Assembly: GCF_014192335.1 (NCBI RefSeq)
Contig: NZ_JACHXU010000012.1
Location: 1-64,000 of the forward strand
DNA length: 64,000 nucleotides
Source of the DNA: Aporhodopirellula rubra
GTDB taxonomy: Bacteria; Planctomycetota; Planctomycetia; Pirellulales; Pirellulaceae
Reading direction: 5' to 3'
A program made the translations under genes and the position numbers. The notes beneath the pieces are model-generated. The model was not told the origin of the DNA. It was given only the letters and a program-made list of their open reading frames with translations, and did no database searches. Shown piece after piece: positions 1-64,000 of the stretch (position 1 is its first letter; each line of letters begins with the position of its first letter).

Positions 1-666
1 CGCCAGTACGAGCAACGCGGTTGGCCGGTGTTGAGCGTTGACACAAAGAAAAAGGAGCTGATTGGCGACTTCGCTCGCTCCGGTCGAGCTTGGACCGATG
101 GGGCTCTCCACGCGTTTGACCATGACTTTGGTTCCTACAGCAGTGACCAGAAGGCAATACCCTACGGTGTCTATGATACGGTCGCCAACGAGGCGTTCGT
201 CTACTTGGCTACTGGAGCAGATACGGGTGAGTTGGCTGCGGACGCAGTTCGTCGTTACTGGTATCGAATGGGACAGTCACGCTACTCTGGGGTCGGGGGG
301 ATTTTAGTACTGGCTGATTGTGGAGGCAGCAACGGATACCGAGTTCCACTGTATCGAGAACGACTTCATCGAGTGGCCCAGTTGCTGGGCATTCCAATCC
401 GAGTCGCTCACCTTCCGCCGTACTGCAGCAAATACAATCCGATTGATCACCGCCTGTTCTGTCATCTGCCACAGGCGATCAGCGGTCGCTTGGTCGAGTC
501 ACTTTCCTGGATGCAGTTGCTGTTCTCCAAAGTCAGCACACGAACCGGACTCCGAGTCATATGCGAATTAGCTCGCAAAACCTATCAAGCCGGCATTAAA
601 GCGGCAGCCGAATTTCGTCAAAACGAACCGACAGAGCGTGATGAAACTCTCGGTCAATTCAACTAA
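1..666 (+). CDS. ISAzo13-family transposase, 5' end outside window
   Basis: The frame is open from base 1, so the start lies upstream of the window. The visible 221 codons are the catalytic C-terminal part of an ISAzo13-type DDE transposase: SVDTKKKELIGDF, then HDFGSY, AIPYGVYD, an ADCGGSNGYR block and NPIDHRLFCHL near the end, in the family's usual order. These enzymes cut and join insertion-sequence ends. Two family positions differ from my memory of the consensus: ADGGGSNG is ADCGGSNG, and the acidic residue of the KIEHRLF block is Asp (PIDHRLF). The element may therefore be decayed or a divergent subgroup. I could not place the right terminal inverted repeat. The next gene begins 136 bases downstream. 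Family assignment is firm; activity is unknown. Confidence 0.85.
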   Translation, partial: RQYEQRGWPVLSVDTKKKELIGDFARSGRAWTDGALHAFDHDFGSYSSDQKAIPYGVYDTVANEAFVYLATGADTGELAADAVRRYWYRMGQSRYSGVGGILVLADCGGSNGYRVPLYRERLHRVAQLLGIPIRVAHLPPYCSKYNPIDHRLFCHLPQAISGRLVESLSWMQLLFSKVSTRTGLRVICELARKTYQAGIKAAAEFRQNEPTERDETLGQFN

Positions 667-802
667 GTTCTACCAGCATGAAATCCCGAAGTTATTTCCG
701 AACAGCTCCATAACATCAAGAAATCAGAAAGATACTCGCCACAATGAACCCAATCGAATAATTTTCTCGCTGGCAACTTCTGCAAAGAGGAGACTTGATA
801 AT

Positions 803-1969
803 TTGAGTGCAACAATAGAACCACGCATACAGCTGTTCGGTGCCGTTTTCAAAGGCGAGCTCGATACGATCCGGCAGTTGTGTCAACAACACCCTGAACT
901 CGCCGAAGAAAGCGTCTCCGAGAAAGGGACGACGATTCTTTCGCTCGCGGTTTCGAGAAAGAAGATAGAAACAATCCGATGTCTGATCGATCTCGGATTC
1001 AACATTAACGCTGTGCGACTTCCAGAGAGATCGACCGCATTGGCGATCGCAATTGGGAACGACCTCGACGAAATCACGAAACTGCTGATCGACTCGGGAA
1101 CTGACCTACAACTGGGTCGGCCGTTGATTGGAGCTCTCAACCAACGCAAGTCACCCGAGCGCCGGATGCGTTATGTGCGTTGGTTGGTGGAAGCTGACGC
1201 AGATATTAATCAATTGCACAATCTTTACGGCGACCCGGCCAAGCGATTCACCGCCCTCGACTGGACGAATGATCCCGCGGTGGCAGACTACCTCAAATCC
1301 AAGGGTGCAAAAACAGCAGCGGAACTTGAGGCAGCGAATTTGCATCCGTCCAATGCGGCAAGCACCCGTTTGCCACCAGAAGACGAAACCATCTCCTACT
1401 TCAACACTCATTTTGGTGCGACACTCGCTCAATCACTTAACGAGATCGAGCCCGGGCTGCCAGCGATTGCAGTTCGTGTCATTCCCGCGGCAGGTAGTCG
1501 TCGGCATGTAACGCTCTACACCACTGGGTTGTCACACCAAGCGATGCCGCCTTTTAAAGGTAAAAATGATTATCGGTATGCGGAATTGTTCATCGAATTA
1601 CCTGGGGATTGGATGTTTGCCAGCGACGATCCTCAATTTGCTTGGCCAGTGAAGTGGATGCGAAAGATCGCTTCCTATCCTCTTCAAAAACCCGTTTCGC
1701 TGGGTGGCCCACTCACGATCATTGCCTGCAAAGATCCGCCGCGGCCCCTCGGACCGAACACCCGATTCACCTCCATCATGCTGCTAGCGGAAAAGCATTT
1801 TCGACGCTCCGACGGGAACACGGTCCAACTCTTCCGAATGGTGCCGCTTTACCAGGAAGAACGAATTCTTGAGATGCGAGATGGTGCCGCCGCCTTGATG
1901 AGAGCATTCGACAGGCAGAGTGTTCCATTCATTGTGGATACCAGTCGATTGAACGTGGCAGTAAACTAA
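803..1969 (+). CDS. Ankyrin-repeat protein with C-terminal suppressor-of-fused (SUFU) domain
   Basis: The N-terminal half holds ankyrin-like repeats (LFGAVFKGELDTIRQL, TTILSLAVSRKKIETIRCLI, STALAIAIGNDLDEITKLLI). The C-terminal 200 residues look like a bacterial SUFU domain (VTLYTTGLSHQAM, YAELFIELPGDW, SLGGPLTIIACKDP, FRMVPLYQEE). Bacterial SUFU domains are often immunity proteins in polymorphic toxin systems, but no toxin gene is visible nearby, so the role is open. I chose the TTG at 803 because AGAGGAGA lies about 10 bases upstream at 787-793. An in-frame ATG at 638 would start inside the transposase gene and add 55 residues without domain character. No signal peptide is seen, so it is probably cytoplasmic. 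Confidence 0.75.
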   Translation: MSATIEPRIQLFGAVFKGELDTIRQLCQQHPELAEESVSEKGTTILSLAVSRKKIETIRCLIDLGFNINAVRLPERSTALAIAIGNDLDEITKLLIDSGTDLQLGRPLIGALNQRKSPERRMRYVRWLVEADADINQLHNLYGDPAKRFTALDWTNDPAVADYLKSKGAKTAAELEAANLHPSNAASTRLPPEDETISYFNTHFGATLAQSLNEIEPGLPAIAVRVIPAAGSRRHVTLYTTGLSHQAMPPFKGKNDYRYAELFIELPGDWMFASDDPQFAWPVKWMRKIASYPLQKPVSLGGPLTIIACKDPPRPLGPNTRFTSIMLLAEKHFRRSDGNTVQLFRMVPLYQEERILEMRDGAAALMRAFDRQSVPFIVDTSRLNVAVN

Positions 1970-2031
1970 TGCGTTTTAGCGGGGTCGCATCAAAGGTGTC
2001 CGGTACCGATTCGCCACCGTACTGCACCGGA

Positions 2032-2047
2032 GAACGCGGTAGCGTTC
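2032..2047. repeat. Small intergenic hairpin
   Basis: GAACGC and GCGTTC flank a GGTA loop in the 245-base space between the ankyrin/SUFU gene and the convergent PII gene. There is no T-tract, so it may be a repeat-type hairpin rather than an intrinsic terminator. Nothing else is recognisable in 1970-2214. Confidence 0.35.
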
Positions 2048-2214
2048 GCTCTCTTGGTTGCCATGGAATGCTTCGAGACTTGCCAATGGGGACGGAGACG
2101 GATTGCAAGATGGATCCGGCAGTGTTCGCTTCGCTCGACGGCCGGCTACTATCTAAAACGCCTTCGGCGTACCCGAGCAAACGCCTGCAACCGGCAATCT
2201 TTCACCTGTCACCC

Positions 2215-2532
2215 TCAAATCGTGATCGCTTCGGCAACTGGGATCGCGAAGATTTTTCCGTCGCCGATCTCACCTTGAGAGCCGGTTTTTGCGGCGGATC
2301 GGATGATGGCGATCGCCTCGTCGAGATCCTCGTCGTCGACGACGAGCTCCAAGATGACCTTCCTGAGCAGGTCGATGCGATACTCGTTGCCTCGGAAGGT
2401 TGCCGTCTGCCCGCGTTGCCGTCCGTACCCCAACGCGTCGCTGACCATCGTTTCGGGATAGCCCGCGTCCTGTAGCGCCGAGCGAACGGTCGACAGTCGG
2501 ATCGGCTGAATGATCGCTTGAATCAGAATCAT
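2215..2532 (-). CDS. glnB: Nitrogen regulatory protein PII (GlnB/GlnK family)
   Basis: A 105-residue PII signalling protein, slightly shorter than the usual 112. PII proteins sense 2-oxoglutarate, ATP/ADP and glutamine state and control glutamine synthetase, AmtB or other targets by direct contact. The T-loop is clear: GRQRG around residues 38-41, RGNEY with Tyr at residue 51 (the classical uridylylation site), and a GEIGDGKIF block at 88-95 for nucleotide contacts. The extreme C-terminus stops just after IPVAEAITI, without the usual RTGE tail. The ATG at 2532 gives the canonical N-terminus; upstream in-frame codons add no family sequence. No amt or glnA gene is adjacent, so its partner cannot be named. 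Confidence 0.85.
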   Translation of the reverse strand: MILIQAIIQPIRLSTVRSALQDAGYPETMVSDALGYGRQRGQTATFRGNEYRIDLLRKVILELVVDDEDLDEAIAIIRSAAKTGSQGEIGDGKIFAIPVAEAITI

Positions 2533-2872
2533 GAGCGTGTGGTGACGAGAGATAAAAAGAGCCTGCCGGTGCGTACGTCCGGTGATTCCAGCACACCCGG
2601 CCCCGCGTTGCAATCCTCGGTGGAAGAATTACCGCCTAACGGCGGACGCAAGTGCAGATGCAATCGAGACGCATCGGCAATGGAGCGGGATTGAACCCTG
2701 GCTTTTGGTTGTTCTCGAAATGGAAGTCTTGCAGACGCTTCAATCTGACACGAGTAATTCAGCAGGCGAATCAGTTAACAGCATGTCAGGACATTGGGCA
2801 CAGTCTCGCCCGGCGTTTGACTCGCGAGATTGCAGCCGTCTTCGTGCACGCACCGTCGCACACAAAAAAAAT

Positions 2873-2900
2873 GCAGCCTCGTTCAGGGGAACGGGGCTGC
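2873..2900. terminator. Bidirectional intrinsic terminator
   Basis: A perfect 12-base-pair stem (GCAGCCTCGTTC / GAACGGGGCTGC with one G-T pair) has a 4-base loop. It is preceded by an A-run at 2863-2871 and followed by a T-run at 2903-2912, so it works in both directions. It sits just past the stop of the Gly/Met-repeat gene on the minus strand. The rest of 2533-2942 shows no gene. Confidence 0.8.
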
Positions 2901-2942
2901 GTTGTTTTTTTTGCGTCGTGATCGCTCTGAATCACGTGCGAC

Positions 2943-3806
2943 TTACGAAGTCGGGTGATCGCTCGATTCCGATTCACTGGCCGACGAAGGCATTTCCTCG
3001 GCTGCGACTCGTTTGGCTTCGGCGACGATCGCCATTGCCGCACGCAGTTCGAGAGGTGAAAAGTAACGGACGTTGCCGGTGTAGCGGCTTTCGACGCGGT
3101 TCTTCTTCGAGAGTTCTTCCCAGCTCAATCCGTCCATCAGGTTCCATGCTGCGGCTTGGGCCGTGTTCTGAGCAACTTGTCCGTTCCCGAGTGCTTGGCA
3201 AACGAGTGCGACAGCCGGATCGCTGGTGACGCGTTCCAGAGGAACGATCGCGTATTTCATGCGTGGGTTGGGATCCGGTTTTCCGTGTTCGAGGCAAACG
3301 GTGTTCAGGGCGACTTTCTGGACACGACCGGCAGGCACGGTGAACATTCCGCCGCCCATACCGCCACCGCCCATGCCTCCCATGCCGCCGCCCATTCCGC
3401 CCATGCCGCCGCCCATACCGCCGCCGCCACCCATGGCTTGACCGCCACCGCCGCCACCCATACCGCCGCCCATGCCTCCCATGCCGCCGCCCATACCACC
3501 CATGCCGCCACCCATACCCATTTGGGCATTAATGGGGACACCGGCGAACGCGGCTGGCATTTGGATTCGGATCGGTTTTTCGGTGAGGTTTTTAACCAGC
3601 AAGTTCGCTTTCGCGGCGTTTTGCGGGATAAAGGTCGCTTCGACCTGACCGGCGTCCATCGCCGCAAACAAACCGGCTTGGTCGAGGTCCTCCCCACCGC
3701 CGGCTACCGCACTGGGAGCCTGAGCGGAGTAGGAAACGGCGACCGCCGCGAGTGCGAACAAAGAAAGGATCGAGAAACGGGTAGGGTGCATTGAAAGGCG
3801 TTTCAC
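2943..3806 (-). CDS. Secreted Gly/Met-repeat protein
   Basis: The 287-residue product begins with a signal peptide: basic start, hydrophobic FSILSLFALAAVAVSYSA, then AQA-like cleavage residues near position 30. A mature N-domain (residues 35-95) leads to a low-complexity block at about 97-155. That block is made of GGMGG, GMGG and GGGMGG units and contains no charged residues. A folded C-terminal part follows, with VPAGRVQKVALNTVCLEHGKP and VALVCQALGNG, then a Ser/Glu tail. Similar Gly/Met-rich exported proteins occur in planctomycetes, but I do not know a function. The repeat DNA (about 3340-3520) is prone to copy-number change. An alternative start is the internal Met at residue 6. Confidence 0.75.
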   Translation of the reverse strand: MKRLSMHPTRFSILSLFALAAVAVSYSAQAPSAVAGGGEDLDQAGLFAAMDAGQVEATFIPQNAAKANLLVKNLTEKPIRIQMPAAFAGVPINAQMGMGGGMGGMGGGMGGMGGGMGGGGGGQAMGGGGGMGGGMGGMGGGMGGMGGGGMGGGMFTVPAGRVQKVALNTVCLEHGKPDPNPRMKYAIVPLERVTSDPAVALVCQALGNGQVAQNTAQAAAWNLMDGLSWEELSKKNRVESRYTGNVRYFSPLELRAAMAIVAEAKRVAAEEMPSSASESESSDHPTS

Positions 3807-4070
3807 AGCGTTGATCCGAGCAGAGAAGGGAGAGAGGTGGATCGAAAAGTCGAGAATTTGAGGCAGAACCCAAGATTCTAATCGAGCGGAGCGGATTTCA
3901 CAAATTTTTCAAAGCGAAAGTGCGATTCTCGGCAGGAACCAACCGCGAGTCTGCGGGGCAGTCGACCGAACCGCCCGGTTCGTCCCCTTGGCAATGTCCG
4001 TTTGTACCGATTGTCCGCATCGAATCGTCCAAAAACCACTCGGCCGGCTGCAATTAGCTACGTCTTGTAG

Positions 4071-4769
4071 CTAAGTCTTGCGTTTGCCACTGATCGGCAC
4101 GGCGAGCGGGCCACCGAACGCGTCGTAGATCACCAAGAAGTTCAACAGGCCGGCGATCATCGTGAACCAAGTTCCCATTTCATATCCGCTGCCGCGCCGG
4201 GCGTACCAGGCGGCGACTTCATCGGCTTCGCCTTCGAGAACGGGGCGATGCGGGGGTGCCATGAACCCACGCCACAGCGGCCGATAGCTGTCGAGGGTGC
4301 GTCCGGTCGTGGGGTCCGTGCTGCGCCGCATCCGGTCACCCTGAACGAGCGCGGGCAGGGCTGCGGCGCCGACACCGGCTTGCAAGAAATAATGCCACCG
4401 CCGGTCACCGGGTTGCCACGACGCGTAGACGACGTTCCAACCGCCCAGGGCGAACCCCAGGAACCAGATCGACAGAACACTGACGATGAACAACGTGCCT
4501 TTGGCGTGGCGGCCCTGATAAACGTGGCCGGCACCGGGCAAAATCCATGCGAGAAACGCTGCCAAATAACGGTTCCGGAGGTCAATTTCGATGTCATCGA
4601 CCTCGATAATCGAATCGCCGTTGAGCACCTCCGAGGACAATTTGATTTGACCGGACTTTGGCGGAGAGTCCGATTTCTCGCTCTCATTACTTTTCGAACC
4701 TTCGCCGGATCTCGCCTTGGGGTTGGCGTCCGACTGAGGGGAAGGGGATGTCCGAGAGCGAGAAGCCAT
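4071..4769 (-). CDS. DUF6677-like conserved membrane protein
   Basis: A 232-residue protein with a polar, Ser/Lys/Glu-rich N-terminal stretch of about 60 residues. A first membrane segment follows in the motif RNRYLAAFLAWILPGAGHVYQG. That motif resembles the TM2-type AFLLAWFLGGFGAHRFYLG pattern and is typical of planctomycete DUF6677 proteins. Further hydrophobic segments lie near 95-115, 130-145 and 205-225 (WFTMIAGLLNFLVIYDAF). The function of the family is unknown. It is transcribed away from the FtsK-like gene, with a 182-base shared upstream space. The family name is from memory and should be checked by profile search. Confidence 0.7.
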   Translation of the reverse strand: MASRSRTSPSPQSDANPKARSGEGSKSNESEKSDSPPKSGQIKLSSEVLNGDSIIEVDDIEIDLRNRYLAAFLAWILPGAGHVYQGRHAKGTLFIVSVLSIWFLGFALGGWNVVYASWQPGDRRWHYFLQAGVGAAALPALVQGDRMRRSTDPTTGRTLDSYRPLWRGFMAPPHRPVLEGEADEVAAWYARRGSGYEMGTWFTMIAGLLNFLVIYDAFGGPLAVPISGKRKT

Positions 4770-4951
4770 AGTCGTCTGAGTGTCGAGGATGTCGGCGTGC
4801 GAATCGCGGCGTTGCGATTGAGCACGAAACCGGAGGTCCGTTCCACCTTGCGTGGATGTACCGGTTCTGTGCGTGGCCTATTGTGCGAAATATTCGCTCC
4901 CGGCGATAGCCAAGCCACCCGGGCGATTCAGTTCGGCTAGAATCGTCAGAT

Positions 4952-7900
4952 ATGAAAGACTCATCTGTTGCCCCCGTTTTTCTTTTTGATCCCGCACGAC
5001 AGCGGCGATTAATCGATGGTTTAGTAGGTCGGGTTGCTGCGTCACGTAGCGATCACGAAAGATTGCTGTTGGCACAGTCGGCCCAGCACCAGGACCTGGA
5101 ACGCAAACTCGCCGAACAACTCGCCGAGGTGCGTCAAAATTGCCAGCAAGACCGAAACAGCACGCTGAGGCAATGGGACGACGCCCAAGAACAGGCGATC
5201 GCCGCCTACGAATCGGCCACCATCCAAACCCGCGATCAGCTGCGGCGGATCCGTATAAAATATCGCAAGGCGTCAGCGGAACAAACCGAGGTCATCGAGG
5301 GCAAAGTTGAAAAACGCCTGATCGCGATTGAGCACCAGTACAACCAACGAAAAGACCAACCGAAGAAACAGCAGGCCGCACAGAGCCAACAACTCGACGA
5401 AGCGTTGGCGGCCGGAAACGAAGACCTGCAGTGGGCCCGCGACTTGACGATGCGGCGCATCGACCAACTGCTCGACGTGTCGCTGCCCAAAGACCCGCAC
5501 ATCGAGTTCCAAGAGTCCGAACCGACGACCGTTCGTGACGCGATCGAACTGATCACCCGTCAAAATCGACGCGTCAAAGCCGTCACGGTGGACATGCAGA
5601 AAGGGTTTGCGTCCAAAGTCGTTGACTCGTTCTATTTGCCTGCAGGCGTGGCTGTCTTTATCGCGATCGGCGGGATCGTGATGTTGACGATGAAACCACA
5701 ACCGTTGATTTGGTGGCTGATCGGGTTGGTGGCCGTCGCCGGTGTGCTCGGGTTCACGATCTATGCGATCTTGCTGTTCCCGCTCCGCAAAATGACTCGC
5801 AAACTGCATCCGCTCTCCGAACGCATTCGACACTCAGCGGAAACGTCGGCCCAGCAAGGAAAAACCATTTCGAAAAGGCTCGCCGAAGAGGCCGCCAAAG
5901 AATTGCTGGACCGTCGCAAAGCCCACATCGCCGAAGCCGAACGTTGGAAACGTGACCAGCTCGCCGACATGCAAAAGAAGCTCGACAAGGCACAGGCCGA
6001 AGAGCAAGCGAAACTCGAGGCTCAACTCGAACGCATCGACGCTCAATTTCGAAGTGGTTTCGCGACGTTACAAAAGACCATGCGAGAGCGAGCCGACACG
6101 CTCGCGTCAAACATCTCTCAAACACTGACTCAAACCGGTGAAGCGGCCGGGCAGACTCGCCAGAAAACGCTGCAAAACCACCAACAAACTCTCGAATCGC
6201 TCGCCACACGGCTCGAGTCCGGGCTGCGACGTGGGATGAGCCGGATACTTGCCGCGACCGACTTGGTTCATTACCGATTCCCTCCGTGGCAACAAATCCT
6301 GACTTCGCCGCCGGAGCCGCACGAGTCGATCGACTTCCTGCCGCTCGGTCAAATCCGTTTGGGCAATCGGCTAAAGACCAAATTTGACGAAGCGCTCGGG
6401 TACGCCCACAGCAGCGACGCGCCGGCCGAAGCGGACATTCTTTCGAAAATCGACATCCCCGACACCATGCCGCTGGCGATCCACCGCCGACGGCACTCGG
6501 GCGTGTTGATCGAAACGCCCTCAGAGAAACTCGACGAAGCGATCGACATCGCTCACCAAATTTTATGGCGATTGCTCAGCAGCGCGATGCCGGGACGCGC
6601 CCGCGTGACGTTGATCGACGCCAACAGCCGAGGCCAGCACTTTGCCAGCTTCATGGCACTCGCGGATCACGACCCGTTGTTGATCCATCACCGCGTTTGG
6701 ACGACCAGTGACAAGATCACCCAACGTCTCGCAGAACTGACGCAGCATGTCGAGAACGTCGTGCAGGCGAGTTTGCGTGACCGGTTCGAAAGGATCGAGG
6801 ATTACAACGAAGTCGCCGGGTCACTCGCCGAGCCCTATCACGCGATCGCCGCGGTCGGGTTCCCCGATGGACTCTCACGAGAATCGTACATGCACTTGCG
6901 ATCGCTGATTCAAAGCGGTGCGAGGTGTGGCGTGTTCGTGATCCTGGTGATCGAAAACGATAAAGCGTGGCCGCCCGACATGCCGTCACTGCGCAGCGAA
7001 AAGCTGCTGCGGATCGGTTACCGCGAAGCCGTTGCCCCGACCGTTGCCGAGAAACCCAAGAGCAACTCCAGCGACAAAGACGGCAAACCGGCTTCGGATG
7101 AGATCCACGAGCCGGGCTCCGCCGCCCACTGGGTTTGCGAGTCCGATGGGCTCGGCGATCTTGAATTCTGGCCCGCGCCGCCGCCACCGTCCGAGGTACG
7201 TGATCCACTGATCCGCCGAATCGGAAAGGCTTCTTTGGAAGCCGCTCGCGTCGTCGTGGAGCTGGAGAGCCTGTTGCCCGAGGGGCGAGTCCCAACGCCT
7301 GAGGAAACCGCCAGCACGGACAACGGAATCGCGATCACGATCGGCAGCCAGGGTGCCGGACGCACCCGAAATCTGTTGCTCGGCGAAGGCGTCCGACAAC
7401 ATGTTTTAATTGCAGGTAAGACGGGTTCGGGAAAGAGCACGTTGCTGCACAGCATCATCACCGCGGGCGCCGCCCAGTACACTCCCGACCAACTGCAGTA
7501 CTACCTGCTCGACTTCAAGAAGGGCGTCGAGTTCAAAGTGTACGCCGACACTGCGCTGCCGCACGCTCGTGTGATCGGAATCGAAAGCGAACGCGAATTT
7601 GGACGGAGCGTGCTGCAACGCCTTGATGCGGAACTGACATCGCGTGGTGAAGCGTTCCGCGATGCGAGCGTGCAGGAAGTGGCAGAATTTCGCGAGAAGC
7701 GGCCCGACGTGTTGATGCCACGAATCATTCTCGTGATCGACGAATTTCAAGAATTGTTCACCCGTGACGATTCGCTCGCAGCCGACTGCACGGCGCTGCT
7801 CGACCGGTTGGTTCGCCAGGGTCGGTCGTTTGGTATCCATGTCATTTTGAGTAGCCAGTCGCTCGCCGGAGCGAACAGTTTGCCGCGTGCGACACTGGGA

Positions 7901-9148
7901 CAAATGGCAGTGCGTGTGGCGATGCAGTGCAGCGAATCGGACGCCGCGATGATTCTCGCCGACGATAACACGGCGGCCCGTTTGCTGACGCGTCCCGGCG
8001 AAGCGATTTATAACGACGCCAGCGGCCTGCTCGAAGGCAACCATCCCTTCCAGGTCGCGTGGTTGGGGCCGAAGGAACACGGGGCGATGTTGACCGAGAT
8101 CGCCGAACGTGACGCGGCGTTCAACTCGACGCTCGAACCGGCGATTGTGTTTGAGGGGAACCGACCGAGCCGATTTACTGCGAAACTCGCGACCGCGGCA
8201 ATCCAAACGGCCGCGTCATCGGACCGCGTGGTCGGTCTGCTCGGCGAAGCGGTCGAACTCGGGCCTCCCACCACGCTGCGTTTTCAGTCCGACACGGGCC
8301 GCAACGCGTTATTGGTCGCGCCGCCCAAAATGCGAGTTGGAATTGTGGGAACGTTCGTCGCCTCGGCGATCAAACACACCCCCGACCTTTCGATCGTTTT
8401 GCTCGACGGTTCACGTGCCGATGACGGCGAGTCGACTGCCGATTGGATTCGCCAATCAGGAATCGAATCCCAAATCGTCCGCACCCGTGACGCCGAAGCG
8501 AAGGTGATCGAACTGTCAAACCTCGTCGCCGCTCGCGTGGCAAAAGAAACCGGCCGCGAGGTCGAGGTGACACCGACACAACCCGATGAACACCGGAAAT
8601 TCACCGGAACGTTTTCATTAGACAACCCAACGGGTGCTTCCGCCGACGGAGCGACATCGGACGGCAACATTCCCGACAGTGCCTCAGCGGACAGCGCTGT
8701 CGCCGAGCAACCAGAACCTGCACCGGAGCCGATTACCGATGACGGCCGGCCGATGTTGGTGATCGTCGATGCCCTCGACCGACTGCGAGATTTACGACAA
8801 AGTGAGCAGCTCGATTTTTCGCTCGACGCGGCCTACAAACAGAGCGGCAGCAAAGCGTTCCAGTCGGTGCTACGTGACGGACCGTCGGTCGGTGTCTTCG
8901 TAGTGGTCACACTCCCTTCGGCAGAGATTCTCTCGAGGTGGTTGCCTCGCCAGAGCCAGCACGATTTGGAACTGCGGCTGATCGGACCGATCAACGCGGC
9001 CGACTCGTCGCTGCTGATCGACTCGCCCGCTGCGTCTGAGCTATCCCCCGCCACCATGATCCTTTACGACGACGCCGATGGCCGCACCACGAAGTTCCGC
9101 ATATGTGACCCGCCACTCCGCGAAGAAGTGGAGTTGCTACTCGGCTGA
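4952..9148 (+). CDS. FtsK/EssC-type ATPase with coiled coils and two membrane segments
   Basis: The order is: long N-terminal coiled coil (about 30-165), two membrane segments (about 230-277), second coiled coil (about 290-430), a spacer, then an FtsK/SpoIIIE motor. The motor has Walker A GKTGSGKST at 822-830 and Walker B IILVIDE at 925-931. QGRSFGIHVILSSQSLAG follows, as in FtsK and type VII secretion EccC/EssC ATPases. A second module from about residue 1090 looks degenerate: LLVAPPKMRVGIVG stands where a Walker A would be and LVIVDALDRL where Walker B would be. There is no recognisable FtsK gamma DNA-reading domain. It could pump DNA or protein; no ESX/WXG100 gene is nearby, so the role is open. 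Confidence 0.85.
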   Translation: MKDSSVAPVFLFDPARQRRLIDGLVGRVAASRSDHERLLLAQSAQHQDLERKLAEQLAEVRQNCQQDRNSTLRQWDDAQEQAIAAYESATIQTRDQLRRIRIKYRKASAEQTEVIEGKVEKRLIAIEHQYNQRKDQPKKQQAAQSQQLDEALAAGNEDLQWARDLTMRRIDQLLDVSLPKDPHIEFQESEPTTVRDAIELITRQNRRVKAVTVDMQKGFASKVVDSFYLPAGVAVFIAIGGIVMLTMKPQPLIWWLIGLVAVAGVLGFTIYAILLFPLRKMTRKLHPLSERIRHSAETSAQQGKTISKRLAEEAAKELLDRRKAHIAEAERWKRDQLADMQKKLDKAQAEEQAKLEAQLERIDAQFRSGFATLQKTMRERADTLASNISQTLTQTGEAAGQTRQKTLQNHQQTLESLATRLESGLRRGMSRILAATDLVHYRFPPWQQILTSPPEPHESIDFLPLGQIRLGNRLKTKFDEALGYAHSSDAPAEADILSKIDIPDTMPLAIHRRRHSGVLIETPSEKLDEAIDIAHQILWRLLSSAMPGRARVTLIDANSRGQHFASFMALADHDPLLIHHRVWTTSDKITQRLAELTQHVENVVQASLRDRFERIEDYNEVAGSLAEPYHAIAAVGFPDGLSRESYMHLRSLIQSGARCGVFVILVIENDKAWPPDMPSLRSEKLLRIGYREAVAPTVAEKPKSNSSDKDGKPASDEIHEPGSAAHWVCESDGLGDLEFWPAPPPPSEVRDPLIRRIGKASLEAARVVVELESLLPEGRVPTPEETASTDNGIAITIGSQGAGRTRNLLLGEGVRQHVLIAGKTGSGKSTLLHSIITAGAAQYTPDQLQYYLLDFKKGVEFKVYADTALPHARVIGIESEREFGRSVLQRLDAELTSRGEAFRDASVQEVAEFREKRPDVLMPRIILVIDEFQELFTRDDSLAADCTALLDRLVRQGRSFGIHVILSSQSLAGANSLPRATLGQMAVRVAMQCSESDAAMILADDNTAARLLTRPGEAIYNDASGLLEGNHPFQVAWLGPKEHGAMLTEIAERDAAFNSTLEPAIVFEGNRPSRFTAKLATAAIQTAASSDRVVGLLGEAVELGPPTTLRFQSDTGRNALLVAPPKMRVGIVGTFVASAIKHTPDLSIVLLDGSRADDGESTADWIRQSGIESQIVRTRDAEAKVIELSNLVAARVAKETGREVEVTPTQPDEHRKFTGTFSLDNPTGASADGATSDGNIPDSASADSAVAEQPEPAPEPITDDGRPMLVIVDALDRLRDLRQSEQLDFSLDAAYKQSGSKAFQSVLRDGPSVGVFVVVTLPSAEILSRWLPRQSQHDLELRLIGPINAADSSLLIDSPAASELSPATMILYDDADGRTTKFRICDPPLREEVELLLG

Positions 9149-9218
9149 TTCGCCTCGCCGGGTATTTCCCCGGGACGCAACGAATCGCCACCGTACGTTG
9201 ATAACGTTCGGCCCCGCC

Positions 9219-10355
9219 ATGCGATGCGTTGCTTTCGCCCTCTTGATGATTTCGCCCGCGATGACTTTCGCCGATTCCCCCGAACCGAGCGTGAAGACAA
9301 TCCGCATCGCGTCGATGAACGTTTCGCTCTACGGCGACTCTGCCGGACAAGTGGCCGCGAAACTAGGCGGGGGCGCCGACGCCCAGGCGATCAAGCTGTC
9401 GCGAATCATCCGCACGATCCGCCCCGACGTTTTGCTGCTGTGCGAGATCGATCATGAACCGGACGCGACGACGGTCAATCGGTTCGCCGACCTATACCTG
9501 AACGCCGATCGATCCGACGTCACCGAACCGATCGATTACCCTTACCGATGGTCCATCCCTACGAACACCGGCCTGCTCGCGGACGTGGATCTCGACGACG
9601 ATGGACGAACGGTCCTACCGACCGATGCTTGGGGATTTGGACGATATCCCGGACAGTACGCGATGGCGGTGCTGAGCCGTTTCCCGATCGACAGGGACAA
9701 CGCTCGAACGTTTCAGAAATACCGCTGGTCGATTTTGCCCGACGCGTTACGCCCGACCGATCCCGAGACGGGCACGTCTTTTTACAGCGACGCGGTTTGG
9801 CAGCGACTGCGATTGTCGAGCAAGAACCACGTCGACGTGCCGATCGTAATTCCCGAATCAGCGGGCGGCCCACGGACGCTTCATTTTCTCGTCAGCCATC
9901 CGACACCGCCGGTTTTCGATGGGCCCGAAGATCGCAACGGGTGTCGCAACCACGACGAGATTCGGTTTTGGCGAGAGTACGTGTGCACTCCCAACGCTGA
10001 ATTCCTGGTCGATGACAACGGAATCAGCGGCGGACTCGGCGACGACCAGTGGTTCGCGATCGCGGGCGATCTGAATTCCGACCCGCTCGCTGGTGACAGT
10101 CGCCAAGCCGGGATCAAGGAACTGCTCGCTTGTCCCCAAGTACAAAACGTTGCACCGAAGAGTGAAGCACACAGCGTGGCGACAGCGTTGTTCGGATCTC
10201 GACGGGTCCGAGTGGATTACGTGATTCCCTCCGTGAACATGCCGCTGGTCGACTGCGGGGTGGTTTGGCCGGAACCGAGCACGTCACTAGGGCGATGTCT
10301 CGACGCGACGGATCACCGTATGGTATGGATCGATATCAAACCAACTCCGCAATGA
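9219..10355 (+). CDS. Exported endonuclease/exonuclease/phosphatase-family protein
   Basis: The ATG at 9219 starts a 378-residue protein with a short signal peptide (MRCVAFALLMISPAMTFA). The fold markers are IRIASMNVSLYG at the start, DVLLLCEID (metal-binding Glu), AVLSRFPID, LHFLVSHPTPP, FAIAGDLNSDPLAG (the conserved GDxN) and the closing ATDHRMVWIDI (Asp-His). The active-site set of the EEP superfamily is therefore complete. Members cut phosphodiester bonds in nucleic acids, lipids or other substrates; planctomycetes have many exported copies of unknown substrate. The start choice excludes an upstream stretch that overlaps the FtsK-like gene and has no domain character. The stop is 13 bases before the methyltransferase gene. 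Confidence 0.85.
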   Translation: MRCVAFALLMISPAMTFADSPEPSVKTIRIASMNVSLYGDSAGQVAAKLGGGADAQAIKLSRIIRTIRPDVLLLCEIDHEPDATTVNRFADLYLNADRSDVTEPIDYPYRWSIPTNTGLLADVDLDDDGRTVLPTDAWGFGRYPGQYAMAVLSRFPIDRDNARTFQKYRWSILPDALRPTDPETGTSFYSDAVWQRLRLSSKNHVDVPIVIPESAGGPRTLHFLVSHPTPPVFDGPEDRNGCRNHDEIRFWREYVCTPNAEFLVDDNGISGGLGDDQWFAIAGDLNSDPLAGDSRQAGIKELLACPQVQNVAPKSEAHSVATALFGSRRVRVDYVIPSVNMPLVDCGVVWPEPSTSLGRCLDATDHRMVWIDIKPTPQ

Positions 10356-10368
10356 TCCCCGACTCCCC

Positions 10369-10983
10369 ATGACGCTGCAGCAAATTGAAGTTCCCGACTC
10401 TGTGAAGAAGATTGATTATCACGAGGGGGCCGAGCATCTGATCGATACCGCGAACGAGGCGATCGAAGCGTTCATGTTGGCCGACCAAACGGTGATCGAA
10501 AATTTCGTCACGTGCGATTTTCACCTTCTCGATCAAGCACTCACGTGGGTCGAAGAACAACACCTGCTCGCCGGCAACCGGTTTTGCGAATGGGGAGCCG
10601 GATTCGGCGTTGGAGCAATGCTGGCGGCGATGCGTGGGATGGAAGCGGTCGGCATCGAAATCGAACCGCGACTCGTCCAAGAAGCCAACGCGGTCGCTCA
10701 GTCGCTCGGGAATTCAGCACACGTCTACTGCGGCAGCCTGGTGCCACGCGGCGTCGAAGGCCTGGCGGAGATCGCCAACGAAGTCAGAAACGTCGACACC
10801 GAAGAAGATGACACCTACGACGAAATCGGGCTGAACGTCGACGACTTCGATCTGTTCTTCGCATTCCCGTGGCCCGGCGAACATGGTTTCTTCGAACACA
10901 TTTTCGACGCGCGAGCGTCCACGGGTGCATTGCTGATGACGTATCGCGGACGCGAAGGGATTAACCTCGTTCGCAAAGTCTGA
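10369..10983 (+). CDS. Class I SAM-dependent methyltransferase-like protein
   Basis: A 204-residue protein with a Rossmann-type motif I (FCEWGAGFGVGAMLAA, about residues 72-87) and an acidic motif II (AVGIEIEPRLVQEAN), both typical of class I methyltransferases. A later DLFFAFPWPGEHGFF block stands where motif IV would be. The substrate cannot be deduced; the PWPGEHGFF motif is unlike common rRNA or quinone methyltransferases known to me. It follows the endonuclease-like gene by 13 bases and is probably co-transcribed with it. Confidence 0.7.
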   Translation: MTLQQIEVPDSVKKIDYHEGAEHLIDTANEAIEAFMLADQTVIENFVTCDFHLLDQALTWVEEQHLLAGNRFCEWGAGFGVGAMLAAMRGMEAVGIEIEPRLVQEANAVAQSLGNSAHVYCGSLVPRGVEGLAEIANEVRNVDTEEDDTYDEIGLNVDDFDLFFAFPWPGEHGFFEHIFDARASTGALLMTYRGREGINLVRKV

Positions 10984-11168
10984 CGCAACCGCGACCTCCG
11001 GTGCGGCGACGACTGATTCGTCGATGCGTAACCGAATCAAACGGCCTCTGCAGTCGTGACGTGATCCCGGCCAGTTGTGCTCGCAAATCAGATACAGTAA
11101 ACGTCTTGCGCCGGTGCTGTTCCGGACTAATCGCATTCCAACCGTCCCCAAGTCAGGTCAACCACTTC

Positions 11169-11624
11169 ATGCTGCTCAACAAACTCATCCACCCCGAAAT
11201 CACTTCCGTTCTCGCCGCGTCGGGTCACCACAGCACGATTCTGATTGCCGACGGAAACTATCCCGCGTTGAACAAACGTGGGCCCAACGCGAAATTGGTC
11301 AGCATGAATTTGATGCCGGGTCTGATCACGTGCGATCAAGCCCTGCAGGCGATCCTGTCGGCGGTTCCGATCGAAGCGGCGATGACGATGGAGACCGAAA
11401 CCTCGGGCCCGTACGCGCTCGACGGAGATCCACCGGTCTGGGAAGACTTCCGAAAATCGCTGCGCGACGCGGGATCGAAAGTCGAACTGAAGTCGCTCGA
11501 AAAGTGGGCGTTCTACGATCACGTGATCACGCCCGATCATGTACTGACGATTCAAACGGCCGACCAACAGCGATACGCGAACCTGCTGCTCGTGGTCGGA
11601 GTTCGAATGGACGAAACCGCTTAG
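11169..11624 (+). CDS. RbsD/FucU-family sugar mutarotase
   Basis: From the ATG at 11169 the 151-residue product matches the FucU/RbsD fold. MLLNKLIHPEITSVLAASGHHSTILIADGNYP has the conserved GHxxxIxIxDxNxP pattern with catalytic His and Asp. ITCDQALQAILSAVPIE and the C-terminal ADQQRYANLLLVVGV (Tyr-Ala-Asn) follow. FucU interconverts anomers of L-fucose; RbsD acts on D-ribose. The tail resembles FucU more than RbsD in my reading. It is not in the BMC operon, but a fucose mutarotase would fit a genome degrading fucose and rhamnose. Longer in-frame starts upstream lack family sequence. Confidence 0.85.
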   Translation: MLLNKLIHPEITSVLAASGHHSTILIADGNYPALNKRGPNAKLVSMNLMPGLITCDQALQAILSAVPIEAAMTMETETSGPYALDGDPPVWEDFRKSLRDAGSKVELKSLEKWAFYDHVITPDHVLTIQTADQQRYANLLLVVGVRMDETA

Positions 11625-11682
11625 AACGGCGTTGCGACCGGAACGTCGAAAGGGATACTCGGCAAGAGCGACGGCGATCAAG

Positions 11683-11719
11683 GAGGCCATTGGAACTCTC
11701 GCCGAGTTCCGTTGGCCTC
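11683..11719. terminator. Long intergenic hairpin after the mutarotase gene
   Basis: Two 7-base blocks, GAGGCCA and GGAACTC, pair with GAGTTCC and TGGCCTC across a TCGCC loop, with one two-base internal mismatch. The stem is 16 positions long and lies 58 bases past the mutarotase stop. No T-run follows, so it may be a structural or Rho-linked element rather than a classical terminator. Confidence 0.45.
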
Positions 11720-11912
11720 GTTGGGGGATGAAGCGAAAGCCTGCCGGTTCGGTTTGCTAGCATCGGCAACCGTTTCCTTTTTTTAATTTTTCGTTTGATT
11801 CCAGTGACCCTTCGCGCATAGACTCTTACTTCGGCACTGTCGTTACGTATACCAGTGCCAGGCGATTGAGCGATGTGCTGTCGCGTAAAAGGGGCAAACG
11901 CGGAGGGAAGAA

Positions 11913-12386
11913 TTGAGCCAACCGAGTGCGAGGTCAGGGCCACTGCAACGCCCCGCGATCCGAGCGGCGATGCTCGCCATGATCGGATGGGCGGCTTGGA
12001 CAGCCCCCTCTCCAAATTGGGATCTGCCGACGCGATTGCAACCGAATTCCGGTGTGGAACCAACGGCTCGGCGAATTGATTCCGACGCGTCGATTTCTCC
12101 TTCGATGCGAATGCCGCTAATGAAGATCCAGCTCAATGACGCGAGCATTCGTGAATTGGGTTTACTTCCGAGCGTCGGGCCGAACATGGCTGCACGAATC
12201 CAAGGGCACCGACAGCAGAAGGGGTCCTTTCAATCGTGGGACGATTTCAGCACAATCCTCGGCATGGGACCGTCAACGATTGAGACCATTGATCCATGGT
12301 GCGAGATTGACCAAACCGAGTCGGCGTTCTATCGTTCGGACAACAATATCGAGCCCCCCCTCCGCCACATTACTTTGGATAGATGA
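11913..12386 (+). CDS. Helix-hairpin-helix (ComEA-like) domain protein
   Basis: A TTG at 11913 has GGAGGG just upstream (11902-11907). The N-terminus contains one short hydrophobic stretch (AMLAMIGWAAWTAPSP) that could be a weak signal or anchor. Residues 70-135 form an HhH pair: IQLNDASIRELGLLPSVGPNMAARI, then GSFQSWDDFSTILGMGPSTIETI, the arrangement seen in ComEA and other DNA-binding proteins. Its partner and role are unknown. Its stop codon lies two bases from the ATG of the SufT-like gene, so the two are likely translated from one transcript. Confidence 0.7.
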   Translation: MSQPSARSGPLQRPAIRAAMLAMIGWAAWTAPSPNWDLPTRLQPNSGVEPTARRIDSDASISPSMRMPLMKIQLNDASIRELGLLPSVGPNMAARIQGHRQQKGSFQSWDDFSTILGMGPSTIETIDPWCEIDQTESAFYRSDNNIEPPLRHITLDR

Positions 12387-12387
12387 G

Positions 12388-12708
12388 ATGGCATTAGCCG
12401 AAGACAAAGTTCGCGAAGCCCTCAAAGAGGTCATCGACCCTGAATTGTATGTCAACATTGTGGACCTCGGATTGGTCTACGTTGTCGAGGTCGGAGACGA
12501 GAACGAAGACGGTCGGCACGACGTGAATGTCGAAATGACCCTGACCAGTCCCATGTGTCCCGCTGGACCACAATTAGTTGCGGGCACCAAGGCGGCTGCA
12601 GAGTCGCTCGAAGAGGTCGATGCGTGCGAAGTCAAAGTCGTCATGGAACCTGCCTGGTCGCCTGAGCGGATGACCGACGAAGCACGTGACCATCTCGGCA
12701 TCTATTAA
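12388..12708 (+). CDS. MIP18/DUF59-family metal-sulfur cluster assembly factor (SufT-like)
   Basis: A 106-residue protein. KVREALKEVIDPELYVNIVDLGLVY is the classic DUF59 N-terminus (DPE and NIVDLGLVY). MTLTSPMCPAGPQL holds the conserved Cys of the TxxxCP motif, and VVMEPAWSPERMTDEARDHLGI is the family C-terminus. Such proteins (SufT, PaaD, MIP18) help mature Fe-S proteins. No suf operon is adjacent. The ATG at 12388 immediately follows the HhH gene stop, which decides the start. Confidence 0.88.
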   Translation: MALAEDKVREALKEVIDPELYVNIVDLGLVYVVEVGDENEDGRHDVNVEMTLTSPMCPAGPQLVAGTKAAAESLEEVDACEVKVVMEPAWSPERMTDEARDHLGIY

Positions 12709-12722
12709 CAGGCCTCGTCGAA

Positions 12723-13130
12723 TTGCTCCAGCATTCTCTTGAGATTCGCGTCGCCTATCAGGAAACCGATGGCCAGCGACGCGTCCACCACGCCAACTAT
12801 CTGAACTATTTCGAACGTGGTCGTGTCGAAATGCTGCGGAGCTTCGGGCACGACTACAAAGGGATTGAAGACCGCGGGATGATGTTCGTCGTGACGGAAA
12901 TGAATGTCCGCTACTTCGCGCCCGCTGACTTCGACGACGTGCTGACGATCACGACCGAAGTCGTTGAACTGAGGAAAGTTCGCATGCGGCATCGGTATAC
13001 GATCCGTCGAGGTGATACAGTATTGGTGGAAGCTGACTCGGTAATCGCGTGCGTGGATCGCAACGGAAAACCTGCTCGGTTACCTGATCTGACTCCCGTC
13101 CACCAACCTGACAAAGAACTTGCCTCGTGA
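12723..13130 (+). CDS. YbgC/FadM-type acyl-CoA thioesterase
   Basis: A 135-residue 4HBT (hotdog) protein starting at TTG 12723. The pattern YQETDGQRRVHHANYLNYFERGR carries the family's Thr-Asp pair and HxNYxxYFE signature. RYFAPADFDDVLTITTEV and VLVEADSVIACVD complete the hotdog fold. These enzymes hydrolyse acyl-CoA or acyl-ACP thioesters; the substrate is not predictable here. The stop overlaps the GTG start of the next gene (GTGA), showing translational coupling. Confidence 0.87.
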   Translation: MLQHSLEIRVAYQETDGQRRVHHANYLNYFERGRVEMLRSFGHDYKGIEDRGMMFVVTEMNVRYFAPADFDDVLTITTEVVELRKVRMRHRYTIRRGDTVLVEADSVIACVDRNGKPARLPDLTPVHQPDKELAS

Positions 13131-13813
13131 GATCCCAAACGATTTCGAATCGGAACATTCTTCTCCTCTTTTTCATTGCCGGCCTTACCTCAATCGGCTG
13201 CGGACCCGAACGACTGAAACCGGACGATTTGCCCCGGCGTGAACGTGAGGAAGTGATCGTGTCGTCACCGGCTCCCGCTGCGGACGCGCCGGCAACGGCT
13301 GCATCCCCCGACACCAGCACCACGCCAAAATCGGATCCGGATTCGACCCGCGACGATGCATTCCGGGAAGCAGCCATGCAGGGTGATCTGCAAACGGTGA
13401 AACAACTGGCAACCGACGGCACCGAAATCGATGCGGCCGGCCCCGGAGGTCGAACGGCACTGCAACTCGCAGCCTTCGACGGACATCTCGATACGGTCGA
13501 ATGGTTGATCGATCAGCACGCCGATGTTGACCACCGCGATGAATTCGGTCGCACCGCGTTGATGTACGCGGCGACGGGTGCCAACGCATCAACGGTGAAA
13601 GCCCTGCTGTCCGCCGGCGCGGACTTGCAGCTGGTCGATGGCGACGAACATTTCAACGCGTTGATGTTCGCCGCCGCCGAAGGACAGGCGGAAGTCGTCG
13701 AGCTGCTGCTCGAGAAAGGAGCCGATCGTTCGGCGAAAGACATCGATGGCGAAACAGCGATGGACTTTGCGAAAGCGAACGGTCACGACGCCGTCGTCAA
13801 ACTGCTCGACTGA
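13127..13813 (+). CDS. Ankyrin-repeat lipoprotein
   Basis: GTG start overlapping the thioesterase stop. The N-terminus is a lipoprotein signal: ILLLFFIAGLTSIGC with lipobox Cys at residue 25. A Pro/Ala/Ser-rich linker follows to about 75. Ankyrin repeats fill residues 80-228 (DAFREAAMQGDLQTVKQL, GRTALQLAAFDGHLDTVEWLI, GRTALMYAATGANASTVKALL, FNALMFAAAEGQAEVVELLL, GETAMDFAKANGHDAVVKLL). It should sit on the periplasmic face of a membrane and bind an unknown protein partner. Confidence 0.85.
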   Translation: MRSQTISNRNILLLFFIAGLTSIGCGPERLKPDDLPRREREEVIVSSPAPAADAPATAASPDTSTTPKSDPDSTRDDAFREAAMQGDLQTVKQLATDGTEIDAAGPGGRTALQLAAFDGHLDTVEWLIDQHADVDHRDEFGRTALMYAATGANASTVKALLSAGADLQLVDGDEHFNALMFAAAEGQAEVVELLLEKGADRSAKDIDGETAMDFAKANGHDAVVKLLD

Positions 13814-13819
13814 TCGCGG

Positions 13820-15061
13820 TCAACTGATTGACTTGATCGCATCAATCAAGCCATCAACATGCTCGAGCCGGTGTGCCGCTGACAACGACACCCGCAAACG
13901 GGCGGTGCCTTCAGGGACCGTCGGCGGCCGGATCGCGGGAACGTAGAAACCTCTTTCCCGCAGTCGTTCGCTGATTTCCACTGCCCGCGCGTCATCACCA
14001 ACAATGATCGGAACAATCGGGATCCCTTCATCCAATTCGCTCACCGGTACAACGGCGCTGAACTCATCCGGAAGGCAGTCCACGATTTTTCGACGCAGAT
14101 GAACCGCGAGGCTTGCGACGTGCTCACGTCGCTCGTTCCAGTCCGCCATCGAGGTGATGACCCGATGAGCCCCGGCCGCAGTACGCGGCGATAACGCAGT
14201 ACTGAAAATCAACGTGCGGCAAAATTGAATCAAATAATCAATCACGACACGGGGGCCGGCGACAAAGCCGCCCTGGTGTCCCACTGCTTTACTGAGCGTG
14301 CCGATACGGACTGCGATTTCCTGTTGCACCCCCATCGCCTCGCAAAGCCCGCCGCCGCGAGGGCCGAGCACTCCCGTTCCGTGCGCCTCGTCGACGAGAA
14401 TCTGTGCGTCGTGCTCTCTCGCGACACGAACGAGATCGTACAGCGGTGCCGTGTCACCATCCATGCTGAACACGCCGTCCGTGACAATCCAGACGCGCCG
14501 AAACTCACCTCGCCGCTCGCTCAAGATTCGATCGACACATTCGACATCGCAGTGAGGATAAATCTCGCGCTCTGCATTCGATGCTCGGCAACCATCGATC
14601 AACGAGGCGTGATTGAGTTGATCGCTGAGAATCAGATCACCTTGCCGGCACAGCGTCGCGATCGTGCCGCTGCATGCCGCGTAGCCGGACGGGAAAACGA
14701 CTGCGGCTTCGGTCCCCTCGGCACGGGCGATCGCGGCAGCCAATTGTTCGTGATGGGGCGTCCAACCACACACCAACGCGCTCGCGGTCGCCCCGCAGGC
14801 AACAAGGTCTTCGTCACCTCCCGATTCCTCCTCCGCCGAGTCAGGCACGCTCAACGCGGTAGGGCCCGACGATCGGTGCGCGAGGCCATCGGCAACAACG
14901 CCTAAATAGTCGTTGCCGCCAAAATTCAGCAATCGAACTGACTGGGCGGTGACGAGGTACGGACCGCTAACGCTCTGCACCACCAACCGACGCCTTCGCC
15001 CGAGACTCGACATCTGGTCGAGCGAAGCGGCGAAGTCGTCAAAGGGGCTACGATCAGACAT
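13820..15061 (-). CDS. bioF: PLP-dependent alpha-oxoamine synthase (8-amino-7-oxononanoate synthase family)
   Basis: The 413-residue product from ATG 15061 (MSDRSPFDD) has the alpha-oxoamine synthase landmarks. These are LLNFGGNDYLG, VFPSGYAACSGTIATL, LSDQLNHASLIDG, VTDGVFSMDGD, LVDEAHGTGVLGPRGGG, GTLSKAVGHQGGFVAG (PLP-binding Lys) and a C-terminal PPTVPEGTARLRVSLSAAH. AONS condenses pimeloyl thioester with alanine for biotin; the close relative KBL makes 2-amino-3-ketobutyrate. No biotin gene is adjacent, so the bioF symbol is provisional. Residues before 15061 in the same frame are rich in Cys and unlike the family. Confidence 0.8.
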   Translation of the reverse strand: MSDRSPFDDFAASLDQMSSLGRRRRLVVQSVSGPYLVTAQSVRLLNFGGNDYLGVVADGLAHRSSGPTALSVPDSAEEESGGDEDLVACGATASALVCGWTPHHEQLAAAIARAEGTEAAVVFPSGYAACSGTIATLCRQGDLILSDQLNHASLIDGCRASNAEREIYPHCDVECVDRILSERRGEFRRVWIVTDGVFSMDGDTAPLYDLVRVAREHDAQILVDEAHGTGVLGPRGGGLCEAMGVQQEIAVRIGTLSKAVGHQGGFVAGPRVVIDYLIQFCRTLIFSTALSPRTAAGAHRVITSMADWNERREHVASLAVHLRRKIVDCLPDEFSAVVPVSELDEGIPIVPIIVGDDARAVEISERLRERGFYVPAIRPPTVPEGTARLRVSLSAAHRLEHVDGLIDAIKSIS

Positions 15062-15248
15062 AAAGCAGAACGAGAGAGGAATGCACCGACTGCGACAGGT
15101 ATCGGCCGCAGCAGTGTACACGCCCGAGCCAGTACACTTCACCGCATCTCGCGGTCGTTCATCGCATCCGGAATCGCCAGATCCGGAATCGCCAGAATTC
15201 AGTCACCCGAAGTCTGGCGACCTCGGTTATGTCTCTTCCGAAAATACT

Positions 15249-15845
15249 CTAGACCGCAGCCATTGACTCGCGAACCATCGAAACGGCAACACCGAGGACT
15301 TCTACGACGCCGGGGGCGGCGATCTCGTCCGCGGTTTTCGACGCGTTCAGCGAAGCGTCCCACGTACGCAGCACAACGCGACCATCGCTCATCTTGACGA
15401 CAACCAGCGAGTTGTCCGCACATTCGCGGTCCTGTTCGATGATCAGGAAATCACCATCGAGGACGCCGTGCTCGGAAAACGAATTGCCCGAAACTTGAAC
15501 GACGAATCGTTCACCGGTGGCAAGCGTTTTCCCGAGATCGATCGCGTCGGTCGGGTTCGTATCCAGGGCAACAGGATGGTTCGAGACGACGCCCATCAGC
15601 GGCAAGCCGGTGGTCGATCGTGCATTTTCACCGGTGAGTTCAATCGCACGCGATTTGTTCGCTTTTCGCGAAATCAAACCTTTGCGTTCAAGTGCACGCA
15701 AGTGACACATCACACCGTTGGGACTTTTGATTCCGAAGTGCTCGCCAATCTCACGAACGGTCGGGCCGTATCCTCGCTCTTGAATGAGCGAGCGAATCAG
15801 CTCGTAAACCTTCTTCTGGCGGTCGGTCAGTTGTGGTTTAGCCAT
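15249..15845 (-). CDS. lexA: LexA-family repressor with altered self-cleavage residues
   Basis: 198 residues, the usual LexA length. The N-terminal winged helix is clear (LTDRQKKVYELIRSLIQERGYGPTVREIGEHFGIKSPNGVMCHLRALERKG). The C-terminal peptidase-like domain has the nucleophile Ser at 122 (VSGNSFSEHGVLDGD). Two catalytic features look changed: the Ala-Gly scissile bond is replaced by VSNHP around residues 87-91, and the position of the catalytic Lys (VKRL in E. coli) is Arg160 (VVLRTW). If so, RecA-stimulated autocleavage may be lost or altered. SOS repressor identity is firm by fold; the mechanism is uncertain. The upstream 300 bases showed no operator I could identify. Confidence 0.88.
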   Translation of the reverse strand: MAKPQLTDRQKKVYELIRSLIQERGYGPTVREIGEHFGIKSPNGVMCHLRALERKGLISRKANKSRAIELTGENARSTTGLPLMGVVSNHPVALDTNPTDAIDLGKTLATGERFVVQVSGNSFSEHGVLDGDFLIIEQDRECADNSLVVVKMSDGRVVLRTWDASLNASKTADEIAAPGVVEVLGVAVSMVRESMAAV

Positions 15846-16147
15846 AAAACCTCGTTGTGGGGCAGTCCAACGGGATATCGGAGGGAGGGGGGAGGCGGGG
15901 ATCTATTGACAAGTGAACTATAGCCCACGAATCACTTTGACGACGGCATTCTATCGCGGGAATACTGACGTGATATCACTATTCACCTGCACACCGCACC
16001 TATTGGTGCGTCAATTGACCGCCCGCTAATAATGAGCAATCTCAATGCACTTTACGAAGTGTCGCGTATACGAGCGTGCAGAAGAATCCCCCTCAATTGG
16101 GTTTTCTTACAAAAATTGCGCAAAATTTTGGCCCGATCCGGGTCCCG
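15846..16147. other. Intergenic space between lexA and uppP
   Basis: About 300 bases with no gene. It must contain the lexA promoter (reading leftwards). I see a purine-rich GGGAGGGGGGAGGCGGGG tract near 15880-15900, but no convincing operator or terminator. Confidence 0.4.
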
Positions 16148-16927
16148 TTATCGCGAAACGTAAAAAATCAGCATGCTGATTCCGAAGGGAATGCACCAGT
16201 AGGCGAACCAATGCAGACGTGCCTCACGGCTCCATCGGATCAGCCACTTGAGCGCAAAGATGCCGACCACAAACGCGCACGTCGCTCCGATCAGCAACGT
16301 CGCCACGGGAAGATCCGACGCCGCTTCGGTTCCATCAAGGAGATCTTTCACCGCCAAAGTCGTCGCGCCCAAGATCGCGGGAATGGCCAGCAAGAACGAG
16401 AACGTGACCGAATCCTCATTGCTTAACCCCATCAAGCGACCTCCTAGGATCGTCGATCCACTGCGACTGATCCCCGGCAGAATAGCGACGGCCTGGAAGC
16501 AACCGACGATGATCGCGCCGAGCCAGCCCATTTGGGTGTATTGACCCACAGCGGGTTTGATTTTTCCGAGCACAATCAGCAAAACCCCCGTGACGATTAA
16601 CATTGCCGCGGCGAGCACCGGACTTTCAGTCAGCCACGGGAACCCTCGCTTGATCGTCAAACCGACGACGACGGCGGGCAGTGTGCCGACGACCAACAAT
16701 CCGATCACCCGGCGGTCACTCGTGAGCAGATTCAAAATTCGTCGCCAGTAAACGACGAGGATCGAACCGAGCGTTCCGGCATGAAGGATGATCACAAGCG
16801 TCGCCGACTCGCCAAGATCGCCTAATAAGTTGTCCAAAATCACAAGGTGTCCGGACGAACTAATCGGAAGAAATTCAGCAATCCCCTGCACAACGGCGAG
16901 AATCAGAACGCGAATGAGCTCGGGCAC
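16148..16927 (-). CDS. uppP: Undecaprenyl-diphosphatase UppP (BacA)
   Basis: 259 residues, normal length for the family, with about eight hydrophobic segments. The two signature motifs are present: VVQGIAEFLPISSSGHLV at residues 13-30, with the catalytic Glu, and LPGISRSGSTILGG in the second repeat, with the catalytic Arg. UppP removes a phosphate from undecaprenyl pyrophosphate on the outer face of the cytoplasmic membrane, recycling the lipid carrier for peptidoglycan and O-antigen. It is divergent from the DUF368 gene, with a 51-base gap, suggesting a shared control region and a joint role in carrier recycling. Confidence 0.93.
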   Translation of the reverse strand: MPELIRVLILAVVQGIAEFLPISSSGHLVILDNLLGDLGESATLVIILHAGTLGSILVVYWRRILNLLTSDRRVIGLLVVGTLPAVVVGLTIKRGFPWLTESPVLAAAMLIVTGVLLIVLGKIKPAVGQYTQMGWLGAIIVGCFQAVAILPGISRSGSTILGGRLMGLSNEDSVTFSFLLAIPAILGATTLAVKDLLDGTEAASDLPVATLLIGATCAFVVGIFALKWLIRWSREARLHWFAYWCIPFGISMLIFYVSR

Positions 16928-16978
16928 GTGTCAGAACCGCATTGAAAGGGTGAAAAAGGATCGGGCATTGCCAATGTT

Positions 16979-18115
16979 GTGTTCCAAACTACTTTAGCTT
17001 GGTGTTTCGCCTACCTCTGGCCAGACATTTTTCCGAACATCCCTCGCCGCCTGACTGAACCTGTGACGAACGCTTCTGAGATTGACGATTGTAACGATCT
17101 GGTCCCAGTCGATGGCTGCGCGAATTCGCAGCAAGGCGACGACGCGGCCCCCGCTACGCAAACCCACGCACGGCATGCAGGATCATTCACCGGCGATTTC
17201 GTCAATGTTTTCCGTGGATTTTGCATGGGTGCCGCGGACACAGTGCCCGGCGTCAGTGGTGGAACGGTTGCGTTGATCCTCGGCCACTACGATCGATTGA
17301 TCGCCGCGATCAGCAACATCGATAGTGAAGCGGTCGGAATGCTCCGCGCGCGTCGATGGGGATCCCTTATCGAGAAACTCGACCTTCGATTCACAATCGC
17401 GCTCGGCGTGGGAATCGTCGCAGGCATCGGATCACTCGCTGGTTTAATGCATCACCTGTTGCTGCACCAGATGAATGAAACCATGGCGGTGTTCTTTGGG
17501 TTGGTATTGGCCAGTGTTTGGGTCGTTCGGCGAAACGTTGCACGTTGGACTCTCGGTCCGATCCTGGGAACCGTCGCAGGAATCGCAATCGCGTTGGCGG
17601 TTTCGAAGATTCCAGCCAGCCATGGCGACATTAACTTGGTGTACCTTTTCTTGAGTGCATCGATCGCAATCTGTGCGATGATCTTGCCGGGCATCAGCGG
17701 CGCTTTCGTGCTCTTGTTGCTCGGCGTGTACGAACCAGTGATCGGGATGATCAAGCAGTTCTTCAAACTCAACATCGACCTTGCGATCATCTCACGCCTG
17801 ACCGTGTTCGCCATCGGATGCGGGTTCGGACTGCTCGCCTTCTCCCGGCTACTCAATTACTTGCTTCGCCATCACCACGATCTCACGATGGCGACGCTGA
17901 TCGGACTGATGATCGGTTCGATCGGGCGTCTCTGGCCACTGCAAGCCGTCACCGCGGAGACCGCTGATCTCGAACTGAAGTTTCAAGAGCACGTCTTCAT
18001 TTCGGCATCACAGTACGACGGCAGCGTCGTGATTCTGGCCGTGCTCGCAGTGGTCGCCGCCGTCGTTGTCCTCGTGGCCAACCGCGTCACGCGTCACGCC
18101 AACATCGAAGGCTAA
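16979..18115 (+). CDS. DUF368 membrane protein (PopT-type undecaprenyl-phosphate translocase)
   Basis: The core matches DUF368: VFRGFCMGAADTVPGVSGGTVALILGHYDRLI, then LPGISGAFVLLLLGVYEPV in the second half, with multiple membrane segments. DUF368 proteins (PopT) have been reported as undecaprenyl-phosphate flippases that return the lipid carrier to the cytoplasmic leaflet. The first 65 residues from the GTG at 16979 are polar, unlike the family, and may be a planctomycete extension or a wrong start; a GTG at 17063 is one alternative. The gene is divergent from uppP, which makes the product that this protein would flip, a strong contextual match. Confidence 0.85.
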   Translation: MFQTTLAWCFAYLWPDIFPNIPRRLTEPVTNASEIDDCNDLVPVDGCANSQQGDDAAPATQTHARHAGSFTGDFVNVFRGFCMGAADTVPGVSGGTVALILGHYDRLIAAISNIDSEAVGMLRARRWGSLIEKLDLRFTIALGVGIVAGIGSLAGLMHHLLLHQMNETMAVFFGLVLASVWVVRRNVARWTLGPILGTVAGIAIALAVSKIPASHGDINLVYLFLSASIAICAMILPGISGAFVLLLLGVYEPVIGMIKQFFKLNIDLAIISRLTVFAIGCGFGLLAFSRLLNYLLRHHHDLTMATLIGLMIGSIGRLWPLQAVTAETADLELKFQEHVFISASQYDGSVVILAVLAVVAAVVVLVANRVTRHANIEG

Positions 18116-18344
18116 ACCGGGACGCCAGCGGACAGCGATCTCGAACGATCACGGAACCTCGAAAGCGGCCGCGCCGCTCGCGAGCAACCCAAGCGCGCGT
18201 GCCGACGCCGCGAGCGTCTTCTTTGGCGACGAAATCCCCGTCGCCGAACCGCCAGGGAAGACGGTGCGCCGCTGAAGCGAATCCGTCATTTCAACGGCTG
18301 AGCCACGCGGCCAATCCCGGTCAAAACCGATCACTTGAGTGAAA

Positions 18345-18387
18345 CTTTCCATAAAAACGAAAGAAAACTGTCGCACCGCTCCGGAAA
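18345..18387. promoter_or_regulatory. Candidate DeoR operator, copy 1
   Basis: CTTTC at 18345-18349 faces GAAAG at 18359-18363 across nine bases. It continues as GAAAGAAAACTGTCGC and ends in TCCGGAAA at 18380-18387. A matching element lies about 125 bases downstream. GAAAG/TTTC-type repeats are common in DeoR-family operators (for example AgaR). Assignment to the adjacent DeoR gene is inference. Confidence 0.5.
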
Positions 18388-18471
18388 TCGGGTGTGGCAA
18401 TCTGTCTATTTTCGCCAAACCTCCTTCCTTTTGGAATTAAGTGCTTGCATTCCGCCCTCCCTGGAAGAATA

Positions 18472-18510
18472 CTTTCACGCACTGAAAGAAAACTATCACG
18501 GTTCCGGAAA
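18472..18510. promoter_or_regulatory. Candidate DeoR operator, copy 2
   Basis: CTTTCA at 18472-18477 and TGAAAG at 18483-18488 form an inverted repeat. The element then reads GAAAGAAAACTATCAC and ends in TCCGGAAA at 18503-18510. It repeats copy 1 at 18359-18387 with few changes and ends eight bases before the DeoR start codon, where a repressor would block expression. Confidence 0.55.
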
Positions 18511-18518
18511 AGAAGACT

Positions 18519-19400
18519 TTGTCCACCGAGTCGCGACGAGAGAAACTGCGAGACCACGTGCGAGCCCAAGGGTTTGCCGCGTTGGGCGAACTCACATCAA
18601 TTCTCGGCGTCAGCGAATCGACCGTCCGCCGCGACCTCGAGGCACTCGAGGACGCCGGCCAAACGCGGCGCACTCACGGCGGCGTCTATTGGACGGGCGA
18701 GACCGACACGATCAGCACGTTCCGATCGCACCGCGATGACGGATGGGCGAGGAAGCAGTCGATCGGCCGCATGGCCGCGACACTGATCGAAGACGGCGAC
18801 ACGATCCTGCTCGATGGCGGCAGCACGGTCTACGAACTCGCTCGATTGATCGTGAACCGACCGCTGCAGGTCGTCACCAATTCATTGCCGGTCGCTCATT
18901 TGTTGTCGACGAGTGACTCGATCGATTTGATCATGATCGGCGGATGCGTTCGCCGGCGGACTTCCGTCACGATCGGACCGATGGCCGACGCCATGCTGGC
19001 CGACATCAACGTGGCAAAGACATTCTTGTCCGTCGCGGGCGTGACCGAACGCGGGTTCTTCAACAGCGACATGATGCTGGTCGAGAGCGAGAAGGCGATG
19101 CTCGCGGCGGCCGATCAAACGATTGTCCTGGCCGACAGCACCAAGTTCGGCAAGGTCAGTTTGTCCCAGATATGCCGGTTGGAAGACGTGGGTCAGGTGC
19201 TCACCGACAGCGAGTTGGACAAACGCTGGAAATCTATATTCGAATCTGCGGGCACCGAACTACTGTTGGCAGCATCGGCGTCCTCCTCTGCCCCGACACC
19301 CACCGCTTCGCAGGGCGCGCCCGTCGCCTCCGATTCGTCGATCCACTCAAACTCACTTTCTCCTTCCTCACACCATGCCGATTCGGCAAACTCCCTATGA
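18519..19400 (+). CDS. DeoR-family transcriptional regulator of the BMC operon
   Basis: 293 residues from a TTG at 18519. The N-terminal helix-turn-helix is typical ([34 protein letters not shown], residues about 22-55). The sugar-phosphate sensing DeoR C-domain follows ([72 protein letters not shown]). A Ser/Ala-rich tail of about 40 residues is an extension beyond the family core. DeoR regulators usually respond to phosphorylated sugars, here probably fuculose- or rhamnulose-1-phosphate (inference). Its TGA overlaps the pduL ATG (ATGA), so it is co-translated with the operon it likely controls. Confidence 0.9.
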
Positions 19401-20152
19401 GCATGACCGTCGATCGAGCACAGATCGAAGCGCTCGTCCGCAGCGCGATCCAACAAACCCGATCCAACATGACTGCCGCTCCGGCTCAACCCGGCGCCCC
19501 CGTTCACTCCGGTGCAACGAATGGCACGCCTCTCGGATGGGTCGATGGCAAACCGAATCTCCGCGTCAGCATTTCGGCGCGGCACTGTCACCTGACTGAC
19601 GAACATGTCGAGATCCTATTCGGCCGCGGCAGCGTGCTCGAGCCGGACAAGGATCTCTACCAAGACGGCTTTTACGCGGCCAAACAAACCGTGATGGTCG
19701 TCGGCCCACGTCGCCGGATGTTGCCGAACGTTCGCGTTCTCGGCCCGACGCGTCCCTTCAGCCAACTCGAACTCGCGTTCACCGATTCGATCTCGCTCGG
19801 CATCGATGCACCGGTTCGCCACAGCGGCAAGATCGAAGGCACGCCGGGTTGCGTCTTGGTCGGCCCCGCCGGTTCGGTGCAATTGGATCAAGGCGTCATT
19901 CGTGCCGCCCGCCACGTTCACATGAACGATCACGACGCCGCGTACTACGGTGTTTCCAACGGCGACATGATGCAGTTGCACATCAAGAGTAACGATTGCG
20001 GCGTGATCTTCGACGACGTCCTCGTTCGCGAAGACAAGGCTGCGAAACTCGAAGTTCACATCGATACCGACGAAGGCAACGCGTGCAACTTGGACGCGGC
20101 AACCGAAGTCACCTTACAACCGATGCCCAAACCATGTGCCTGCGGGCACTGA
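19397..20152 (+). CDS. pduL: PduL-type phosphotransacylase with N-terminal encapsulation helix
   Basis: 251 residues. It starts at an ATG overlapping the DeoR stop. Residues 5-24 form an amphipathic helix ([19 protein letters not shown]) of the kind that targets PduL to BMC lumens, followed by a Pro/Ala/Gly linker. Two PduL beta-barrel halves carry the metal-binding His pairs RHCHLT (His63, His65) and RHVHMN (His173, His175). PduL swaps CoA for phosphate on acyl-CoA, regenerating CoA inside the shell. Here the substrate is probably lactyl-CoA or propionyl-CoA made by the aldehyde dehydrogenase three genes on; the product feeds the acyl kinase. Confidence 0.93.
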
Positions 20153-20204
20153 TTGACGGTTAATTCTTTCCACTTCCCCAACCCTCTCAGAAGGACCAAT
20201 TTCG

Positions 20205-20507
20205 ATGGCAAAAATTAGTGAAGCGCTCGGCATGATCGAGACCAAAGGGTTCGTCGCCCTGGTCGAAGCATCCGACGCGATGATGAAGGCTGCCAATGTG
20301 CAGTTCCTCGGCTGGGACAAAGTCGGCGCCGGATTGGCTGCTGTCTTCGTCACCGGTGACGTTGCTGCGGTGAAAGCCGCCACCGACGCCGGCGCTGCTG
20401 CGGCAGGTCGCATCGGCGAAGTCGTCAGTGTTCAGGTCATCCCACGTCCGCACGCGGATTTGGAAAAGATCATGAAGCTGCCCGCTGCTACCGCGGCTAA
20501 GAAATAG
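20205..20507 (+). CDS. BMC-H shell protein (hexamer-forming), first copy
   Basis: A 100-residue single BMC domain: [26 protein letters not shown], then [25 protein letters not shown] and [11 protein letters not shown]-type ending. It resembles PduA/EutM. Such proteins form hexameric tiles of the microcompartment shell; the pore loop here lies around KVGAG (residues 39-43). A Lys/Ala-rich tail extends past the PRPH motif. AGAAGGA upstream is a good ribosome site. It follows pduL by 52 bases. Confidence 0.93.
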
Positions 20508-20569
20508 CATCTCGCGTTACTTACCAAACACACACTCTCTCAGCTCTCCACTCATAAGAATATTCTCCA

Positions 20570-20839
20570 ATGAATGATGCAATCGGATTGATTGAAACCA
20601 AAGGCCTGCTTCCCCTCGTCGAAGCAACCGACGCGATGGCCAAAGCGGCCAACGTCGAAATCGTCAAGCGAATCGACCTCGGTGGCGGACTCGTCACGAC
20701 CGTCGTCAGCGGTGACGTCGGCAGCGTACGTGCAGCCGTCGAAGCCGGTGCTGCCGCAGCCGCTCAAATCGGCGAACTCGTCAGCAGCCACATCATCCCA
20801 CGTCCTGCCGACGGTCTGATCGGGGCTTACTTCAGCTAA
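20570..20839 (+). CDS. BMC-H shell protein, second copy
   Basis: An 89-residue BMC domain: AIGLIETKGLLPLVEATDAMAKAANVEIVKR, GLVTTVVSGDVGSVRAAVEAGAAAAAQIGELVSSHIIPRP. It is clearly a paralogue of the preceding gene but differs at the pore loop (DLGGG in place of KVGAG), so the two hexamers may pass different metabolites. The C-terminal tail is short (ADGLIGAYFS). Confidence 0.93.
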   Translation: MNDAIGLIETKGLLPLVEATDAMAKAANVEIVKRIDLGGGLVTTVVSGDVGSVRAAVEAGAAAAAQIGELVSSHIIPRPADGLIGAYFS

Positions 20840-20880
20840 TCCCGGTCTCCAGGGCCCCTCGTTTCTCAAGGAAGATTCCC

Positions 20881-22119
20881 ATGCTCATCCTCGTAGCGAA
20901 TCTGGGTAGCACCAGCTTCAAATACAAACTGCTCGACGTCAGCGGTGACCTCCAATCGCCCGACGTGCGACCGGACGACCGTGTGCTCGCACGCGGCGCG
21001 GTTGAACGGATCGGCGACGCGTCAACGAGTCGTTGCGAAGTCACCATCGGTGATTATCACAACGAATCGGAGATGCCGGTTCCCGATCATGGCGTCGCGG
21101 TGCAGGCGTGTTTGGATCAACTAACCGATCCGCAAAACGGATGTTTGAAAGACGCGTCCGAAGTATCTGCGATCGGTTTCAAGGCCGTTCACGGTGGTCG
21201 CAAAAGTGGGACTTTTTTGGTCGACGATGACGTGCTCGACGCGATGGCGGAAATGAATGCCGCCGCGCCCGCGCACAACCCGCCCTATATCGCCGCAATG
21301 AAACTGCTGCGAGAACGTTTTCCCAATTTGCCGTTGGTTGCCGCCTTTGAAACGGAATTCCACGACACGATTCCGAAGGCCCGTCGCGCTTACGCGATTC
21401 CTTCGAAGTGGCGTGACGAATACCAAGTCCAAAAGTGGGGCTTCCACGGATCGAGTCACCGATTCATCGCCGAACGCGCCGCCGAATTGCTCGGCCGCGA
21501 CGACGCGAGAATCATCTCCTGCCACCTCGGCGGCAGTAGTTCGTTGACCGCGATCCAGAACGGCCAAAGCGTGATGACGACAATGGGCATGACCCCTCAA
21601 ACCGGGCTCCCCCAGAACAACCGCGTCGGAGACTTCGACCCGTTTGCACTTCCGTTGTTGATCGAACGAACGGGCCAATCGCTCGAAGAGTTACTCAAAC
21701 AACTGGCGAGTGAAGGCGGACTCAAAGGCCTCAGCGAAAAGAGCGGTGACCTGCGGGATATCGAAGCGGCCGCGGATGAGGGTGACGAAAAATCAAAACT
21801 CGCGTTGTCCGTTTTCGTCGAAGAGATTCGGCGTCACATGGGCGGCATGATCGTCGCCATGGGTGGTCTCGATGCGATCGTCTTCACCGGCGGTATCGGC
21901 GAGAACTCCGATGTCGTTCGCGGAGCCGTTTGTGCCGGGCTCGATGGCCTCGGTATTCAACTCGACACCACCAAGAATCAAAACCATCACACCGAATCGA
22001 AGCAAGCGGGCGGCGAAGGCAGCCTGCACGACGGATCCAGCAACGTTCAGATTTGGGTCATCCCAACGAACGAAGAATGGATCGTCGCGAAACGGGCAAA
22101 GAAAGCAATCGGCTGTTAA
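20881..22119 (+). CDS. Acetate/propionate-kinase-family acyl kinase of the BMC operon
   Basis: 412 residues with the ASKHA acyl kinase plan: NLGSTSFKYK, AVHGGRKSG, FETEFHDT, WGFHGSSHRF, SCHLGGSSSLTAI, MGMTPQTGL, NNRVGDFDP, FTGGIGENSDVVR, NEEWIVAKRA. It would turn the acyl phosphate from PduL into the acid plus ATP. Against Methanosarcina thermophila AckA several key positions differ. Arg91 is Lys101, the catalytic Asp148 is Glu157, and pocket Leu122 is Ala131; Arg241 and Glu384 equivalents remain. The Leu-to-Ala change would enlarge the acyl pocket, fitting lactyl phosphate. It has no obvious encapsulation helix, so it may act outside the shell. Confidence 0.88.
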   Translation: MLILVANLGSTSFKYKLLDVSGDLQSPDVRPDDRVLARGAVERIGDASTSRCEVTIGDYHNESEMPVPDHGVAVQACLDQLTDPQNGCLKDASEVSAIGFKAVHGGRKSGTFLVDDDVLDAMAEMNAAAPAHNPPYIAAMKLLRERFPNLPLVAAFETEFHDTIPKARRAYAIPSKWRDEYQVQKWGFHGSSHRFIAERAAELLGRDDARIISCHLGGSSSLTAIQNGQSVMTTMGMTPQTGLPQNNRVGDFDPFALPLLIERTGQSLEELLKQLASEGGLKGLSEKSGDLRDIEAAADEGDEKSKLALSVFVEEIRRHMGGMIVAMGGLDAIVFTGGIGENSDVVRGAVCAGLDGLGIQLDTTKNQNHHTESKQAGGEGSLHDGSSNVQIWVIPTNEEWIVAKRAKKAIGC

Positions 22120-22154
22120 TCAGTCGCTGTTCTATCCAAATCATTTCCCCACTT

Positions 22155-22180
22155 CCCATTTCCCATTTCCCATTTCCCAG
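22155..22180. repeat. Short tandem repeat in ackA-like / BMC-P spacer
   Basis: Three to four copies of a 7-base TTTCCCA unit lie directly upstream of the BMC-P start at 22182. On the RNA it is a pyrimidine-rich leader without a Shine-Dalgarno sequence, and length variation could alter translation. Function is unknown. Confidence 0.6.
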
Positions 22181-22181
22181 C

Positions 22182-22499
22182 ATGTTCCTAGCACGCGTCA
22201 CCGGATCGATTGTCAGCACCCAAAAGGTGGAATCGATGAAGGGCCACAAGCTGTTAATCGTGGAGCCGTATCGGCTCGACACCGACAGCCGCGAACGGTT
22301 GCTCACGACCGGTCGGACGTTCATTGCGGTCGACACGTTGGGAGCCGGCGAAGGGGATCTCGTCTTGGTATGCCAAGGCAGTTCAGCACGATTGACCCCC
22401 GAAACCAAAACGCTGCCGATTGACGCGGTTATCACCGGCATCATCGACAGCGTTCATGTCGAAAAGAAATCGGTTTATTGCCGGAAAGACGGCGACTAA
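22182..22499 (+). CDS. BMC-P (EutN/CcmL) vertex protein, first copy
   Basis: 105 residues: MFLARVTGSIVSTQKVESMKG, LLIVEPY, FIAVDTLGAGEGDLVLVCQGSSAR, PIDAVITGIIDSV. This is the EutN/CcmL fold, which forms pentamers closing the shell vertices. The GxGxGDxV loop and the PIDAxIxGIID ending are complete. The start at 22182 is fixed by homology, since no ribosome site is evident in the repeat-rich leader. Confidence 0.92.
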   Translation: MFLARVTGSIVSTQKVESMKGHKLLIVEPYRLDTDSRERLLTTGRTFIAVDTLGAGEGDLVLVCQGSSARLTPETKTLPIDAVITGIIDSVHVEKKSVYCRKDGD

Positions 22500-22587
22500 A
22501 CGCGGCTCGCCAGCATCACGCATGCTGTCCGCCACGTTCTCGCTCGTTTCCCAATACCTGTCACCTGAAACCCACTGACCTCTCATC

Positions 22588-24027
22588 ATGCAACTTGACG
22601 AATCAATCATCCGCAACGTTGTCGCTGCGGTCCTATCCGAAGTCGGTCCGATGCCGGCCGGTTCGAACGCGCCGCTGAACAGCCATGTCCCCGCTGGGGC
22701 AGGTCGCAACGGAGTCTTCACGGATGTCAACGAAGCGGTCGCCGCCGCCAAAGCCGCTCACCAGCAGCTTCGTTCGCGCAGCATGGAAGAACGTAAACAG
22801 GTCATCGACATCATCCGCCGAATCAGCATCGACCAGTGCGAAGAGCTCGGCCTGATGGAGATGCGGGAAACCGGCATCGGTCGCCCCGAACACAAGATCG
22901 AAAAACTCCGCACCCTTGGAATGCTCGCACCGGGAACCGAGTTCCTGCAAACGAAAGCATTCAGCGGTGATCACGGTCTCGCCGTCATCGAACGTTCGCC
23001 GTTCGGCGTCATCGCCGCAATCACGCCCGTCACCCACAGCCTGCCGACCATCACCGGCAACGCCGTCAGCATGATCGCCGGCGGCAACTCGGTCGTCGTC
23101 AACCCGCACCCGTCGGGCAAGAAAGTCGCCGCCGAGGGCGTTCGCCGGTTCAACGAAGCCATCGCGGCCGAAGTTGGTATCGACAATCTGATCTGCGTCA
23201 TCGCCGAACCAACATTGGAAACGGCTGACACGCTTTTCGCCCACCGTGACATTGCACTGATCTGCGTCACCGGCGGACCTGCCGTGGGACGTGCCGCACT
23301 CCGCAGTGGCAAACGTGCGATCGTCGCCGGACCGGGCAACCCGCCCGTCGTTGTCGACGAAACCGCCGACTTCGACAACGCCGCCCGTTGCATCATTCAA
23401 GGTGCGGGCTACGACAATAACCTGTTGTGCATCGCCGAAAAAGAAGTCTTCGTCGTCGACAGTGTCTTTGACGAAATGATGGCCGCGATGCGACGTGCCG
23501 GTGCGGTCCAGCTCGATGCCTCGCAAATCGCCAAACTCACCTCACAAGCGATCACGAAAGTCGGCGACGACCAACACGACGCCGCCGCGAAGGACTTCAT
23601 CGGCAAAGACGCCGCCGTGCTCGCCCGTGCCGCGGGCGTGAACGCCCCTGAAAGCTGCGAAGTCGTCTTCGGCGAAACCGACGAACATCACCCGTTCGTC
23701 ACCGTCGAACAGATGATGCCGTTCCTACCATTCGTGCGTGCACGCGACGTTGAGCACGCCATCGCGATGGCAAAAGAATACGAACACGGCTTCCGCCACA
23801 CCGCGATCATTCACTCACGCAATGTTCGCAACATGACCGTCATGGGCCGCGAACTCGACACCACCCTTTACGTCAAAAACGGCCCCAGCATGGCGGCACT
23901 CGGCCTCGGCGGCGAAGGCTACCTTTCGTTCTCGATCGCCGGTCCAACCGGCGAAGGCGTGACCAGCCCCGAAACGTTCACACGTGAACGGCGCTGCAGC
24001 ATGGTCGACGAACTGCGAGTGGTCTAA
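22588..24027 (+). CDS. pduP: PduP-type CoA-acylating aldehyde dehydrogenase with encapsulation helix
   Basis: 479 residues. Residues 1-20 are an encapsulation helix (LDESIIRNVVAAVLSEVG) joined by a Gly/Pro linker. The aldehyde dehydrogenase core has FGVIAAITPVTHSLPTI, NPHPSGKK, ICVTGGPAVG, AGPGNPPVVVDETADF and the catalytic Cys281 in YDNNLLCIAEKEV; it ends with SFSIAGPTGEGVTSP. PduP enzymes convert an aldehyde, CoA and NAD+ to acyl-CoA and NADH. Here the aldehyde is most likely lactaldehyde from the operon's aldolase. The short spacing to both BMC-P genes suggests one transcript. Confidence 0.93.
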   Translation: MQLDESIIRNVVAAVLSEVGPMPAGSNAPLNSHVPAGAGRNGVFTDVNEAVAAAKAAHQQLRSRSMEERKQVIDIIRRISIDQCEELGLMEMRETGIGRPEHKIEKLRTLGMLAPGTEFLQTKAFSGDHGLAVIERSPFGVIAAITPVTHSLPTITGNAVSMIAGGNSVVVNPHPSGKKVAAEGVRRFNEAIAAEVGIDNLICVIAEPTLETADTLFAHRDIALICVTGGPAVGRAALRSGKRAIVAGPGNPPVVVDETADFDNAARCIIQGAGYDNNLLCIAEKEVFVVDSVFDEMMAAMRRAGAVQLDASQIAKLTSQAITKVGDDQHDAAAKDFIGKDAAVLARAAGVNAPESCEVVFGETDEHHPFVTVEQMMPFLPFVRARDVEHAIAMAKEYEHGFRHTAIIHSRNVRNMTVMGRELDTTLYVKNGPSMAALGLGGEGYLSFSIAGPTGEGVTSPETFTRERRCSMVDELRVV

Positions 24028-24033
24028 AGCACC

Positions 24034-24288
24034 ATGCAAACAGCCCGAGTACTTGGACACGCCCGTGCAACGGTCAAGCACGATTCGCTCGTCGGTCGCC
24101 GATTGGTGATCGCGCAGCCGCTCTTGCTTTCCGGTGACGCCGACGGGCCTCCCTTGCTCGTGCTCGACAAACTCGGTTGCCGCAGTGGTGACCTAGTTGT
24201 GCTCACCAGCGACGGAACCGCGGTGCGTGACATTACCGGATCCGACGTTTGCCCTGCACGCTGGAGCGTGTGCGGCCTTGTCGACTGA
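24034..24288 (+). CDS. BMC-P (EutN/CcmL) vertex protein, second copy
   Basis: 84 residues: MQTARVLGHARATVKHDSLVGRRLVIAQPLL, LLVLDKLGCRSGDLVVLTSDG, then a degenerate ending RDITGSDVCPARWSVCGLVD. It is the shortest of the three vertex proteins. It starts six bases after the aldehyde dehydrogenase stop, so translation is probably coupled. The Cys-rich C-terminus differs from the other two copies. Confidence 0.9.
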   Translation: MQTARVLGHARATVKHDSLVGRRLVIAQPLLLSGDADGPPLLVLDKLGCRSGDLVVLTSDGTAVRDITGSDVCPARWSVCGLVD

Positions 24289-24358
24289 AACCGTTCGACC
24301 GCAATCGAACGCCTGAACCCTTTTTCAAAACTCCCTTCAACGAAACCAATCGTCTCTC

Positions 24359-25066
24359 GTGTCCCGAATCGTTGCCCCCTCTAACGTCGCGTCCTCCACG
24401 GGTGCCGCAATCGACATCGAGTCGATTGTTCGCCGCGTGCTGAGCGAATTGAAGGTGATGGGGAACCAAGACGCAGCGGCCAAGCCCACCGGCCCGCTCG
24501 TCATCACCAAGCGGGTCATTGCGTTGACGGACGTTGAAGCAATCGCCACCACCGTCAAGCAGATCGAACTGCCTTCGCGAGCCGTCGTTACCCCGGCCGC
24601 CCGCGATGAACTGCGACACCGTGGTATCACGATCACCAAAACCAATACCAATACCGACCAAACCGCGACCGCCACACCGACAACGACTCCTGCCGTTCAG
24701 CCCGGAACGCGTGCGATCGATTTGCAAACCGACGGCGACGTCAGCGCCACGATGCTTTCGTCAGTCAAGAAACAACTCACCCTTCGCGGGATTCGACTGT
24801 GCAACCGAGCCTCGGTCACCGTCATCCTCTCGAGTCGTCCGGCGACAACCGCTCATCACTCGTGCGGCGGAGATCGATGCGTCGTCTCGATTAACCGTCT
24901 CGATGATGTTCGTCGATTTCTCGCTGAACTCAGCCCCAACGTTTTCGTCCTCGACGTCATGCACTTGCATCTCGTAGCGATCACGGGGGCGATCACCACG
25001 ATTGCCAAACCATCGATCGCGACCCAGTCGCGTCCCCAAATCACCGTTGCGGGAGGTCTGTCATGA
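24359..25066 (+). CDS. Unknown BMC-operon protein with cargo-type helix
   Basis: 235 residues from a GTG at 24359; no enzyme family recognised. Residues 17-34 (AIDIESIVRRVLSELKVMG) match the amphipathic helix pattern of the operon's PduL, aldehyde dehydrogenase and aldolase. A Thr/Pro-rich linker around 95-115 (TNTNTDQTATATPTTTPA) separates a small N-terminal part from a C-terminal alpha/beta domain, which contains VTVILSSR, CVVSINRLDDVRRFLAEL and NVFVLDVMHLHLVAITGA. The helix suggests it is encapsulated or binds the shell. Its TGA overlaps the next ATG (ATGA). It could be an enzyme remnant, an accessory factor or a scaffolding protein. Confidence 0.75.
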   Translation: MSRIVAPSNVASSTGAAIDIESIVRRVLSELKVMGNQDAAAKPTGPLVITKRVIALTDVEAIATTVKQIELPSRAVVTPAARDELRHRGITITKTNTNTDQTATATPTTTPAVQPGTRAIDLQTDGDVSATMLSSVKKQLTLRGIRLCNRASVTVILSSRPATTAHHSCGGDRCVVSINRLDDVRRFLAELSPNVFVLDVMHLHLVAITGAITTIAKPSIATQSRPQITVAGGLS

Positions 25067-25353
25067 AGATCGCTCGAGTACTCGGTTCCGCCACGTTATC
25101 GCGAATGCACCCGGCAATGCATGCCTCGAGCCTGCGATGCGTAGAAGTCGTCGAACGGATCGACGACCTGCAGAAAAAGGTGCCAGGAAACGACTTGATC
25201 ATTGCCTGGGATCTCTGCGGATGCGGTGAGGGTGACCTCGTCGCTCTCGCCGAAGGCCCCGAAGCGGCCGCCCCGTTCAAACCCGACGTCAAACCGATCG
25301 ACGCGTCGATCGTCGCGATTCTCGATCACCTCGAAGTCGATCCGTCGAACTGA
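25063..25353 (+). CDS. BMC-P (EutN/CcmL) vertex protein, third copy
   Basis: 96 residues: MKIARVLGSATLSRMHPAM, RCVEVVERIDD, DLIIAWDLCGCGEGDLVALAEGPEAA, PIDASIVAILDHLEV. It is a standard EutN/CcmL fold with a longer first loop than the second copy. The start overlaps the stop of the unknown BMC protein. With three BMC-P and two BMC-H genes and no BMC-T, the shell set matches the planctomycete/verrucomicrobial BMC type. Confidence 0.92.
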   Translation: MKIARVLGSATLSRMHPAMHASSLRCVEVVERIDDLQKKVPGNDLIIAWDLCGCGEGDLVALAEGPEAAAPFKPDVKPIDASIVAILDHLEVDPSN

Positions 25354-25422
25354 TTCACTTAATTCCCCGTTCACCCTCTCCTCCCAACCAGTCGCACTCC
25401 TCCAACTCCCCAAAGTAATGCC

Positions 25423-26295
25423 ATGGAAAACCTGCACAAAATCAAACAAGACATCTGCGACATCGGCAAACGGATTTACAACCGACAATTCGCCGCGGCT
25501 AACGACGGCAACATCACCGTCCGCGTAAGCGAGAATGAAGTCCTCTGCACGCCAACACTGCACTGCAAAGGCTTCCTCAAACCCGACGACATCTCGCTCG
25601 TCGACATGACCGGAAAGCAACTGTCCGGACGCAAGAAACGATCCAGCGAAGCGTTGCTGCACCTCGAGATCTACAAACAACGCGATGACATCCGCAGCGT
25701 CGTGCACTGCCACCCGCCACACGCAACCGCCTTCGCGATCGCTCGCGAGCCGATTCCTCAGTGTATCCTTCCGGAAGTCGAAGTGTTCCTCGGTGACGTG
25801 CCAATCACGAAGTACGAAACACCTGGTGGACAAGCCTTCGCCGACACGATCATCCCTTACGTTAACAAAACGAACGTAATGATCCTCGCCAACCACGGCA
25901 CGGTTTCCTACGGCGAAACGGTCGAACAAGCCTACTGGTGGACCGAGATCCTCGATTCGTACTGCCGCATGCTGTTGCTCGCCAAACAACTCGGCAACGT
26001 GTCGTTCCTCGACGAAGAGAAATCACGCGAACTGCTCGACCTCAAAGAGAAGTGGGGCTACGCCGATCCTCGCAACACGCCTGATTTCAAGGACTGCGAC
26101 ATCTGCGCCAACGACATCTTCCGTGAATCGTGGGCCGACACCGGCGTCGACCGCCGTGCGTTTCCAGCACCACCCCCAATCAAAACTTCGCCTGCAGCGA
26201 CCAACGGCGCGCCATCGGCACCCGCCGGAGTCGACGAAGCCGCGTTGGTGAAAGCCATCACCGACGAAGTCATGCGTCAAATGGCTAAGAAGTAA
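25423..26295 (+). CDS. Class II aldolase (L-fuculose/L-rhamnulose-1-phosphate type) with C-terminal encapsulation helix
   Basis: 290 residues. The catalytic domain (1-215) has NDGNITVRVSENEVLCTP, SSEALLHLEIY with Glu76, VVHCHPPHATAF with His95 and His97, and NHGTVSYG with His158, the Zn and catalytic set of class II sugar-phosphate aldolases. A Pro/Ala-rich linker (about 243-270) leads to a C-terminal helix, VDEAALVKAITDEVMRQMAKK at 270-290, of the cargo type. It would cleave fuculose- or rhamnulose-1-phosphate to DHAP and L-lactaldehyde at or in the compartment. It is the entry enzyme of the pathway and the reason the locus is assigned to deoxysugar degradation. Confidence 0.92.
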   Translation: MENLHKIKQDICDIGKRIYNRQFAAANDGNITVRVSENEVLCTPTLHCKGFLKPDDISLVDMTGKQLSGRKKRSSEALLHLEIYKQRDDIRSVVHCHPPHATAFAIAREPIPQCILPEVEVFLGDVPITKYETPGGQAFADTIIPYVNKTNVMILANHGTVSYGETVEQAYWWTEILDSYCRMLLLAKQLGNVSFLDEEKSRELLDLKEKWGYADPRNTPDFKDCDICANDIFRESWADTGVDRRAFPAPPPIKTSPAATNGAPSAPAGVDEAALVKAITDEVMRQMAKK

Positions 26296-26335
26296 ACGAA
26301 AATCACGCGTCTCCACGAGATGCGTCTCACTTCGC

Positions 26336-26436
26336 CCTCCCTCCGGGAGGAACGAGCGAAGAGAGGGGCGGGTCGGAAATCGATTCCACCGCAAAACCCT
26401 CCCCGGCCCGAAACGGGCCGATCCTCCCAAAGGGAG
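26336..26436. repeat. Triple-hairpin intergenic element
   Basis: Three perfect stems lie within 101 bases between the aldolase and the dehydrogenase: CCTCCC-TCC-GGGAGG (26336-26350), CGGCCCG-AAA-CGGGCCG (26404-26420) and CTCCC-AAA-GGGAG (26424-26436). It may be a dispersed planctomycete repeat or an mRNA processing/attenuation element that tunes expression of the last gene. Confidence 0.6.
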
Positions 26437-26508
26437 TGTGAAGGCAAAACTCGTCAATTCCTCCGCACACCCTCAACCCACTCCACTCCCACACCACTGA
26501 ACATCACT

Positions 26509-27444
26509 ATGAAAGTTTCGATCATCGGCGGCGGCGGTTTGGTTGGTTCGTGTGCCGCGTATGCACTTCAGTGCGGCGGCCTTGCCAACGAAATCGCACT
26601 CCTGGACGTCAACGAAGAACTCGCCGTTGGACACGCACTCGACCTGCAGCACGGATCACCCAGCGTTGCCAACCAGAAATTCGCGGGCGGCGGATACGAA
26701 CACATTCCTTCGAGTGACGTGATTTGCATCACCGCGGGTCTGCGACGTAAACCCGATGAATCGCGGTTGGACTTGATCAACCGGAACACCGACCTGTTCA
26801 TGCAAATCCTGCGTGACGTCAAAGCGGCCGGGCCGAAGCCATCGGCAATTGTGCTCGTCGTCAGCAATCCGGTCGACATCCTCACCTATGTCGCCGCTCA
26901 AACGCTCGACCTGCCGGTCGGCCAAGTCATCGGACTCGGAACGCAACTCGACACGATTCGCTTCTGTTCGTTGATCGCCGAACAACTCGGCGCGCCTCCT
27001 GCACAAACCAAAGCGTTGATCCTCGGCGAACACGGCGAGTCGATGGTGCCGATTTGGAGCAGTGCAACAATCGCCGGTTTACCACTCGAAAAGTATCCCG
27101 GTTGGAACCCGTCGCTCGCCGGTGAATTGTTCACCCGCACCCGCGGCAGTGGTGCTGAAGTCATTAGCCGTAAAGGCGGTGCCGGGTTCGCTGTCGGAAT
27201 CGCGATCCGTGATTGCATCGACGCGATCATCTTAGACAACGACGTCGTCCTGCCGATCAGCAGCGTGCAAAACGGATGCTACGGCGTCCGCGATGTCGCA
27301 CTCAGCGTCCCAACGGTTCTCGGTCGAACGGGCGTTCAAGCGACCATGGAAATTGACCTGTGGCCGAAGGAAGTCCAAGGGATCCGTGCCAGCGGCACGG
27401 CACTCCGCAAGACGCTCGACACGGTTCTGCAACGGATTCGCTAA
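26509..27444 (+). CDS. Lactate/malate dehydrogenase-family enzyme, last gene of the BMC operon
   Basis: 311 residues. NAD-binding GGGGLVG at 7-13 with Asp33; VVSNPVDILTY; GTQLDTIRF with Arg151; catalytic His175 in ILGEHGESMVPIWS. The specificity loop reads AGLRRKPDESR. The residue equivalent to LDH Gln102 is Arg80, as in malate dehydrogenases, while the flanking ESRLDL is LDH-like, so the substrate cannot be read off. It may oxidise or reduce lactate, or recycle NAD+ using lactaldehyde. No encapsulation helix is seen. The long upstream in-frame stretch is hairpin-rich non-coding DNA, so the ATG at 26509 was chosen. Confidence 0.88.
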   Translation: MKVSIIGGGGLVGSCAAYALQCGGLANEIALLDVNEELAVGHALDLQHGSPSVANQKFAGGGYEHIPSSDVICITAGLRRKPDESRLDLINRNTDLFMQILRDVKAAGPKPSAIVLVVSNPVDILTYVAAQTLDLPVGQVIGLGTQLDTIRFCSLIAEQLGAPPAQTKALILGEHGESMVPIWSSATIAGLPLEKYPGWNPSLAGELFTRTRGSGAEVISRKGGAGFAVGIAIRDCIDAIILDNDVVLPISSVQNGCYGVRDVALSVPTVLGRTGVQATMEIDLWPKEVQGIRASGTALRKTLDTVLQRIR

Positions 27445-28149
27445 CCACGATGCTGACATGCTAGTGATCAACGGATGAACGCCCACTCGCGAAATCGCCC
27501 CGGCGAATCGCGAGCACCAACGGAATTCATCTTGAGTCACAGCCACCGGAGTCATAACGGCGGTACGCAAAGATCACCGCCACTGAAAGCCCTCCGCGTG
27601 ACTTTCAAAACCATAAACCCAGCAGTGACCAAACCGGCGGGAAGCCAATTCAACGTCGCACCCAAATTCGAATCACTGTCCCCGCAAACGCAGTGTTGTT
27701 TTGTACCGTTCTATGCTGGACGATTACGTTTAGGCGACTATGTTATATGACTCCCCACTGACTGAAGTGGGGCTATTCGAGAAGACGATCGCGTCGACTC
27801 GGGGACAGGCAAAAGATCTCGAAAATCGATAGTTTGTGTTCGCCGGTGTGCGGATTGGACCTCTCAATTTCGCCTCCCAAGATGAGAAGACGCGGCAATT
27901 TGTCCAGTCTAAGTATTCTAGGCTTTTTGGGTTATTGTGGTCTTTCTTCTGAATCGGTCTTAGATAGACTGACTGAACAAGAAAATCGAGATGGAACCGA
28001 TTTGCGCCCCGACGGGGTGCGTGGGGTAATGGGATTAGCATGTAACGGCTGCGTATTTCAGCGTTCCTCGCACCCCCTCAGGTCGCAAATGGGTTTTCTC
28101 TCTCTCATTTTGATGGCTCTCTGGTCGAAGAGACCGCCGACGAGACGCT
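27445..28149. other. 705-base region without a supported gene, downstream of the BMC operon
   Basis: Base composition is more AT-rich than the neighbours and the short open frames lack family or codon character. It holds a strong hairpin (27753-27772) and a weaker GCCCCGACGGGGT-type hairpin near 28003-28020. It may be the remnant of a mobile element or a long 3' region. Confidence 0.5.
27753..27772. repeat. Strong hairpin resembling an IS200/IS605 end
   Basis: CCCCACT and AGTGGGG flank GACTGA. Subterminal hairpins of this form are common at IS200/IS605 ends. No tnpA or tnpB gene is nearby, so it could be a solo end, or simply a transcript-end hairpin for the BMC operon. Confidence 0.45.
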
Positions 28150-28518
28150 TTAATTAGCCCAGATTTGCTCGTAGACCGCCGGCCCAAAAATCATCAGGCC
28201 GATGCCGATCGCGGTGATCGACGCCATCAAAACCGCAGCGGCGGCGACGTCGAGTGCCCGCCCGATTCTCGGATCCCGCTCGGGATGCACAACGCCGACC
28301 AATAGCTCGACCGCCGTATTGAGCAGTTCCGCGGTCAGCACTCCGCCGATCGCGAAAAACAGGGCCACCCATTGCCATTGCGGTAACCGAAGCACGCCGG
28401 CGAGTACCAACACAACGGCCGTGACGCTCAGATGCACGTAGAAGCTGTTCTGATCGCGAACCGCCCAAAACAGGCCTGAGAACGCGACTCGGAATTTATT
28501 GCTCCACGCGCGTAACAT
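28150..28518 (-). CDS. dgkA: Diacylglycerol kinase DgkA
   Basis: A small integral membrane kinase of about 122 residues from ATG 28518, the usual size. It has an amphipathic start (MLRAWSNKFRVAFSGLFWAVRDQNSFYVHL), then three membrane helices, with the signature AELLNTAVELLVG after IGGVLTAE. DgkA phosphorylates diacylglycerol or undecaprenol in the inner membrane. A GTG at 28542 is an alternative start and would overlap the end of lptD by 20 bases. It follows lptD directly on the minus strand, consistent with an envelope operon. Confidence 0.9.
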   Translation of the reverse strand: MLRAWSNKFRVAFSGLFWAVRDQNSFYVHLSVTAVVLVLAGVLRLPQWQWVALFFAIGGVLTAELLNTAVELLVGVVHPERDPRIGRALDVAAAAVLMASITAIGIGLMIFGPAVYEQIWAN

Positions 28519-28522
28519 GCCG

Positions 28523-31500
28523 CTACTCGATTCCTTCCACACCCGGCGGCGGAATTTGCTGACCGCCGAGACGTCCGAGTCGTGACGACGGCAGGAACCG
28601 CGGCTCGACCATAAATCCGAAACTGGTGTTATCCCGTCCGGCGTCGACGTTCGCTCCGATTTGAACCAGGAACGATTCGCCGATTCGTGTCAAACCGAAC
28701 GACTGACCGACGTTCCCCGTTTCACCGAAGTCGTAGGTATTACCGGCCGAGACGATCCACTTTTCGTTGAGCCGATGATCGAGTTTGGTTCGCAACACCG
28801 TGCTACTGATCGGGCCTTCGAGTGAGAGCAGACCGACGTAGAAATCGCCGACACCCGGTCGGCTCGTCCTCACACCGCCACTGAACGACCGCAATCCCTC
28901 GTCGAACCAATCGATGTACCCGTCGCTTAACAAAGTCACGCGGTCGCCGAGGTTGTACTGAGCGTCGTAGATTGTCGGGCCGAGTGTTTCGCCAAAGTTA
29001 TCACGGTCCTGTTTCGGGAACAGGATTGTCTCAATGTCCAACCGGAACAGGTCGACGATGCGTTCACGTCCGGGCAAGCCGCGTTTGGTTTGGAAGCGAT
29101 GTTTCATTCCGAGACGCAGTTGCTGCAGATCATCCGCGACCGTGTCACTCGGACTGGTCACGTTCCGCTGAATCCCTTGCCGCAACGCGTAGTTGCGAGG
29201 GTCGTACTGATCGGCGAGCGTTCCGCCAAACGTGTCGTTAATGAACACGCGCCGGAACTCTTCTTGGGCGTTGTCATCGAGCGGGTCGTAAAGCGGCAGG
29301 TCCTGATAATCCGTGTCGCTGTCGGCGTAAAAGTACTCTGCCGACAAATCGACTTTGTGCGCGAGTCCGCGAACGTTCAGCAGACTGCTTTGGATCGTCG
29401 AGTCGACACGCGAGAAGGGCAGGTTCGCTCGAATGCCTCCGCCGCCCCACAGACGTGTCACCGAATCTCCGTCAACACCTTCGCCGTAGTAAGCCGCCTC
29501 GCCGATCGCAAACGGAGCGATTTTGGCGACGCCGGCTTGGATCGGCATCGAGAGTTCTTGACGGGTTCGCGTCACCACGCCTTCCCGGTCGAACTCGCCG
29601 GGCAGGACAGAGGTGTTCGCCGCGATGACGGGATCCAACGGTACTTCGGCGGTGTTCAGTTTTTCGTAACCCGCTTCGTTGTGCATCGACCACGTCAGTC
29701 GATCCCCTAACAGCGATCCGCCCAACGCGTAGTGGTTGAAAGAGGGAACCCGTTCGGTTTCTTGATAGAAGTCGTTGATTTGGATATTGAAGTTTGCATC
29801 GAACAATTGCGAGCCCGCGTATTTGCGAAGCCGCATGCCGGTGGTCCGATCGGGATCCTGATCCCATTCCTGTTCGAAATACTGTTCCAGGAAATTACGA
29901 TCGCTGAGGTAGCCCAACTCCGCGACGAATTCCCATCCGCCGGGAAGGTAGTGACGATGCTTCAACGTCGTTCGACCGCGAAGGTCTTCTTCGGGTGTAA
30001 GCTCGCGCCGGCCACGACCGAGCACATCGAGCCCGTCGTCCTTGATCGTGTAACTGTCATACGTGCCCGTCACGGGACCGGCGATCCCGAACATGCTCGA
30101 CCGTGTGTACGTCGTTCGCCCGCCGATCGCGGGGCCTCGGTCGCTGAGGTAGTCCGTCAAGAGAATCGACTCGACGCCATCGGGCGCGTTCATGCCCAGC
30201 AGTTGAAACAGATCCCATTCGAGCAGCACTTGGCTACCGAAAATGTCATCATTTTTGATATCCGCCCCGGTGAGGTAGAACGTCGGCTTGCGGAGCGGCG
30301 TGGAGAATCGCGGCCAATACAGCACCGGGATTCCGCCCAAGTAAACAAAGTTGCCACCACTCGAAACATATGGCTCACTATCCGGGACGACTTGCCCCGT
30401 CGCTTTATCGACCCGAGCGGTCGGTTTTTGAGTGAGCGATAACTCGTTGCTTTGCAACCAATAACGAGGCACACCCATCCGGCTGCTCGTGACGGCGGCG
30501 TTGTTGGCGATGTAGTTGCCACGGGCGACCTGACGCATCACTTCGGCTTTGACGCGAACGGTGCCTTGGTATTGTGGGATAGTCGCGATCGCCTCGGCAT
30601 CGAGAACCACGCCGATTTCGCGAGACGCGTTGTAGTACATCGCGTCGGCATAAATGATCTGCTCGCCCTGACGAACGACGATATCGCCTTCGAGGTACAG
30701 TTCGCCTTCGGACGCCGCGGCACTCGCTGCGCCGGTAATGATATCGCCCAACGGTGGTGTCCAAGCGACGATGCGGTTGGCCGACAATGAAACCGTTCCG
30801 AGAGGCACGCGAAGGCCCGTCGGAGTTTGCGCAGTGAGATCGCGGACGAGGACGGTAATCCCGCCACGCGCGATTACGATCGTTTCGTTGTCAGCGACGC
30901 GAGTAATCGTTTCAAATTCAGCAGGTCGTGACGCACCACGCGAGAGTATCTCGACTGTCTTGCTGCCGCCACCGATCGAATACGACCAACCACCCGTCGT
31001 ACCGCCGTCACCGGTCAGGATCGGAGGTTCGGGTAGCGGCATGACTGGATCAAACGAGCCCGCTTCGGGATAGGCGGGCGCCGCGTATGGCGACTCCGGA
31101 TACGGGGATGCTGGATTCTGGGACGCCGAGTAGGGAGATGCCAAATTCTGCGGACCGGCAAAGCCACTAGAGGCCCCAGCGGAGCCGTTCGGTTGGTTCG
31201 GGTATCCGTTGAGTTGGTTCGGGTCGGTCACAATGCCGGACTCATCCCATACCAATCCCGTGGGCGGCATGCTCTGCGAGTTGGGCGCCGCGTTCGGTGT
31301 CGAGTTGGGAACCGGCTGAATGTATTGAACGGGAACGATCCCCGACGAATTCGACTCCGTCGGCAGGTTAAGCGGCGCAGTCTCGATTGCCGGTTCGTTT
31401 GTTGGCGCCGTTAGACCGCACTTGGTCCACCACACCGAGGGCACGTCAGTCGATCCGCGATATTGCTGCGCCCGAATCTCCGGCGGCGCCGTCAATCGCA

Positions 31501-32134
31501 AGTGCGCCACGATCGGTTCGCGGGTCTTCTTGTTTGATCCGATTTGGACTTTGTCCATCAACAGATGAACGTCGATCGAGTTACCGATCCCGTCGACGAC
31601 AAAGAAAATTGATTCAGCCTCGAATCGCTTTCCTTGATGTTCCAAAACACAGTTACCTGTCAGCAACGTGCAATCGAGGGACATCGGTAGCGCGTACAAA
31701 CTCGATGATGAGGCAGGTTGCTCGCGCTGCCAACGGTACACCGTTTGGCCGCGAACCGAGAGCACGTCGTCAACCGGAGTCGCCGCGATACGCGTGGGTC
31801 GTTCCGCCGCTTTCGGGGGTGCCTCCCCGCGTGAAACACTGCCCCCCATGCACAGCCCGATTGCCATGAGCAGGAGGACTCGAATCGATTTTTGCCGAGT
31901 CGCGGGCGCAGCGAAAAGTCTCGCACGAACCCAATTCTTTTTTGGATCAGAGCGAGTCAGAAGTTCGTTTCGAGAATCGGCAGTGGCCAAAAAGGCGACT
32001 TCAGGGAGGAATGGGTATAGAAAACACGGCTTTTTTCGTGGCTGCCCCAACGAAAGCAGTCCGTCTCGGGCGACATTACGAAAGCCAACGTTCCATCCAC
32101 AAGCCAAATTCCGATCAACGCAAATCGCATCCAC
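28523..32134 (-). CDS. lptD: LptD-like outer-membrane LPS-assembly protein
   Basis: Up to 1,203 residues. A hydrophobic export segment (IRVLLLMAIGLCMGG) lies near residues 84-98. An OstA/LptA-like N-terminal part contains SLSANRIVAWTPP and YLEGDIVVRQGEQIIYADAMYYN. A Pro/Ser/Asn-rich linker sits around 285-360. The C-terminal two thirds have the LptD barrel character (VSSGGNFVYLGGIPVLYWPRFSTPL, then many alternating aromatic strands). LptD inserts LPS into the outer leaflet. The true start is uncertain: the first 47 residues are not signal-like, and a TTG at 31990 or a start nearer the hydrophobic segment is possible. Confidence 0.82.
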   Translation of the reverse strand: MDAICVDRNLACGWNVGFRNVARDGLLSLGQPRKKPCFLYPFLPEVAFLATADSRNELLTRSDPKKNWVRARLFAAPATRQKSIRVLLLMAIGLCMGGSVSRGEAPPKAAERPTRIAATPVDDVLSVRGQTVYRWQREQPASSSSLYALPMSLDCTLLTGNCVLEHQGKRFEAESIFFVVDGIGNSIDVHLLMDKVQIGSNKKTREPIVAHLRLTAPPEIRAQQYRGSTDVPSVWWTKCGLTAPTNEPAIETAPLNLPTESNSSGIVPVQYIQPVPNSTPNAAPNSQSMPPTGLVWDESGIVTDPNQLNGYPNQPNGSAGASSGFAGPQNLASPYSASQNPASPYPESPYAAPAYPEAGSFDPVMPLPEPPILTGDGGTTGGWSYSIGGGSKTVEILSRGASRPAEFETITRVADNETIVIARGGITVLVRDLTAQTPTGLRVPLGTVSLSANRIVAWTPPLGDIITGAASAAASEGELYLEGDIVVRQGEQIIYADAMYYNASREIGVVLDAEAIATIPQYQGTVRVKAEVMRQVARGNYIANNAAVTSSRMGVPRYWLQSNELSLTQKPTARVDKATGQVVPDSEPYVSSGGNFVYLGGIPVLYWPRFSTPLRKPTFYLTGADIKNDDIFGSQVLLEWDLFQLLGMNAPDGVESILLTDYLSDRGPAIGGRTTYTRSSMFGIAGPVTGTYDSYTIKDDGLDVLGRGRRELTPEEDLRGRTTLKHRHYLPGGWEFVAELGYLSDRNFLEQYFEQEWDQDPDRTTGMRLRKYAGSQLFDANFNIQINDFYQETERVPSFNHYALGGSLLGDRLTWSMHNEAGYEKLNTAEVPLDPVIAANTSVLPGEFDREGVVTRTRQELSMPIQAGVAKIAPFAIGEAAYYGEGVDGDSVTRLWGGGGIRANLPFSRVDSTIQSSLLNVRGLAHKVDLSAEYFYADSDTDYQDLPLYDPLDDNAQEEFRRVFINDTFGGTLADQYDPRNYALRQGIQRNVTSPSDTVADDLQQLRLGMKHRFQTKRGLPGRERIVDLFRLDIETILFPKQDRDNFGETLGPTIYDAQYNLGDRVTLLSDGYIDWFDEGLRSFSGGVRTSRPGVGDFYVGLLSLEGPISSTVLRTKLDHRLNEKWIVSAGNTYDFGETGNVGQSFGLTRIGESFLVQIGANVDAGRDNTSFGFMVEPRFLPSSRLGRLGGQQIPPPGVEGIE

Positions 32135-32640
32135 GAAACGCGATCGATTCTAGAGTGCCTGCGTTTTTTCACCGCCCGCTAAACGACGCGCCCAAACCGC
32201 CGGGAAACTCGCTGCAAGGAACCTTTTCCTGTTCCTGCGCCTATTTCCTGCGCCTGTCCCCGCGTACGGAATCGGCAAATCGGTCGCAGGTCCATTGCGT
32301 TCCCAGATGCAGGCAGTCAACAATGCCGCGAACACGATTGCAGGCCCCGGTTCACCTGAAATTGGTCCACTTCAGTAGAATTTGGTCCACCGTCTGGCAG
32401 GGGTCGCTACGAAGAACCTGGAGCCGGTAGTGTTTGCTTGGGGCCGACTGACGTCTGAAACACCTCGGGCGTACACGAACTCGTCGGCAATCAACAACAC
32501 CTCTGAGCCTCGTGGCGTAAAGAACGTGGCGTAAAGAACGTGGCAGTTAAAACAATTGTGACTTCGATTCCGCAGGTCAGCCAACGCGAGAGTCCTGCAT
32601 CGATTTTTTTTGGTGGTGATATTCCTAGGGTGATTGATTG
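32135..32640. other. 506-base intergenic space between divergent lptD and DUF4416 genes
   Basis: No gene is supported. It contains two TTGGTCCAC direct repeats (32363-32371 and 32382-32390), part of a dispersed repeat described separately, and a CGTGGCGTAAAGAA duplication near 32514-32540. Promoters for both flanking genes should be here. Confidence 0.45.
32382..32415. repeat. Dispersed intergenic repeat, degenerate copy
   Basis: TTGGTCCACCGTCTGGCAGGG then GTCGCTACGAAGAA resembles the copies at 35175 and 56412 (GTCCACCG, CTGG, GGCTAC, GCAAAGA), but the stem is damaged. Confidence 0.45.
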
Positions 32641-33198
32641 ATGGCAGCTCCACGACTGGTTGAACCCGTGGTTCGCTTTTGCGCGGTGATCTCGCGACAT
32701 GCGGAGGCTCGCCAGTGGGCTCTGCAACGGCTGACGCAGCGTTGGGGCGCGACGGCAGAAATCTCCTTGCCCTCGTCATTCACCGCGGGTGGTTTCTACG
32801 ACGACGAGATGGGAACCGGCCTGACGAAGGAACTCGTCGCGATCGAACAGTTCGCTGATCCGGCGGGGCTCGCCGATTGGAAAACCACCACGAACGATTG
32901 GGAACGCGAATACGCCGAGACCGCCGACCACGAGGAAACCAGGCCGCTGAACCTCGACCCCGGTTACGTCACCCAAGCCAAGTTGGTACTCGCGACAATT
33001 AAAGATCGCGACCATCGTTTGTATCTGAAGGACGGGATCTTCGCGGAAGTCACGCTGAATTTCATGGGCGGTCGTTGGGTCCATCATCGTTGGACCTATC
33101 CCGACTATCGCACCGATTCGGTAGCCGAGTTCGCGATGCGATGTCGCGATCGGTTGCGTTCGCATCTGTTGGAAACCGGCGGATTCCGTCGGGTTTGA
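32641..33198 (+). CDS. DUF4416-family protein
   Basis: 185 residues, cytoplasmic. It matches the DUF4416 pattern: VVRFCAVISRHAEARQWALQRLTQRWG, PSSFTAGGFYDDEMGTGLTKELVAIEQF, RPLNLDPGYVTQAKLVLATIKDRDHRLYLKDGIFAEVTLNF, WTYPDYRT. The family is widespread but functionally undefined. The ATG at 32641 is directly preceded by an in-frame TTG. It stands alone between two gene-free spaces. Confidence 0.85.
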   Translation: MAAPRLVEPVVRFCAVISRHAEARQWALQRLTQRWGATAEISLPSSFTAGGFYDDEMGTGLTKELVAIEQFADPAGLADWKTTTNDWEREYAETADHEETRPLNLDPGYVTQAKLVLATIKDRDHRLYLKDGIFAEVTLNFMGGRWVHHRWTYPDYRTDSVAEFAMRCRDRLRSHLLETGGFRRV

Positions 33199-33503
33199 TG
33201 GGAGCTGCCCGTGAATAATGGCATCTCGTTTCGATGCCAAATTCACCATCGCTTCGGAGCCCTGCCACCGCAATGATCGTGTTTTTTGCGTTCACATCAG
33301 ACAAATTTAAATCTGGACCTCAGGGTGCTGTTTTTCCCCTGCTGCATGCCTTAGCGGTTACACGGGGCCGGTTGAGCCAAAGATACCTTTCATTGAGAGC
33401 GTACCTTTTGCACAATCTGCTCTTAATCGCTCCGGCAATAAATGAACGAGTGTCGGTGCGTCCTCTTCACTATCCGCTCGTCGTCTAACCTACCGTTGTC
33501 ATT
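33199..33503. other. 305-base intergenic space
   Basis: No gene. A 7-base-pair hairpin TGGCATC/GATGCCA (33219-33239) follows the DUF4416 stop by 20 bases and may end its transcript. The remainder should hold the promoter of the transporter gene. Confidence 0.4.
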
Positions 33504-35150
33504 GTGAATCCGGTCACCTTTTCCATTTTGGCCATCGTCGGCGTTGCCGTTGGTGGGTTACTTCTCGGCGGCGTTCGTGTCCGCAAAATCGGACTAGGGT
33601 CCGCTGGCGTGATGTTCGTCGGGATTCTCGCGGGCCACTGGGGAGCGACGCTCGATCACGAGGTCGCGGAATTCGCGAAAGAATTCGGCCTCGTGCTGTT
33701 CGTGTTCACGATCGGATTGCAACTCGGACCCGGGATTGTGCAACTGTGGAAGGACCAAGGACTCGTTCTCAACGGATTAGCGGTCGCTGTGGTGGTGATG
33801 GGCGTCCTGTTGGTGCTGATGTTTCATTCGATCATCGATTTGCCGGCCCTCGCCGCGGGCGGTTTGTTCAGCGGTGCGACCACCAACACCCCGTCGCTCG
33901 GTGCGGCCCAGCAAGCGGCGGCGACCGTTGCCGAAGAGGGCACCGACTTCGGGATGCTCGCATCGGCATACGCGGTGGCCTATCCCGGCGGTATCCTCGG
34001 GATCATCGCGACCATGTTGATCATGAAATCGATTTTCAAAATCGACGTCGAGGCGGAAGCGAAGTCAGCGGCGAGCCTTACCGGCGAACGATTCGAACCG
34101 ATCATTCGCAGATGCATCGAAGTTGACAACGAACACCTGTCCGAGCGTCGGTTCGGCGAAATCCCCGGCATCGAGGAGACCGGAGTCCGCGTATCGCGAA
34201 TCAAGCGAGGCGATTCGCTCACCGTCGACCCCGCAACGGACCAAACCGTCCTTCACCCTGGTGACATCATTCAGGTCGTCGGGACCGAGGCGGGTCTCAA
34301 CCGATTCGAACCTCTGATCGGTCGGCCGTCTGATTTTGATTTGATGGAATATACGAGCAACGCGTGCCACCGCCGCATCGTGGTGACCGATCCCGAAGTG
34401 ATCAACAAAACACTCCGCGATCTGTCACTGGACCTGATCTACAACGCAACCATTACGCGAATCATTCGCTCGGGCGTCGAAATGCCCGGCCGTGGGTCGA
34501 GCCGTTTGCAATACGGGGACGTGCTGCATGTGGTCAGCGATGAAGAGTCGCTCGATCGAGTAGCGAAGTTGCTGGGTAACTCGCTCAAAGCGATCAACGA
34601 AACCCAATTCGCCCCCGTTTTTCTCGGTATCTTCGTCGGCGTGGTCGTCGGTATGATTCCGATCTCGATTCCCGGCGTTCCGTTTCCGGTGAAGCTCGGC
34701 CTCGCCGGCGGACCGTTGATCGCCGCAATCGTCTTCAGCTTGCTCGGCAAAGTCGGCAAGTTCGTGTGGCACATTCCCTTCTCGGCCAACTTGGCACTGC
34801 GTGAGTTGGGCATCATCATGTTCCTGGCCAGTGCGGGATTGTCGGCCGGAAAGACGTTCTTCAGCGTCGCGCTGACATCGCAGGGGCTACTGTGGATGCT
34901 CGCCGGATTGGTCGTCACGATGGTGCCGCTGTTGATCGTCGGTTTGGTCGGCCGCCTGGTGTTCAAGGTGAACTACCTCACTCTCTGCGGCGTGATCGCG
35001 GGCAGCATGACGGACCCACCTGCACTCGCGTTCGCCAACACGCTCAGCGATTCATCGGCATGTGCCACCGGATACGCCGCCGTTTATCCATTGACGATGG
35101 TCATGCGAATCGTCGCCGCCCAAACCATCATCTACATGCTGTTCGCTTAG
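33504..35150 (+). CDS. AAE-family (AspT/YidE-like) membrane transporter with RCK_C domains
   Basis: 548 residues from a GTG. Hydrophobic N-terminal half (1-170) has GLVLFVFTIGLQLGPG and GGLFSGATTNTPSLGAAQQA. A cytoplasmic central region (about 185-365) contains two TrkA-C/RCK_C-like domains (GDSLTVDPATDQTVLHPGDIIQVVG; GSSRLQYGDVLHVVSDEESLDRVAKLLG). The second membrane half holds GIIMFLASAGLSAG and GVIAGSMTDPPALAFANTLSD. This is the layout of the aspartate:alanine exchanger family. Substrate cannot be named; the RCK_C domains suggest ligand gating. Neighbouring genes give no clue. Confidence 0.87.
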   Translation: MNPVTFSILAIVGVAVGGLLLGGVRVRKIGLGSAGVMFVGILAGHWGATLDHEVAEFAKEFGLVLFVFTIGLQLGPGIVQLWKDQGLVLNGLAVAVVVMGVLLVLMFHSIIDLPALAAGGLFSGATTNTPSLGAAQQAAATVAEEGTDFGMLASAYAVAYPGGILGIIATMLIMKSIFKIDVEAEAKSAASLTGERFEPIIRRCIEVDNEHLSERRFGEIPGIEETGVRVSRIKRGDSLTVDPATDQTVLHPGDIIQVVGTEAGLNRFEPLIGRPSDFDLMEYTSNACHRRIVVTDPEVINKTLRDLSLDLIYNATITRIIRSGVEMPGRGSSRLQYGDVLHVVSDEESLDRVAKLLGNSLKAINETQFAPVFLGIFVGVVVGMIPISIPGVPFPVKLGLAGGPLIAAIVFSLLGKVGKFVWHIPFSANLALRELGIIMFLASAGLSAGKTFFSVALTSQGLLWMLAGLVVTMVPLLIVGLVGRLVFKVNYLTLCGVIAGSMTDPPALAFANTLSDSSACATGYAAVYPLTMVMRIVAAQTIIYMLFA

Positions 35151-35174
35151 AAGTAACGACGTTCTTTCGAACGT

Positions 35175-35210
35175 GGTCCACCGCCTGGTGACGGTGGCTA
35201 CGGCAAAGAG
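35175..35210. repeat. Dispersed intergenic hairpin repeat
   Basis: CCACCG-CCTGGTGA-CGGTGG forms a 6-base-pair stem, followed by CTACGGCAAAGAG. The same layout recurs at 56412 and, damaged, at 32382. It lies just past the transporter stop. Confidence 0.55.
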
Positions 35211-35293
35211 CGAGGCGTTCTCGGGGAGAACGAACTGCCTGCGAGTCAGAAGATTTTGATTGAGTTGGGCGACGGATGTTCGCGCATTAAAAA

Positions 35294-35317
35294 AGCCCGC
35301 TGCGTTGGCAACGGGCT
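35294..35317. terminator. Bidirectional intrinsic terminator
   Basis: AGCCCG and CGGGCT pair, with an inner TGC/GCA pairing. An A-run precedes (35289-35294) and a T-run follows (35317-35322). It separates the convergent transporter and DUF1573 genes and can serve both. Confidence 0.85.
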
Positions 35318-35344
35318 TTTTTCTGTTCTCGTTAACGTGTCGTT

Positions 35345-36373
35345 TTAGCGAGCGACGACGACTTGTTCGCTGATCACGTCCGCGGTCAGGATCGCTTTGG
35401 CGGTGATCGACTTCTCGCCTGCGGTCTCGATCGTCAATGCGGATCGCTGAGCCCCCCGAGCGCTGTCTGGGGTCATCTTAATGCTCAGCACGTGGATCTT
35501 CTTTTCGGCTCCGTTGTTGTCGAATTCGACATTCCAACCGGGGCACTTGATCGACGCGATCGCGAACGGTTCCCGTCCGGTGATCACGAGTCGTTGGACC
35601 AACTCTTGGTCCGGTTTAACGGTGCCAAAGGCGATCGATTTTGGCGAGATGTTCAGCGAAGTGACCACGTTGCCCGAAACACGCAGTGGCACGCGAGGCA
35701 TGCTGCGATCGTTCGTTTGCACGATCACTTCGTCTTGGAACGTTCCGGCGGGAGCGTCTTCACGAACGGCGATTGTCAACTCGTACGTTGCTTTGCCCGG
35801 TCCCCGTTCGATCTGTTTGAATTGAGGGATCAACCACGATTGGTTAGCGCGGATGTCGACGACTTGCCAATCGCTGCGTCCGGCGTAGTAGATTTTCGTT
35901 CCGCCCGTTTTGGCTTCGCCTTGGTTGATGGTCCCGAATTCAACGCTACCGGGATGGAAGACCATGTCACTGCGGATGTAACCGTCGACCTTCAACTGGA
36001 CTTCGCTGTAAAACGGCTGATCGATCACGACAGTAAGGGTTGCCCCCTTCTTGCCACGGAAGGTCGGCGTGTTGAAGCGAGCCAACAGGTAACCTTCACC
36101 GCCGGCAGGGATGTAGTTCGACGAAAGAATCGGAGTCGTGCAACCACAACTCGCCCGTACCTCTCGGATGTGCATGTCTCGACCGGTCGTGTTACGAATC
36201 GGGAACTTGAATTCCGTCTTCGACGCTACGGCAACCGTGCCAAAGCTGTGGCTTTTCACCGGGAACACTGCGTCAGACCAATCTGCATGAGCAGCTGTTG
36301 TCGTTACGACGACAGATGCAGGCACACAGGCCATTGAGACGAAGCAGATCAAGAAAGTATTCAATCGAGCCAT
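35345..36373 (-). CDS. Exported DUF1573-domain protein
   Basis: 342 residues from ATG 36373, chosen because GGAGGAGA lies just upstream. A signal peptide (MARLNTFLICFVSMACVPASVVV...AHA, about 30 residues) leads to an immunoglobulin-like DUF1573 domain. The domain includes HSFGTVAVASKTEFKFPIRNTTGRD, then EVRASCGCTTPILSS with the hallmark SCGCT. A second similar region follows (SVEFGTINQGEA, SIAFGTVKPDQELVQRLVITG). DUF1573 proteins are abundant exported proteins in Planctomycetes and Bacteroidetes, of structural or unknown role. The final residues are VVVAR, with no anchor. Confidence 0.88.
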   Translation of the reverse strand: MARLNTFLICFVSMACVPASVVVTTTAAHADWSDAVFPVKSHSFGTVAVASKTEFKFPIRNTTGRDMHIREVRASCGCTTPILSSNYIPAGGEGYLLARFNTPTFRGKKGATLTVVIDQPFYSEVQLKVDGYIRSDMVFHPGSVEFGTINQGEAKTGGTKIYYAGRSDWQVVDIRANQSWLIPQFKQIERGPGKATYELTIAVREDAPAGTFQDEVIVQTNDRSMPRVPLRVSGNVVTSLNISPKSIAFGTVKPDQELVQRLVITGREPFAIASIKCPGWNVEFDNNGAEKKIHVLSIKMTPDSARGAQRSALTIETAGEKSITAKAILTADVISEQVVVAR

Positions 36374-36687
36374 CACAGGTCTCCTCCAGGAGACGGGGTT
36401 AGGAGGTCGGGGCAGCCGAAAAAGCACCGTCACATCGGTAGCAGTCGACTGGTTACGGTCAATAGTACAGTTGCTTTGCGGACGGGCAAGGCAGCCCGGG
36501 GGGTAATTACGTAAATCTCGCAGATTCTTTGGCTTCACCAAGCATCTGATAATCACTAATGTGATTTTGCGGGTCCGACCGGACATGCAAAAATGATCTG
36601 GTGATCGGTTCGTTCGGATTGTTAGGTTTGCAATGTCCCCCCAGACGCCTTTGCGATCCGACGACCTGCGAACCGAAGACCGATACG

Positions 36688-37728
36688 ATGTCCGATTTTG
36701 AATCCCCGCTGGTTTCTCCGCGTATTCTGATTTCTCGGATGAGCGCGATTGGTGACGCGATCTTGACGCTGCCGGTCGCCTGTTGTTTGCGGGATCATTT
36801 CCCCGACGCCTACATCGGGTGGGTCATCGAAAAGAAGTCGGCACCGATGGTTCGCGGCCATCGCGACATCGACAGCGTCATCGAACTCGAACGCGGATGG
36901 TTCACTTCGCCCAAAGGGATCCTCAACGCGAGATCGATCCTTCGGGAACATCGCTTTGACATCTCAATCGATTGCCAGGGCAATTCCAAATCCGCACTCG
37001 CTGGCAAACTGGCCGGTGCGAAACAGCGAATCGGTTTCGCCGGCAAACACGCGATGGAGCTGAGCGGGTTCTTCAACAACGAAAAAGTAACGCCGGTATT
37101 CCATCACGTCACCGACCGATCACTCGAACTGCTCACCCCGCTCGGAATTCACCACCCCGACGTTCGCTGGGACCTGCCGCTCGAACCGGGCGATCGAAAA
37201 TGGGCGACGAGTTATCGCAATTCGATCCGCGCTCCGCACGTCGCGATCCTGAATCCAGGCGGCACGTGGCCATCCAAATTGTGGGAGGCCGACCGATTCG
37301 CCTCCACCGCTCGCTACCTCGCCGACCGATACGGATATCACAGCCTCGTCGTGTGGGGATCTTTCGAAGAAAGGTTGATGGCCGAGGAAATCGTCGAATT
37401 GTCCGGCAAGACCGCGACCCTCGCCCCCGACACCAGCCTCAAAACACTCGCGGCCCTGATCGAAACGGGAGACCTTTTCATCAGCGGCGATACCGGACCG
37501 TTGCACATGGCGGTCGCGTTGAAAACACGAACGATCGGGCTCTACGGCGCGACACGTCCCGGCGACAGCGGCCCGTACAACGAAGTGGCATTGCAGTTGC
37601 AGTACGAGTCCGGCAGCCGACGCCATCGACGCAAAGCCGACAACCGGGCCATGAAAGCCATCGGCGTGGAACACGTTTGTGCGGTCATCGACGAAATGCA
37701 CGCAGGTTCGCTTTCGCGAGCCGCCTAA
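36688..37728 (+). CDS. Glycosyltransferase family 9 (heptosyltransferase-like)
   Basis: 346 residues from ATG 36688. The GT9 pattern is clear: ILISRMSAIGDAILTLPVACCLRDHFPDAYIGWVIE, IDCQGNSKSALAG, VAILNPGGTWPSKLWEADRFA, GDLFISGDTGPLHMAVALKTRTIGLYGAT (about residue 266). Heptosyltransferases add core sugars to lipopolysaccharide, so it agrees with the nearby lptD and supports an LPS-bearing outer membrane. The sugar donor is not known. An upstream in-frame ATG at 36601 would add 29 residues of Cys/Pro-rich sequence with no family match. Confidence 0.88.
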   Translation: MSDFESPLVSPRILISRMSAIGDAILTLPVACCLRDHFPDAYIGWVIEKKSAPMVRGHRDIDSVIELERGWFTSPKGILNARSILREHRFDISIDCQGNSKSALAGKLAGAKQRIGFAGKHAMELSGFFNNEKVTPVFHHVTDRSLELLTPLGIHHPDVRWDLPLEPGDRKWATSYRNSIRAPHVAILNPGGTWPSKLWEADRFASTARYLADRYGYHSLVVWGSFEERLMAEEIVELSGKTATLAPDTSLKTLAALIETGDLFISGDTGPLHMAVALKTRTIGLYGATRPGDSGPYNEVALQLQYESGSRRHRRKADNRAMKAIGVEHVCAVIDEMHAGSLSRAA

Positions 37729-37821
37729 TCGACTGCCGACCGGACGACGAAACCTGGAACGCGTTAGGATGTTGGCAATCACACCCGTCGCCGCTCCATT
37801 GACTCCTACGGTTTTGTCTCC

Positions 37822-38364
37822 TTGAAACGCACGCCACCATCATCGCCATCGGGTCAGTCGATAGTCGGCTCGCCCCAAAACCGCCCGTCCACGCCGGGCG
37901 AGGCGAACCGGATGCGGTGGGTGGACAACACAACCCAACTGCTAGACGCGAAATTCCGGATCCCCGGAACACGCATCAAGTTCGGATTGGACTTTCTATT
38001 GGGGCTGGTTCCTGGTGCCGGTGATGCCGTCAGCCTTGCAATGTCCGGCGCCTTAATCGCGACCATGGCCAAACACGGGGCCAGCCCCATGCTCGTGCTC
38101 CGAATGCTGGGCAATGTGGTGCTCGATGCGATCGTGGGCTCGGTACCACTCGCGGGGAACGTGTTCGACCTCTTCTTCCGAGCCAACAGCCGTAACCTCC
38201 GTCTGATGCGCGAGCATTACAACGAGGGCAAACACAACGGACACGCGTGGCCAATCCTGTTGGCGATTTTTGCGGTGATGATCGCTGTTTTCGCAGGGCT
38301 GTTCGTTCTGATCGCGTTCGTAATCAACGAACTGCTGAAGTGGGCGGGTGCGGTCGTCACCTGA
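37822..38364 (+). CDS. DUF4112 membrane protein
   Basis: 180 residues from TTG 37822. After a polar Ser/Pro-rich start of about 32 residues, the DUF4112 domain is well conserved: LLDAKFRIPGTRIKFGLDFLLGLVPGAGDAVSLAMS, MLGNVVLDAIVGSVPLAGNVFDLFFRANSRNLRLMREH. A C-terminal membrane segment follows (ILLAIFAVMIAVFAGLFVLIAFVI). The family is of unknown function. It lies 94 bases downstream of the glycosyltransferase and may share its transcript. Confidence 0.88.
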   Translation: MKRTPPSSPSGQSIVGSPQNRPSTPGEANRMRWVDNTTQLLDAKFRIPGTRIKFGLDFLLGLVPGAGDAVSLAMSGALIATMAKHGASPMLVLRMLGNVVLDAIVGSVPLAGNVFDLFFRANSRNLRLMREHYNEGKHNGHAWPILLAIFAVMIAVFAGLFVLIAFVINELLKWAGAVVT

Positions 38365-38412
38365 TCGAGATCTCGCGAACTCTCGTTACAGAAGAATCGC
38401 AAAAGAGCCCGT

Positions 38413-38440
38413 TACCCACCATCCGCTACCCACCATCCGC
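38413..38440. repeat. 14-base tandem duplication
   Basis: TACCCACCATCCGC occurs twice in succession (with one changed base at the left end), between DUF4112 and the terminator of the next gene. No role is evident. Confidence 0.55.
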
Positions 38441-38444
38441 AAAA

Positions 38445-38474
38445 AACCCTCGCCGGATGACTCCGACGAGGGTT
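38445..38474. terminator. Intrinsic terminator of the minus-strand Tyr/His-rich gene
   Basis: AACCCTCG and CGAGGGTT form an 8-base-pair stem around a 14-base loop. The A-run before it (38441-38446) becomes a U-run on the minus strand. It lies 30 bases past the stop of the gene at 38505. Confidence 0.8.
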
Positions 38475-38504
38475 CGTGATCGATCGCTGTTGTGACAAAC
38501 CCGA

Positions 38505-38972
38505 TTACGGGGTGTCGACGTCTGCCTTGATGCTCGGCAGGTCTTTCAGCTCTGGTTTGGCCATCGCGACTCCGTCGGTCGATTCAGGAATCGGAGGCAT
38601 CGCGGATGGTTTCGGGAACGCGGCTTCCGGAATCGCTTCGAGGTCACCCTTTTGATCTTCTGGCTTCAACATCGAGTAGCCCGACTCTTGCAGATCGTAG
38701 CGGCCCCAGTAAACGCGGCGGACCGGGTTGTAGTAATACACGTAGCGAGGACGCGATGGGTAGTGGATGCAGTAGTGATGGTGATAGGTGGGAACCGTCA
38801 CCACGGGCTGATACCGGTACGTCGTGTAGTAGTAGGTGCGGGTCGGGTGGTAATTCCACGACGAGTAGGTCTGGCGATATCCACCGGCTTCGGCGGTCGT
38901 GGCACTGTTGAAAGCGAAGATCGACGCGGCGATCAGGCAGAACTGGCAAATTCGTTTGGTAAAGCGAGACAT
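38505..38972 (-). CDS. Small exported Tyr/Arg/His-rich protein
   Basis: 155 residues from ATG 38972, with GGAGAG upstream. A signal peptide (FTKRICQFCLIAASIFAFNSATTAEA, to about residue 28) is followed by a low-complexity Tyr/His/Arg/Pro region (residues 30-85, YYYTTYRYQP, HHHYCIHYPSRPRYVYYYNP). The tail is Pro/Glu/Lys rich. It is probably exported to the periplasm or surface. Tyr-rich proteins of this type are seen in planctomycete envelopes; the function is unknown to me. Confidence 0.75.
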   Translation of the reverse strand: MSRFTKRICQFCLIAASIFAFNSATTAEAGGYRQTYSSWNYHPTRTYYYTTYRYQPVVTVPTYHHHYCIHYPSRPRYVYYYNPVRRVYWGRYDLQESGYSMLKPEDQKGDLEAIPEAAFPKPSAMPPIPESTDGVAMAKPELKDLPSIKADVDTP

Positions 38973-39417
38973 TGTTTGACTCTCCGTGAAAAGGGGCGAT
39001 GCGTTACAAAATTCTGAGTGAATCGATTTTCGCGGTGACTGATGACCGCTCTCATCATATCTATGCAAATTGGCGGGGGGCACCGGACACCACACCAAAA
39101 TTAATCTTCGCTTTTCTGTTTTTCGCATGCGGGCCTGCATTCCGGAACGAACGTCGCCTCGTTTCTCGGTCCCCAAAGTCCTAAATGGCCTCGACTCCCT
39201 CTCCGAAGCCCGGACGATCCGCGACGGCGCATTTTTTAGCGAAACTCCTAATTTCACATGCGAACGGAGGTTTTTCCCGTCGCTTCAACGAATTTTCCGA
39301 TTCAGTGGCAAAAAGTACGCAGTTCGCTTCATGCGTATGACCGATACAACCGATCCATTGTGAATAAGTGGGCCCTCGTAGCCGACTTTGGAACACACCC
39401 CCGTGAGAAGGACATCC
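38973..39417. other. 445-base intergenic space before the FHA gene
   Basis: No gene is supported; it is a divergent promoter region for the small exported protein and the FHA-domain protein. Base composition is AT-richer than the flanks. I could not identify an operator. Confidence 0.4.
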
Positions 39418-42400
39418 GTGGTGGCCAACGATCACTCCCCCTCCAGACCATCTGCAACGACAACTCTCGATGAAGCTGCTGCCAGCTTTGATGTTTCGTC
39501 GTGGCAATCGGATTTCTCGCAGCCCTCGATGACAGGTAACGCCGTGAGTACAACCGCGAGAGAACAATCGCTGGGAAACCGGAACGCATCCGACGATCAA
39601 GATCAACTCGATACCGATCGCTGGGCACAAACCCCTTCGACATGGCGTCGTGAACCCAGCATTGAGTTTCGCGTCCGTAGCGAAGGTCAACCGACCCGCC
39701 GACTGCGACTCGCCGGTGCCCGATACACACTCGGCAACGGTGTCGGCTGCTCGATCCGGCTCGAAGATACCAGCCTGCGGTCACTTCACGCGGTCCTGAT
39801 CCGTGACCACGAACGCATTCTCGTTCGTGCGTATTCGGTACCGATTCAAATCAACGACGTCCGCGTCACCGAAGGCATGATCAACGTCGGCGATCGCTTA
39901 CGCCTCGGTTCGTACGAATTTGAATTGCTCGAGAACACACCTCGTCCCGCCGACGCAGTCAGCCAGGCTGTCGCGCACGGCCTCGTCGGCTTCGACGGAC
40001 ACACCGACTCGCGTGGCGACGATTCCTCGCAGGATTGGTCACGATCGTTTCATGAGGAAGCCAAACAGTGGCGTGCCCTCAAACAAGACGTTCAGCGTCG
40101 CGACGCGTGGTGCAAAACTCGCGAACGCGAATTGATCGAACAACAAACCACACTCGAAAAACAACTGCAGGCACTGCAGCAGCGCGAGGACGAACTGCAA
40201 ACACAGGAGTCCGCCGCACTCGAAGTTCACGAAGAGTTCCAGCGTCGCTATCAAGACCTGCTCAAACACCGTGACGAACTGCAACTGCAGCAGGATGAAC
40301 TCGCCACCGGACGAGAGCACCTGCGTCTGCAACAGGAACGTCTCGACGGTCGCGATCGCTTGCATCGTCAACAGATCGAACGATTGCTCGAAGAGCAAGA
40401 TCGTTTCAAACGACAAGAAACCGTCAACGCTCAGAAAATTGCCGAGAGCGAAGAGCGGGTCCGCGCCTCACGTATGCAAGCCGAAGCGGCAACGTCCGCG
40501 GTCGAGCAGATGCGGGAGAAGTTCGCGTCACTCAATGAACAACTCGTTCAATTATCGCAGCAACAGGAAACGCTGCAACAACTCGAGGCAGACCGCAACC
40601 GCGAACACCAACAACGGATCGAAGATCTCGAGTTTGACCGAGACGAAGCGTTCGCACAGCGTGACGAAATCGCTGAAGAGCGTGACGCCTCTCGCGAAGC
40701 TCAATCCAAGATCGAATCGGAACGCAAGAAACTCGCAGTACGCTGCGTCGAACTCGAATCGATCGAAGAACAACTGCGATCCGAAATCGAGGAAATGCAG
40801 AGCGAGATCGCTCGCACCCGCCGCGACGCCGAATCACTCGACAAAGATTGCGAACTCGCCCGACGCACGATCTCGAACCTCGAAGACACCATTCGCGAAA
40901 ACCGCGAACGTCACGAAGCGGACCGTGAATCCTGGACCGCCGAAGTCGAAACGCTCCGCACCAGCCTCGAGGAATTGTCGCTCGACCTCGCCGGGGCTCA
41001 AGCCCAGTTGTCGAAACTGCGTGACGAGAACGATCGTCTTGTCGATCAACTCACCGGCGCGCACGCCGAACGCGACGAAGCTCGTGCCGAACGCGAAACC
41101 GCGATGCGTGAGTGCGACATCGCACGCGGCGAATGCGATGCCGCCAAAATCGACTGCGAAGCCGCACGCCGCGACCTCGAGGCCGCACGGACTGATGTGC
41201 TACGTGCTCGCCAAGAGCGCGATGATGCCGCCGCCGAACGCAACGCCGTCATCGCCGAACGCGATGAACTGCTCGCGTTCAAAGAGCGTGCCGGACAAGA
41301 CCAGAAGAGCGCCGAACTCAGTCGCGAGCAATGGGCACGCCAAGAAGAACAGGCCGAACGCCGGTACCAGGAAGCCCAATCGCATCTCGCCGATGCTCGC
41401 CAAAAATGCGAACGGGCCGTGCGGGTCCGCGACGAAGCCGAAACGGCACGTCTCGCCGCCGAAGCCAAACTCGACGCCGCGATGCAAGACCTGCAGGCGA
41501 TGCAAGCCGAACGTGATCTCGCCATCAGCGAACAGGAAGAACTCCGCCGCCAACGCGACACAGCGTTGCAAGACGCCAAGGACACTCGCGAACTGTTCGA
41601 CCGTTCCAACCGCGATCATGACGACACGCTCGACCGGATCGAGCATCTCGAACAAAAAACCCGTGACGTGATCGGCGGATCCGGCAAATCGGAAGTGCCA
41701 TCCGTTGCACCGAAATTCGGACTCGTGGGCAGCGACATCGGCTCAATCGCCAACGTCGACAACGACTCTGCCGAAGCCGTCGAACTCGATCTTGAACTCG
41801 AGCACGACGACGCGGCAACCGTCGCTGAGCCATCCGCGACGGCATCGCAATCGCCTTCCGAAGCTCCTCAATGGCAAGTCGAAGAACCCGCGGAAGCGGC
41901 TCTCGACTCCCTCGCCGAAGTGGAAAACGCCGGAGCAGAAAACGTCGAGGCGGACAGCATCGAACCGGCCTCGCTTTCATTGACCGCCGACATACCGGCC
42001 GAACCTGAAACGCCAACCGAATTGGAAAACTCGGTCGCGGACTTCGAAACGCAGCCAGAAACCTTCGAGCCATCCGCCTTGAGCGAACCGGCCGCAACGG
42101 TCACCGACGAAACCGCAGAAAACATCGCCGACGATCCTGCGGACAACACTCCCGAAGATTCCGTCTCGGCATCACCCGCTGCGTTGTGGGCGACCGAAAC
42201 TTCCGAATCGATCGACGATCAAGACGTGTGGCCGACCTATTCCTCCGTCGAACCAGAACCTTCGCAATCGATCGTCGACGAAACCTCGGCTCCGATGTCG
42301 TTGCTCACTTCGTCGAACGATGTGGCCCCTGAAGAATTGCCACCGACGATGCCAGCCATCCCAACCGAGGAGGCGCTCACCGACGATGCCCCGTCTGCAT

Positions 42401-43845
42401 GGCAGAGCACCGAGTCTTCGATGATCACCGACGAAACCGAACCCGCGTACAGCGAAGACGTTTCCGGCGAAGCACCTGAAGAAGAATCTGCATGGCAAAC
42501 GACAAACGAACCGATCGCAGATTCCGAGGCCGATGAAATTGCCGCCCAAACTGTGGCCGAAGCTTTGCCGCAATGGCCTGACGAATCGCAAACGTACCTG
42601 CTGCCTCAAGAACGTAGCGAAACGGCCGAGCAATTCGATGATTCGGCAGTCGACGCGATGGAATCCGCCGACGCGTTCGACAACTCATACGATAACGAAC
42701 CGCCATACACGACATCGGTCGACGACCACTCTGCCGAAGCCTCCTTCGCGAGCGAAACGGTCAGCGAACCTGCCCGCGAATGGCCCACACACGATGAATC
42801 GTCGGATTCGGCATCGGAAATTCCCGAGGGATCACTCGCCGATCAGTTGATGCGAGATTTAGGTATTGAAAAGAAGCCCTCTCTTGCGATCGACGACGAA
42901 TCACGCGAACCTTCGATCGAAGACACGTCCGCCACGGCGATGTGGAACGGCCGCAATGATTGGCAAAAAGACGAATGCGAAGAAGACGCGCCGGCCAACG
43001 AAATCGAACAGTCCTTCGACCAAGACGCTGCCGCCGAAGCGAATCTTTCCGACCTCGTTCACCAAACCGTCGTCGAAAAGGAAGCCGAAGCTTTCATGCA
43101 AGATGATGAGGACGGGCACGAGTCCGACGAAGTCGCCTCGTCGTATTCAGAGAGCATCGAACAATACCGCGACGAACGTGAAGACGTCGCCGAACTGAGC
43201 ACCGAAAGCAACGAGCCAGCGGCCGAAACCGTTGTCGCGTCCACCAGCGACGAAAGCGAACTGGAAGACGATTCAATCGAAGCTTACATGAACCGTTTGC
43301 TTCAGCGTGTTCAAGGTGAACCGGCTGCTCCTGCTGCGTCGGCATCCAAACCGGCGGCCAAGCCAGTTGAAAAACCGGCCGCTCCGGTTTCGAAAGCGGA
43401 TACGCACATCGGCGCCGAAATGGATCAAAGCGAATCATTCGACAAAGAACAGGCCGATGCACCGGAGACGGACCCGAACGCACCATTGGTGCCACGATCG
43501 CAAGCCCCGGAACGAAACAGCGACCTGTCCGCGATGCGAGAACTCGCCAACGCGTCGGCCCGGTCCGCGATCACACGCAGCAACAAGACCCAGAGCCACA
43601 CAACGCGCATGCAAGCGATGGTCAAATTCGGCCAAGCGGGCATCGCGATGCTGTGCGGTCTCGCCGCGGTCGTGTTGGTCAACCTGCCAATGCTGAAAAT
43701 CATCGCTGCCGTTGCGGCACTGATCATCGCCGGCATCTGTGTCAAAGAAGGGTTCTCGCTACTGACCGATCTGAACTATCGTTCGCAGTCGGGGGCAACG
43801 CCCAAGGCGACCGAAGAAGCAGCCGAAGCGGAAGAACTCGTGTAG
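39418..43845 (+). CDS. Giant FHA-domain coiled-coil protein with C-terminal membrane segments
   Basis: 1,475 residues from GTG 39418, with GAAGGA six to eleven bases upstream. An FHA domain spans about residues 80-150 (ARYTLGNGVGCSIRLEDTSLRSLHAVLI...VGDRLRLGSYEFELL), expected to bind phosphothreonine. A very long coiled coil (about 215-740, rich in Glu/Arg/Gln heptads) follows. Then comes a 650-residue acidic Ser/Glu/Ala/Pro-rich region of low complexity, and two hydrophobic segments near the C-terminus (about 1400-1450). The plan suggests a membrane-tethered, phosphorylation-responsive scaffold. No kinase gene is nearby. Confidence 0.8.
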   Translation: MVANDHSPSRPSATTTLDEAAASFDVSSWQSDFSQPSMTGNAVSTTAREQSLGNRNASDDQDQLDTDRWAQTPSTWRREPSIEFRVRSEGQPTRRLRLAGARYTLGNGVGCSIRLEDTSLRSLHAVLIRDHERILVRAYSVPIQINDVRVTEGMINVGDRLRLGSYEFELLENTPRPADAVSQAVAHGLVGFDGHTDSRGDDSSQDWSRSFHEEAKQWRALKQDVQRRDAWCKTRERELIEQQTTLEKQLQALQQREDELQTQESAALEVHEEFQRRYQDLLKHRDELQLQQDELATGREHLRLQQERLDGRDRLHRQQIERLLEEQDRFKRQETVNAQKIAESEERVRASRMQAEAATSAVEQMREKFASLNEQLVQLSQQQETLQQLEADRNREHQQRIEDLEFDRDEAFAQRDEIAEERDASREAQSKIESERKKLAVRCVELESIEEQLRSEIEEMQSEIARTRRDAESLDKDCELARRTISNLEDTIRENRERHEADRESWTAEVETLRTSLEELSLDLAGAQAQLSKLRDENDRLVDQLTGAHAERDEARAERETAMRECDIARGECDAAKIDCEAARRDLEAARTDVLRARQERDDAAAERNAVIAERDELLAFKERAGQDQKSAELSREQWARQEEQAERRYQEAQSHLADARQKCERAVRVRDEAETARLAAEAKLDAAMQDLQAMQAERDLAISEQEELRRQRDTALQDAKDTRELFDRSNRDHDDTLDRIEHLEQKTRDVIGGSGKSEVPSVAPKFGLVGSDIGSIANVDNDSAEAVELDLELEHDDAATVAEPSATASQSPSEAPQWQVEEPAEAALDSLAEVENAGAENVEADSIEPASLSLTADIPAEPETPTELENSVADFETQPETFEPSALSEPAATVTDETAENIADDPADNTPEDSVSASPAALWATETSESIDDQDVWPTYSSVEPEPSQSIVDETSAPMSLLTSSNDVAPEELPPTMPAIPTEEALTDDAPSAWQSTESSMITDETEPAYSEDVSGEAPEEESAWQTTNEPIADSEADEIAAQTVAEALPQWPDESQTYLLPQERSETAEQFDDSAVDAMESADAFDNSYDNEPPYTTSVDDHSAEASFASETVSEPAREWPTHDESSDSASEIPEGSLADQLMRDLGIEKKPSLAIDDESREPSIEDTSATAMWNGRNDWQKDECEEDAPANEIEQSFDQDAAAEANLSDLVHQTVVEKEAEAFMQDDEDGHESDEVASSYSESIEQYRDEREDVAELSTESNEPAAETVVASTSDESELEDDSIEAYMNRLLQRVQGEPAAPAASASKPAAKPVEKPAAPVSKADTHIGAEMDQSESFDKEQADAPETDPNAPLVPRSQAPERNSDLSAMRELANASARSAITRSNKTQSHTTRMQAMVKFGQAGIAMLCGLAAVVLVNLPMLKIIAAVAALIIAGICVKEGFSLLTDLNYRSQSGATPKATEEAAEAEELV

Positions 43846-43902
43846 CAAACGCGTTGGGACAGAACGCAAACGACGGACCTCGTCCGCTACCGACAATAAA
43901 AA

Positions 43903-43930
43903 AAACCAGCCGCAGTGATGCGGCTGGTTT
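43903..43930. terminator. Bidirectional intrinsic terminator
   Basis: A perfect 12-base-pair stem (AAACCAGCCGCA / TGCGGCTGGTTT) has a GTGA loop and a long A-run upstream (43898-43905). It separates the convergent FHA gene and metalloprotease gene and can serve both strands. Confidence 0.88.
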
Positions 43931-43986
43931 CGTTGATAGAGACTCGACGCGTTCCTCCATGTTCGGCGGCAACGCTTCGGCAGGTC

Positions 43987-46900
43987 TTACTCGGCTTCTT
44001 CACCGATGATGAACATCATCGCTCCGCCACCGGCTTGTTTCCCACCGTAAGTGTATCCAGCGTCGAGGGCACGTTTGATACGCTCTTTGCTTTCGCTCAA
44101 GTGAGCCAACGTGTAAGCGTCCATCTTGCCTTCACATTTCTTCAGTGTCGATTCCATTCCCGCCGCGAGAGTTCGCAGTTCCATCCGAGCCAGATTACTG
44201 ATCGGACTGTAAGCGGCGGTTCCCGGCGAGTCTTCCAAGATCAAATCGACGAGTCGCTGCAGGTGTTCGCGTTGCAGGTTACGACGCAGCGATGAGATCA
44301 TCGGCTTGCGATCGTTGCGACCTTCCGGACACGCTTCGTCGAGCTCCGACCAAACGGCCGTCGTCACGCTGTTGAGCATTTCGGGCAACGTCAACGCGTC
44401 CTGATCTTCAGGCAATCGCAGTTCGTTGTCATAAATCCGACGCAGGGTCGTGGGGTTCATCAGCAACGTCAGTGCCGACGCTTGCATGTCCAAAACACGA
44501 TCATGAATCGGCCAGGTAGCCTCGTCGGACATGCCCGAATGAGCTCCACCGTCGAGCCACTTGTCGACACCGAGACGTTCGAGAATTTCCGGCTTCAGGC
44601 CATAGGCTTCGTCACGGAAACTCGTGTCGATCACGAACTTCAACGCATCCCGTTGATCCTTTGCAGGAACCACTTGAACAGGAACGCGGTCGCCGGGGTC
44701 GCCCTTCTTGTCACGGTTCACGAACGCACCACCGATCCAATTGGCCATCATGCTGACCGAACGCATTTGCAGCCCGAGGGTCAGTTCATAACCACGGCGA
44801 GCTTTCGCCCAACTGTCACCGTCTTTGACAAATTTTTCGAGCAGTCGATCACGATACAATTGGATCAACTTCGCTTGTTCGTTCGTGTACGTCAGCGGGT
44901 CTTTCCCGAAATCGTAACGGCGTGCATACGGATCCGGACCGCTGGTGTCTTCGTCGGTCGCGTATTGTAATTCCGGCTCGGAACACCGTTTGACGATGTC
45001 CTTGAGATCCGATTCCTTCAACGTATAACCGTATTCAATCGCCCAGAAATCGTAGGGACCGATGTCAGTCATCGCGTAATCGCCTTGCACTTCACCGACG
45101 TCGTAGCGGTAGTTGATCGGCATGTAATCCATCACCGAACTGGCGAATGGCTTTTTGCCCTTCACTTCATCGCTGTTGATTTCGGCCATCGTGTGCAGTG
45201 CTGAGGCTTTGAAATTGTGTCGCAGACCGAGGGTGTGGCCGACTTCGTGAGCGACCAGATCAGCGAGCAACGGACCGACGAACCATTCCGGCATGCCGTC
45301 GAGAAGTTCTTCCTTCTCTTTCTTGGCCTCGTCGGCTTTCTTTTCTTCCTCGTCATCCTCGTCATCCTCATCAGCTTCGTCGTCGTCGTCGTCGTCGTCC
45401 TTGCCGTCTTCATCGGCTTTTTCTTCTTTCTTCGAATCGTCGTCGGACTTAACGTCACCGTCTTTGTCGTCGGCGTCTTCATCGTCCGCGGCGGCCTCTT
45501 CTTCCTGTTTCTTCTTCTTGGCTTCCTTCTCTTTCTTCTTATCGAGTTCCGCTTCGACGTCGGCGTGCAGCGACAGAGCCCAGTTCATTCGGGCCAGTGC
45601 GAGATCCATGCTGCGACCAGTCGCGGCCATGCAGAGACCGTTCTTTTGGCTGACGTGTCCGATCAAACCGTCGAACTCATCATCACCCAACATCGCCGGA
45701 TCGGCTTGCGCCATCTTGTAACCGGCCATCGGCTGTGCAGCCTGGCGGGCATACTTGGCACGCAACGAATGCACGTTTTCAGGTCGCCCCATACGAACCC
45801 GTGGGTCCCAATTCGGACGAGTGCCGAGCCATGCGAGGGTTTCGGCGCTGACGCCTTCCATTGCGAGGTTGGGCATCAGTTCGGCGTAATTGAAATTGAA
45901 GTGCCGGATCCACCCATCGGTCAGGATGATGTCGGCGTCGAGGATTTCTCCCGTTTCGGGATGCACTCGGCTCGGACCAATCGCGGTACCGATGTCGTTG
46001 TTGAGCCATCGCACGAAGTTGTACCGAACGTCTTCAGGATCTTTTTCCATGTGGATGCCGCTGACGGCGTCCTGGTACTCGATCACGATCGCGTCAACGA
46101 TTCCGATCTTTTCGAATGCCTTGTTCCAATAATCGATACCGGCTTTGATCCAACGCCGGTAACGAACCGGTGCGGTGTGTTCGACATAGAAACGGATCGG
46201 CTCTTTGGGAGGGCTGAGTTTGAGTTTCGGATCACGTTTTTCCAACTTCCAACGGTTGATGTAACGCACGCGAGTGTCGTCGGTATCGTACTGACTCAAA
46301 TCGGAGAACGAGGTCGTGAAATAGCCGACGCGTTCATCGGCAACACGTGGTTTGAATCCCGACGAACCGCTCGGTACTTCGCTGAACGAGTAGTGCAGTG
46401 TTTGCAATTGACCGCGGTTGCCCACGACTTCAAACGCCAACTCGACGTTCTTAGGGAACACCTTGCATGATTCGATCGAGTACAAACGTGAGTTCGTGAC
46501 CCGGACCGATCCACCAAAGAACTGACTCGCGTTGCCCACCAACAGACTGTCGATGTCGATCACGGGACCGCCTTGAGGTCCGATCGCGAGAATCGGCACG
46601 TCGAGCAAAACGCGATCGGTGAACAATCGCTTCACCGAGGCTTTTGATTCGGCATCACCGGTCGCACGCACGTCGAGATTCGGCGCGATCAACGCGATGC
46701 GATCGTCATAACGACGCCACTGCACGACCCAGTCGCCTGATTGCAATCCGGCGTAACGGTCACCGCTGCTGAGCGTCAATGCGATGAAGTAACTCTTGCC
46801 TTTGAAGTTCTTAGGCAGCTCGCCGATAACGGCGGAGTCCTTGTCTCGCTTCCAAATATTGAACAGCCCTTTATCGATCTGTTGATCCGAAACGGCTACT

Positions 46901-47058
46901 TTCTCAAACCCTTCCGAAATTTTCGAAAACTCAGGCAGAGAGTCGGCCGCGGATACGGTCGACGAGGGGGCGATCGCCAATGCCGCAATCGGCATCGTAA
47001 CGGCGAACAGAGCAGGAAGAGCGAACAAGCGTGTGATTCGCTGGCAGATTCGAGTCAT
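43987..47058 (-). CDS. Exported zinc metalloprotease (metzincin motif, DUF5117/DUF4953-like) with acidic insertion
   Basis: 1,023 residues from ATG 47058. A signal peptide runs to about residue 38 (ITRLFALPALFAVTMPIAALAIA). The zinc motif is HEVGHTLGLRH: His604, Glu605, His608 and His614. The Met-turn candidate is SVMDYMP downstream. An Asp/Glu/Lys-rich insertion of about 90 residues lies before the motif (about 495-585), including a seven-Asp run from a GTC microsatellite (about 45374-45398). The family is common in planctomycetes and Bacteroidetes; the substrate is unknown. The acidic insert may bind calcium or surfaces (inference). Confidence 0.87.
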   Translation of the reverse strand: MTRICQRITRLFALPALFAVTMPIAALAIAPSSTVSAADSLPEFSKISEGFEKVAVSDQQIDKGLFNIWKRDKDSAVIGELPKNFKGKSYFIALTLSSGDRYAGLQSGDWVVQWRRYDDRIALIAPNLDVRATGDAESKASVKRLFTDRVLLDVPILAIGPQGGPVIDIDSLLVGNASQFFGGSVRVTNSRLYSIESCKVFPKNVELAFEVVGNRGQLQTLHYSFSEVPSGSSGFKPRVADERVGYFTTSFSDLSQYDTDDTRVRYINRWKLEKRDPKLKLSPPKEPIRFYVEHTAPVRYRRWIKAGIDYWNKAFEKIGIVDAIVIEYQDAVSGIHMEKDPEDVRYNFVRWLNNDIGTAIGPSRVHPETGEILDADIILTDGWIRHFNFNYAELMPNLAMEGVSAETLAWLGTRPNWDPRVRMGRPENVHSLRAKYARQAAQPMAGYKMAQADPAMLGDDEFDGLIGHVSQKNGLCMAATGRSMDLALARMNWALSLHADVEAELDKKKEKEAKKKKQEEEAAADDEDADDKDGDVKSDDDSKKEEKADEDGKDDDDDDDEADEDDEDDEEEKKADEAKKEKEELLDGMPEWFVGPLLADLVAHEVGHTLGLRHNFKASALHTMAEINSDEVKGKKPFASSVMDYMPINYRYDVGEVQGDYAMTDIGPYDFWAIEYGYTLKESDLKDIVKRCSEPELQYATDEDTSGPDPYARRYDFGKDPLTYTNEQAKLIQLYRDRLLEKFVKDGDSWAKARRGYELTLGLQMRSVSMMANWIGGAFVNRDKKGDPGDRVPVQVVPAKDQRDALKFVIDTSFRDEAYGLKPEILERLGVDKWLDGGAHSGMSDEATWPIHDRVLDMQASALTLLMNPTTLRRIYDNELRLPEDQDALTLPEMLNSVTTAVWSELDEACPEGRNDRKPMISSLRRNLQREHLQRLVDLILEDSPGTAAYSPISNLARMELRTLAAGMESTLKKCEGKMDAYTLAHLSESKERIKRALDAGYTYGGKQAGGGAMMFIIGEEAE

Positions 47059-47612
47059 ACCAAAAATCCAGATAGTCCTAGGAGGGGGCAGGCGAAGGTG
47101 GGGAAACAGCAACATATCAGTCTACGTCACGACCTGAGCGTTTGGATCGGGATCGGTTACCGTTTCTACCTGTTTTATCCGATATATCCCATTTTACGCA
47201 AACAAAACGACGAAGGCTAAGGGCTCACGACCATCGTCAAAACCGGTCAAACGCGTGCATCCGTAACCGGAAACGATGAGGAGACAGCCAATCAACCGCG
47301 GTAATGGATTCAGTTTCGACCGTGGATGCTCGCGAACGAATTTTCTGTCACACGTCGGATCGCCTACCGGTGAGAAGGCTCCAACAAACTCACGCTGACC
47401 GGTGCCAACATTTGCTGTTTGTACAGTTTGGTTTCGGACGCGGCGCTGACGACGTTATGTCTCAAGATGATTGGGTAGAACGCATGCATTTAGTGATGCC
47501 AACGCTGGCGAGTTGCCGCAGCGCTCGCAACGGGTCGATCGGCGGGCGAGTGAATCACAAACGCCTGATCGAGCTTTACGCGGCTTGCGTTTTTCTCAAA
47601 CTGGACAATCGA
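47059..47612. other. 554-base intergenic space between metalloprotease and UvrC-like genes
   Basis: Mostly AT/GC-balanced DNA with no supported gene. An open plus-strand frame (47304-47636) runs into the end of the UvrC-like gene on the other strand, but it has no homology character, so I do not call it. The promoter of the minus-strand metalloprotease should lie near 47060-47200. Confidence 0.4.
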
Positions 47613-49172
47613 TCAAGCGACCGGGACGCGGGATAGATGTCGGTATTTGCGGCCGGCCGTTTCGGGGGCGAAGCTTTGTTTCAGCTCTTTGCGATGTTTG
47701 CGAAACCATGCCGCCACGACCGAGACGGTGTAGGGATAATCGGACGTCACCCGGCTGTTTCCTGCCGCGAGCCGGGACGCCCACTTCTTCATCAACGGTT
47801 TGATTTCGCGGTACTGGGCTGCGTCGGCGGGCGCGGCGGCGACATCGACGATTTCGCCGCGACGAATCAAGTACCAAATCGATCGACCGTCGTACCCGGT
47901 CGCGGCGTAAACGAACGAGTACTTTTGCCGAGCGTCGGCGAGGTGCCCCAGTTTTCGTTGGGCATAGTTCAACGACTTCAACGTATCACGCGCACGGGCG
48001 GCCAACTCGTACTGCCGGTTAGCCGACGCGTTGTCCATGATCTCTTGCGTTGCGATCAACGGTTCCTCATTAAACCCGTCGAGAAAACTCTCCGCCTCGC
48101 TCACCCGCGTGGCGTATTCCTCACGACTGCAGGCGGCCGCACACGGGCCCAAACATGTGCCGATCTCCAACCGCAAACAACCCGGCCGTGGCTGAACGTC
48201 AAACAAAGACAACTGCTCTGAAAACTGAAACACCGTTTGCTGGCTGCAGTCGCGAAGCCGAAACGTTTTGTTGAGTGCATCGACGACGCGTGACATTCGT
48301 CCGGCGCCGAAGAACGGTCCCTCGACGGCAACACATTCGGATTTCGCCGGTGGGGATGACGCGATGTAAAACGTCTCCGCAGGCTTCCGCCCCAAACACA
48401 AGTAAACCGGCCGTTGCCGTTCGGGAACGCCCTGGACGTTGAACCGCGGAATCCAACGTCGGATCAGCGACTGTTCGCGGAGTTGGGCCGCAAAGTCACT
48501 CGGTTGGGTTTCCCACTGGATCGCGCGGGTGTGTTCGATGATTCGGCCGGCTTTCTCGCCGCGTGCGGATTGCCCGAAGTAACTCGACAACCGGTTGCGC
48601 AGTGAATTGCTTTTGCCGACATAGATCAACTCTCCCGACCGGTTAAACATGCCATAAACACCCGGCACAGGTGGACAGAGCGATTGAACCTGGTCGCGTA
48701 GTTCACGGCTCGTTTCACCGCCAATCATCTCCGTCGGCCGACCGCTGTATCCCGCCCGTTGGACGGTATCGGCGTGGTACGGGTCAAACGGGTTGTTGCC
48801 GAATCCTTGCGTCAACGTTTCGGAGACACTCGCCGCGGCGGTTTCTCCTCCGGCGATCGCGGGTGGAGGCGGACGACGTAGCGAGCCGGTCCGCCGAGAA
48901 ACACGGTACCCTTTCTTGGGGATCGCTTCGGCAACACGATCCGAACGTGCTGGCGTTTCACCGGATGCTTTACCTGAAGCTTGTCCCGATACTTTGCCTG
49001 ATGCGTCGATCGCAGATGAATCATTCGCGAGCGAATCGTCCGGTACCGAATCACCAACAGACAACTCGTATTCAGCGGTCGACTCATCTTCAGCGGTCGA
49101 CTCATCGAGCGGCAACAAACCGGTGGCCGGATCATGAGGCGTTCGCCTGCGAGTCGTCCTTTTCCCTGCCAT
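47613..49172 (-). CDS. UvrC-like GIY-YIG nuclease domain protein
   Basis: About 519 residues from ATG 49172 (a GTG at 49226 adds 18). A polar Ser/Asp-rich N-terminus (to about 110) is followed by a Pro-rich linker. A GIY-YIG domain lies around 170-245 (PGVYGMFNRSGELIYVGKSNSLRNRLSSYF). Next come a UvrC-type middle region with CLRLEIGTCLGPC (Cys cluster) and a UVR-like pair (IMDNASANRQYELAARARDTLKSL). The UvrC C-terminal RNase-H-like nuclease and HhH domains are missing. It is thus nearer to Cho-like proteins and may make only the 3' incision. Its DNA repair role is inferred. Confidence 0.82.
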   Translation of the reverse strand: MAGKRTTRRRTPHDPATGLLPLDESTAEDESTAEYELSVGDSVPDDSLANDSSAIDASGKVSGQASGKASGETPARSDRVAEAIPKKGYRVSRRTGSLRRPPPPAIAGGETAAASVSETLTQGFGNNPFDPYHADTVQRAGYSGRPTEMIGGETSRELRDQVQSLCPPVPGVYGMFNRSGELIYVGKSNSLRNRLSSYFGQSARGEKAGRIIEHTRAIQWETQPSDFAAQLREQSLIRRWIPRFNVQGVPERQRPVYLCLGRKPAETFYIASSPPAKSECVAVEGPFFGAGRMSRVVDALNKTFRLRDCSQQTVFQFSEQLSLFDVQPRPGCLRLEIGTCLGPCAAACSREEYATRVSEAESFLDGFNEEPLIATQEIMDNASANRQYELAARARDTLKSLNYAQRKLGHLADARQKYSFVYAATGYDGRSIWYLIRRGEIVDVAAAPADAAQYREIKPLMKKWASRLAAGNSRVTSDYPYTVSVVAAWFRKHRKELKQSFAPETAGRKYRHLSRVPVA

Positions 49173-49365
49173 CCGTGCCGCCGAGTCCGTGGTAACTGCC
49201 GTTCGGGCTGACGCGTCCGCGCCCACAACGTGAAGGATTATGCCCCATCAGCGGACGTTCACCAAGCTGAATTTACGGGGGGACTTCTCTAGACCGAGTT
49301 TTTTGCGTCTAATAGAAACTTGATTTCCTCACCTATTCCCCCCCGATGAGTGTTCTCAGACTTTT

Positions 49366-49809
49366 ATGACCACCGAGCCGACCGAAGAAGCTGAAACCCC
49401 AGAAGCCGCTCCTGAAGTCGTACTTCAGTACAACAAGGACGACGTCGACGAACACGGATTTACCTCTGTGTGGAACGTCGCAGCAGCAACTTGCGACGGG
49501 GACACAGCACGAACCCGCGATATGGCTGGGCGGATCCTCGGGTTCCTTTGCAAGAAGGAATACGAGCACGTCGTCGTTAGCTCGACCGACGCTCAATACC
49601 TCGACGAGTGGTTTGAACGCGAAAAAGCAATCATTTACAACTGGAAAGCTGATTCGGAAACCACCGATGCGATCACCCAGCACGCTCACGTGCCCGCCGC
49701 TTCGATGATCAGTTTCCTCAAACGCGAGAAGTTCAAACCGACGGCAAACTACAGCCCACGTCGTGCCGACCGAGTTGCCTGGTTCCAAGAAAAATGGGGC
49801 ATCGGCTGA
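49366..49809 (+). CDS. Small acidic cytoplasmic protein, unknown family
   Basis: 147 residues: acidic N-terminus, then VWNVAAATCDGDTARTRDMAGRILGFLCKKEYEHVVVSSTDAQYLDEWFEREKAIIYNW, PAASMISFLKREKF and a basic ending. I do not recognise a family. The ATG at 49366 and the even composition support a real gene. It overlaps the start of the next gene by 16 bases, so the two may be co-translated. Confidence 0.6.
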   Translation: MTTEPTEEAETPEAAPEVVLQYNKDDVDEHGFTSVWNVAAATCDGDTARTRDMAGRILGFLCKKEYEHVVVSSTDAQYLDEWFEREKAIIYNWKADSETTDAITQHAHVPAASMISFLKREKFKPTANYSPRRADRVAWFQEKWGIG

Positions 49810-50954
49810 GCCCGGTGTCGCCGTTTCACCCATCCTTGCCTGAACCGAACGACGAAATCGTATCGCGGCGAGCGTTCGCCGTTTCAACGCTCCGCTCCCT
49901 GCCTGAGCTTCCCGAATCGGCAGCGGAGCGAGTTACCGACGTTGCCATTGACCACGCCGATGAATTGCTGGCTTGGCTCGCCGACAAAGACTGCCCCGGA
50001 CACGCGTCCCCAATCGCCGATCCGATCCGCCTGCACCTGCAGCATCGCAAACATGTGCTCGCAATCGCGGGAACAGACAGCGACGACACCGACGACAGCG
50101 TCGATGGCACCGTCGGCTTTCACGGGCTCCAAGCCTGGGCCCTCGACGCGAATGTGATCTGGATCACGCAGGATCACTGCGTGTTTGACCCCGCCGGGCG
50201 ATTGCTGCTCGACGCGAAGGCAAACGGCCCGGATCCCGATGCCGTGATCCCGTTCCCGATCGATGCACGGCAACGCAAAGCAAACACGGAAGTGCAACTG
50301 CGTAACCGACTCGTTGCCCCCGTCGAGGCTCTATTGCCGCTACGTGGCGTTGACGAAATCCGACTTCGCGATGCCTCCGACGTCGCCCGCCGCGCGATCG
50401 CGTTATTCCTAGTCGCCACGCGAGCCGAATCGATCCTCACCGGGAAACCGATCGACATCGAGCGGATGAAAGCACGCTGCCCGATCGGATACGAATCACT
50501 CACACCACGCGAACGTGCATTTTTCGACACGGCGCCTTCACCGGCGACGCAAGCCTCGCTCGCCCAAGCGGCGACGGAACTTGCGTGGCGTTACGAAGCG
50601 TTGATGGCGCTACAGTGGGCACTCGACATGCAATTCGAATTGGCATGGCCCGACGAGCACGCCGACCTGACGGCAGTCACACGTTTGATGATCGACTTGC
50701 CGGATGAAGCGATCATCGAGCAAGCCCGATTGCGGTCCGCCACTGAACTGCTCGACGCCGCTGAACTGCACTACCAGTGCTTCCACGCGATCGTTGATTC
50801 ACAGCAAACACAGAACGACTTATCAGGGATTTTGGATCCCGGTGTCGTGTGCGAACGCCTCATTGCGATCTCATGGATCTGCGGACTCTCAGGCGAGAGC
50901 GAATGGGACAAAACCAGCGATTGGCTCGAACGCGGCTGCCAACCACCCACGTAA
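49794..50954 (+). CDS. DUF4272-domain protein
   Basis: 386 residues. The central and C-terminal parts fit DUF4272: RDASDVARRAIALFLVATRAES, RAFFDTAPSPATQASLAQAATELAWRYEALMALQWALDM, IIEQARLRSATELLDAAELHYQCFHAI, VVCERLIAISWICGL. The family function is unknown. The start is uncertain: ATG 49794 overlaps the previous gene by 16 bases and GTG 49815 is an alternative. Stop at 50952-50954 is directly followed by a strong hairpin. Confidence 0.8.
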   Translation: MGHRLSPVSPFHPSLPEPNDEIVSRRAFAVSTLRSLPELPESAAERVTDVAIDHADELLAWLADKDCPGHASPIADPIRLHLQHRKHVLAIAGTDSDDTDDSVDGTVGFHGLQAWALDANVIWITQDHCVFDPAGRLLLDAKANGPDPDAVIPFPIDARQRKANTEVQLRNRLVAPVEALLPLRGVDEIRLRDASDVARRAIALFLVATRAESILTGKPIDIERMKARCPIGYESLTPRERAFFDTAPSPATQASLAQAATELAWRYEALMALQWALDMQFELAWPDEHADLTAVTRLMIDLPDEAIIEQARLRSATELLDAAELHYQCFHAIVDSQQTQNDLSGILDPGVVCERLIAISWICGLSGESEWDKTSDWLERGCQPPT

Positions 50955-50973
50955 GACAGGCTGCCAGCCTGTC
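50955..50973. terminator. Hairpin abutting the DUF4272 stop codon
   Basis: GACAGGCT and AGCCTGTC form a perfect 8-base-pair stem with a GCC loop, immediately after the stop codon. A second small AGCGC/GCGCT hairpin lies at about 50995-51005. It lacks a clean T-run, so it may be a REP-type repeat acting as a terminator. Confidence 0.6.
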
Positions 50974-51162
50974 CTAACAAACGATGCAAAAAGCGCAGGC
51001 GCTTGAGAGGTAGCAAAGTTCAATAGAATGTAGCTACCTTTGAAAACCTAACTCATTGGCTGAAACGCTTTAGAACTCGGTCTCGGAGAGATCGAGCTAC
51101 GTAAAATGACGCTTCGTGAAATGACGCGTTGGCCAGCTAACCTACGCTGGATCGAAGATGGG

Positions 51163-51582
51163 TTAAGCGAACCGCAGCGACGCGGATTGCCCGGGGATTT
51201 GTTTGAGCAAATCCACGATGGACTGACGCAGCGTCATGTCGCTGTTGATCCGGTCTTGCAGATCACCGATTCTGGACTGCACCGGCAGAGAGAGATCCGG
51301 CGAACCGACCTCGACCTGTCCGCTGACATCATCCAACCGAACATCGATCGGCTCGTCGCCATGCAAACCGAACTGGCGCATCCAATCAACGAGCACACCG
51401 CGCAACGACTCCGTCGCCTCACGTGCGGCCGCGTCATCGGCCGACGAAACCGACGTCGCCTCGGCTGACTCCTGCCCTAGCACATCAGCAAACTCCGCGA
51501 CGGCCTCCACCGTTCCGTGAACGGCGCGACCGGCCAATTGAGCGATGCCTAACGCAGCGATTGGTGAGATCGGAAGCGACAT
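51163..51582 (-). CDS. Small hypothetical protein
   Basis: 139 residues: MSLPISPIAALGIAQLAGRAVHG (hydrophobic start but no clear cleavage site), an acidic Ser/Ala linker, then SLRGVLVDWMRQFGLHGDEPIDVRLDD and IGDLQDRINSDMTLRQSIVDLLKQIPG. I recognise no family. It ends one base before the start region of the next minus-strand gene's stop, so the two genes are tightly packed and probably share a transcript. Confidence 0.5.
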   Translation of the reverse strand: MSLPISPIAALGIAQLAGRAVHGTVEAVAEFADVLGQESAEATSVSSADDAAAREATESLRGVLVDWMRQFGLHGDEPIDVRLDDVSGQVEVGSPDLSLPVQSRIGDLQDRINSDMTLRQSIVDLLKQIPGQSASLRFA

Positions 51583-51912
51583 TTAGTGCTCGTGCTTGGT
51601 CTCGAACTTAAGCGCTTTCAACCACGCTTCGAGCTTATGAGCGTCCTCGTGAGTCTTCGCCTTGTGGCTCAACCATTTTGGACAACGATATTTGATGTCT
51701 TCGTGGCCGTTGTGGCTATGACGCTCAACTTCACATTTGAGCTTCTTCAGCGTCTCGAAGATTTGGTCGGCTTGTTTCTTGTCATGCTCGTGACGGGCCA
51801 TCCATTTTTCGCAACGGTAGGAGACGACTTCCGCAGCCTCAGCGGTCTGAGCGGGAGCGGTACCAAGGGAAACGAACGCGACCGCAACGGCCAGCAAAAC
51901 GGATCGAAACAT
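51583..51912 (-). CDS. Small exported protein with an internal duplication
   Basis: 109 residues from ATG 51912, with AGGA upstream. A signal peptide (residues 1-26, LLAVAVAFVSLGTAPAQTAEA) is followed by two similar halves. Residues 31-66 have SYRCEKW...IFETLKKLKCEVERHSH and residues 72-109 have KYRCPKW...LEAWLKALKFETKHEH. It is rich in His and Lys, and Cys residues recur at matching points, so metal binding is possible (inference). No family is recognised. Confidence 0.72.
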   Translation of the reverse strand: MFRSVLLAVAVAFVSLGTAPAQTAEAAEVVSYRCEKWMARHEHDKKQADQIFETLKKLKCEVERHSHNGHEDIKYRCPKWLSHKAKTHEDAHKLEAWLKALKFETKHEH

Positions 51913-52069
51913 TTGCAAATGTCCTGAAGGATCTTTGTGAGGGGATTTCCTCGCCGACACATCGGCGTGGGACCAGCGTGGTTGGTACCTCGTGCAGCCC
52001 GCCCGGGTCAAGGGAGAGTCCGCGACCTCGCCGATCTTCCGATCTTCCCGTCCCCTCGCCTCCATCACG

Positions 52070-52993
52070 TCAATCACTGCCGTCGTCGAGCCCCATGTCG
52101 ACTCCGGTGACGGGAGGCACTTCACGGTACATTCGCTTGTATTCTCGCGGTGAAACACCGATCACGTCGCGAAATTTACGGCTGAAATAGTTGCTATCGG
52201 AGAATCCGACATCCATCGCAATTTCCGTAATACTCTTTTGGCTCGTCCTCAAACGCTCGCACGCTTTTCGGATTCGCAACCGAATCAGGTACTGAATCGG
52301 CGAGTCCCCCATCACGGTTTCAAACGTCCGCAGAAAATTTCGCCTCGACATGTTGGAAATCTGAATCAACTGGTCCAGCGTGATCACGTCGGGGTAGTGA
52401 ATTTCGATATGCGCGATCGCATCGGCCACTTCCAACAACCCCTGACTGCGCGGGCTCCGGCAACGGTCGTAACACCGCGCCAAGAAAGTCACCAACTGCA
52501 TCATCATCGCAAATGCCTGCACGCGAAAGCCAGCGGCACGTTCGTCGAGTTCGTGTTCGAGTCGCTCAATTTGCTCGATCGCGTAGGCGAGATCCATCGG
52601 ATCCAAACGCAAACGGCTGTCAAAACGATGCCGTTGGCGAAAGGCGGGCTCGAGCGTGAACAACGCGTGGTAACCCGGCATCTCGCTGAGATCCCCCAAT
52701 CCCCACGGCAATTCGTTGTTGTCAAACAGGACGTTAATCAGTCGCAAATCGTCGAGATTCTGATAGTCGTGTGGCCGCGATCCTCCGATCACAAATGCGT
52801 CACCTGCGGCTAATTCGTAAGAATCGTCGCCCGTCACGTGCAGCCCGCTGCCCCCGGTAATGATCACGATCTCCCAAAACTCGTGGGAGTGCAGCCCGAA
52901 AGGCTCCTGTGGATCCCGCCGCGTCACCACGATCGGGAACCCGTCAGGATGAAAAAACTGACTCTTTCGGAGAACTCGAATCGATTCAGGCAT
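52070..52993 (-). CDS. AraC-family transcriptional regulator, divergent from rhaA
   Basis: 307 residues. The N-terminal cupin-like sensing domain has PFGLHSHEFWEIVIITGGSGLHVTGDDSYELAAGDAFVIGG. The C-terminal AraC/XylS DNA-binding domain has LDQLIQISNMSRRNFLRTFETVMGDSPIQYLIRLRIRKACERL, then SITEIAMDVGFSDSNYFSRKFRDVIGVSPREYKR, the family signature. RhaS and RhaR are of this type and use L-rhamnose as effector. Its position, divergent from rhaA with a 210-base shared region, suggests it controls rhamnose use. Confidence 0.9.
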   Translation of the reverse strand: MPESIRVLRKSQFFHPDGFPIVVTRRDPQEPFGLHSHEFWEIVIITGGSGLHVTGDDSYELAAGDAFVIGGSRPHDYQNLDDLRLINVLFDNNELPWGLGDLSEMPGYHALFTLEPAFRQRHRFDSRLRLDPMDLAYAIEQIERLEHELDERAAGFRVQAFAMMMQLVTFLARCYDRCRSPRSQGLLEVADAIAHIEIHYPDVITLDQLIQISNMSRRNFLRTFETVMGDSPIQYLIRLRIRKACERLRTSQKSITEIAMDVGFSDSNYFSRKFRDVIGVSPREYKRMYREVPPVTGVDMGLDDGSD

Positions 52994-53023
52994 AACTTTT
53001 TTAACAAAACTGAACGAACCGGC

Positions 53024-53052
53024 ACTTTTGTGCTATTGCAACACACAAAAGT
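53024..53052. promoter_or_regulatory. Candidate operator between araC-type regulator and rhaA
   Basis: ACTTTTGTG (53024-53032) and CACAAAAGT (53044-53052) form a perfect 9-base inverted repeat with an 11-base spacer, in the divergent control region. Its symmetry and spacing fit a dimeric regulator. Binding by the adjacent AraC protein is inferred, not shown. Confidence 0.55.
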
Positions 53053-53079
53053 CCAGGCATCCGGATAAACAATGGATTA

Positions 53080-53119
53080 AGTTCCTCTGGAGCTTGGGTG
53101 AACAAACACCTCCGGAACT
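53080..53119. promoter_or_regulatory. Second inverted repeat upstream of rhaA
   Basis: AGTTCC (53080-53085) and GGAACT (53114-53119) are inverted, with CTGGAG and CCTCC blocks inside. It may be a further operator half-site pair or an mRNA leader hairpin. Confidence 0.4.
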
Positions 53120-53203
53120 CCATTTAGCGGCTCCTTACCTCCCGTCGTCCACTCCACGCCACTCAGCCTAGCCTGCTCTTCCTCCTCAATCTATAGCGAA
53201 TTA

Positions 53204-54493
53204 ATGACCAGCTTTTCGAATATCGACTCCGCGTATGCCTTAGCGACGGAGCAGTATCAGAGTACCGGTGTGGATGTTGAAAACGCTCTCAAACAGCTTC
53301 GGGCCACCGAAATCTCGGTGCATTGCTGGCAGGGCGATGATGTTGCAGGATTCGAAAACACCGGCGGAACCCTGGGTAGCGGCCTGGCTGTCACGGGCAA
53401 CTACCCCGGTCGGGCACGCAACGCCGCCGAACTCCGCAGCGATCTGGAAAAGGCGTATTCCCTGATCCCGGGAAAACACCGCCTGAACCTCCACGCCCTC
53501 TACGGTGAATTCGACGAACCGGTGCAACGAACCGACATCGGCGTCGAACATTTCCAAGGCTGGATCGACTGGTCCCGTGACCAAGGCGTGTCGCTCGATT
53601 TCAACCCGAGCTACTTTTCCCACCCACTGGCCGACGATGGCCTCACGCTCGCTCATCCCGACGAAGGCATTCGCGAATTTTGGATCAATCACGGGATCGC
53701 CTGTCGACGCATCGCGGCCGAAATGGGCAAGACGCAAAACAACCCGTGCGTCAACAATGTCTGGGTTCCCGACGGATACAAAGACTCACCGGCCGATCGC
53801 GCGACGCCTCGCTATCGTCTCGCCGAATCACTCGATCGAATCTTTGAAGAACCGTTCGACACGTCTTACTTGCTCGATGCCGTCGAATGCAAACTGTTTG
53901 GCATCGGATCGGAAAGCTACGTCGTCGGCTCGCACGAGTTCTACTTAGGCTATGCAATCACGCGTGACAAAGTGCTGTGCCTCGATGCCGGTCACTTCCA
54001 CCCGACGGAAGTCATCTCGGACAAAATCTCATCAACATTGATGTATGTCCCCGAATTGCTGCTGCACGTCAGCCGGGGCGTGCGGTGGGACAGCGATCAC
54101 GTCGTCACGATGTCAGACGAATTGCAAGCGATCATGCAGGAGATCGTCCGCGGAAATCACCTGCGACGCGTTCACATCGGACTGGACTTCTTCGACGCCA
54201 GTATCAATCGCATCGCAGCGTGGGCGATCGGAACTCGCAACACACTGAAGGCACTCTTGATGGCGTTGCTCGAACCTCGCGAAGAGCTCCAACGACTCGA
54301 ACGTGAGGGCGACTTCACCGCGCGACTCGCGTTGATGGAAGAACAAAAGACGATGCCGTTTGGCGCCGTGTGGGATCACTACTGTGCAACATCGGACGTT
54401 CCCGTCGGCCGCCAGTGGCTGGACTCGGTTCGCGAATACGAATCGTCCGTCTTATCAAAACGTAGCGAAAGCCCAGAAAGCGTGATCGCATAA
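53204..54493 (+). CDS. rhaA: L-rhamnose isomerase
   Basis: 429 residues, close to the family's usual 420. Landmarks: [90 protein letters not shown] and the metal-binding [18 protein letters not shown], then SDHVV. It isomerises L-rhamnose to L-rhamnulose in the cytoplasm. An AraC-type regulator is divergent, and a permease and rhaB lie downstream, supporting a rhamnose regulon. Confidence 0.95.
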
Positions 54494-54522
54494 TTGCGGT
54501 CCACCATTCGTTAATTTAGCCC

Positions 54523-54541
54523 ACCGGGCGATTCGCCCGGT
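54523..54541. repeat. Hairpin between rhaA and the permease gene
   Basis: ACCGGGCG-ATT-CGCCCGGT is a perfect 8-base-pair stem with a 3-base loop. It is preceded by TAGCCCACC, the same lead-in found at 56412. It may be a dispersed repeat that lowers readthrough into the permease gene. Confidence 0.6.
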
Positions 54542-54610
54542 CATCGAAGTCCATTTACCGATTCGCTTCGGCGACAACCATTCCGTTCATTCATCGCAGG
54601 GAACTTTTCA

Positions 54611-56038
54611 TTGAGCGACGAACATTCAACCGAAGCCGAGACCGCCACGAGCGGTGAATTCGAGCGACACCCCGTTCCAGACTCCGCACTGCTCGGTGCC
54701 GGAAAATTCTGGGGCATGTACGCCGGCGAGCATGCCGCCGGTACGGAATTCATGATCGGGCCACTGTTCCTCGCCGCCGGTGCGAGCCTGCAGGATTTGC
54801 TGTTCGGACTTTTGCTCGGCAATTTCCTGGCGGTACTGACATGGCGTTTCCTGGTCACGCCGATCGCAATCGCGAAACGGATGACGCTCTACTACCAACT
54901 CGAACGGATCGCCGGCGGTAGCCTCGTCAAACTGTACAACGTTGTTAACGGGGTACTGTTTTGTTTCCTTGCCGGAGCGATGGTGACGGTGTCCGCCAGC
55001 GCGGTCGGGATTCCGTTCGGTACGCTATACGAGGTCCCCGAATCGACGTTTGGTCTCGGCAGCCCTGATTTCACGCTTATCGTTGTCGTTGTCGGGGTCG
55101 TCATGGCGATCATCGCGGCGGCGGGATATCAGGTCGTCGCGCAAGTCGCCAACATCGCAGCACCGTGGATGATCGCAATCTTCGCCGCATGCGGAATCGT
55201 TTCATTGACACAAATGGATGCCAATTCCATCAGCGCACTCTCGGAAGGAAAGTACTGGCAGGACGCGATCGACTTCGTGCAGGAAAAAGACGGCGTCCAA
55301 CAGTTCGGCTTCTGGCAAATTGTTGTCTTCGCCTGGCTATGCAACGGTGCGATGCACTTCGGGATGGCGGACCTTTCGATCTTCCGTTTCGCACGCAGTC
55401 CCTCGTCGGGATGGGCGCCAGCAATCGGCATGTTCCTCGGTCACTACATGGCCTGGATCGCGGCGGCACTGTTGCTGGCCGCTCAAATCAAACTCTCGCA
55501 AGACACGACCGCGAACCCCGGTGCCCTGGCATGGGGCGCCCTCGGGTGGACGGGGATCATTTGCGTGATCATCGCCGGTTGGACAACGGCCAACCCGACG
55601 ATCTATCGCGCCGGACTTGCCTTCCAAGGTGTGTTCCCCAAGAGCCCACGCGTCGTCATGACTCTGATCGCCGGTGCCGTTGCAACGACGGCGGGAGCCT
55701 TCCCGAACCTGTCCGATCAATTGCTGGGATTCGTCGGAACCTATGGGACCGTGCTCGGACCGATGGGGGCAATCATCTTTGTCGACTTCTACTTCATGCG
55801 ACGGTTCGGCATGCGAGAGGAAAACGCGTTCCACCAAGGCAACTCGTTCAATGTCGCCGTGCTGTTGGCGTGGTTGATTCCGGTTGCCGCGGGTTTGTAC
55901 CTGATCTTCGTACCGACGCAGATGTTCCCAGACAAACTCTTCGCCGCCTACGCGGTCGTCCCATGCTGGATCGCATCGGGCGTGATCTACCTATTGCTCA
56001 GCAAACTCATGCACCCGAAAACACCTCTCGTTTCGTAG
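54611..56038 (+). CDS. NCS1-type (purine-cytosine permease-like) membrane transporter
   Basis: 475 residues from TTG 54611, with GCAGGGA upstream. About 12 hydrophobic segments. The N-terminus (GKFWGMYAGEHAAGTEFMIGPLFLAAGASLQDLLFGLLLGNFLAVLTWRF) and LWTGIICVIIAGWTTANPTIYRAGL match the nucleobase-cation-symport-1 layout. NCS1 transporters carry nucleobases, thiamine or hydantoins. In this operon between rhaA and rhaB the substrate may instead be L-rhamnose or a related sugar (inference). It is separated from rhaA only by a hairpin. Confidence 0.85.
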   Translation: MSDEHSTEAETATSGEFERHPVPDSALLGAGKFWGMYAGEHAAGTEFMIGPLFLAAGASLQDLLFGLLLGNFLAVLTWRFLVTPIAIAKRMTLYYQLERIAGGSLVKLYNVVNGVLFCFLAGAMVTVSASAVGIPFGTLYEVPESTFGLGSPDFTLIVVVVGVVMAIIAAAGYQVVAQVANIAAPWMIAIFAACGIVSLTQMDANSISALSEGKYWQDAIDFVQEKDGVQQFGFWQIVVFAWLCNGAMHFGMADLSIFRFARSPSSGWAPAIGMFLGHYMAWIAAALLLAAQIKLSQDTTANPGALAWGALGWTGIICVIIAGWTTANPTIYRAGLAFQGVFPKSPRVVMTLIAGAVATTAGAFPNLSDQLLGFVGTYGTVLGPMGAIIFVDFYFMRRFGMREENAFHQGNSFNVAVLLAWLIPVAAGLYLIFVPTQMFPDKLFAAYAVVPCWIASGVIYLLLSKLMHPKTPLVS

Positions 56039-56107
56039 CGTCCAGGATCGCCGCTGACCGCTCACGACATTTTCGCTACGAACAACTCATTTGAGGAAAT
56101 CCATTTT

Positions 56108-56305
56108 ATGAACAACACACTCAAGATTGCTTCGCTAATCGGATTAGCGCTCGTCACCATCCCCAGCGTGATTTTCTTCGCCGGTGGCATGAACCATTCT
56201 GCGGTGAAGACAACAGCACTGATCGGCACGATCATCTGGTTCGCGTCGACGCCGCTGTGGATGGGACGTGAAATCCCCGTCGACGCAGACAACGTCGAGA
56301 TCTAG
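56108..56305 (+). CDS. Small two-segment membrane protein following the permease
   Basis: 65 residues from ATG 56108, with GAGGAAA about 10 bases upstream. Hydrophobic segments lie at 6-25 (IASLIGLALVTIPSVIFFAGG) and 34-52 (TTALIGTIIWFASTPLWMG), ending with an acidic tail. It starts 69 bases after the permease stop. It may be an accessory subunit of the permease; no family is known to me. Confidence 0.7.
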   Translation: MNNTLKIASLIGLALVTIPSVIFFAGGMNHSAVKTTALIGTIIWFASTPLWMGREIPVDADNVEI

Positions 56306-56411
56306 AGCCCCGTCTGCATGAGGGCGATTGAGTCAATCGCATAACACAGAAGCGGTAACTGCGTTCGCGAGGAGGCGGTCTACCGCAGCGTGGGTGACAC
56401 GACGCGGAGCA

Positions 56412-56450
56412 TAGCCCACCGTCAGGTGACGGCGGCTACTGCAAGACAGA
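56412..56450. repeat. Dispersed intergenic hairpin repeat
   Basis: TAGCCCACCGTCAGGTGACGG then CGGCTACTGCAAGACAG contains CCGTC-AGGT-GACGG and matches the copies at 35175 and 32382. A related GGCGGTCTACCGC block precedes it at about 56374. It is an end-of-operon repeat. Confidence 0.55.
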
Positions 56451-56456
56451 GTTGCT

Positions 56457-57104
56457 CTAAACGCGTTTGGCGACCAAGACGCGGAACAACGACAGCGGGT
56501 TGTTCTTGTGACAACTCTCGACTTCGATCGGCAATTCGTTCAGGAGGTCGTTTACTTCAAGATCGGTTCGCCAGCCCAAACGACGCGTGATTCCGCCGGC
56601 TGAGTCGACGACTCGCGCGATCAACGGGTTCTCGCTGCGGAAGTGATTGATCACCAGGATGCGGCCACCCGGTTTGCAAACGCGAACCATTTCTCGCATC
56701 ATTTGGTCCGGCCGCGAGACGACACTGATCGTGTGAAACGAGGTGACGAGATCGAAGCTCGCATCCTCGAACTCCAACTGCTCCGCGTTCATCGAACGCA
56801 CCTTGATGTGCTGCCAATCGTTCTTTTCGATCAGCACTTCGGCTTCTGCCAACATCGATTCCGACAAATCGACGCCGAGAATATCCGCGTGCTCGGGATA
56901 GGCTTCGAGCGACATGCCGGTGCCGACACCGACTTCGAGAACACGGGTGCCTGCCGGAATGTTCAGCGCGGTCAAGTTTGCCTGAATCCGCCGCTTGGCA
57001 ACCGCCGGCCAAAGGGCTTGGTACGCCGGAACGAGGTTGTGATAGAAATGGCTTTCGTGCGGCTGTGGCACGGATCCTTCCGACTTCGATTCCAATTTCA
57101 GCAT
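56457..57104 (-). CDS. Class I SAM-dependent methyltransferase (phospholipid N-methyltransferase-like)
   Basis: 215 residues from ATG 57104. Motif I is GTRVLEVGVGTGMSLEAYP, with motif post-I LGVDLSESMLAEA, then EFEDASFDLVTSFHTISVVSRPDQMMREMVRVCKPGGRILVINHF. The fold is complete. The N-terminal SHFYHNLVPAYQALWPAVAKRRIQ pattern recalls PmtA-like phosphatidylethanolamine methyltransferases, so a lipid substrate is plausible. It stands between the rhamnose permease and the Rrf2 gene without obvious pathway link. Confidence 0.82.
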   Translation of the reverse strand: MLKLESKSEGSVPQPHESHFYHNLVPAYQALWPAVAKRRIQANLTALNIPAGTRVLEVGVGTGMSLEAYPEHADILGVDLSESMLAEAEVLIEKNDWQHIKVRSMNAEQLEFEDASFDLVTSFHTISVVSRPDQMMREMVRVCKPGGRILVINHFRSENPLIARVVDSAGGITRRLGWRTDLEVNDLLNELPIEVESCHKNNPLSLFRVLVAKRV

Positions 57105-57432
57105 GAATGCCCTTTCCCGGGTGCGTTGGCGCGTGAGCAACCAACCCACGCCTGTTTATTAGATTGTCGCATTTTCTTGGCCAATTTACCGCCCACATTG
57201 GGCGCTGCGAACCAATTTCATAGCGAATTTTGCGCCACAATTACATTTCGCGGCAGAGGGAGCACGCTGAGAATTGTGAATTCGACGGTCGTTGTGGGCC
57301 GTTCGCCTTGGCCCGCCCTGCTGGAAATTTATTCGCGGCAACACCGGATAACGCGGGAGGCCTCATTTCGCCCCGCAGCCAACGTGAAAAACGCGATTCC
57401 TGCCAAAAACGCATCGCGTATCGAATACCGCG
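57105..57432. other. 328-base intergenic space
   Basis: No gene is supported. A short GCCCA/TGGGC inverted repeat lies around 57191-57203. The region should contain the methyltransferase promoter; I see no operator or terminator with confidence. Confidence 0.35.
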
Positions 57433-57858
57433 TCAAATGTAAAACATCGGCTCGTCACTTTCGCGAATACTACGGATCACGTCACCCAACCGGACCCGGC
57501 TGAGCTGCATCCGAGACTGCTCGTCAGCCGCCCGCCAGTGTTTCTTCAACGCCTGCTGCGCCGTCGGTTCGTCATCCTTGGCGGGTGCGATCGAATCCGG
57601 GCACCCGATCGCTTCGGCGATATCGAGCAACGTGATCGAATCCGGCTGGACGACCAATTGATAGCCTCCTTGGCTTCCGCGAATCGCTTTGACCCAACCC
57701 GTCGATTTGAGCGTCCGCAAAATCTGCACCAGGAACGGCCCCGGAATCTCATTCCGCCGTATGATCTCGCTCGACCGTACCGGCGCACCATCCTCTCCAT
57801 GGATCGCCAAATCCATCATCGCCAAACATGCGTAGTGAACCGCCGCGTTAATTACCAT
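57433..57858 (-). CDS. Rrf2-family transcriptional regulator without a visible Fe-S cysteine cluster
   Basis: 141 residues. The winged helix is typical of Rrf2: AAVHYACLAMMDLAIHGEDGAPVRSSEIIRRNEIPGPFLVQILRTLKSTGWVKAIRGSQGGYQL, then LLDIAEAIGCPDS. IscR, NsrR and related sensors have three closely spaced Cys in the C-terminal part. Here only Cys11 and Cys86 are present, so Fe-S sensing of that type is unlikely. The effector is unknown. The 5-formyl-THF cyclo-ligase gene lies 70 bases away on the same strand. Confidence 0.87.
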   Translation of the reverse strand: MVINAAVHYACLAMMDLAIHGEDGAPVRSSEIIRRNEIPGPFLVQILRTLKSTGWVKAIRGSQGGYQLVVQPDSITLLDIAEAIGCPDSIAPAKDDEPTAQQALKKHWRAADEQSRMQLSRVRLGDVIRSIRESDEPMFYI

Positions 57859-57928
57859 GACGCGCCGATCAATGGATCAGAAAACGAGAACAATGGCTCT
57901 CTCAATCGCTGTTTATCGAAACCGTTGT

Positions 57929-58546
57929 TCACGACCTGCCCCCCCTGCCGTCGTAAACATTGGACTCGGTGACAACCTTGTCCATCGAAACGTCGTGACG
58001 CAGCATCGGGATCTCTTCAAACATTTGACATTCGTACGCCAGCCCGATCAGTGAACAGTCCGAGCGAGCACGCGTTAGCAGCTTGTCATAATACCCCTTA
58101 CCATGGCCGATCCGTCCGCCCATCGGATCAAACGCCAATCCCGGCACCAGGATCACGTCGACGTCTTCGACCGACACTTTCTTTTCTGCGGCGTCGCGGG
58201 CCGACGGGCTCGGCTCGAGAATCCCGTACATGCCTTCGGTCAACTCATCCATCGACTCGAGAAGAAAGAGTTCGAGTTCACCGTCGACGCAATACGGCAC
58301 CACGATCTTCTTTTCACTCGCGACGGCATCGGGTAACGCATGACGGGTCCGGGCCTCCGTCCGCACGTCGACGTACCATAAAACGCAACCAGCACTCTGA
58401 TAATCAGGCAAGCCAAAAACCCGGTCGATAATGTGTTTACTGACCCTCTCTTTGTCGAGCTGCGCCGTCCGGGCGGCGCGGGCGACGGCGCGGATCGATT
58501 GCTTGTCCCTTCCGACTTCTTGATGCGGCGTTGAGGGAGGTACCAT
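57929..58546 (-). CDS. 5-Formyltetrahydrofolate cyclo-ligase
   Basis: 205 residues from ATG 58546 (an upstream ATG at 58579 adds 11). The family signature is complete: KQSIRAVARAARTAQL near the start, VLWYVDVRTEART, VVPYCVDGELELF, then VDVILVPGLAFDPMGGRIGHGKGYYDKLL with the conserved GRIGHGKGYYD. It converts 5-formyl-THF to 5,10-methenyl-THF using ATP. It sits between the Rrf2 regulator and rhaB and shares their strand. Confidence 0.93.
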   Translation of the reverse strand: MVPPSTPHQEVGRDKQSIRAVARAARTAQLDKERVSKHIIDRVFGLPDYQSAGCVLWYVDVRTEARTRHALPDAVASEKKIVVPYCVDGELELFLLESMDELTEGMYGILEPSPSARDAAEKKVSVEDVDVILVPGLAFDPMGGRIGHGKGYYDKLLTRARSDCSLIGLAYECQMFEEIPMLRHDVSMDKVVTESNVYDGRGGRS

Positions 58547-58606
58547 GGTGACGGCGGGCAAGGACAAAGAACAAAACATACTGACGCTGCGGCTTACGAT
58601 GCCAGT

Positions 58607-60133
58607 TTATAACTCCGCGAATCGAGCTGCCGGCTCGTCCCAAACACCACTGTTTCCCGGTGTGTACGTTTGGGTCGGGAAACTGTTGCGGATCAATTGC
58701 CGCGCCTCGTCAATGCTGTGCAGGCGCCCGCTACCGATCATCTGCATCGCAACGTTACCGATCGCGGTCGCTTCAACGGGGCCGGCGACCACGGTTCGGT
58801 TGCACGCGTCGGCGGTCATCTGACACAGCAGCGCGTTCAGTGAACCGCCGCCGACAATGTGGATCGTGTTGATCGATGATTCAGTCAACCGTTCGAGTGA
58901 TTCGAGCGTGAGACGGTACCGAAGCGCCAATCCCTCAAGCGCCGATCGGAACAGCACGCCGTTATCCATCGGCACTTTTTGCCCGGTCCGTCCGGCGAGG
59001 GAGCAGATCTCGTCAATCATGTCCGTGGGAGCGAGCAAGGACGGGTCGTCCGGATTGATTAACATCGAAAACGCCGGTGCGGCTTCTGCGGCTTCGACCA
59101 TTTCAGCCCACGACGGCGCCGAACCGCGACGCTGCAACGCGGCGCGGATCTGTTGAAAGATCCACAGACCGCCGATGTTCTTCAGCAAACGGGTGCTGCC
59201 GTGAACGCCACCTTCGTTAGTGAAATTCAATTCCGCACAAAGATTCGTGACCTTCGGCGACGGCAACTCAACGCCCATCAACGACCACGTGCCTGAACTG
59301 ATGTAGCACCAATCCGGCCGGGCGGGCGCGAACCCCTCAGCGGGAACCGACAAAACCGCCGAGGCCGTGTCGTGCGTCGCCGGCGCGATCACGGGAACGT
59401 CGTGCAGCCCCGTCATCGCCGCAACGCTGCTCTGGACGACGCCGATCGGCGTGCCGGCTTGTGTCGGGGTCGGGAACCACTTGGCGGGAAAGTTGAACGC
59501 CTCGAGCAATTTGGTCGACCAGGTTCCCGTGACCGGTGACAACAATTGGCTCGTTGACGCGTTGGACGCTTCGATCGTCCGCTCGCCCGAGAGCATCCAG
59601 TGGAACAAGTCGGCCATCATCAACAACGATGTTGCGTTTTGGTATCCGACGTCACCGGCTTGCTGAGCGGCGAGTAATTGGTAGAGCGTGTTGATCTCCA
59701 TGAACTGCAGCCCCGTTTCGGCGAAAATCTCCTCGCGTGAGACTCGTTGCAGAGCGTCTTGCATCCGGCCCAGGTTACGAGGATCGCGATAGCACCGCAC
59801 CGGACTGATCAATTGATCCTTGTCGTCGAGGAATCCGAAATCAACGCCCCAGGTATCGACGCCGACCGAGACCACCTCACCCGCCCCCGCCCCGACCTGA
59901 TCGGCCGCCAGACGGAGCCCGTGGGAGATGTCCTGCCACAACCCGAGATGGTTCCACAACAGGTCCTTCTGCATCCGGACCGGTTTGTTCTCGAATCGCC
60001 AAACCTCCGCCAGCCGCATTTGCCCACCGTCCGACGCTCCGGCGATCACCCGCCCGCTCGACGCACCCAGATCGACAGCCAGGTGGACTGGCCCCCTCAG
60101 GCCGGTGGCTTCTGCTGCCAATGAATCGTTCAA
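58607..60133 (-). CDS. rhaB: L-rhamnulokinase
   Basis: 508 residues from TTG 60133, chosen for the AGGAAG about eight bases upstream. A FGGY-type sugar kinase: VHLAVDLGASSGRVIAG (ATP phosphate loop, residues 18-31), SVGVDTWGVDFGFLDD with a catalytic Asp region, CYRDPRN, ATHDTASAV, CYISSGTWSLMGVE, IHIVGGGSLNALLCQ, GPVEATAIGNV. The DTWGVDFG and SSGTWSLMG motifs are characteristic of rhamnulokinases. It makes L-rhamnulose-1-phosphate for the BMC aldolase. It is on the opposite strand from rhaA, about 4 kb away. Confidence 0.92.
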   Translation of the reverse strand: MNDSLAAEATGLRGPVHLAVDLGASSGRVIAGASDGGQMRLAEVWRFENKPVRMQKDLLWNHLGLWQDISHGLRLAADQVGAGAGEVVSVGVDTWGVDFGFLDDKDQLISPVRCYRDPRNLGRMQDALQRVSREEIFAETGLQFMEINTLYQLLAAQQAGDVGYQNATSLLMMADLFHWMLSGERTIEASNASTSQLLSPVTGTWSTKLLEAFNFPAKWFPTPTQAGTPIGVVQSSVAAMTGLHDVPVIAPATHDTASAVLSVPAEGFAPARPDWCYISSGTWSLMGVELPSPKVTNLCAELNFTNEGGVHGSTRLLKNIGGLWIFQQIRAALQRRGSAPSWAEMVEAAEAAPAFSMLINPDDPSLLAPTDMIDEICSLAGRTGQKVPMDNGVLFRSALEGLALRYRLTLESLERLTESSINTIHIVGGGSLNALLCQMTADACNRTVVAGPVEATAIGNVAMQMIGSGRLHSIDEARQLIRNSFPTQTYTPGNSGVWDEPAARFAEL

Positions 60134-60797
60134 TTGGATCTTCCTACAAGGAGCGTTCGTGAAGGATTTGCGTGGAAACGGGAACGGCAAATCGTGCGGC
60201 CGCCAAGTTACCCAAGCGGGACCGGGGAAGCGACCCGCCGCACCGCCCCCCATTTGGGATTACGGAGGAATTTTGGCGGGTTTGCTAGCAAATACCCCTC
60301 AGGCGGCAATCTCGACGCAACCTCCTTCCCAGTCGCTCGTTACAGAACCGGGTGTCCTGCACGGACGTCGACGGGAAGAATCCCGCAATCCGGTGGGAAA
60401 CATGAAATCGAAAAAACAGATGTTGACCCGGATGCTCAGGCACGTAGGCTAGTCCATACCTCCGCGAGTTCGCCTTCGCGTGGAGCCGAACGCGGTCAGC
60501 TCGCGGCCATGGGCTGACGTTCGTTGAATCGTCCGAAAATCATCGTCAATCCCACGAAAACGCTTGTTTTCGAGGGCATCCGGGTTCTTTCGGTCTCTTT
60601 TCACGACGACTCCACGGGCCGGGGACATGATGTGCCCGGTCGCGGACGCTCGCTTGGCTTTAGGTGGCCCTCCGCCGCCATCTCTAACCCGCCAAGAACG
60701 CGCCCTCGCCCACCGATTCTCGGTTCGGCTATGCTAGGAATCCGTGAGCCCACGGGCTCGAATTCCCTGCCCTCTCCCGCACACCCGATCGCCCGCC
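60134..60797. other. 664-base intergenic space upstream of rhaB and NIPSNAP genes
   Basis: No supported gene. It is a divergent promoter region. A perfect palindrome lies at 60281-60292. Weakly repeated GC-rich blocks near 60450-60520 resemble planctomycete dispersed repeats. The AT-rich block 60536-60600 may hold a promoter for the plus-strand gene. Confidence 0.4.
60281..60292. promoter_or_regulatory. Palindrome upstream of rhaB
   Basis: TTTGCTAGCAAA is a perfect 12-base palindrome, flanked by GGG and CCC, about 150 bases upstream of the rhaB start on the minus strand. It may be an operator for a dimeric regulator. It does not resemble the ACTTTTGTG repeat before rhaA. Confidence 0.35.
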
Positions 60798-61607
60798 ATG
60801 CCCCTCCGATTTGTCTCGGCGACCTGCCTGTTTTTGGTCACGATGGTCTCCATTTCGATGCCCCCCGCGGTTGCCCAACCGACGGACCAAGGCGTGACCG
60901 CTGGCTCACAATTCTACGAAGTTCGCACCTACGACCTCGGCGACAACGGCGACGCGGCATCCGTGGACGATTACCTCGCCAACGCACTGCTGCCCGCATT
61001 GAATCGACTGGGCATTGAAACCGTCGGCGCGTTTGCGCCTAACGCGGAAGACGAAACCGGTGCGAATGCGATCTTCGTGGTGATCCCTTACGACTCGCCC
61101 AATCAAATCGCGTCGGTGCGTGACTCACTCGCCAACGACGCGCAATATCAAGCCGCCGCCAAAGACTATCTCGATCGCGGCCCACAGAACTCGCCATATA
61201 AACGCATCCGCAGCGAACTGCTCTCGTCGATGGCGTGTTGGCCCCAGCTCAAGGTTGCCGACGGCAGTCTCGAAAACTCCGAACGCGTTTATGAGTTGCG
61301 ACTTTACGAAAGTGCCAACGAACGTATCGGCGATTTAAAAGTTGAGATGTTCGACAATGGCGAAGTGCCGATCTTTCTCGATTGCGGCATCACCCCGATC
61401 TTCGTCGGCCAATGTGTTCTCGGGCCTCAAATGCCGAACCTGACGTACCTGACGCTGTATCCGAGCGAATCGGCACGACAAGACGCGTGGAAGGCGTTCC
61501 GCGTGCATCCGGATTGGAAAGTCCTCAGCAAAAATCCGAAGTACGCCGGTACGGTCAGCCGCATCGATAAATTCGTTCTCTCGCCGAAACCTTACTCACA
61601 AATGTGA
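60798..61607 (+). CDS. Exported NIPSNAP-family protein
   Basis: 269 residues from ATG 60798. A signal peptide (MPLRFVSATCLFLVTMVSISMPPAVAQ, to about residue 27) is followed by a ferredoxin-like NIPSNAP domain: FYEVRTYDLGDNGDAASVDDYLANALLPALNRLGIETVGAF, then a second half with VYELRLYESANERIGDLKVEMF and VGQCVLGPQMPNLTYLTLYPSESARQDAWKAF. The duplicated domain is typical of planctomycete exported NIPSNAP proteins, which have no established function. The stop lies 48 bases before mutS. Confidence 0.85.
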   Translation: MPLRFVSATCLFLVTMVSISMPPAVAQPTDQGVTAGSQFYEVRTYDLGDNGDAASVDDYLANALLPALNRLGIETVGAFAPNAEDETGANAIFVVIPYDSPNQIASVRDSLANDAQYQAAAKDYLDRGPQNSPYKRIRSELLSSMACWPQLKVADGSLENSERVYELRLYESANERIGDLKVEMFDNGEVPIFLDCGITPIFVGQCVLGPQMPNLTYLTLYPSESARQDAWKAFRVHPDWKVLSKNPKYAGTVSRIDKFVLSPKPYSQM

Positions 61608-61654
61608 GCGTTCGGTTCTGTCCGGCGAGCGGACAGATCGCTAGGATTCTCGTC

Positions 61655-64000
61655 ATGACACCGATGATGAGACAATATCACGAAGCGAAAGAAGCGTGCG
61701 GCGACGCATTGCTGTTCTTTCGCATGGGCGACTTCTACGAGTTGTTCCTCGACGACGCGAAAACCGCGGCGGGGATTCTCGGCTTGAACCTCACCAGCCG
61801 AGACAAGGACAGCGAAAACCCGACCGCGATGGCCGGGTTCCCGCATCACCAGCTCGATCAATATTTGCAAAAGTTGATCCGGGCCGGTTATCGGGCCGCG
61901 GTCTGCGAACAGGTCGAGGATCCCAAACAGGCCAAAGGCCTCGTCCGGCGTGAGGTGACTCGCGTCGTCAGCGCCGGAACGTTGACCGACGACGGGTTGC
62001 TCGACCCGCGAGAACCCAACTACGTCGCATCGGTGATCGTGCCGAGCGATTCGGGCAAACGAAAAGGCGGCTCGAAATCGAAAAAGTCGCAGGCCGATCC
62101 GGCGACGCAAATGGTCGGCATCGCGTGGGCGGAATTGTCCAGCGGCCGTTTCGAGTCAGGCGTCTTTCCACGCGCACGTCTCGACGATGAACTCGCACGA
62201 ATCTCGCCCGCCGAAGTGATTTACTGCGAAGACGATCCGCACATCCATCCCGACACGACGATGCCATGGGTTTGGACGCGTCGGCCCGCGTGGAGTTTTG
62301 CACGCGACGCGGCTGAAAAGTCACTCACCAAACAACTCTGCGTCTCCAGCCTCGAGGGACTCGGGTTCGAATCCGATTCCGGCCCCGCGATTCGCGCCGC
62401 CGGCGCGGTGTTGTCGTACCTGCAAGAGACCCAACGCGGATCACTCGATCACTTCCGCGTGTTGACCTGTCACAACCGCAGCCCGGTACTGCAGATCGAT
62501 GCGGCGACTCGACGAAGCCTCGAGATCAACCGCACGATGCGGACGGGCAGCCGCGACGGAGCGTTGCTCGGCGTGATCGACCGTGCCGTCACACCGATGG
62601 GCTCGCGTCTACTCGGCGATTACCTCGCGGCACCACTCATTGCACCGGAGGACATCGCCTACCGGGCCGACGCCGTTTCTGAATTCGTCGCTAATCATTC
62701 TCTGCGCGGCGACGTCCGAAAGATACTGGGTGACACCTACGACCTGACCCGATTGCTGGCCCGGATCGCGACCGGTCGCACGGGGCCGCGCGACCTGCAA
62801 CAGATCGCCGTCACGCTCAGCGGGCTGCCGACGCTCAAGGCTCGCCTGACCGATCGCGTCAGCCACTGCCTCACCGAGATCGAATCGCGATTGCACCTTT
62901 GCCCCGAACTGCGAACCAATCTCGAAAACGCGCTCGCCGACGAGTGCCCGATCTCGGCCGCCGACGGGAACTTCATCCGCGCCGGTTATGACGCAGAACT
63001 CGACTCACTTCGCGAACTCGCAAAAGGGGGCAAACAATGGATTGCCTCCTACCAGCAGCGGCAAATGGACGAGACGGGAATCACAAACCTGAAGGTCGGA
63101 TACAACCGCGTCTTCGGTTACTTCCTCGAGGTTTCCAACGCCCACAAAGACAAAGTCCCCGCTGACTTCATTCGCAAACAAACCCTCAAAAATTGCGAAC
63201 GGTACATCACGCCAGAACTCAAAGAGTACGAAGAAAAAGTGCTCGCCGCCGACGAACAGGCGACCGTTCGCGAGCAGAACATCTTTCAACAACTGCGTCA
63301 GATGGCGCACACGAATCTCGCCGTCCTGCAAGAAGTCGCCGAGGCGATCGCCCGCGTCGATGTCCTTGCCGCGATGGCGGAAGTCGCCGCACAACATCAC
63401 TGGAACCGGCCACGAATCACCGACGACAGCGTGCTGCGAATCGAAGGTGGACGTCACCCGGTCCTCGATGTCTCGATGCCCCACGGCGAATTCGTTCCGA
63501 ACGATTGCATGCAGAGCCCCGAAACGGGAATGATCCTGTTGATCACGGGACCAAACATGGCCGGAAAGAGCACGTACATCCGGCAGGTCGCGTTAATCAC
63601 GCTGCTCGCACAAACGGGCAGTTTCGTCCCCGCCGACGCCGCCGAAATCGGTGTCGCCGATCGCATCTTTGCACGTGTCGGCGCGAGTGACGAACTCAGC
63701 CGTGGTCAAAGTACGTTCATGGTCGAAATGGTTGAGACCGCGCGAATCCTCAACACCGCGACGTCCCGGAGCCTCGTCATCCTGGACGAGATCGGACGCG
63801 GGACGAGCACCTACGACGGGCTATCGCTCGCCTGGGCGATCACCGAACACTTGCACGAACAGATCGGGTGCCGAACCCTGTTTGCAACCCACTACCACGA
63901 ACTCGCGGCGCTCGAAGAAACGCTGCCGCGGGTGAGCAACCTGAACGTCGCCGTGAAAGAATGGCAGGAAGAAGTCGTCTTCCTGCACCGCATCGTCAGC
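61655..64000 (+). CDS. mutS: DNA mismatch repair protein MutS, 3' end outside window
   Basis: 782 codons are visible from ATG 61655; the gene continues past base 64000. Domains in order: mismatch-binding N-terminal domain with the FYE motif (Phe27, Tyr28, Glu29 in MGDFYELF), connector, core/lever helices (about 260-570), then the ATPase with Walker A GPNMAGKST at 632-640, DELSRGQSTFM and LDEIGRGTSTYDG further on, and ATHYHEL near the visible end. MutS recognises mismatches and recruits MutL. Full MutS is about 850-900 residues, so a short C-terminal part is missing here. Confidence 0.95.
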   Translation, partial: MTPMMRQYHEAKEACGDALLFFRMGDFYELFLDDAKTAAGILGLNLTSRDKDSENPTAMAGFPHHQLDQYLQKLIRAGYRAAVCEQVEDPKQAKGLVRREVTRVVSAGTLTDDGLLDPREPNYVASVIVPSDSGKRKGGSKSKKSQADPATQMVGIAWAELSSGRFESGVFPRARLDDELARISPAEVIYCEDDPHIHPDTTMPWVWTRRPAWSFARDAAEKSLTKQLCVSSLEGLGFESDSGPAIRAAGAVLSYLQETQRGSLDHFRVLTCHNRSPVLQIDAATRRSLEINRTMRTGSRDGALLGVIDRAVTPMGSRLLGDYLAAPLIAPEDIAYRADAVSEFVANHSLRGDVRKILGDTYDLTRLLARIATGRTGPRDLQQIAVTLSGLPTLKARLTDRVSHCLTEIESRLHLCPELRTNLENALADECPISAADGNFIRAGYDAELDSLRELAKGGKQWIASYQQRQMDETGITNLKVGYNRVFGYFLEVSNAHKDKVPADFIRKQTLKNCERYITPELKEYEEKVLAADEQATVREQNIFQQLRQMAHTNLAVLQEVAEAIARVDVLAAMAEVAAQHHWNRPRITDDSVLRIEGGRHPVLDVSMPHGEFVPNDCMQSPETGMILLITGPNMAGKSTYIRQVALITLLAQTGSFVPADAAEIGVADRIFARVGASDELSRGQSTFMVEMVETARILNTATSRSLVILDEIGRGTSTYDGLSLAWAITEHLHEQIGCRTLFATHYHELAALEETLPRVSNLNVAVKEWQEEVVFLHRIVS

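Follow-up and report, generated by a model that had tools for sequence, protein, structure and literature searches.

The microcompartment (BMC) of the PVM type in Planctopirus limnophila was reportedly described by Erbilgin in 2014. The gene content of PVM-type loci is defined in PMC4207490 and PMC4784909, and a scheme published for such loci leads from lactaldehyde to lactyl-CoA, lactyl phosphate and lactate (PMC8857213; also PMC6620236), the kinase step being placed outside the shell in PMC6620236. The lactate dehydrogenase (LDH)-family protein has been proposed as the alcohol dehydrogenase of the compartment (PMC4207490). In most pvm PduLs, the residue equivalent to Gln77 of rPduL is Tyr or Phe, and lactyl-CoA is the substrate presumed for these enzymes in the cell (PMC4784909).

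Several active-site residues of acetate kinase, numbered here as in the Methanosarcina thermophila (Mt) enzyme, have reported roles. Arg91 is described as catalytically essential, its replacement by Ala leaving 0.3% of kcat in M. thermophila and 0.6% of activity in P. gingivalis (PMC6461089), and the equivalent of Asp148 is a reported metal-binding residue (PMC3475010). Asn211 of the M. thermophila enzyme contacts the beta-phosphate and hydrogen-bonds Gly239, and alterations at Asn211, Gly239 and Gly331 are said to lower activity 6- to 200-fold (PMC4390882). The same source attributes a preference for acetate formation to the enzymes of C. neoformans and E. histolytica, in which such loop residues are altered (PMC4390882). 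Val93 has been named as the residue that limits acyl chain length (PMC5517563).

Here we describe an acyl kinase encoded in a window of 64,000 nucleotides, the whole stretch of Aporhodopirellula rubra DNA that was analysed (contig NZ_JACHXU010000012.1, positions 1 to 64,000). It is a distinct active-site variant of a known family, confined to one branch within the sampled kinases, and its residue changes are not scattered variation. With a probability of roughly two in three, it would serve a PVM-type microcompartment for fucose and rhamnose as its acyl kinase, with a site refitted to a 2-hydroxyacyl phosphate and working in the ATP-forming direction. Literature searches covering titles, openings of abstracts and few subscription papers returned no description of this active-site variant, which may be new in print.

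The microcompartment locus

The first-pass annotation had placed the kinase gene in a microcompartment locus, as borne out by the BMC-H, BMC-P, PduL, aldehyde dehydrogenase and class II aldolase genes around it (Table 1). Together with the genes for the DeoR regulator, the acetate kinase-family enzyme and the LDH-family protein, this content is that of a PVM locus. No other BMC-H or BMC-P match was found in the genome outside the locus, and a fucose isomerase domain is present in the genome.

Judged by eye, PduL, the aldehyde dehydrogenase and the 235-aa protein carry an N-terminal helix-like extension and the aldolase a C-terminal one; the window kinase has no terminal extension of this kind. 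Because it is devoid of the extensions of cargo enzymes, the kinase is most likely cytosolic. The 235-aa protein has an N-terminal helix-like stretch similar to the ones in PduL and in the aldehyde dehydrogenase, and in the three loci of the phylum sample (see below) where this protein was found the identity is 21-32%. Inspection by eye likewise reveals no cargo-type extension on the LDH-family protein, which may therefore not be the alcohol dehydrogenase of the compartment but a cytosolic enzyme using lactate from the kinase reaction.

Table 1. Features of the window, active-site positions of the kinase and sister kinases in other genomes
Feature	Position	Strand	Basis or remark
DeoR-family regulator	18519..19400	+	profile match
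PduL phosphotransacylase	19397..20152	+	251 aa; start overlaps DeoR stop
BMC-H shell protein 1	20205..20507	+	profile match
BMC-H shell protein 2	20570..20839	+	profile match
Acyl kinase (acetokinase family), K-A-E active-site variant	20881..22119	+	412 aa
Thr11 (Mt Ser11, PHOSPHATE1 loop)	20911..20913	+	alignment column counts
Phe100-Lys101 (Mt His90-Arg91)	21178..21183	+	alignment column counts
Val103 (Mt Val93, published acyl-length gate), retained	21187..21189	+	alignment
Ala131 (Mt Leu122, acyl pocket)	21271..21273	+	alignment column counts
Glu157 (Mt Asp148, metal site)	21349..21351	+	alignment column counts
Gly218-Ser219 (Mt Asn211-Gly212, PHOSPHATE2 loop)	21532..21537	+	alignment column counts
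Asn246-Asn247 (Mt Gly239-Thr240, LOOP3)	21616..21621	+	alignment column counts
BMC-P (EutN/CcmL) shell protein 1	22182..22499	+	profile match
Aldehyde dehydrogenase, NCBIfam PRK15398 subfamily	22588..24027	+	633.9 bits, cut-off 403
BMC-P shell protein 2	24034..24288	+	profile match
235-aa protein, no Pfam or NCBIfam match	24359..25066	+	in BMC locus
BMC-P shell protein 3	25063..25353	+	profile match
Class II aldolase (PF00596), PVM signature enzyme	25423..26295	+	profile match; signature as reported in PMC4207490
Lactate/malate dehydrogenase family protein	26509..27444	+	start set from domain
L-rhamnose isomerase RhaA	53204..54493	+	above two NCBIfam cut-offs
FGGY sugar kinase, best NCBIfam match rhamnulokinase	58607..60253	-	446.3 bits, below 527.95 cut-off
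Sister kinases L065, L066, L072	genomes G230, G197, G184		ordinary kinases L018, L030, L016 also present

Family membership and active-site changes

The kinase gene is a single open frame running from ATG to stop. Its product matches Pfam Acetate_kinase (PF00871) at 351.9 bits (cut-off 22) over residues 2-404, which places it in this family, and NCBIfam ackA (TIGR00016) at 341.7 bits (cut-off 293.4). It scores below the propionate kinase profiles PRK12397 (acetate/propionate family kinase; 315.8 vs a cut-off of 659) and PRK12379 (propionate kinase; 280.5 vs 580), and has Val instead of the Ala93 that marks PduW and TdcD. It also falls below the butyrate kinase cut-off (TIGR02707, 59.7 vs 289.1). 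It differs from the PPi-dependent class, in which Gly331 is replaced, by the presence of Gly331, Ile332, Asp283 and Arg285, and since these adenosine-pocket residues are retained the use of ADP/ATP is expected. The nearest named relative among the matches listed, from which near-identical records may be left out, is that of Aporhodopirellula aestuarii (93%). No relative was found in the viral contigs searched.

Instead of the ordinary acetate kinase site His90/Arg91/Leu122/Asp148, the window kinase has Phe, Lys, Ala and Glu. Alignment with M. thermophila AckA confirmed that Lys101, Ala131 and Glu157 occupy the positions of Arg91, Leu122 and Asp148, as initially assigned by eye, and that Phe179 (F188), Pro232 (P239), Arg241 (R248) and Glu384 (E398) are kept. 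Further changes absent from the first-pass annotation are Ser11 to Thr11, His90 to Phe100, Asn211 to Gly218, Gly212 to Ser219, Gly239 to Asn246 and Thr240 to Asn247. The idea of two conservative catalytic adjustments had to be abandoned: most of the diagnostic changes fall at phosphate or catalytic positions, and at one of these, Arg91, the Ala replacement is reported to leave 0.3-0.6% of activity (PMC6461089).

Losses of this size (0.3% of kcat in M. thermophila, 0.6% of activity in P. gingivalis; PMC6461089) would also agree with a catalytically weak or non-catalytic relative that has a regulatory or structural role. Nevertheless, the window kinase retains Asn7, Ser10, Ser12, Lys14, His180, Arg241, Gly331 and Glu384 (M. 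thermophila numbering), and its Lys and Glu keep the charges of the residues that they replace, which makes such a role scarcely credible.

Distribution of the variant

From a phylum sample of 294 planctomycete genomes, we used the listed acetokinase matches above 72 bits, plus the loci of the window's own genome. This gave 132 loci, of which two duplicate the window kinase and the paralogue in its genome, and 131 rows once the window was included; at least 19 partial matches of 72 bits or less were left out of this count. Lys91 and Glu148 are found together in 27 of the 131 rows, all of which also have Gly211 and Ser212. Of the other 104 rows, 101 can be read at both sites, in every case as Arg91 and Asp148; one of the leftover non-clade rows is readable at 91 only (R), one at 148 only (D) and one at neither. 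Rows that mix both states (K with D, or R with E) amount to 0 of 131.

All 80 named relatives (the best 80 of 578) have Lys91 and Glu148, and 11 kinases of other phyla, taken from plasmid records, all have Arg91, Leu122, Asp148 and Gly212. The second kinase of the window's own genome, on another contig, has Arg91, Leu122 and Asp148 but Thr11, Gly211 and Ala239; no BMC gene was seen in the surrounding 17 kb. The initial annotation had named as its own counter-argument that the same changes might be common in ordinary acetate kinases. We rejected this possibility within the 131-row sample and the 11 kinases of other phyla: neither Lys91 nor Glu148 occurs in any of those 11 kinases or in the 103 planctomycete rows outside the clade for which at least one of the two sites is readable.

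Conservation of the active-site positions

Column counts were made on 107 clade rows, i.e. the 27 rows from the phylum sample and the best 80 of 578 named loci. In this set Lys91, Glu148, Gly211 and Ser212 are each present in 107/107 rows, Phe90 in 106/107 and Asn239 (Asn246 of the window kinase) in 100/107; the 211/239 pair is Gly/Asn in 100/107 and never Asn/Gly. Position 11 is Thr in 78 dereplicated clade rows (frequency 1.00), vs Ser at 0.95 and Thr at 0.02 in 86 ordinary rows. His90 is present in 102 of the 102 rows carrying Arg91. Among the 101 ordinary rows readable at position 211, 85 carry Asn and 5 Gly, the own-genome paralogue being one of the latter. At position 239, the 101 readable rows include 83 with Gly, 13 with Ala and 5 with Ser, and Asn239 is absent from all ordinary rows. 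With Gly218 and Asn246, the window kinase has the Asn211/Gly239 pair inverted, at positions that touch each other in the known enzyme.

Eight of 89 columns conserved at 85% or more in the ordinary group are fixed differently in the clade (11, 90, 91, 122, 131, 148, 212 and 240). Five of these belong to our list of active-site positions, and two more, 90 and 240, are next to listed sites (p 0.016, a value that is only indicative, the list having been chosen partly after the residues were known). Positions 211 and 239 fall outside this count because they are variable in ordinary kinases.

Ala122 is found in 26 of the 27 K-A-E rows of the phylum sample, the remaining row having Gln. The exceptions among the 107 clade rows (27 plus the best 80 of 578) are two, L078 with Gln and L155 with Val, a count that is biased for the 80 named loci by their having been seeded partly with the pattern [AM]PAHNPPY. 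Leu122 alone was rejected as a marker: 11 of 102 readable non-clade rows are also devoid of it (Glu 5, Arg 2, Ala 1, Asn 1, Asp 1, Val 1). Ordinary planctomycete kinases with Arg91/Asp148 and Glu, Asp, Asn, Arg or Val at 122 include L045, L067, L068, L070, L071, L073, L074, L080 and L082. The widened acyl pocket proposed at first is only partly supported: Ala131 is near-fixed, but it is one of four pocket residues, the 11/102 ordinary rows just mentioned do without Leu122, and the Val93 gate is retained.

Most diagnostic changes lie at phosphate-loop or catalytic positions, which by itself is no argument for a larger acyl group. The remodelling could have less to do with acyl choice than with phosphoryl transfer, tuning its direction, rate or nucleotide, with several short acyl phosphates being used almost only towards ATP. 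The 6- to 200-fold cost of alterations at Asn211, Gly239 and Gly331 and the preference of loop-altered enzymes for acetate formation, as reported in PMC4390882, are consistent with this explanation. Nevertheless, the pocket residue Ala131 is nearly as fixed as the others (26/27) and goes with the aromatic PduL residue described below, albeit over few events, so that we consider it unlikely.

Phylogeny and sister kinases

A quick tree was built from 90 rows (34 of the 107 K/E rows, 44 ordinary planctomycete rows and 12 outside rows), with columns 91, 122, 148, 211, 212, 239 and 240 removed and columns 11 and 90 left in. A single branch separates all of the K/E rows from the others (SH-aLRT 100; this is one quick tree, many of whose branches beyond the clade are weak). 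Inside the clade, three f34 kinases (L065, L066 and L072) are set apart from the other 31 with a support of 99. The sister trio retains T11, F90, K91, A122, E148, G211 and S212, and has Ala/Lys at 239/240 in an alignment view that covers two of the three.

No BMC-P or PduL matches were found in the genomes of these three kinases, which are 82-88% complete. Therefore, the core change either came before the link with BMC genes or arose independently of it, and it is not explained by the compartment alone. A shared lactaldehyde operon around the f34 kinases was rejected, as the only frames of at least 90 aa common to the three neighbourhoods are the kinase and frames overlapping it; a scan of ten neighbours of L066 suggested no pathway.

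Common to the whole branch, near enough, are Ser11Thr, His90Phe, Arg91Lys, Asp148Glu, Asn211Gly, Gly212Ser and Leu122Ala (with the 2 exceptions in 107, including the best 80 of 578). Gly239Asn and Thr240Asn are typical of the BMC-linked part of the branch: Asn239/Asn240 goes with most of it, and not with L069, L078, L144 and L153. A single simultaneous swap of Asn and Gly is not supported, given that Gly211/Ala239 is found in the sister trio and in three ordinary rows including the own paralogue. This state may offer a stepwise path to Gly211/Asn239.

The tree also bears on whether this is an ordinary acetate/propionate kinase of relaxed specificity, its changes being inherited drift in one lineage. 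On a single branch, counts of fixed residues record one and the same history; the core changes are also present in the sister group, whose genomes gave no BMC-P matches, and ordinary kinases vary at positions 211 and 239 as well. However, positions 90, 91 and 148 are otherwise invariant (102 readable rows each), the new residues are just as fixed throughout a deep clade, and the charges are retained in the K/E pair. Drift is thus distinctly improbable in our view.

Linkage to microcompartment genes

BMC shell genes lie beside 22 of the 27 K-A-E kinases of the phylum sample, the window included, and at least two shell genes are near the kinase in all 80 named loci (the best 80 of 578). PF03319 was detected in 24 of the 27 K-A-E genomes vs 70 of the 267 others (Fisher p 1.7e-10, kinship ignored); 21 of these 27 genomes are from one class and the association tests are not independent. 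K-A-E kinases in genomes with no BMC-P or PduL matches amount to 3/27. For L046 and L048 (genomes G087 and G105), three BMC-P genes and PduL are found at separate places, and the K-A-E kinase is still present.

The K-A-E kinase as a mark of every BMC genome was rejected. The variant is absent from 70 of 94 PF03319 genomes, a set that includes one below the family cut-off, and PF03319-bearing compartments therefore do not need it. Other acetokinase-family matches are present in 24 of the 70. The remaining 46, many of them incomplete (G005, G006 and G007 are among the 46), have none, and acyl phosphate may be used another way in such genomes.

The neighbouring PduL

The PduL of the window has Phe92 (19670-19672) at the rPduL Gln77 position, which we located by inference from the Gln74 numbering and the conserved Gln-Pro-Gly, and it thus bears the mark of PVM-type PduLs. 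A PduL was detected in 96 K-A-E loci (drawn from a set that includes the best 80 of 578), and 90 of these have Phe or Tyr there, as against 0 of 4 PduLs that share a frame with an ordinary kinase. L078 and L155, the loci with no Ala122, are both among the six loci devoid of the aromatic PduL residue (p 0.003), and the four loci with no Asn239/Asn240 include two of these six (p 0.019); in both cases the events are few and kinship is ignored. L069, L077, L133 and L171 retain Ala122 in the absence of the aromatic residue, which argues against strict coupling. The co-occurrence of Ala122 with the aromatic PduL residue would be the best independent hint that ties the pocket change to lactyl chemistry.

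A kinase with Arg91/Leu122/Asp148 and a PduL domain are encoded in one frame in four planctomycete genomes (L084, L047, L025 and L017; also G105:C1:6209112-6209636), and these four are apparent kinase-phosphotransacylase fusions. No BMC genes were found near L047 and L084, the two with flanks examined.

Proposed function

In the proposed pathway, RhaA and rhamnulokinase would yield rhamnulose-1-phosphate, from which the class II aldolase would release lactaldehyde. The aldehyde dehydrogenase would convert lactaldehyde to lactyl-CoA and PduL would convert the latter to lactyl phosphate, whose phosphate the window kinase would then move to ADP, so that lactate and ATP are formed. Among candidate substrates of the kinase, lactyl phosphate would be the likeliest. 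The putative link to lactyl phosphate put forward in the first-pass annotation is better supported than it was there, as the rhamnose genes, the class II aldolase and the aromatic PduL residue all fit a lactyl route.

At the residue level, R91K combined with D148E would keep both charges, with one arm shorter and the other longer, and Asn246 (Mt 239) may take over the contact of Asn211 from the other loop. By analogy with the loop-altered enzymes, a preference for the acid-forming direction would suit a catabolic compartment.

More tentatively, and with odds that we place somewhat below even, the kinases of this one planctomycete branch might form a dedicated 2-hydroxyacyl (lactyl) phosphate kinase subfamily. 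In such a subfamily, Arg/Asp would have become Lys/Glu and His90 Phe, Asn and Gly would have been exchanged between touching loops, perhaps via a Gly/Ala stage, and Leu122 rather than Val93 would have opened the pocket, in co-adaptation with the aromatic PduL residue. If so, two successive enzymes of one organelle pathway would be jointly tuned to lactyl. If lactyl phosphate is the substrate, an ATP-forming step in planctomycete fucose/rhamnose breakdown is identified. The variant site provides a sequence marker for this kinase group, and a natural clade with neither Arg91 nor Asp148 and with Asn211/Gly239 inverted represents a ready experiment on the tolerance of phosphoryl transfer.

Comparison with known systems

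An altered kinase active site is not mentioned in the available portions of PMC4207490 (Axen 2014) for the PVM BMC of Planctopirus limnophila and relatives. The window kinase is homologous over its whole length to the acetate kinases of M. thermophila and T. maritima (PDB 1tuu, 1g99, 2iir), with which it has Asn7, Lys14, Val93, His123, Phe179, His180, Pro232, Arg241, Gly331 and Glu384 in common. It differs from the M. thermophila enzyme at positions 11, 90, 91, 122, 148, 211, 212, 239 and 240. The PPi-acetate kinase of Entamoeba histolytica is also altered at 211 and 239, where Thr and Ser are reported (PMC4390882), but it has Gln331, whereas the window kinase retains Gly331, Asp283 and Arg285.

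The propionate kinase TdcD (one row, L240), of the acetokinase family, has Ala93, Arg91, Leu122, Asp148 and Asn211. PduW, the propionate kinase of the Pdu microcompartment (PDB 7fj7), is likewise a BMC-associated acyl kinase, and it is found, weakly (89), among the nearest tree rows outside the clade. It has Arg91, Leu122, Asp148, Asn211 and Ala93, in contrast with the window kinase, which retains Val93 and has Ala at 122. For an opening of the acyl pocket, the candidate residue here would be 122, as against residue 93 in PduW.
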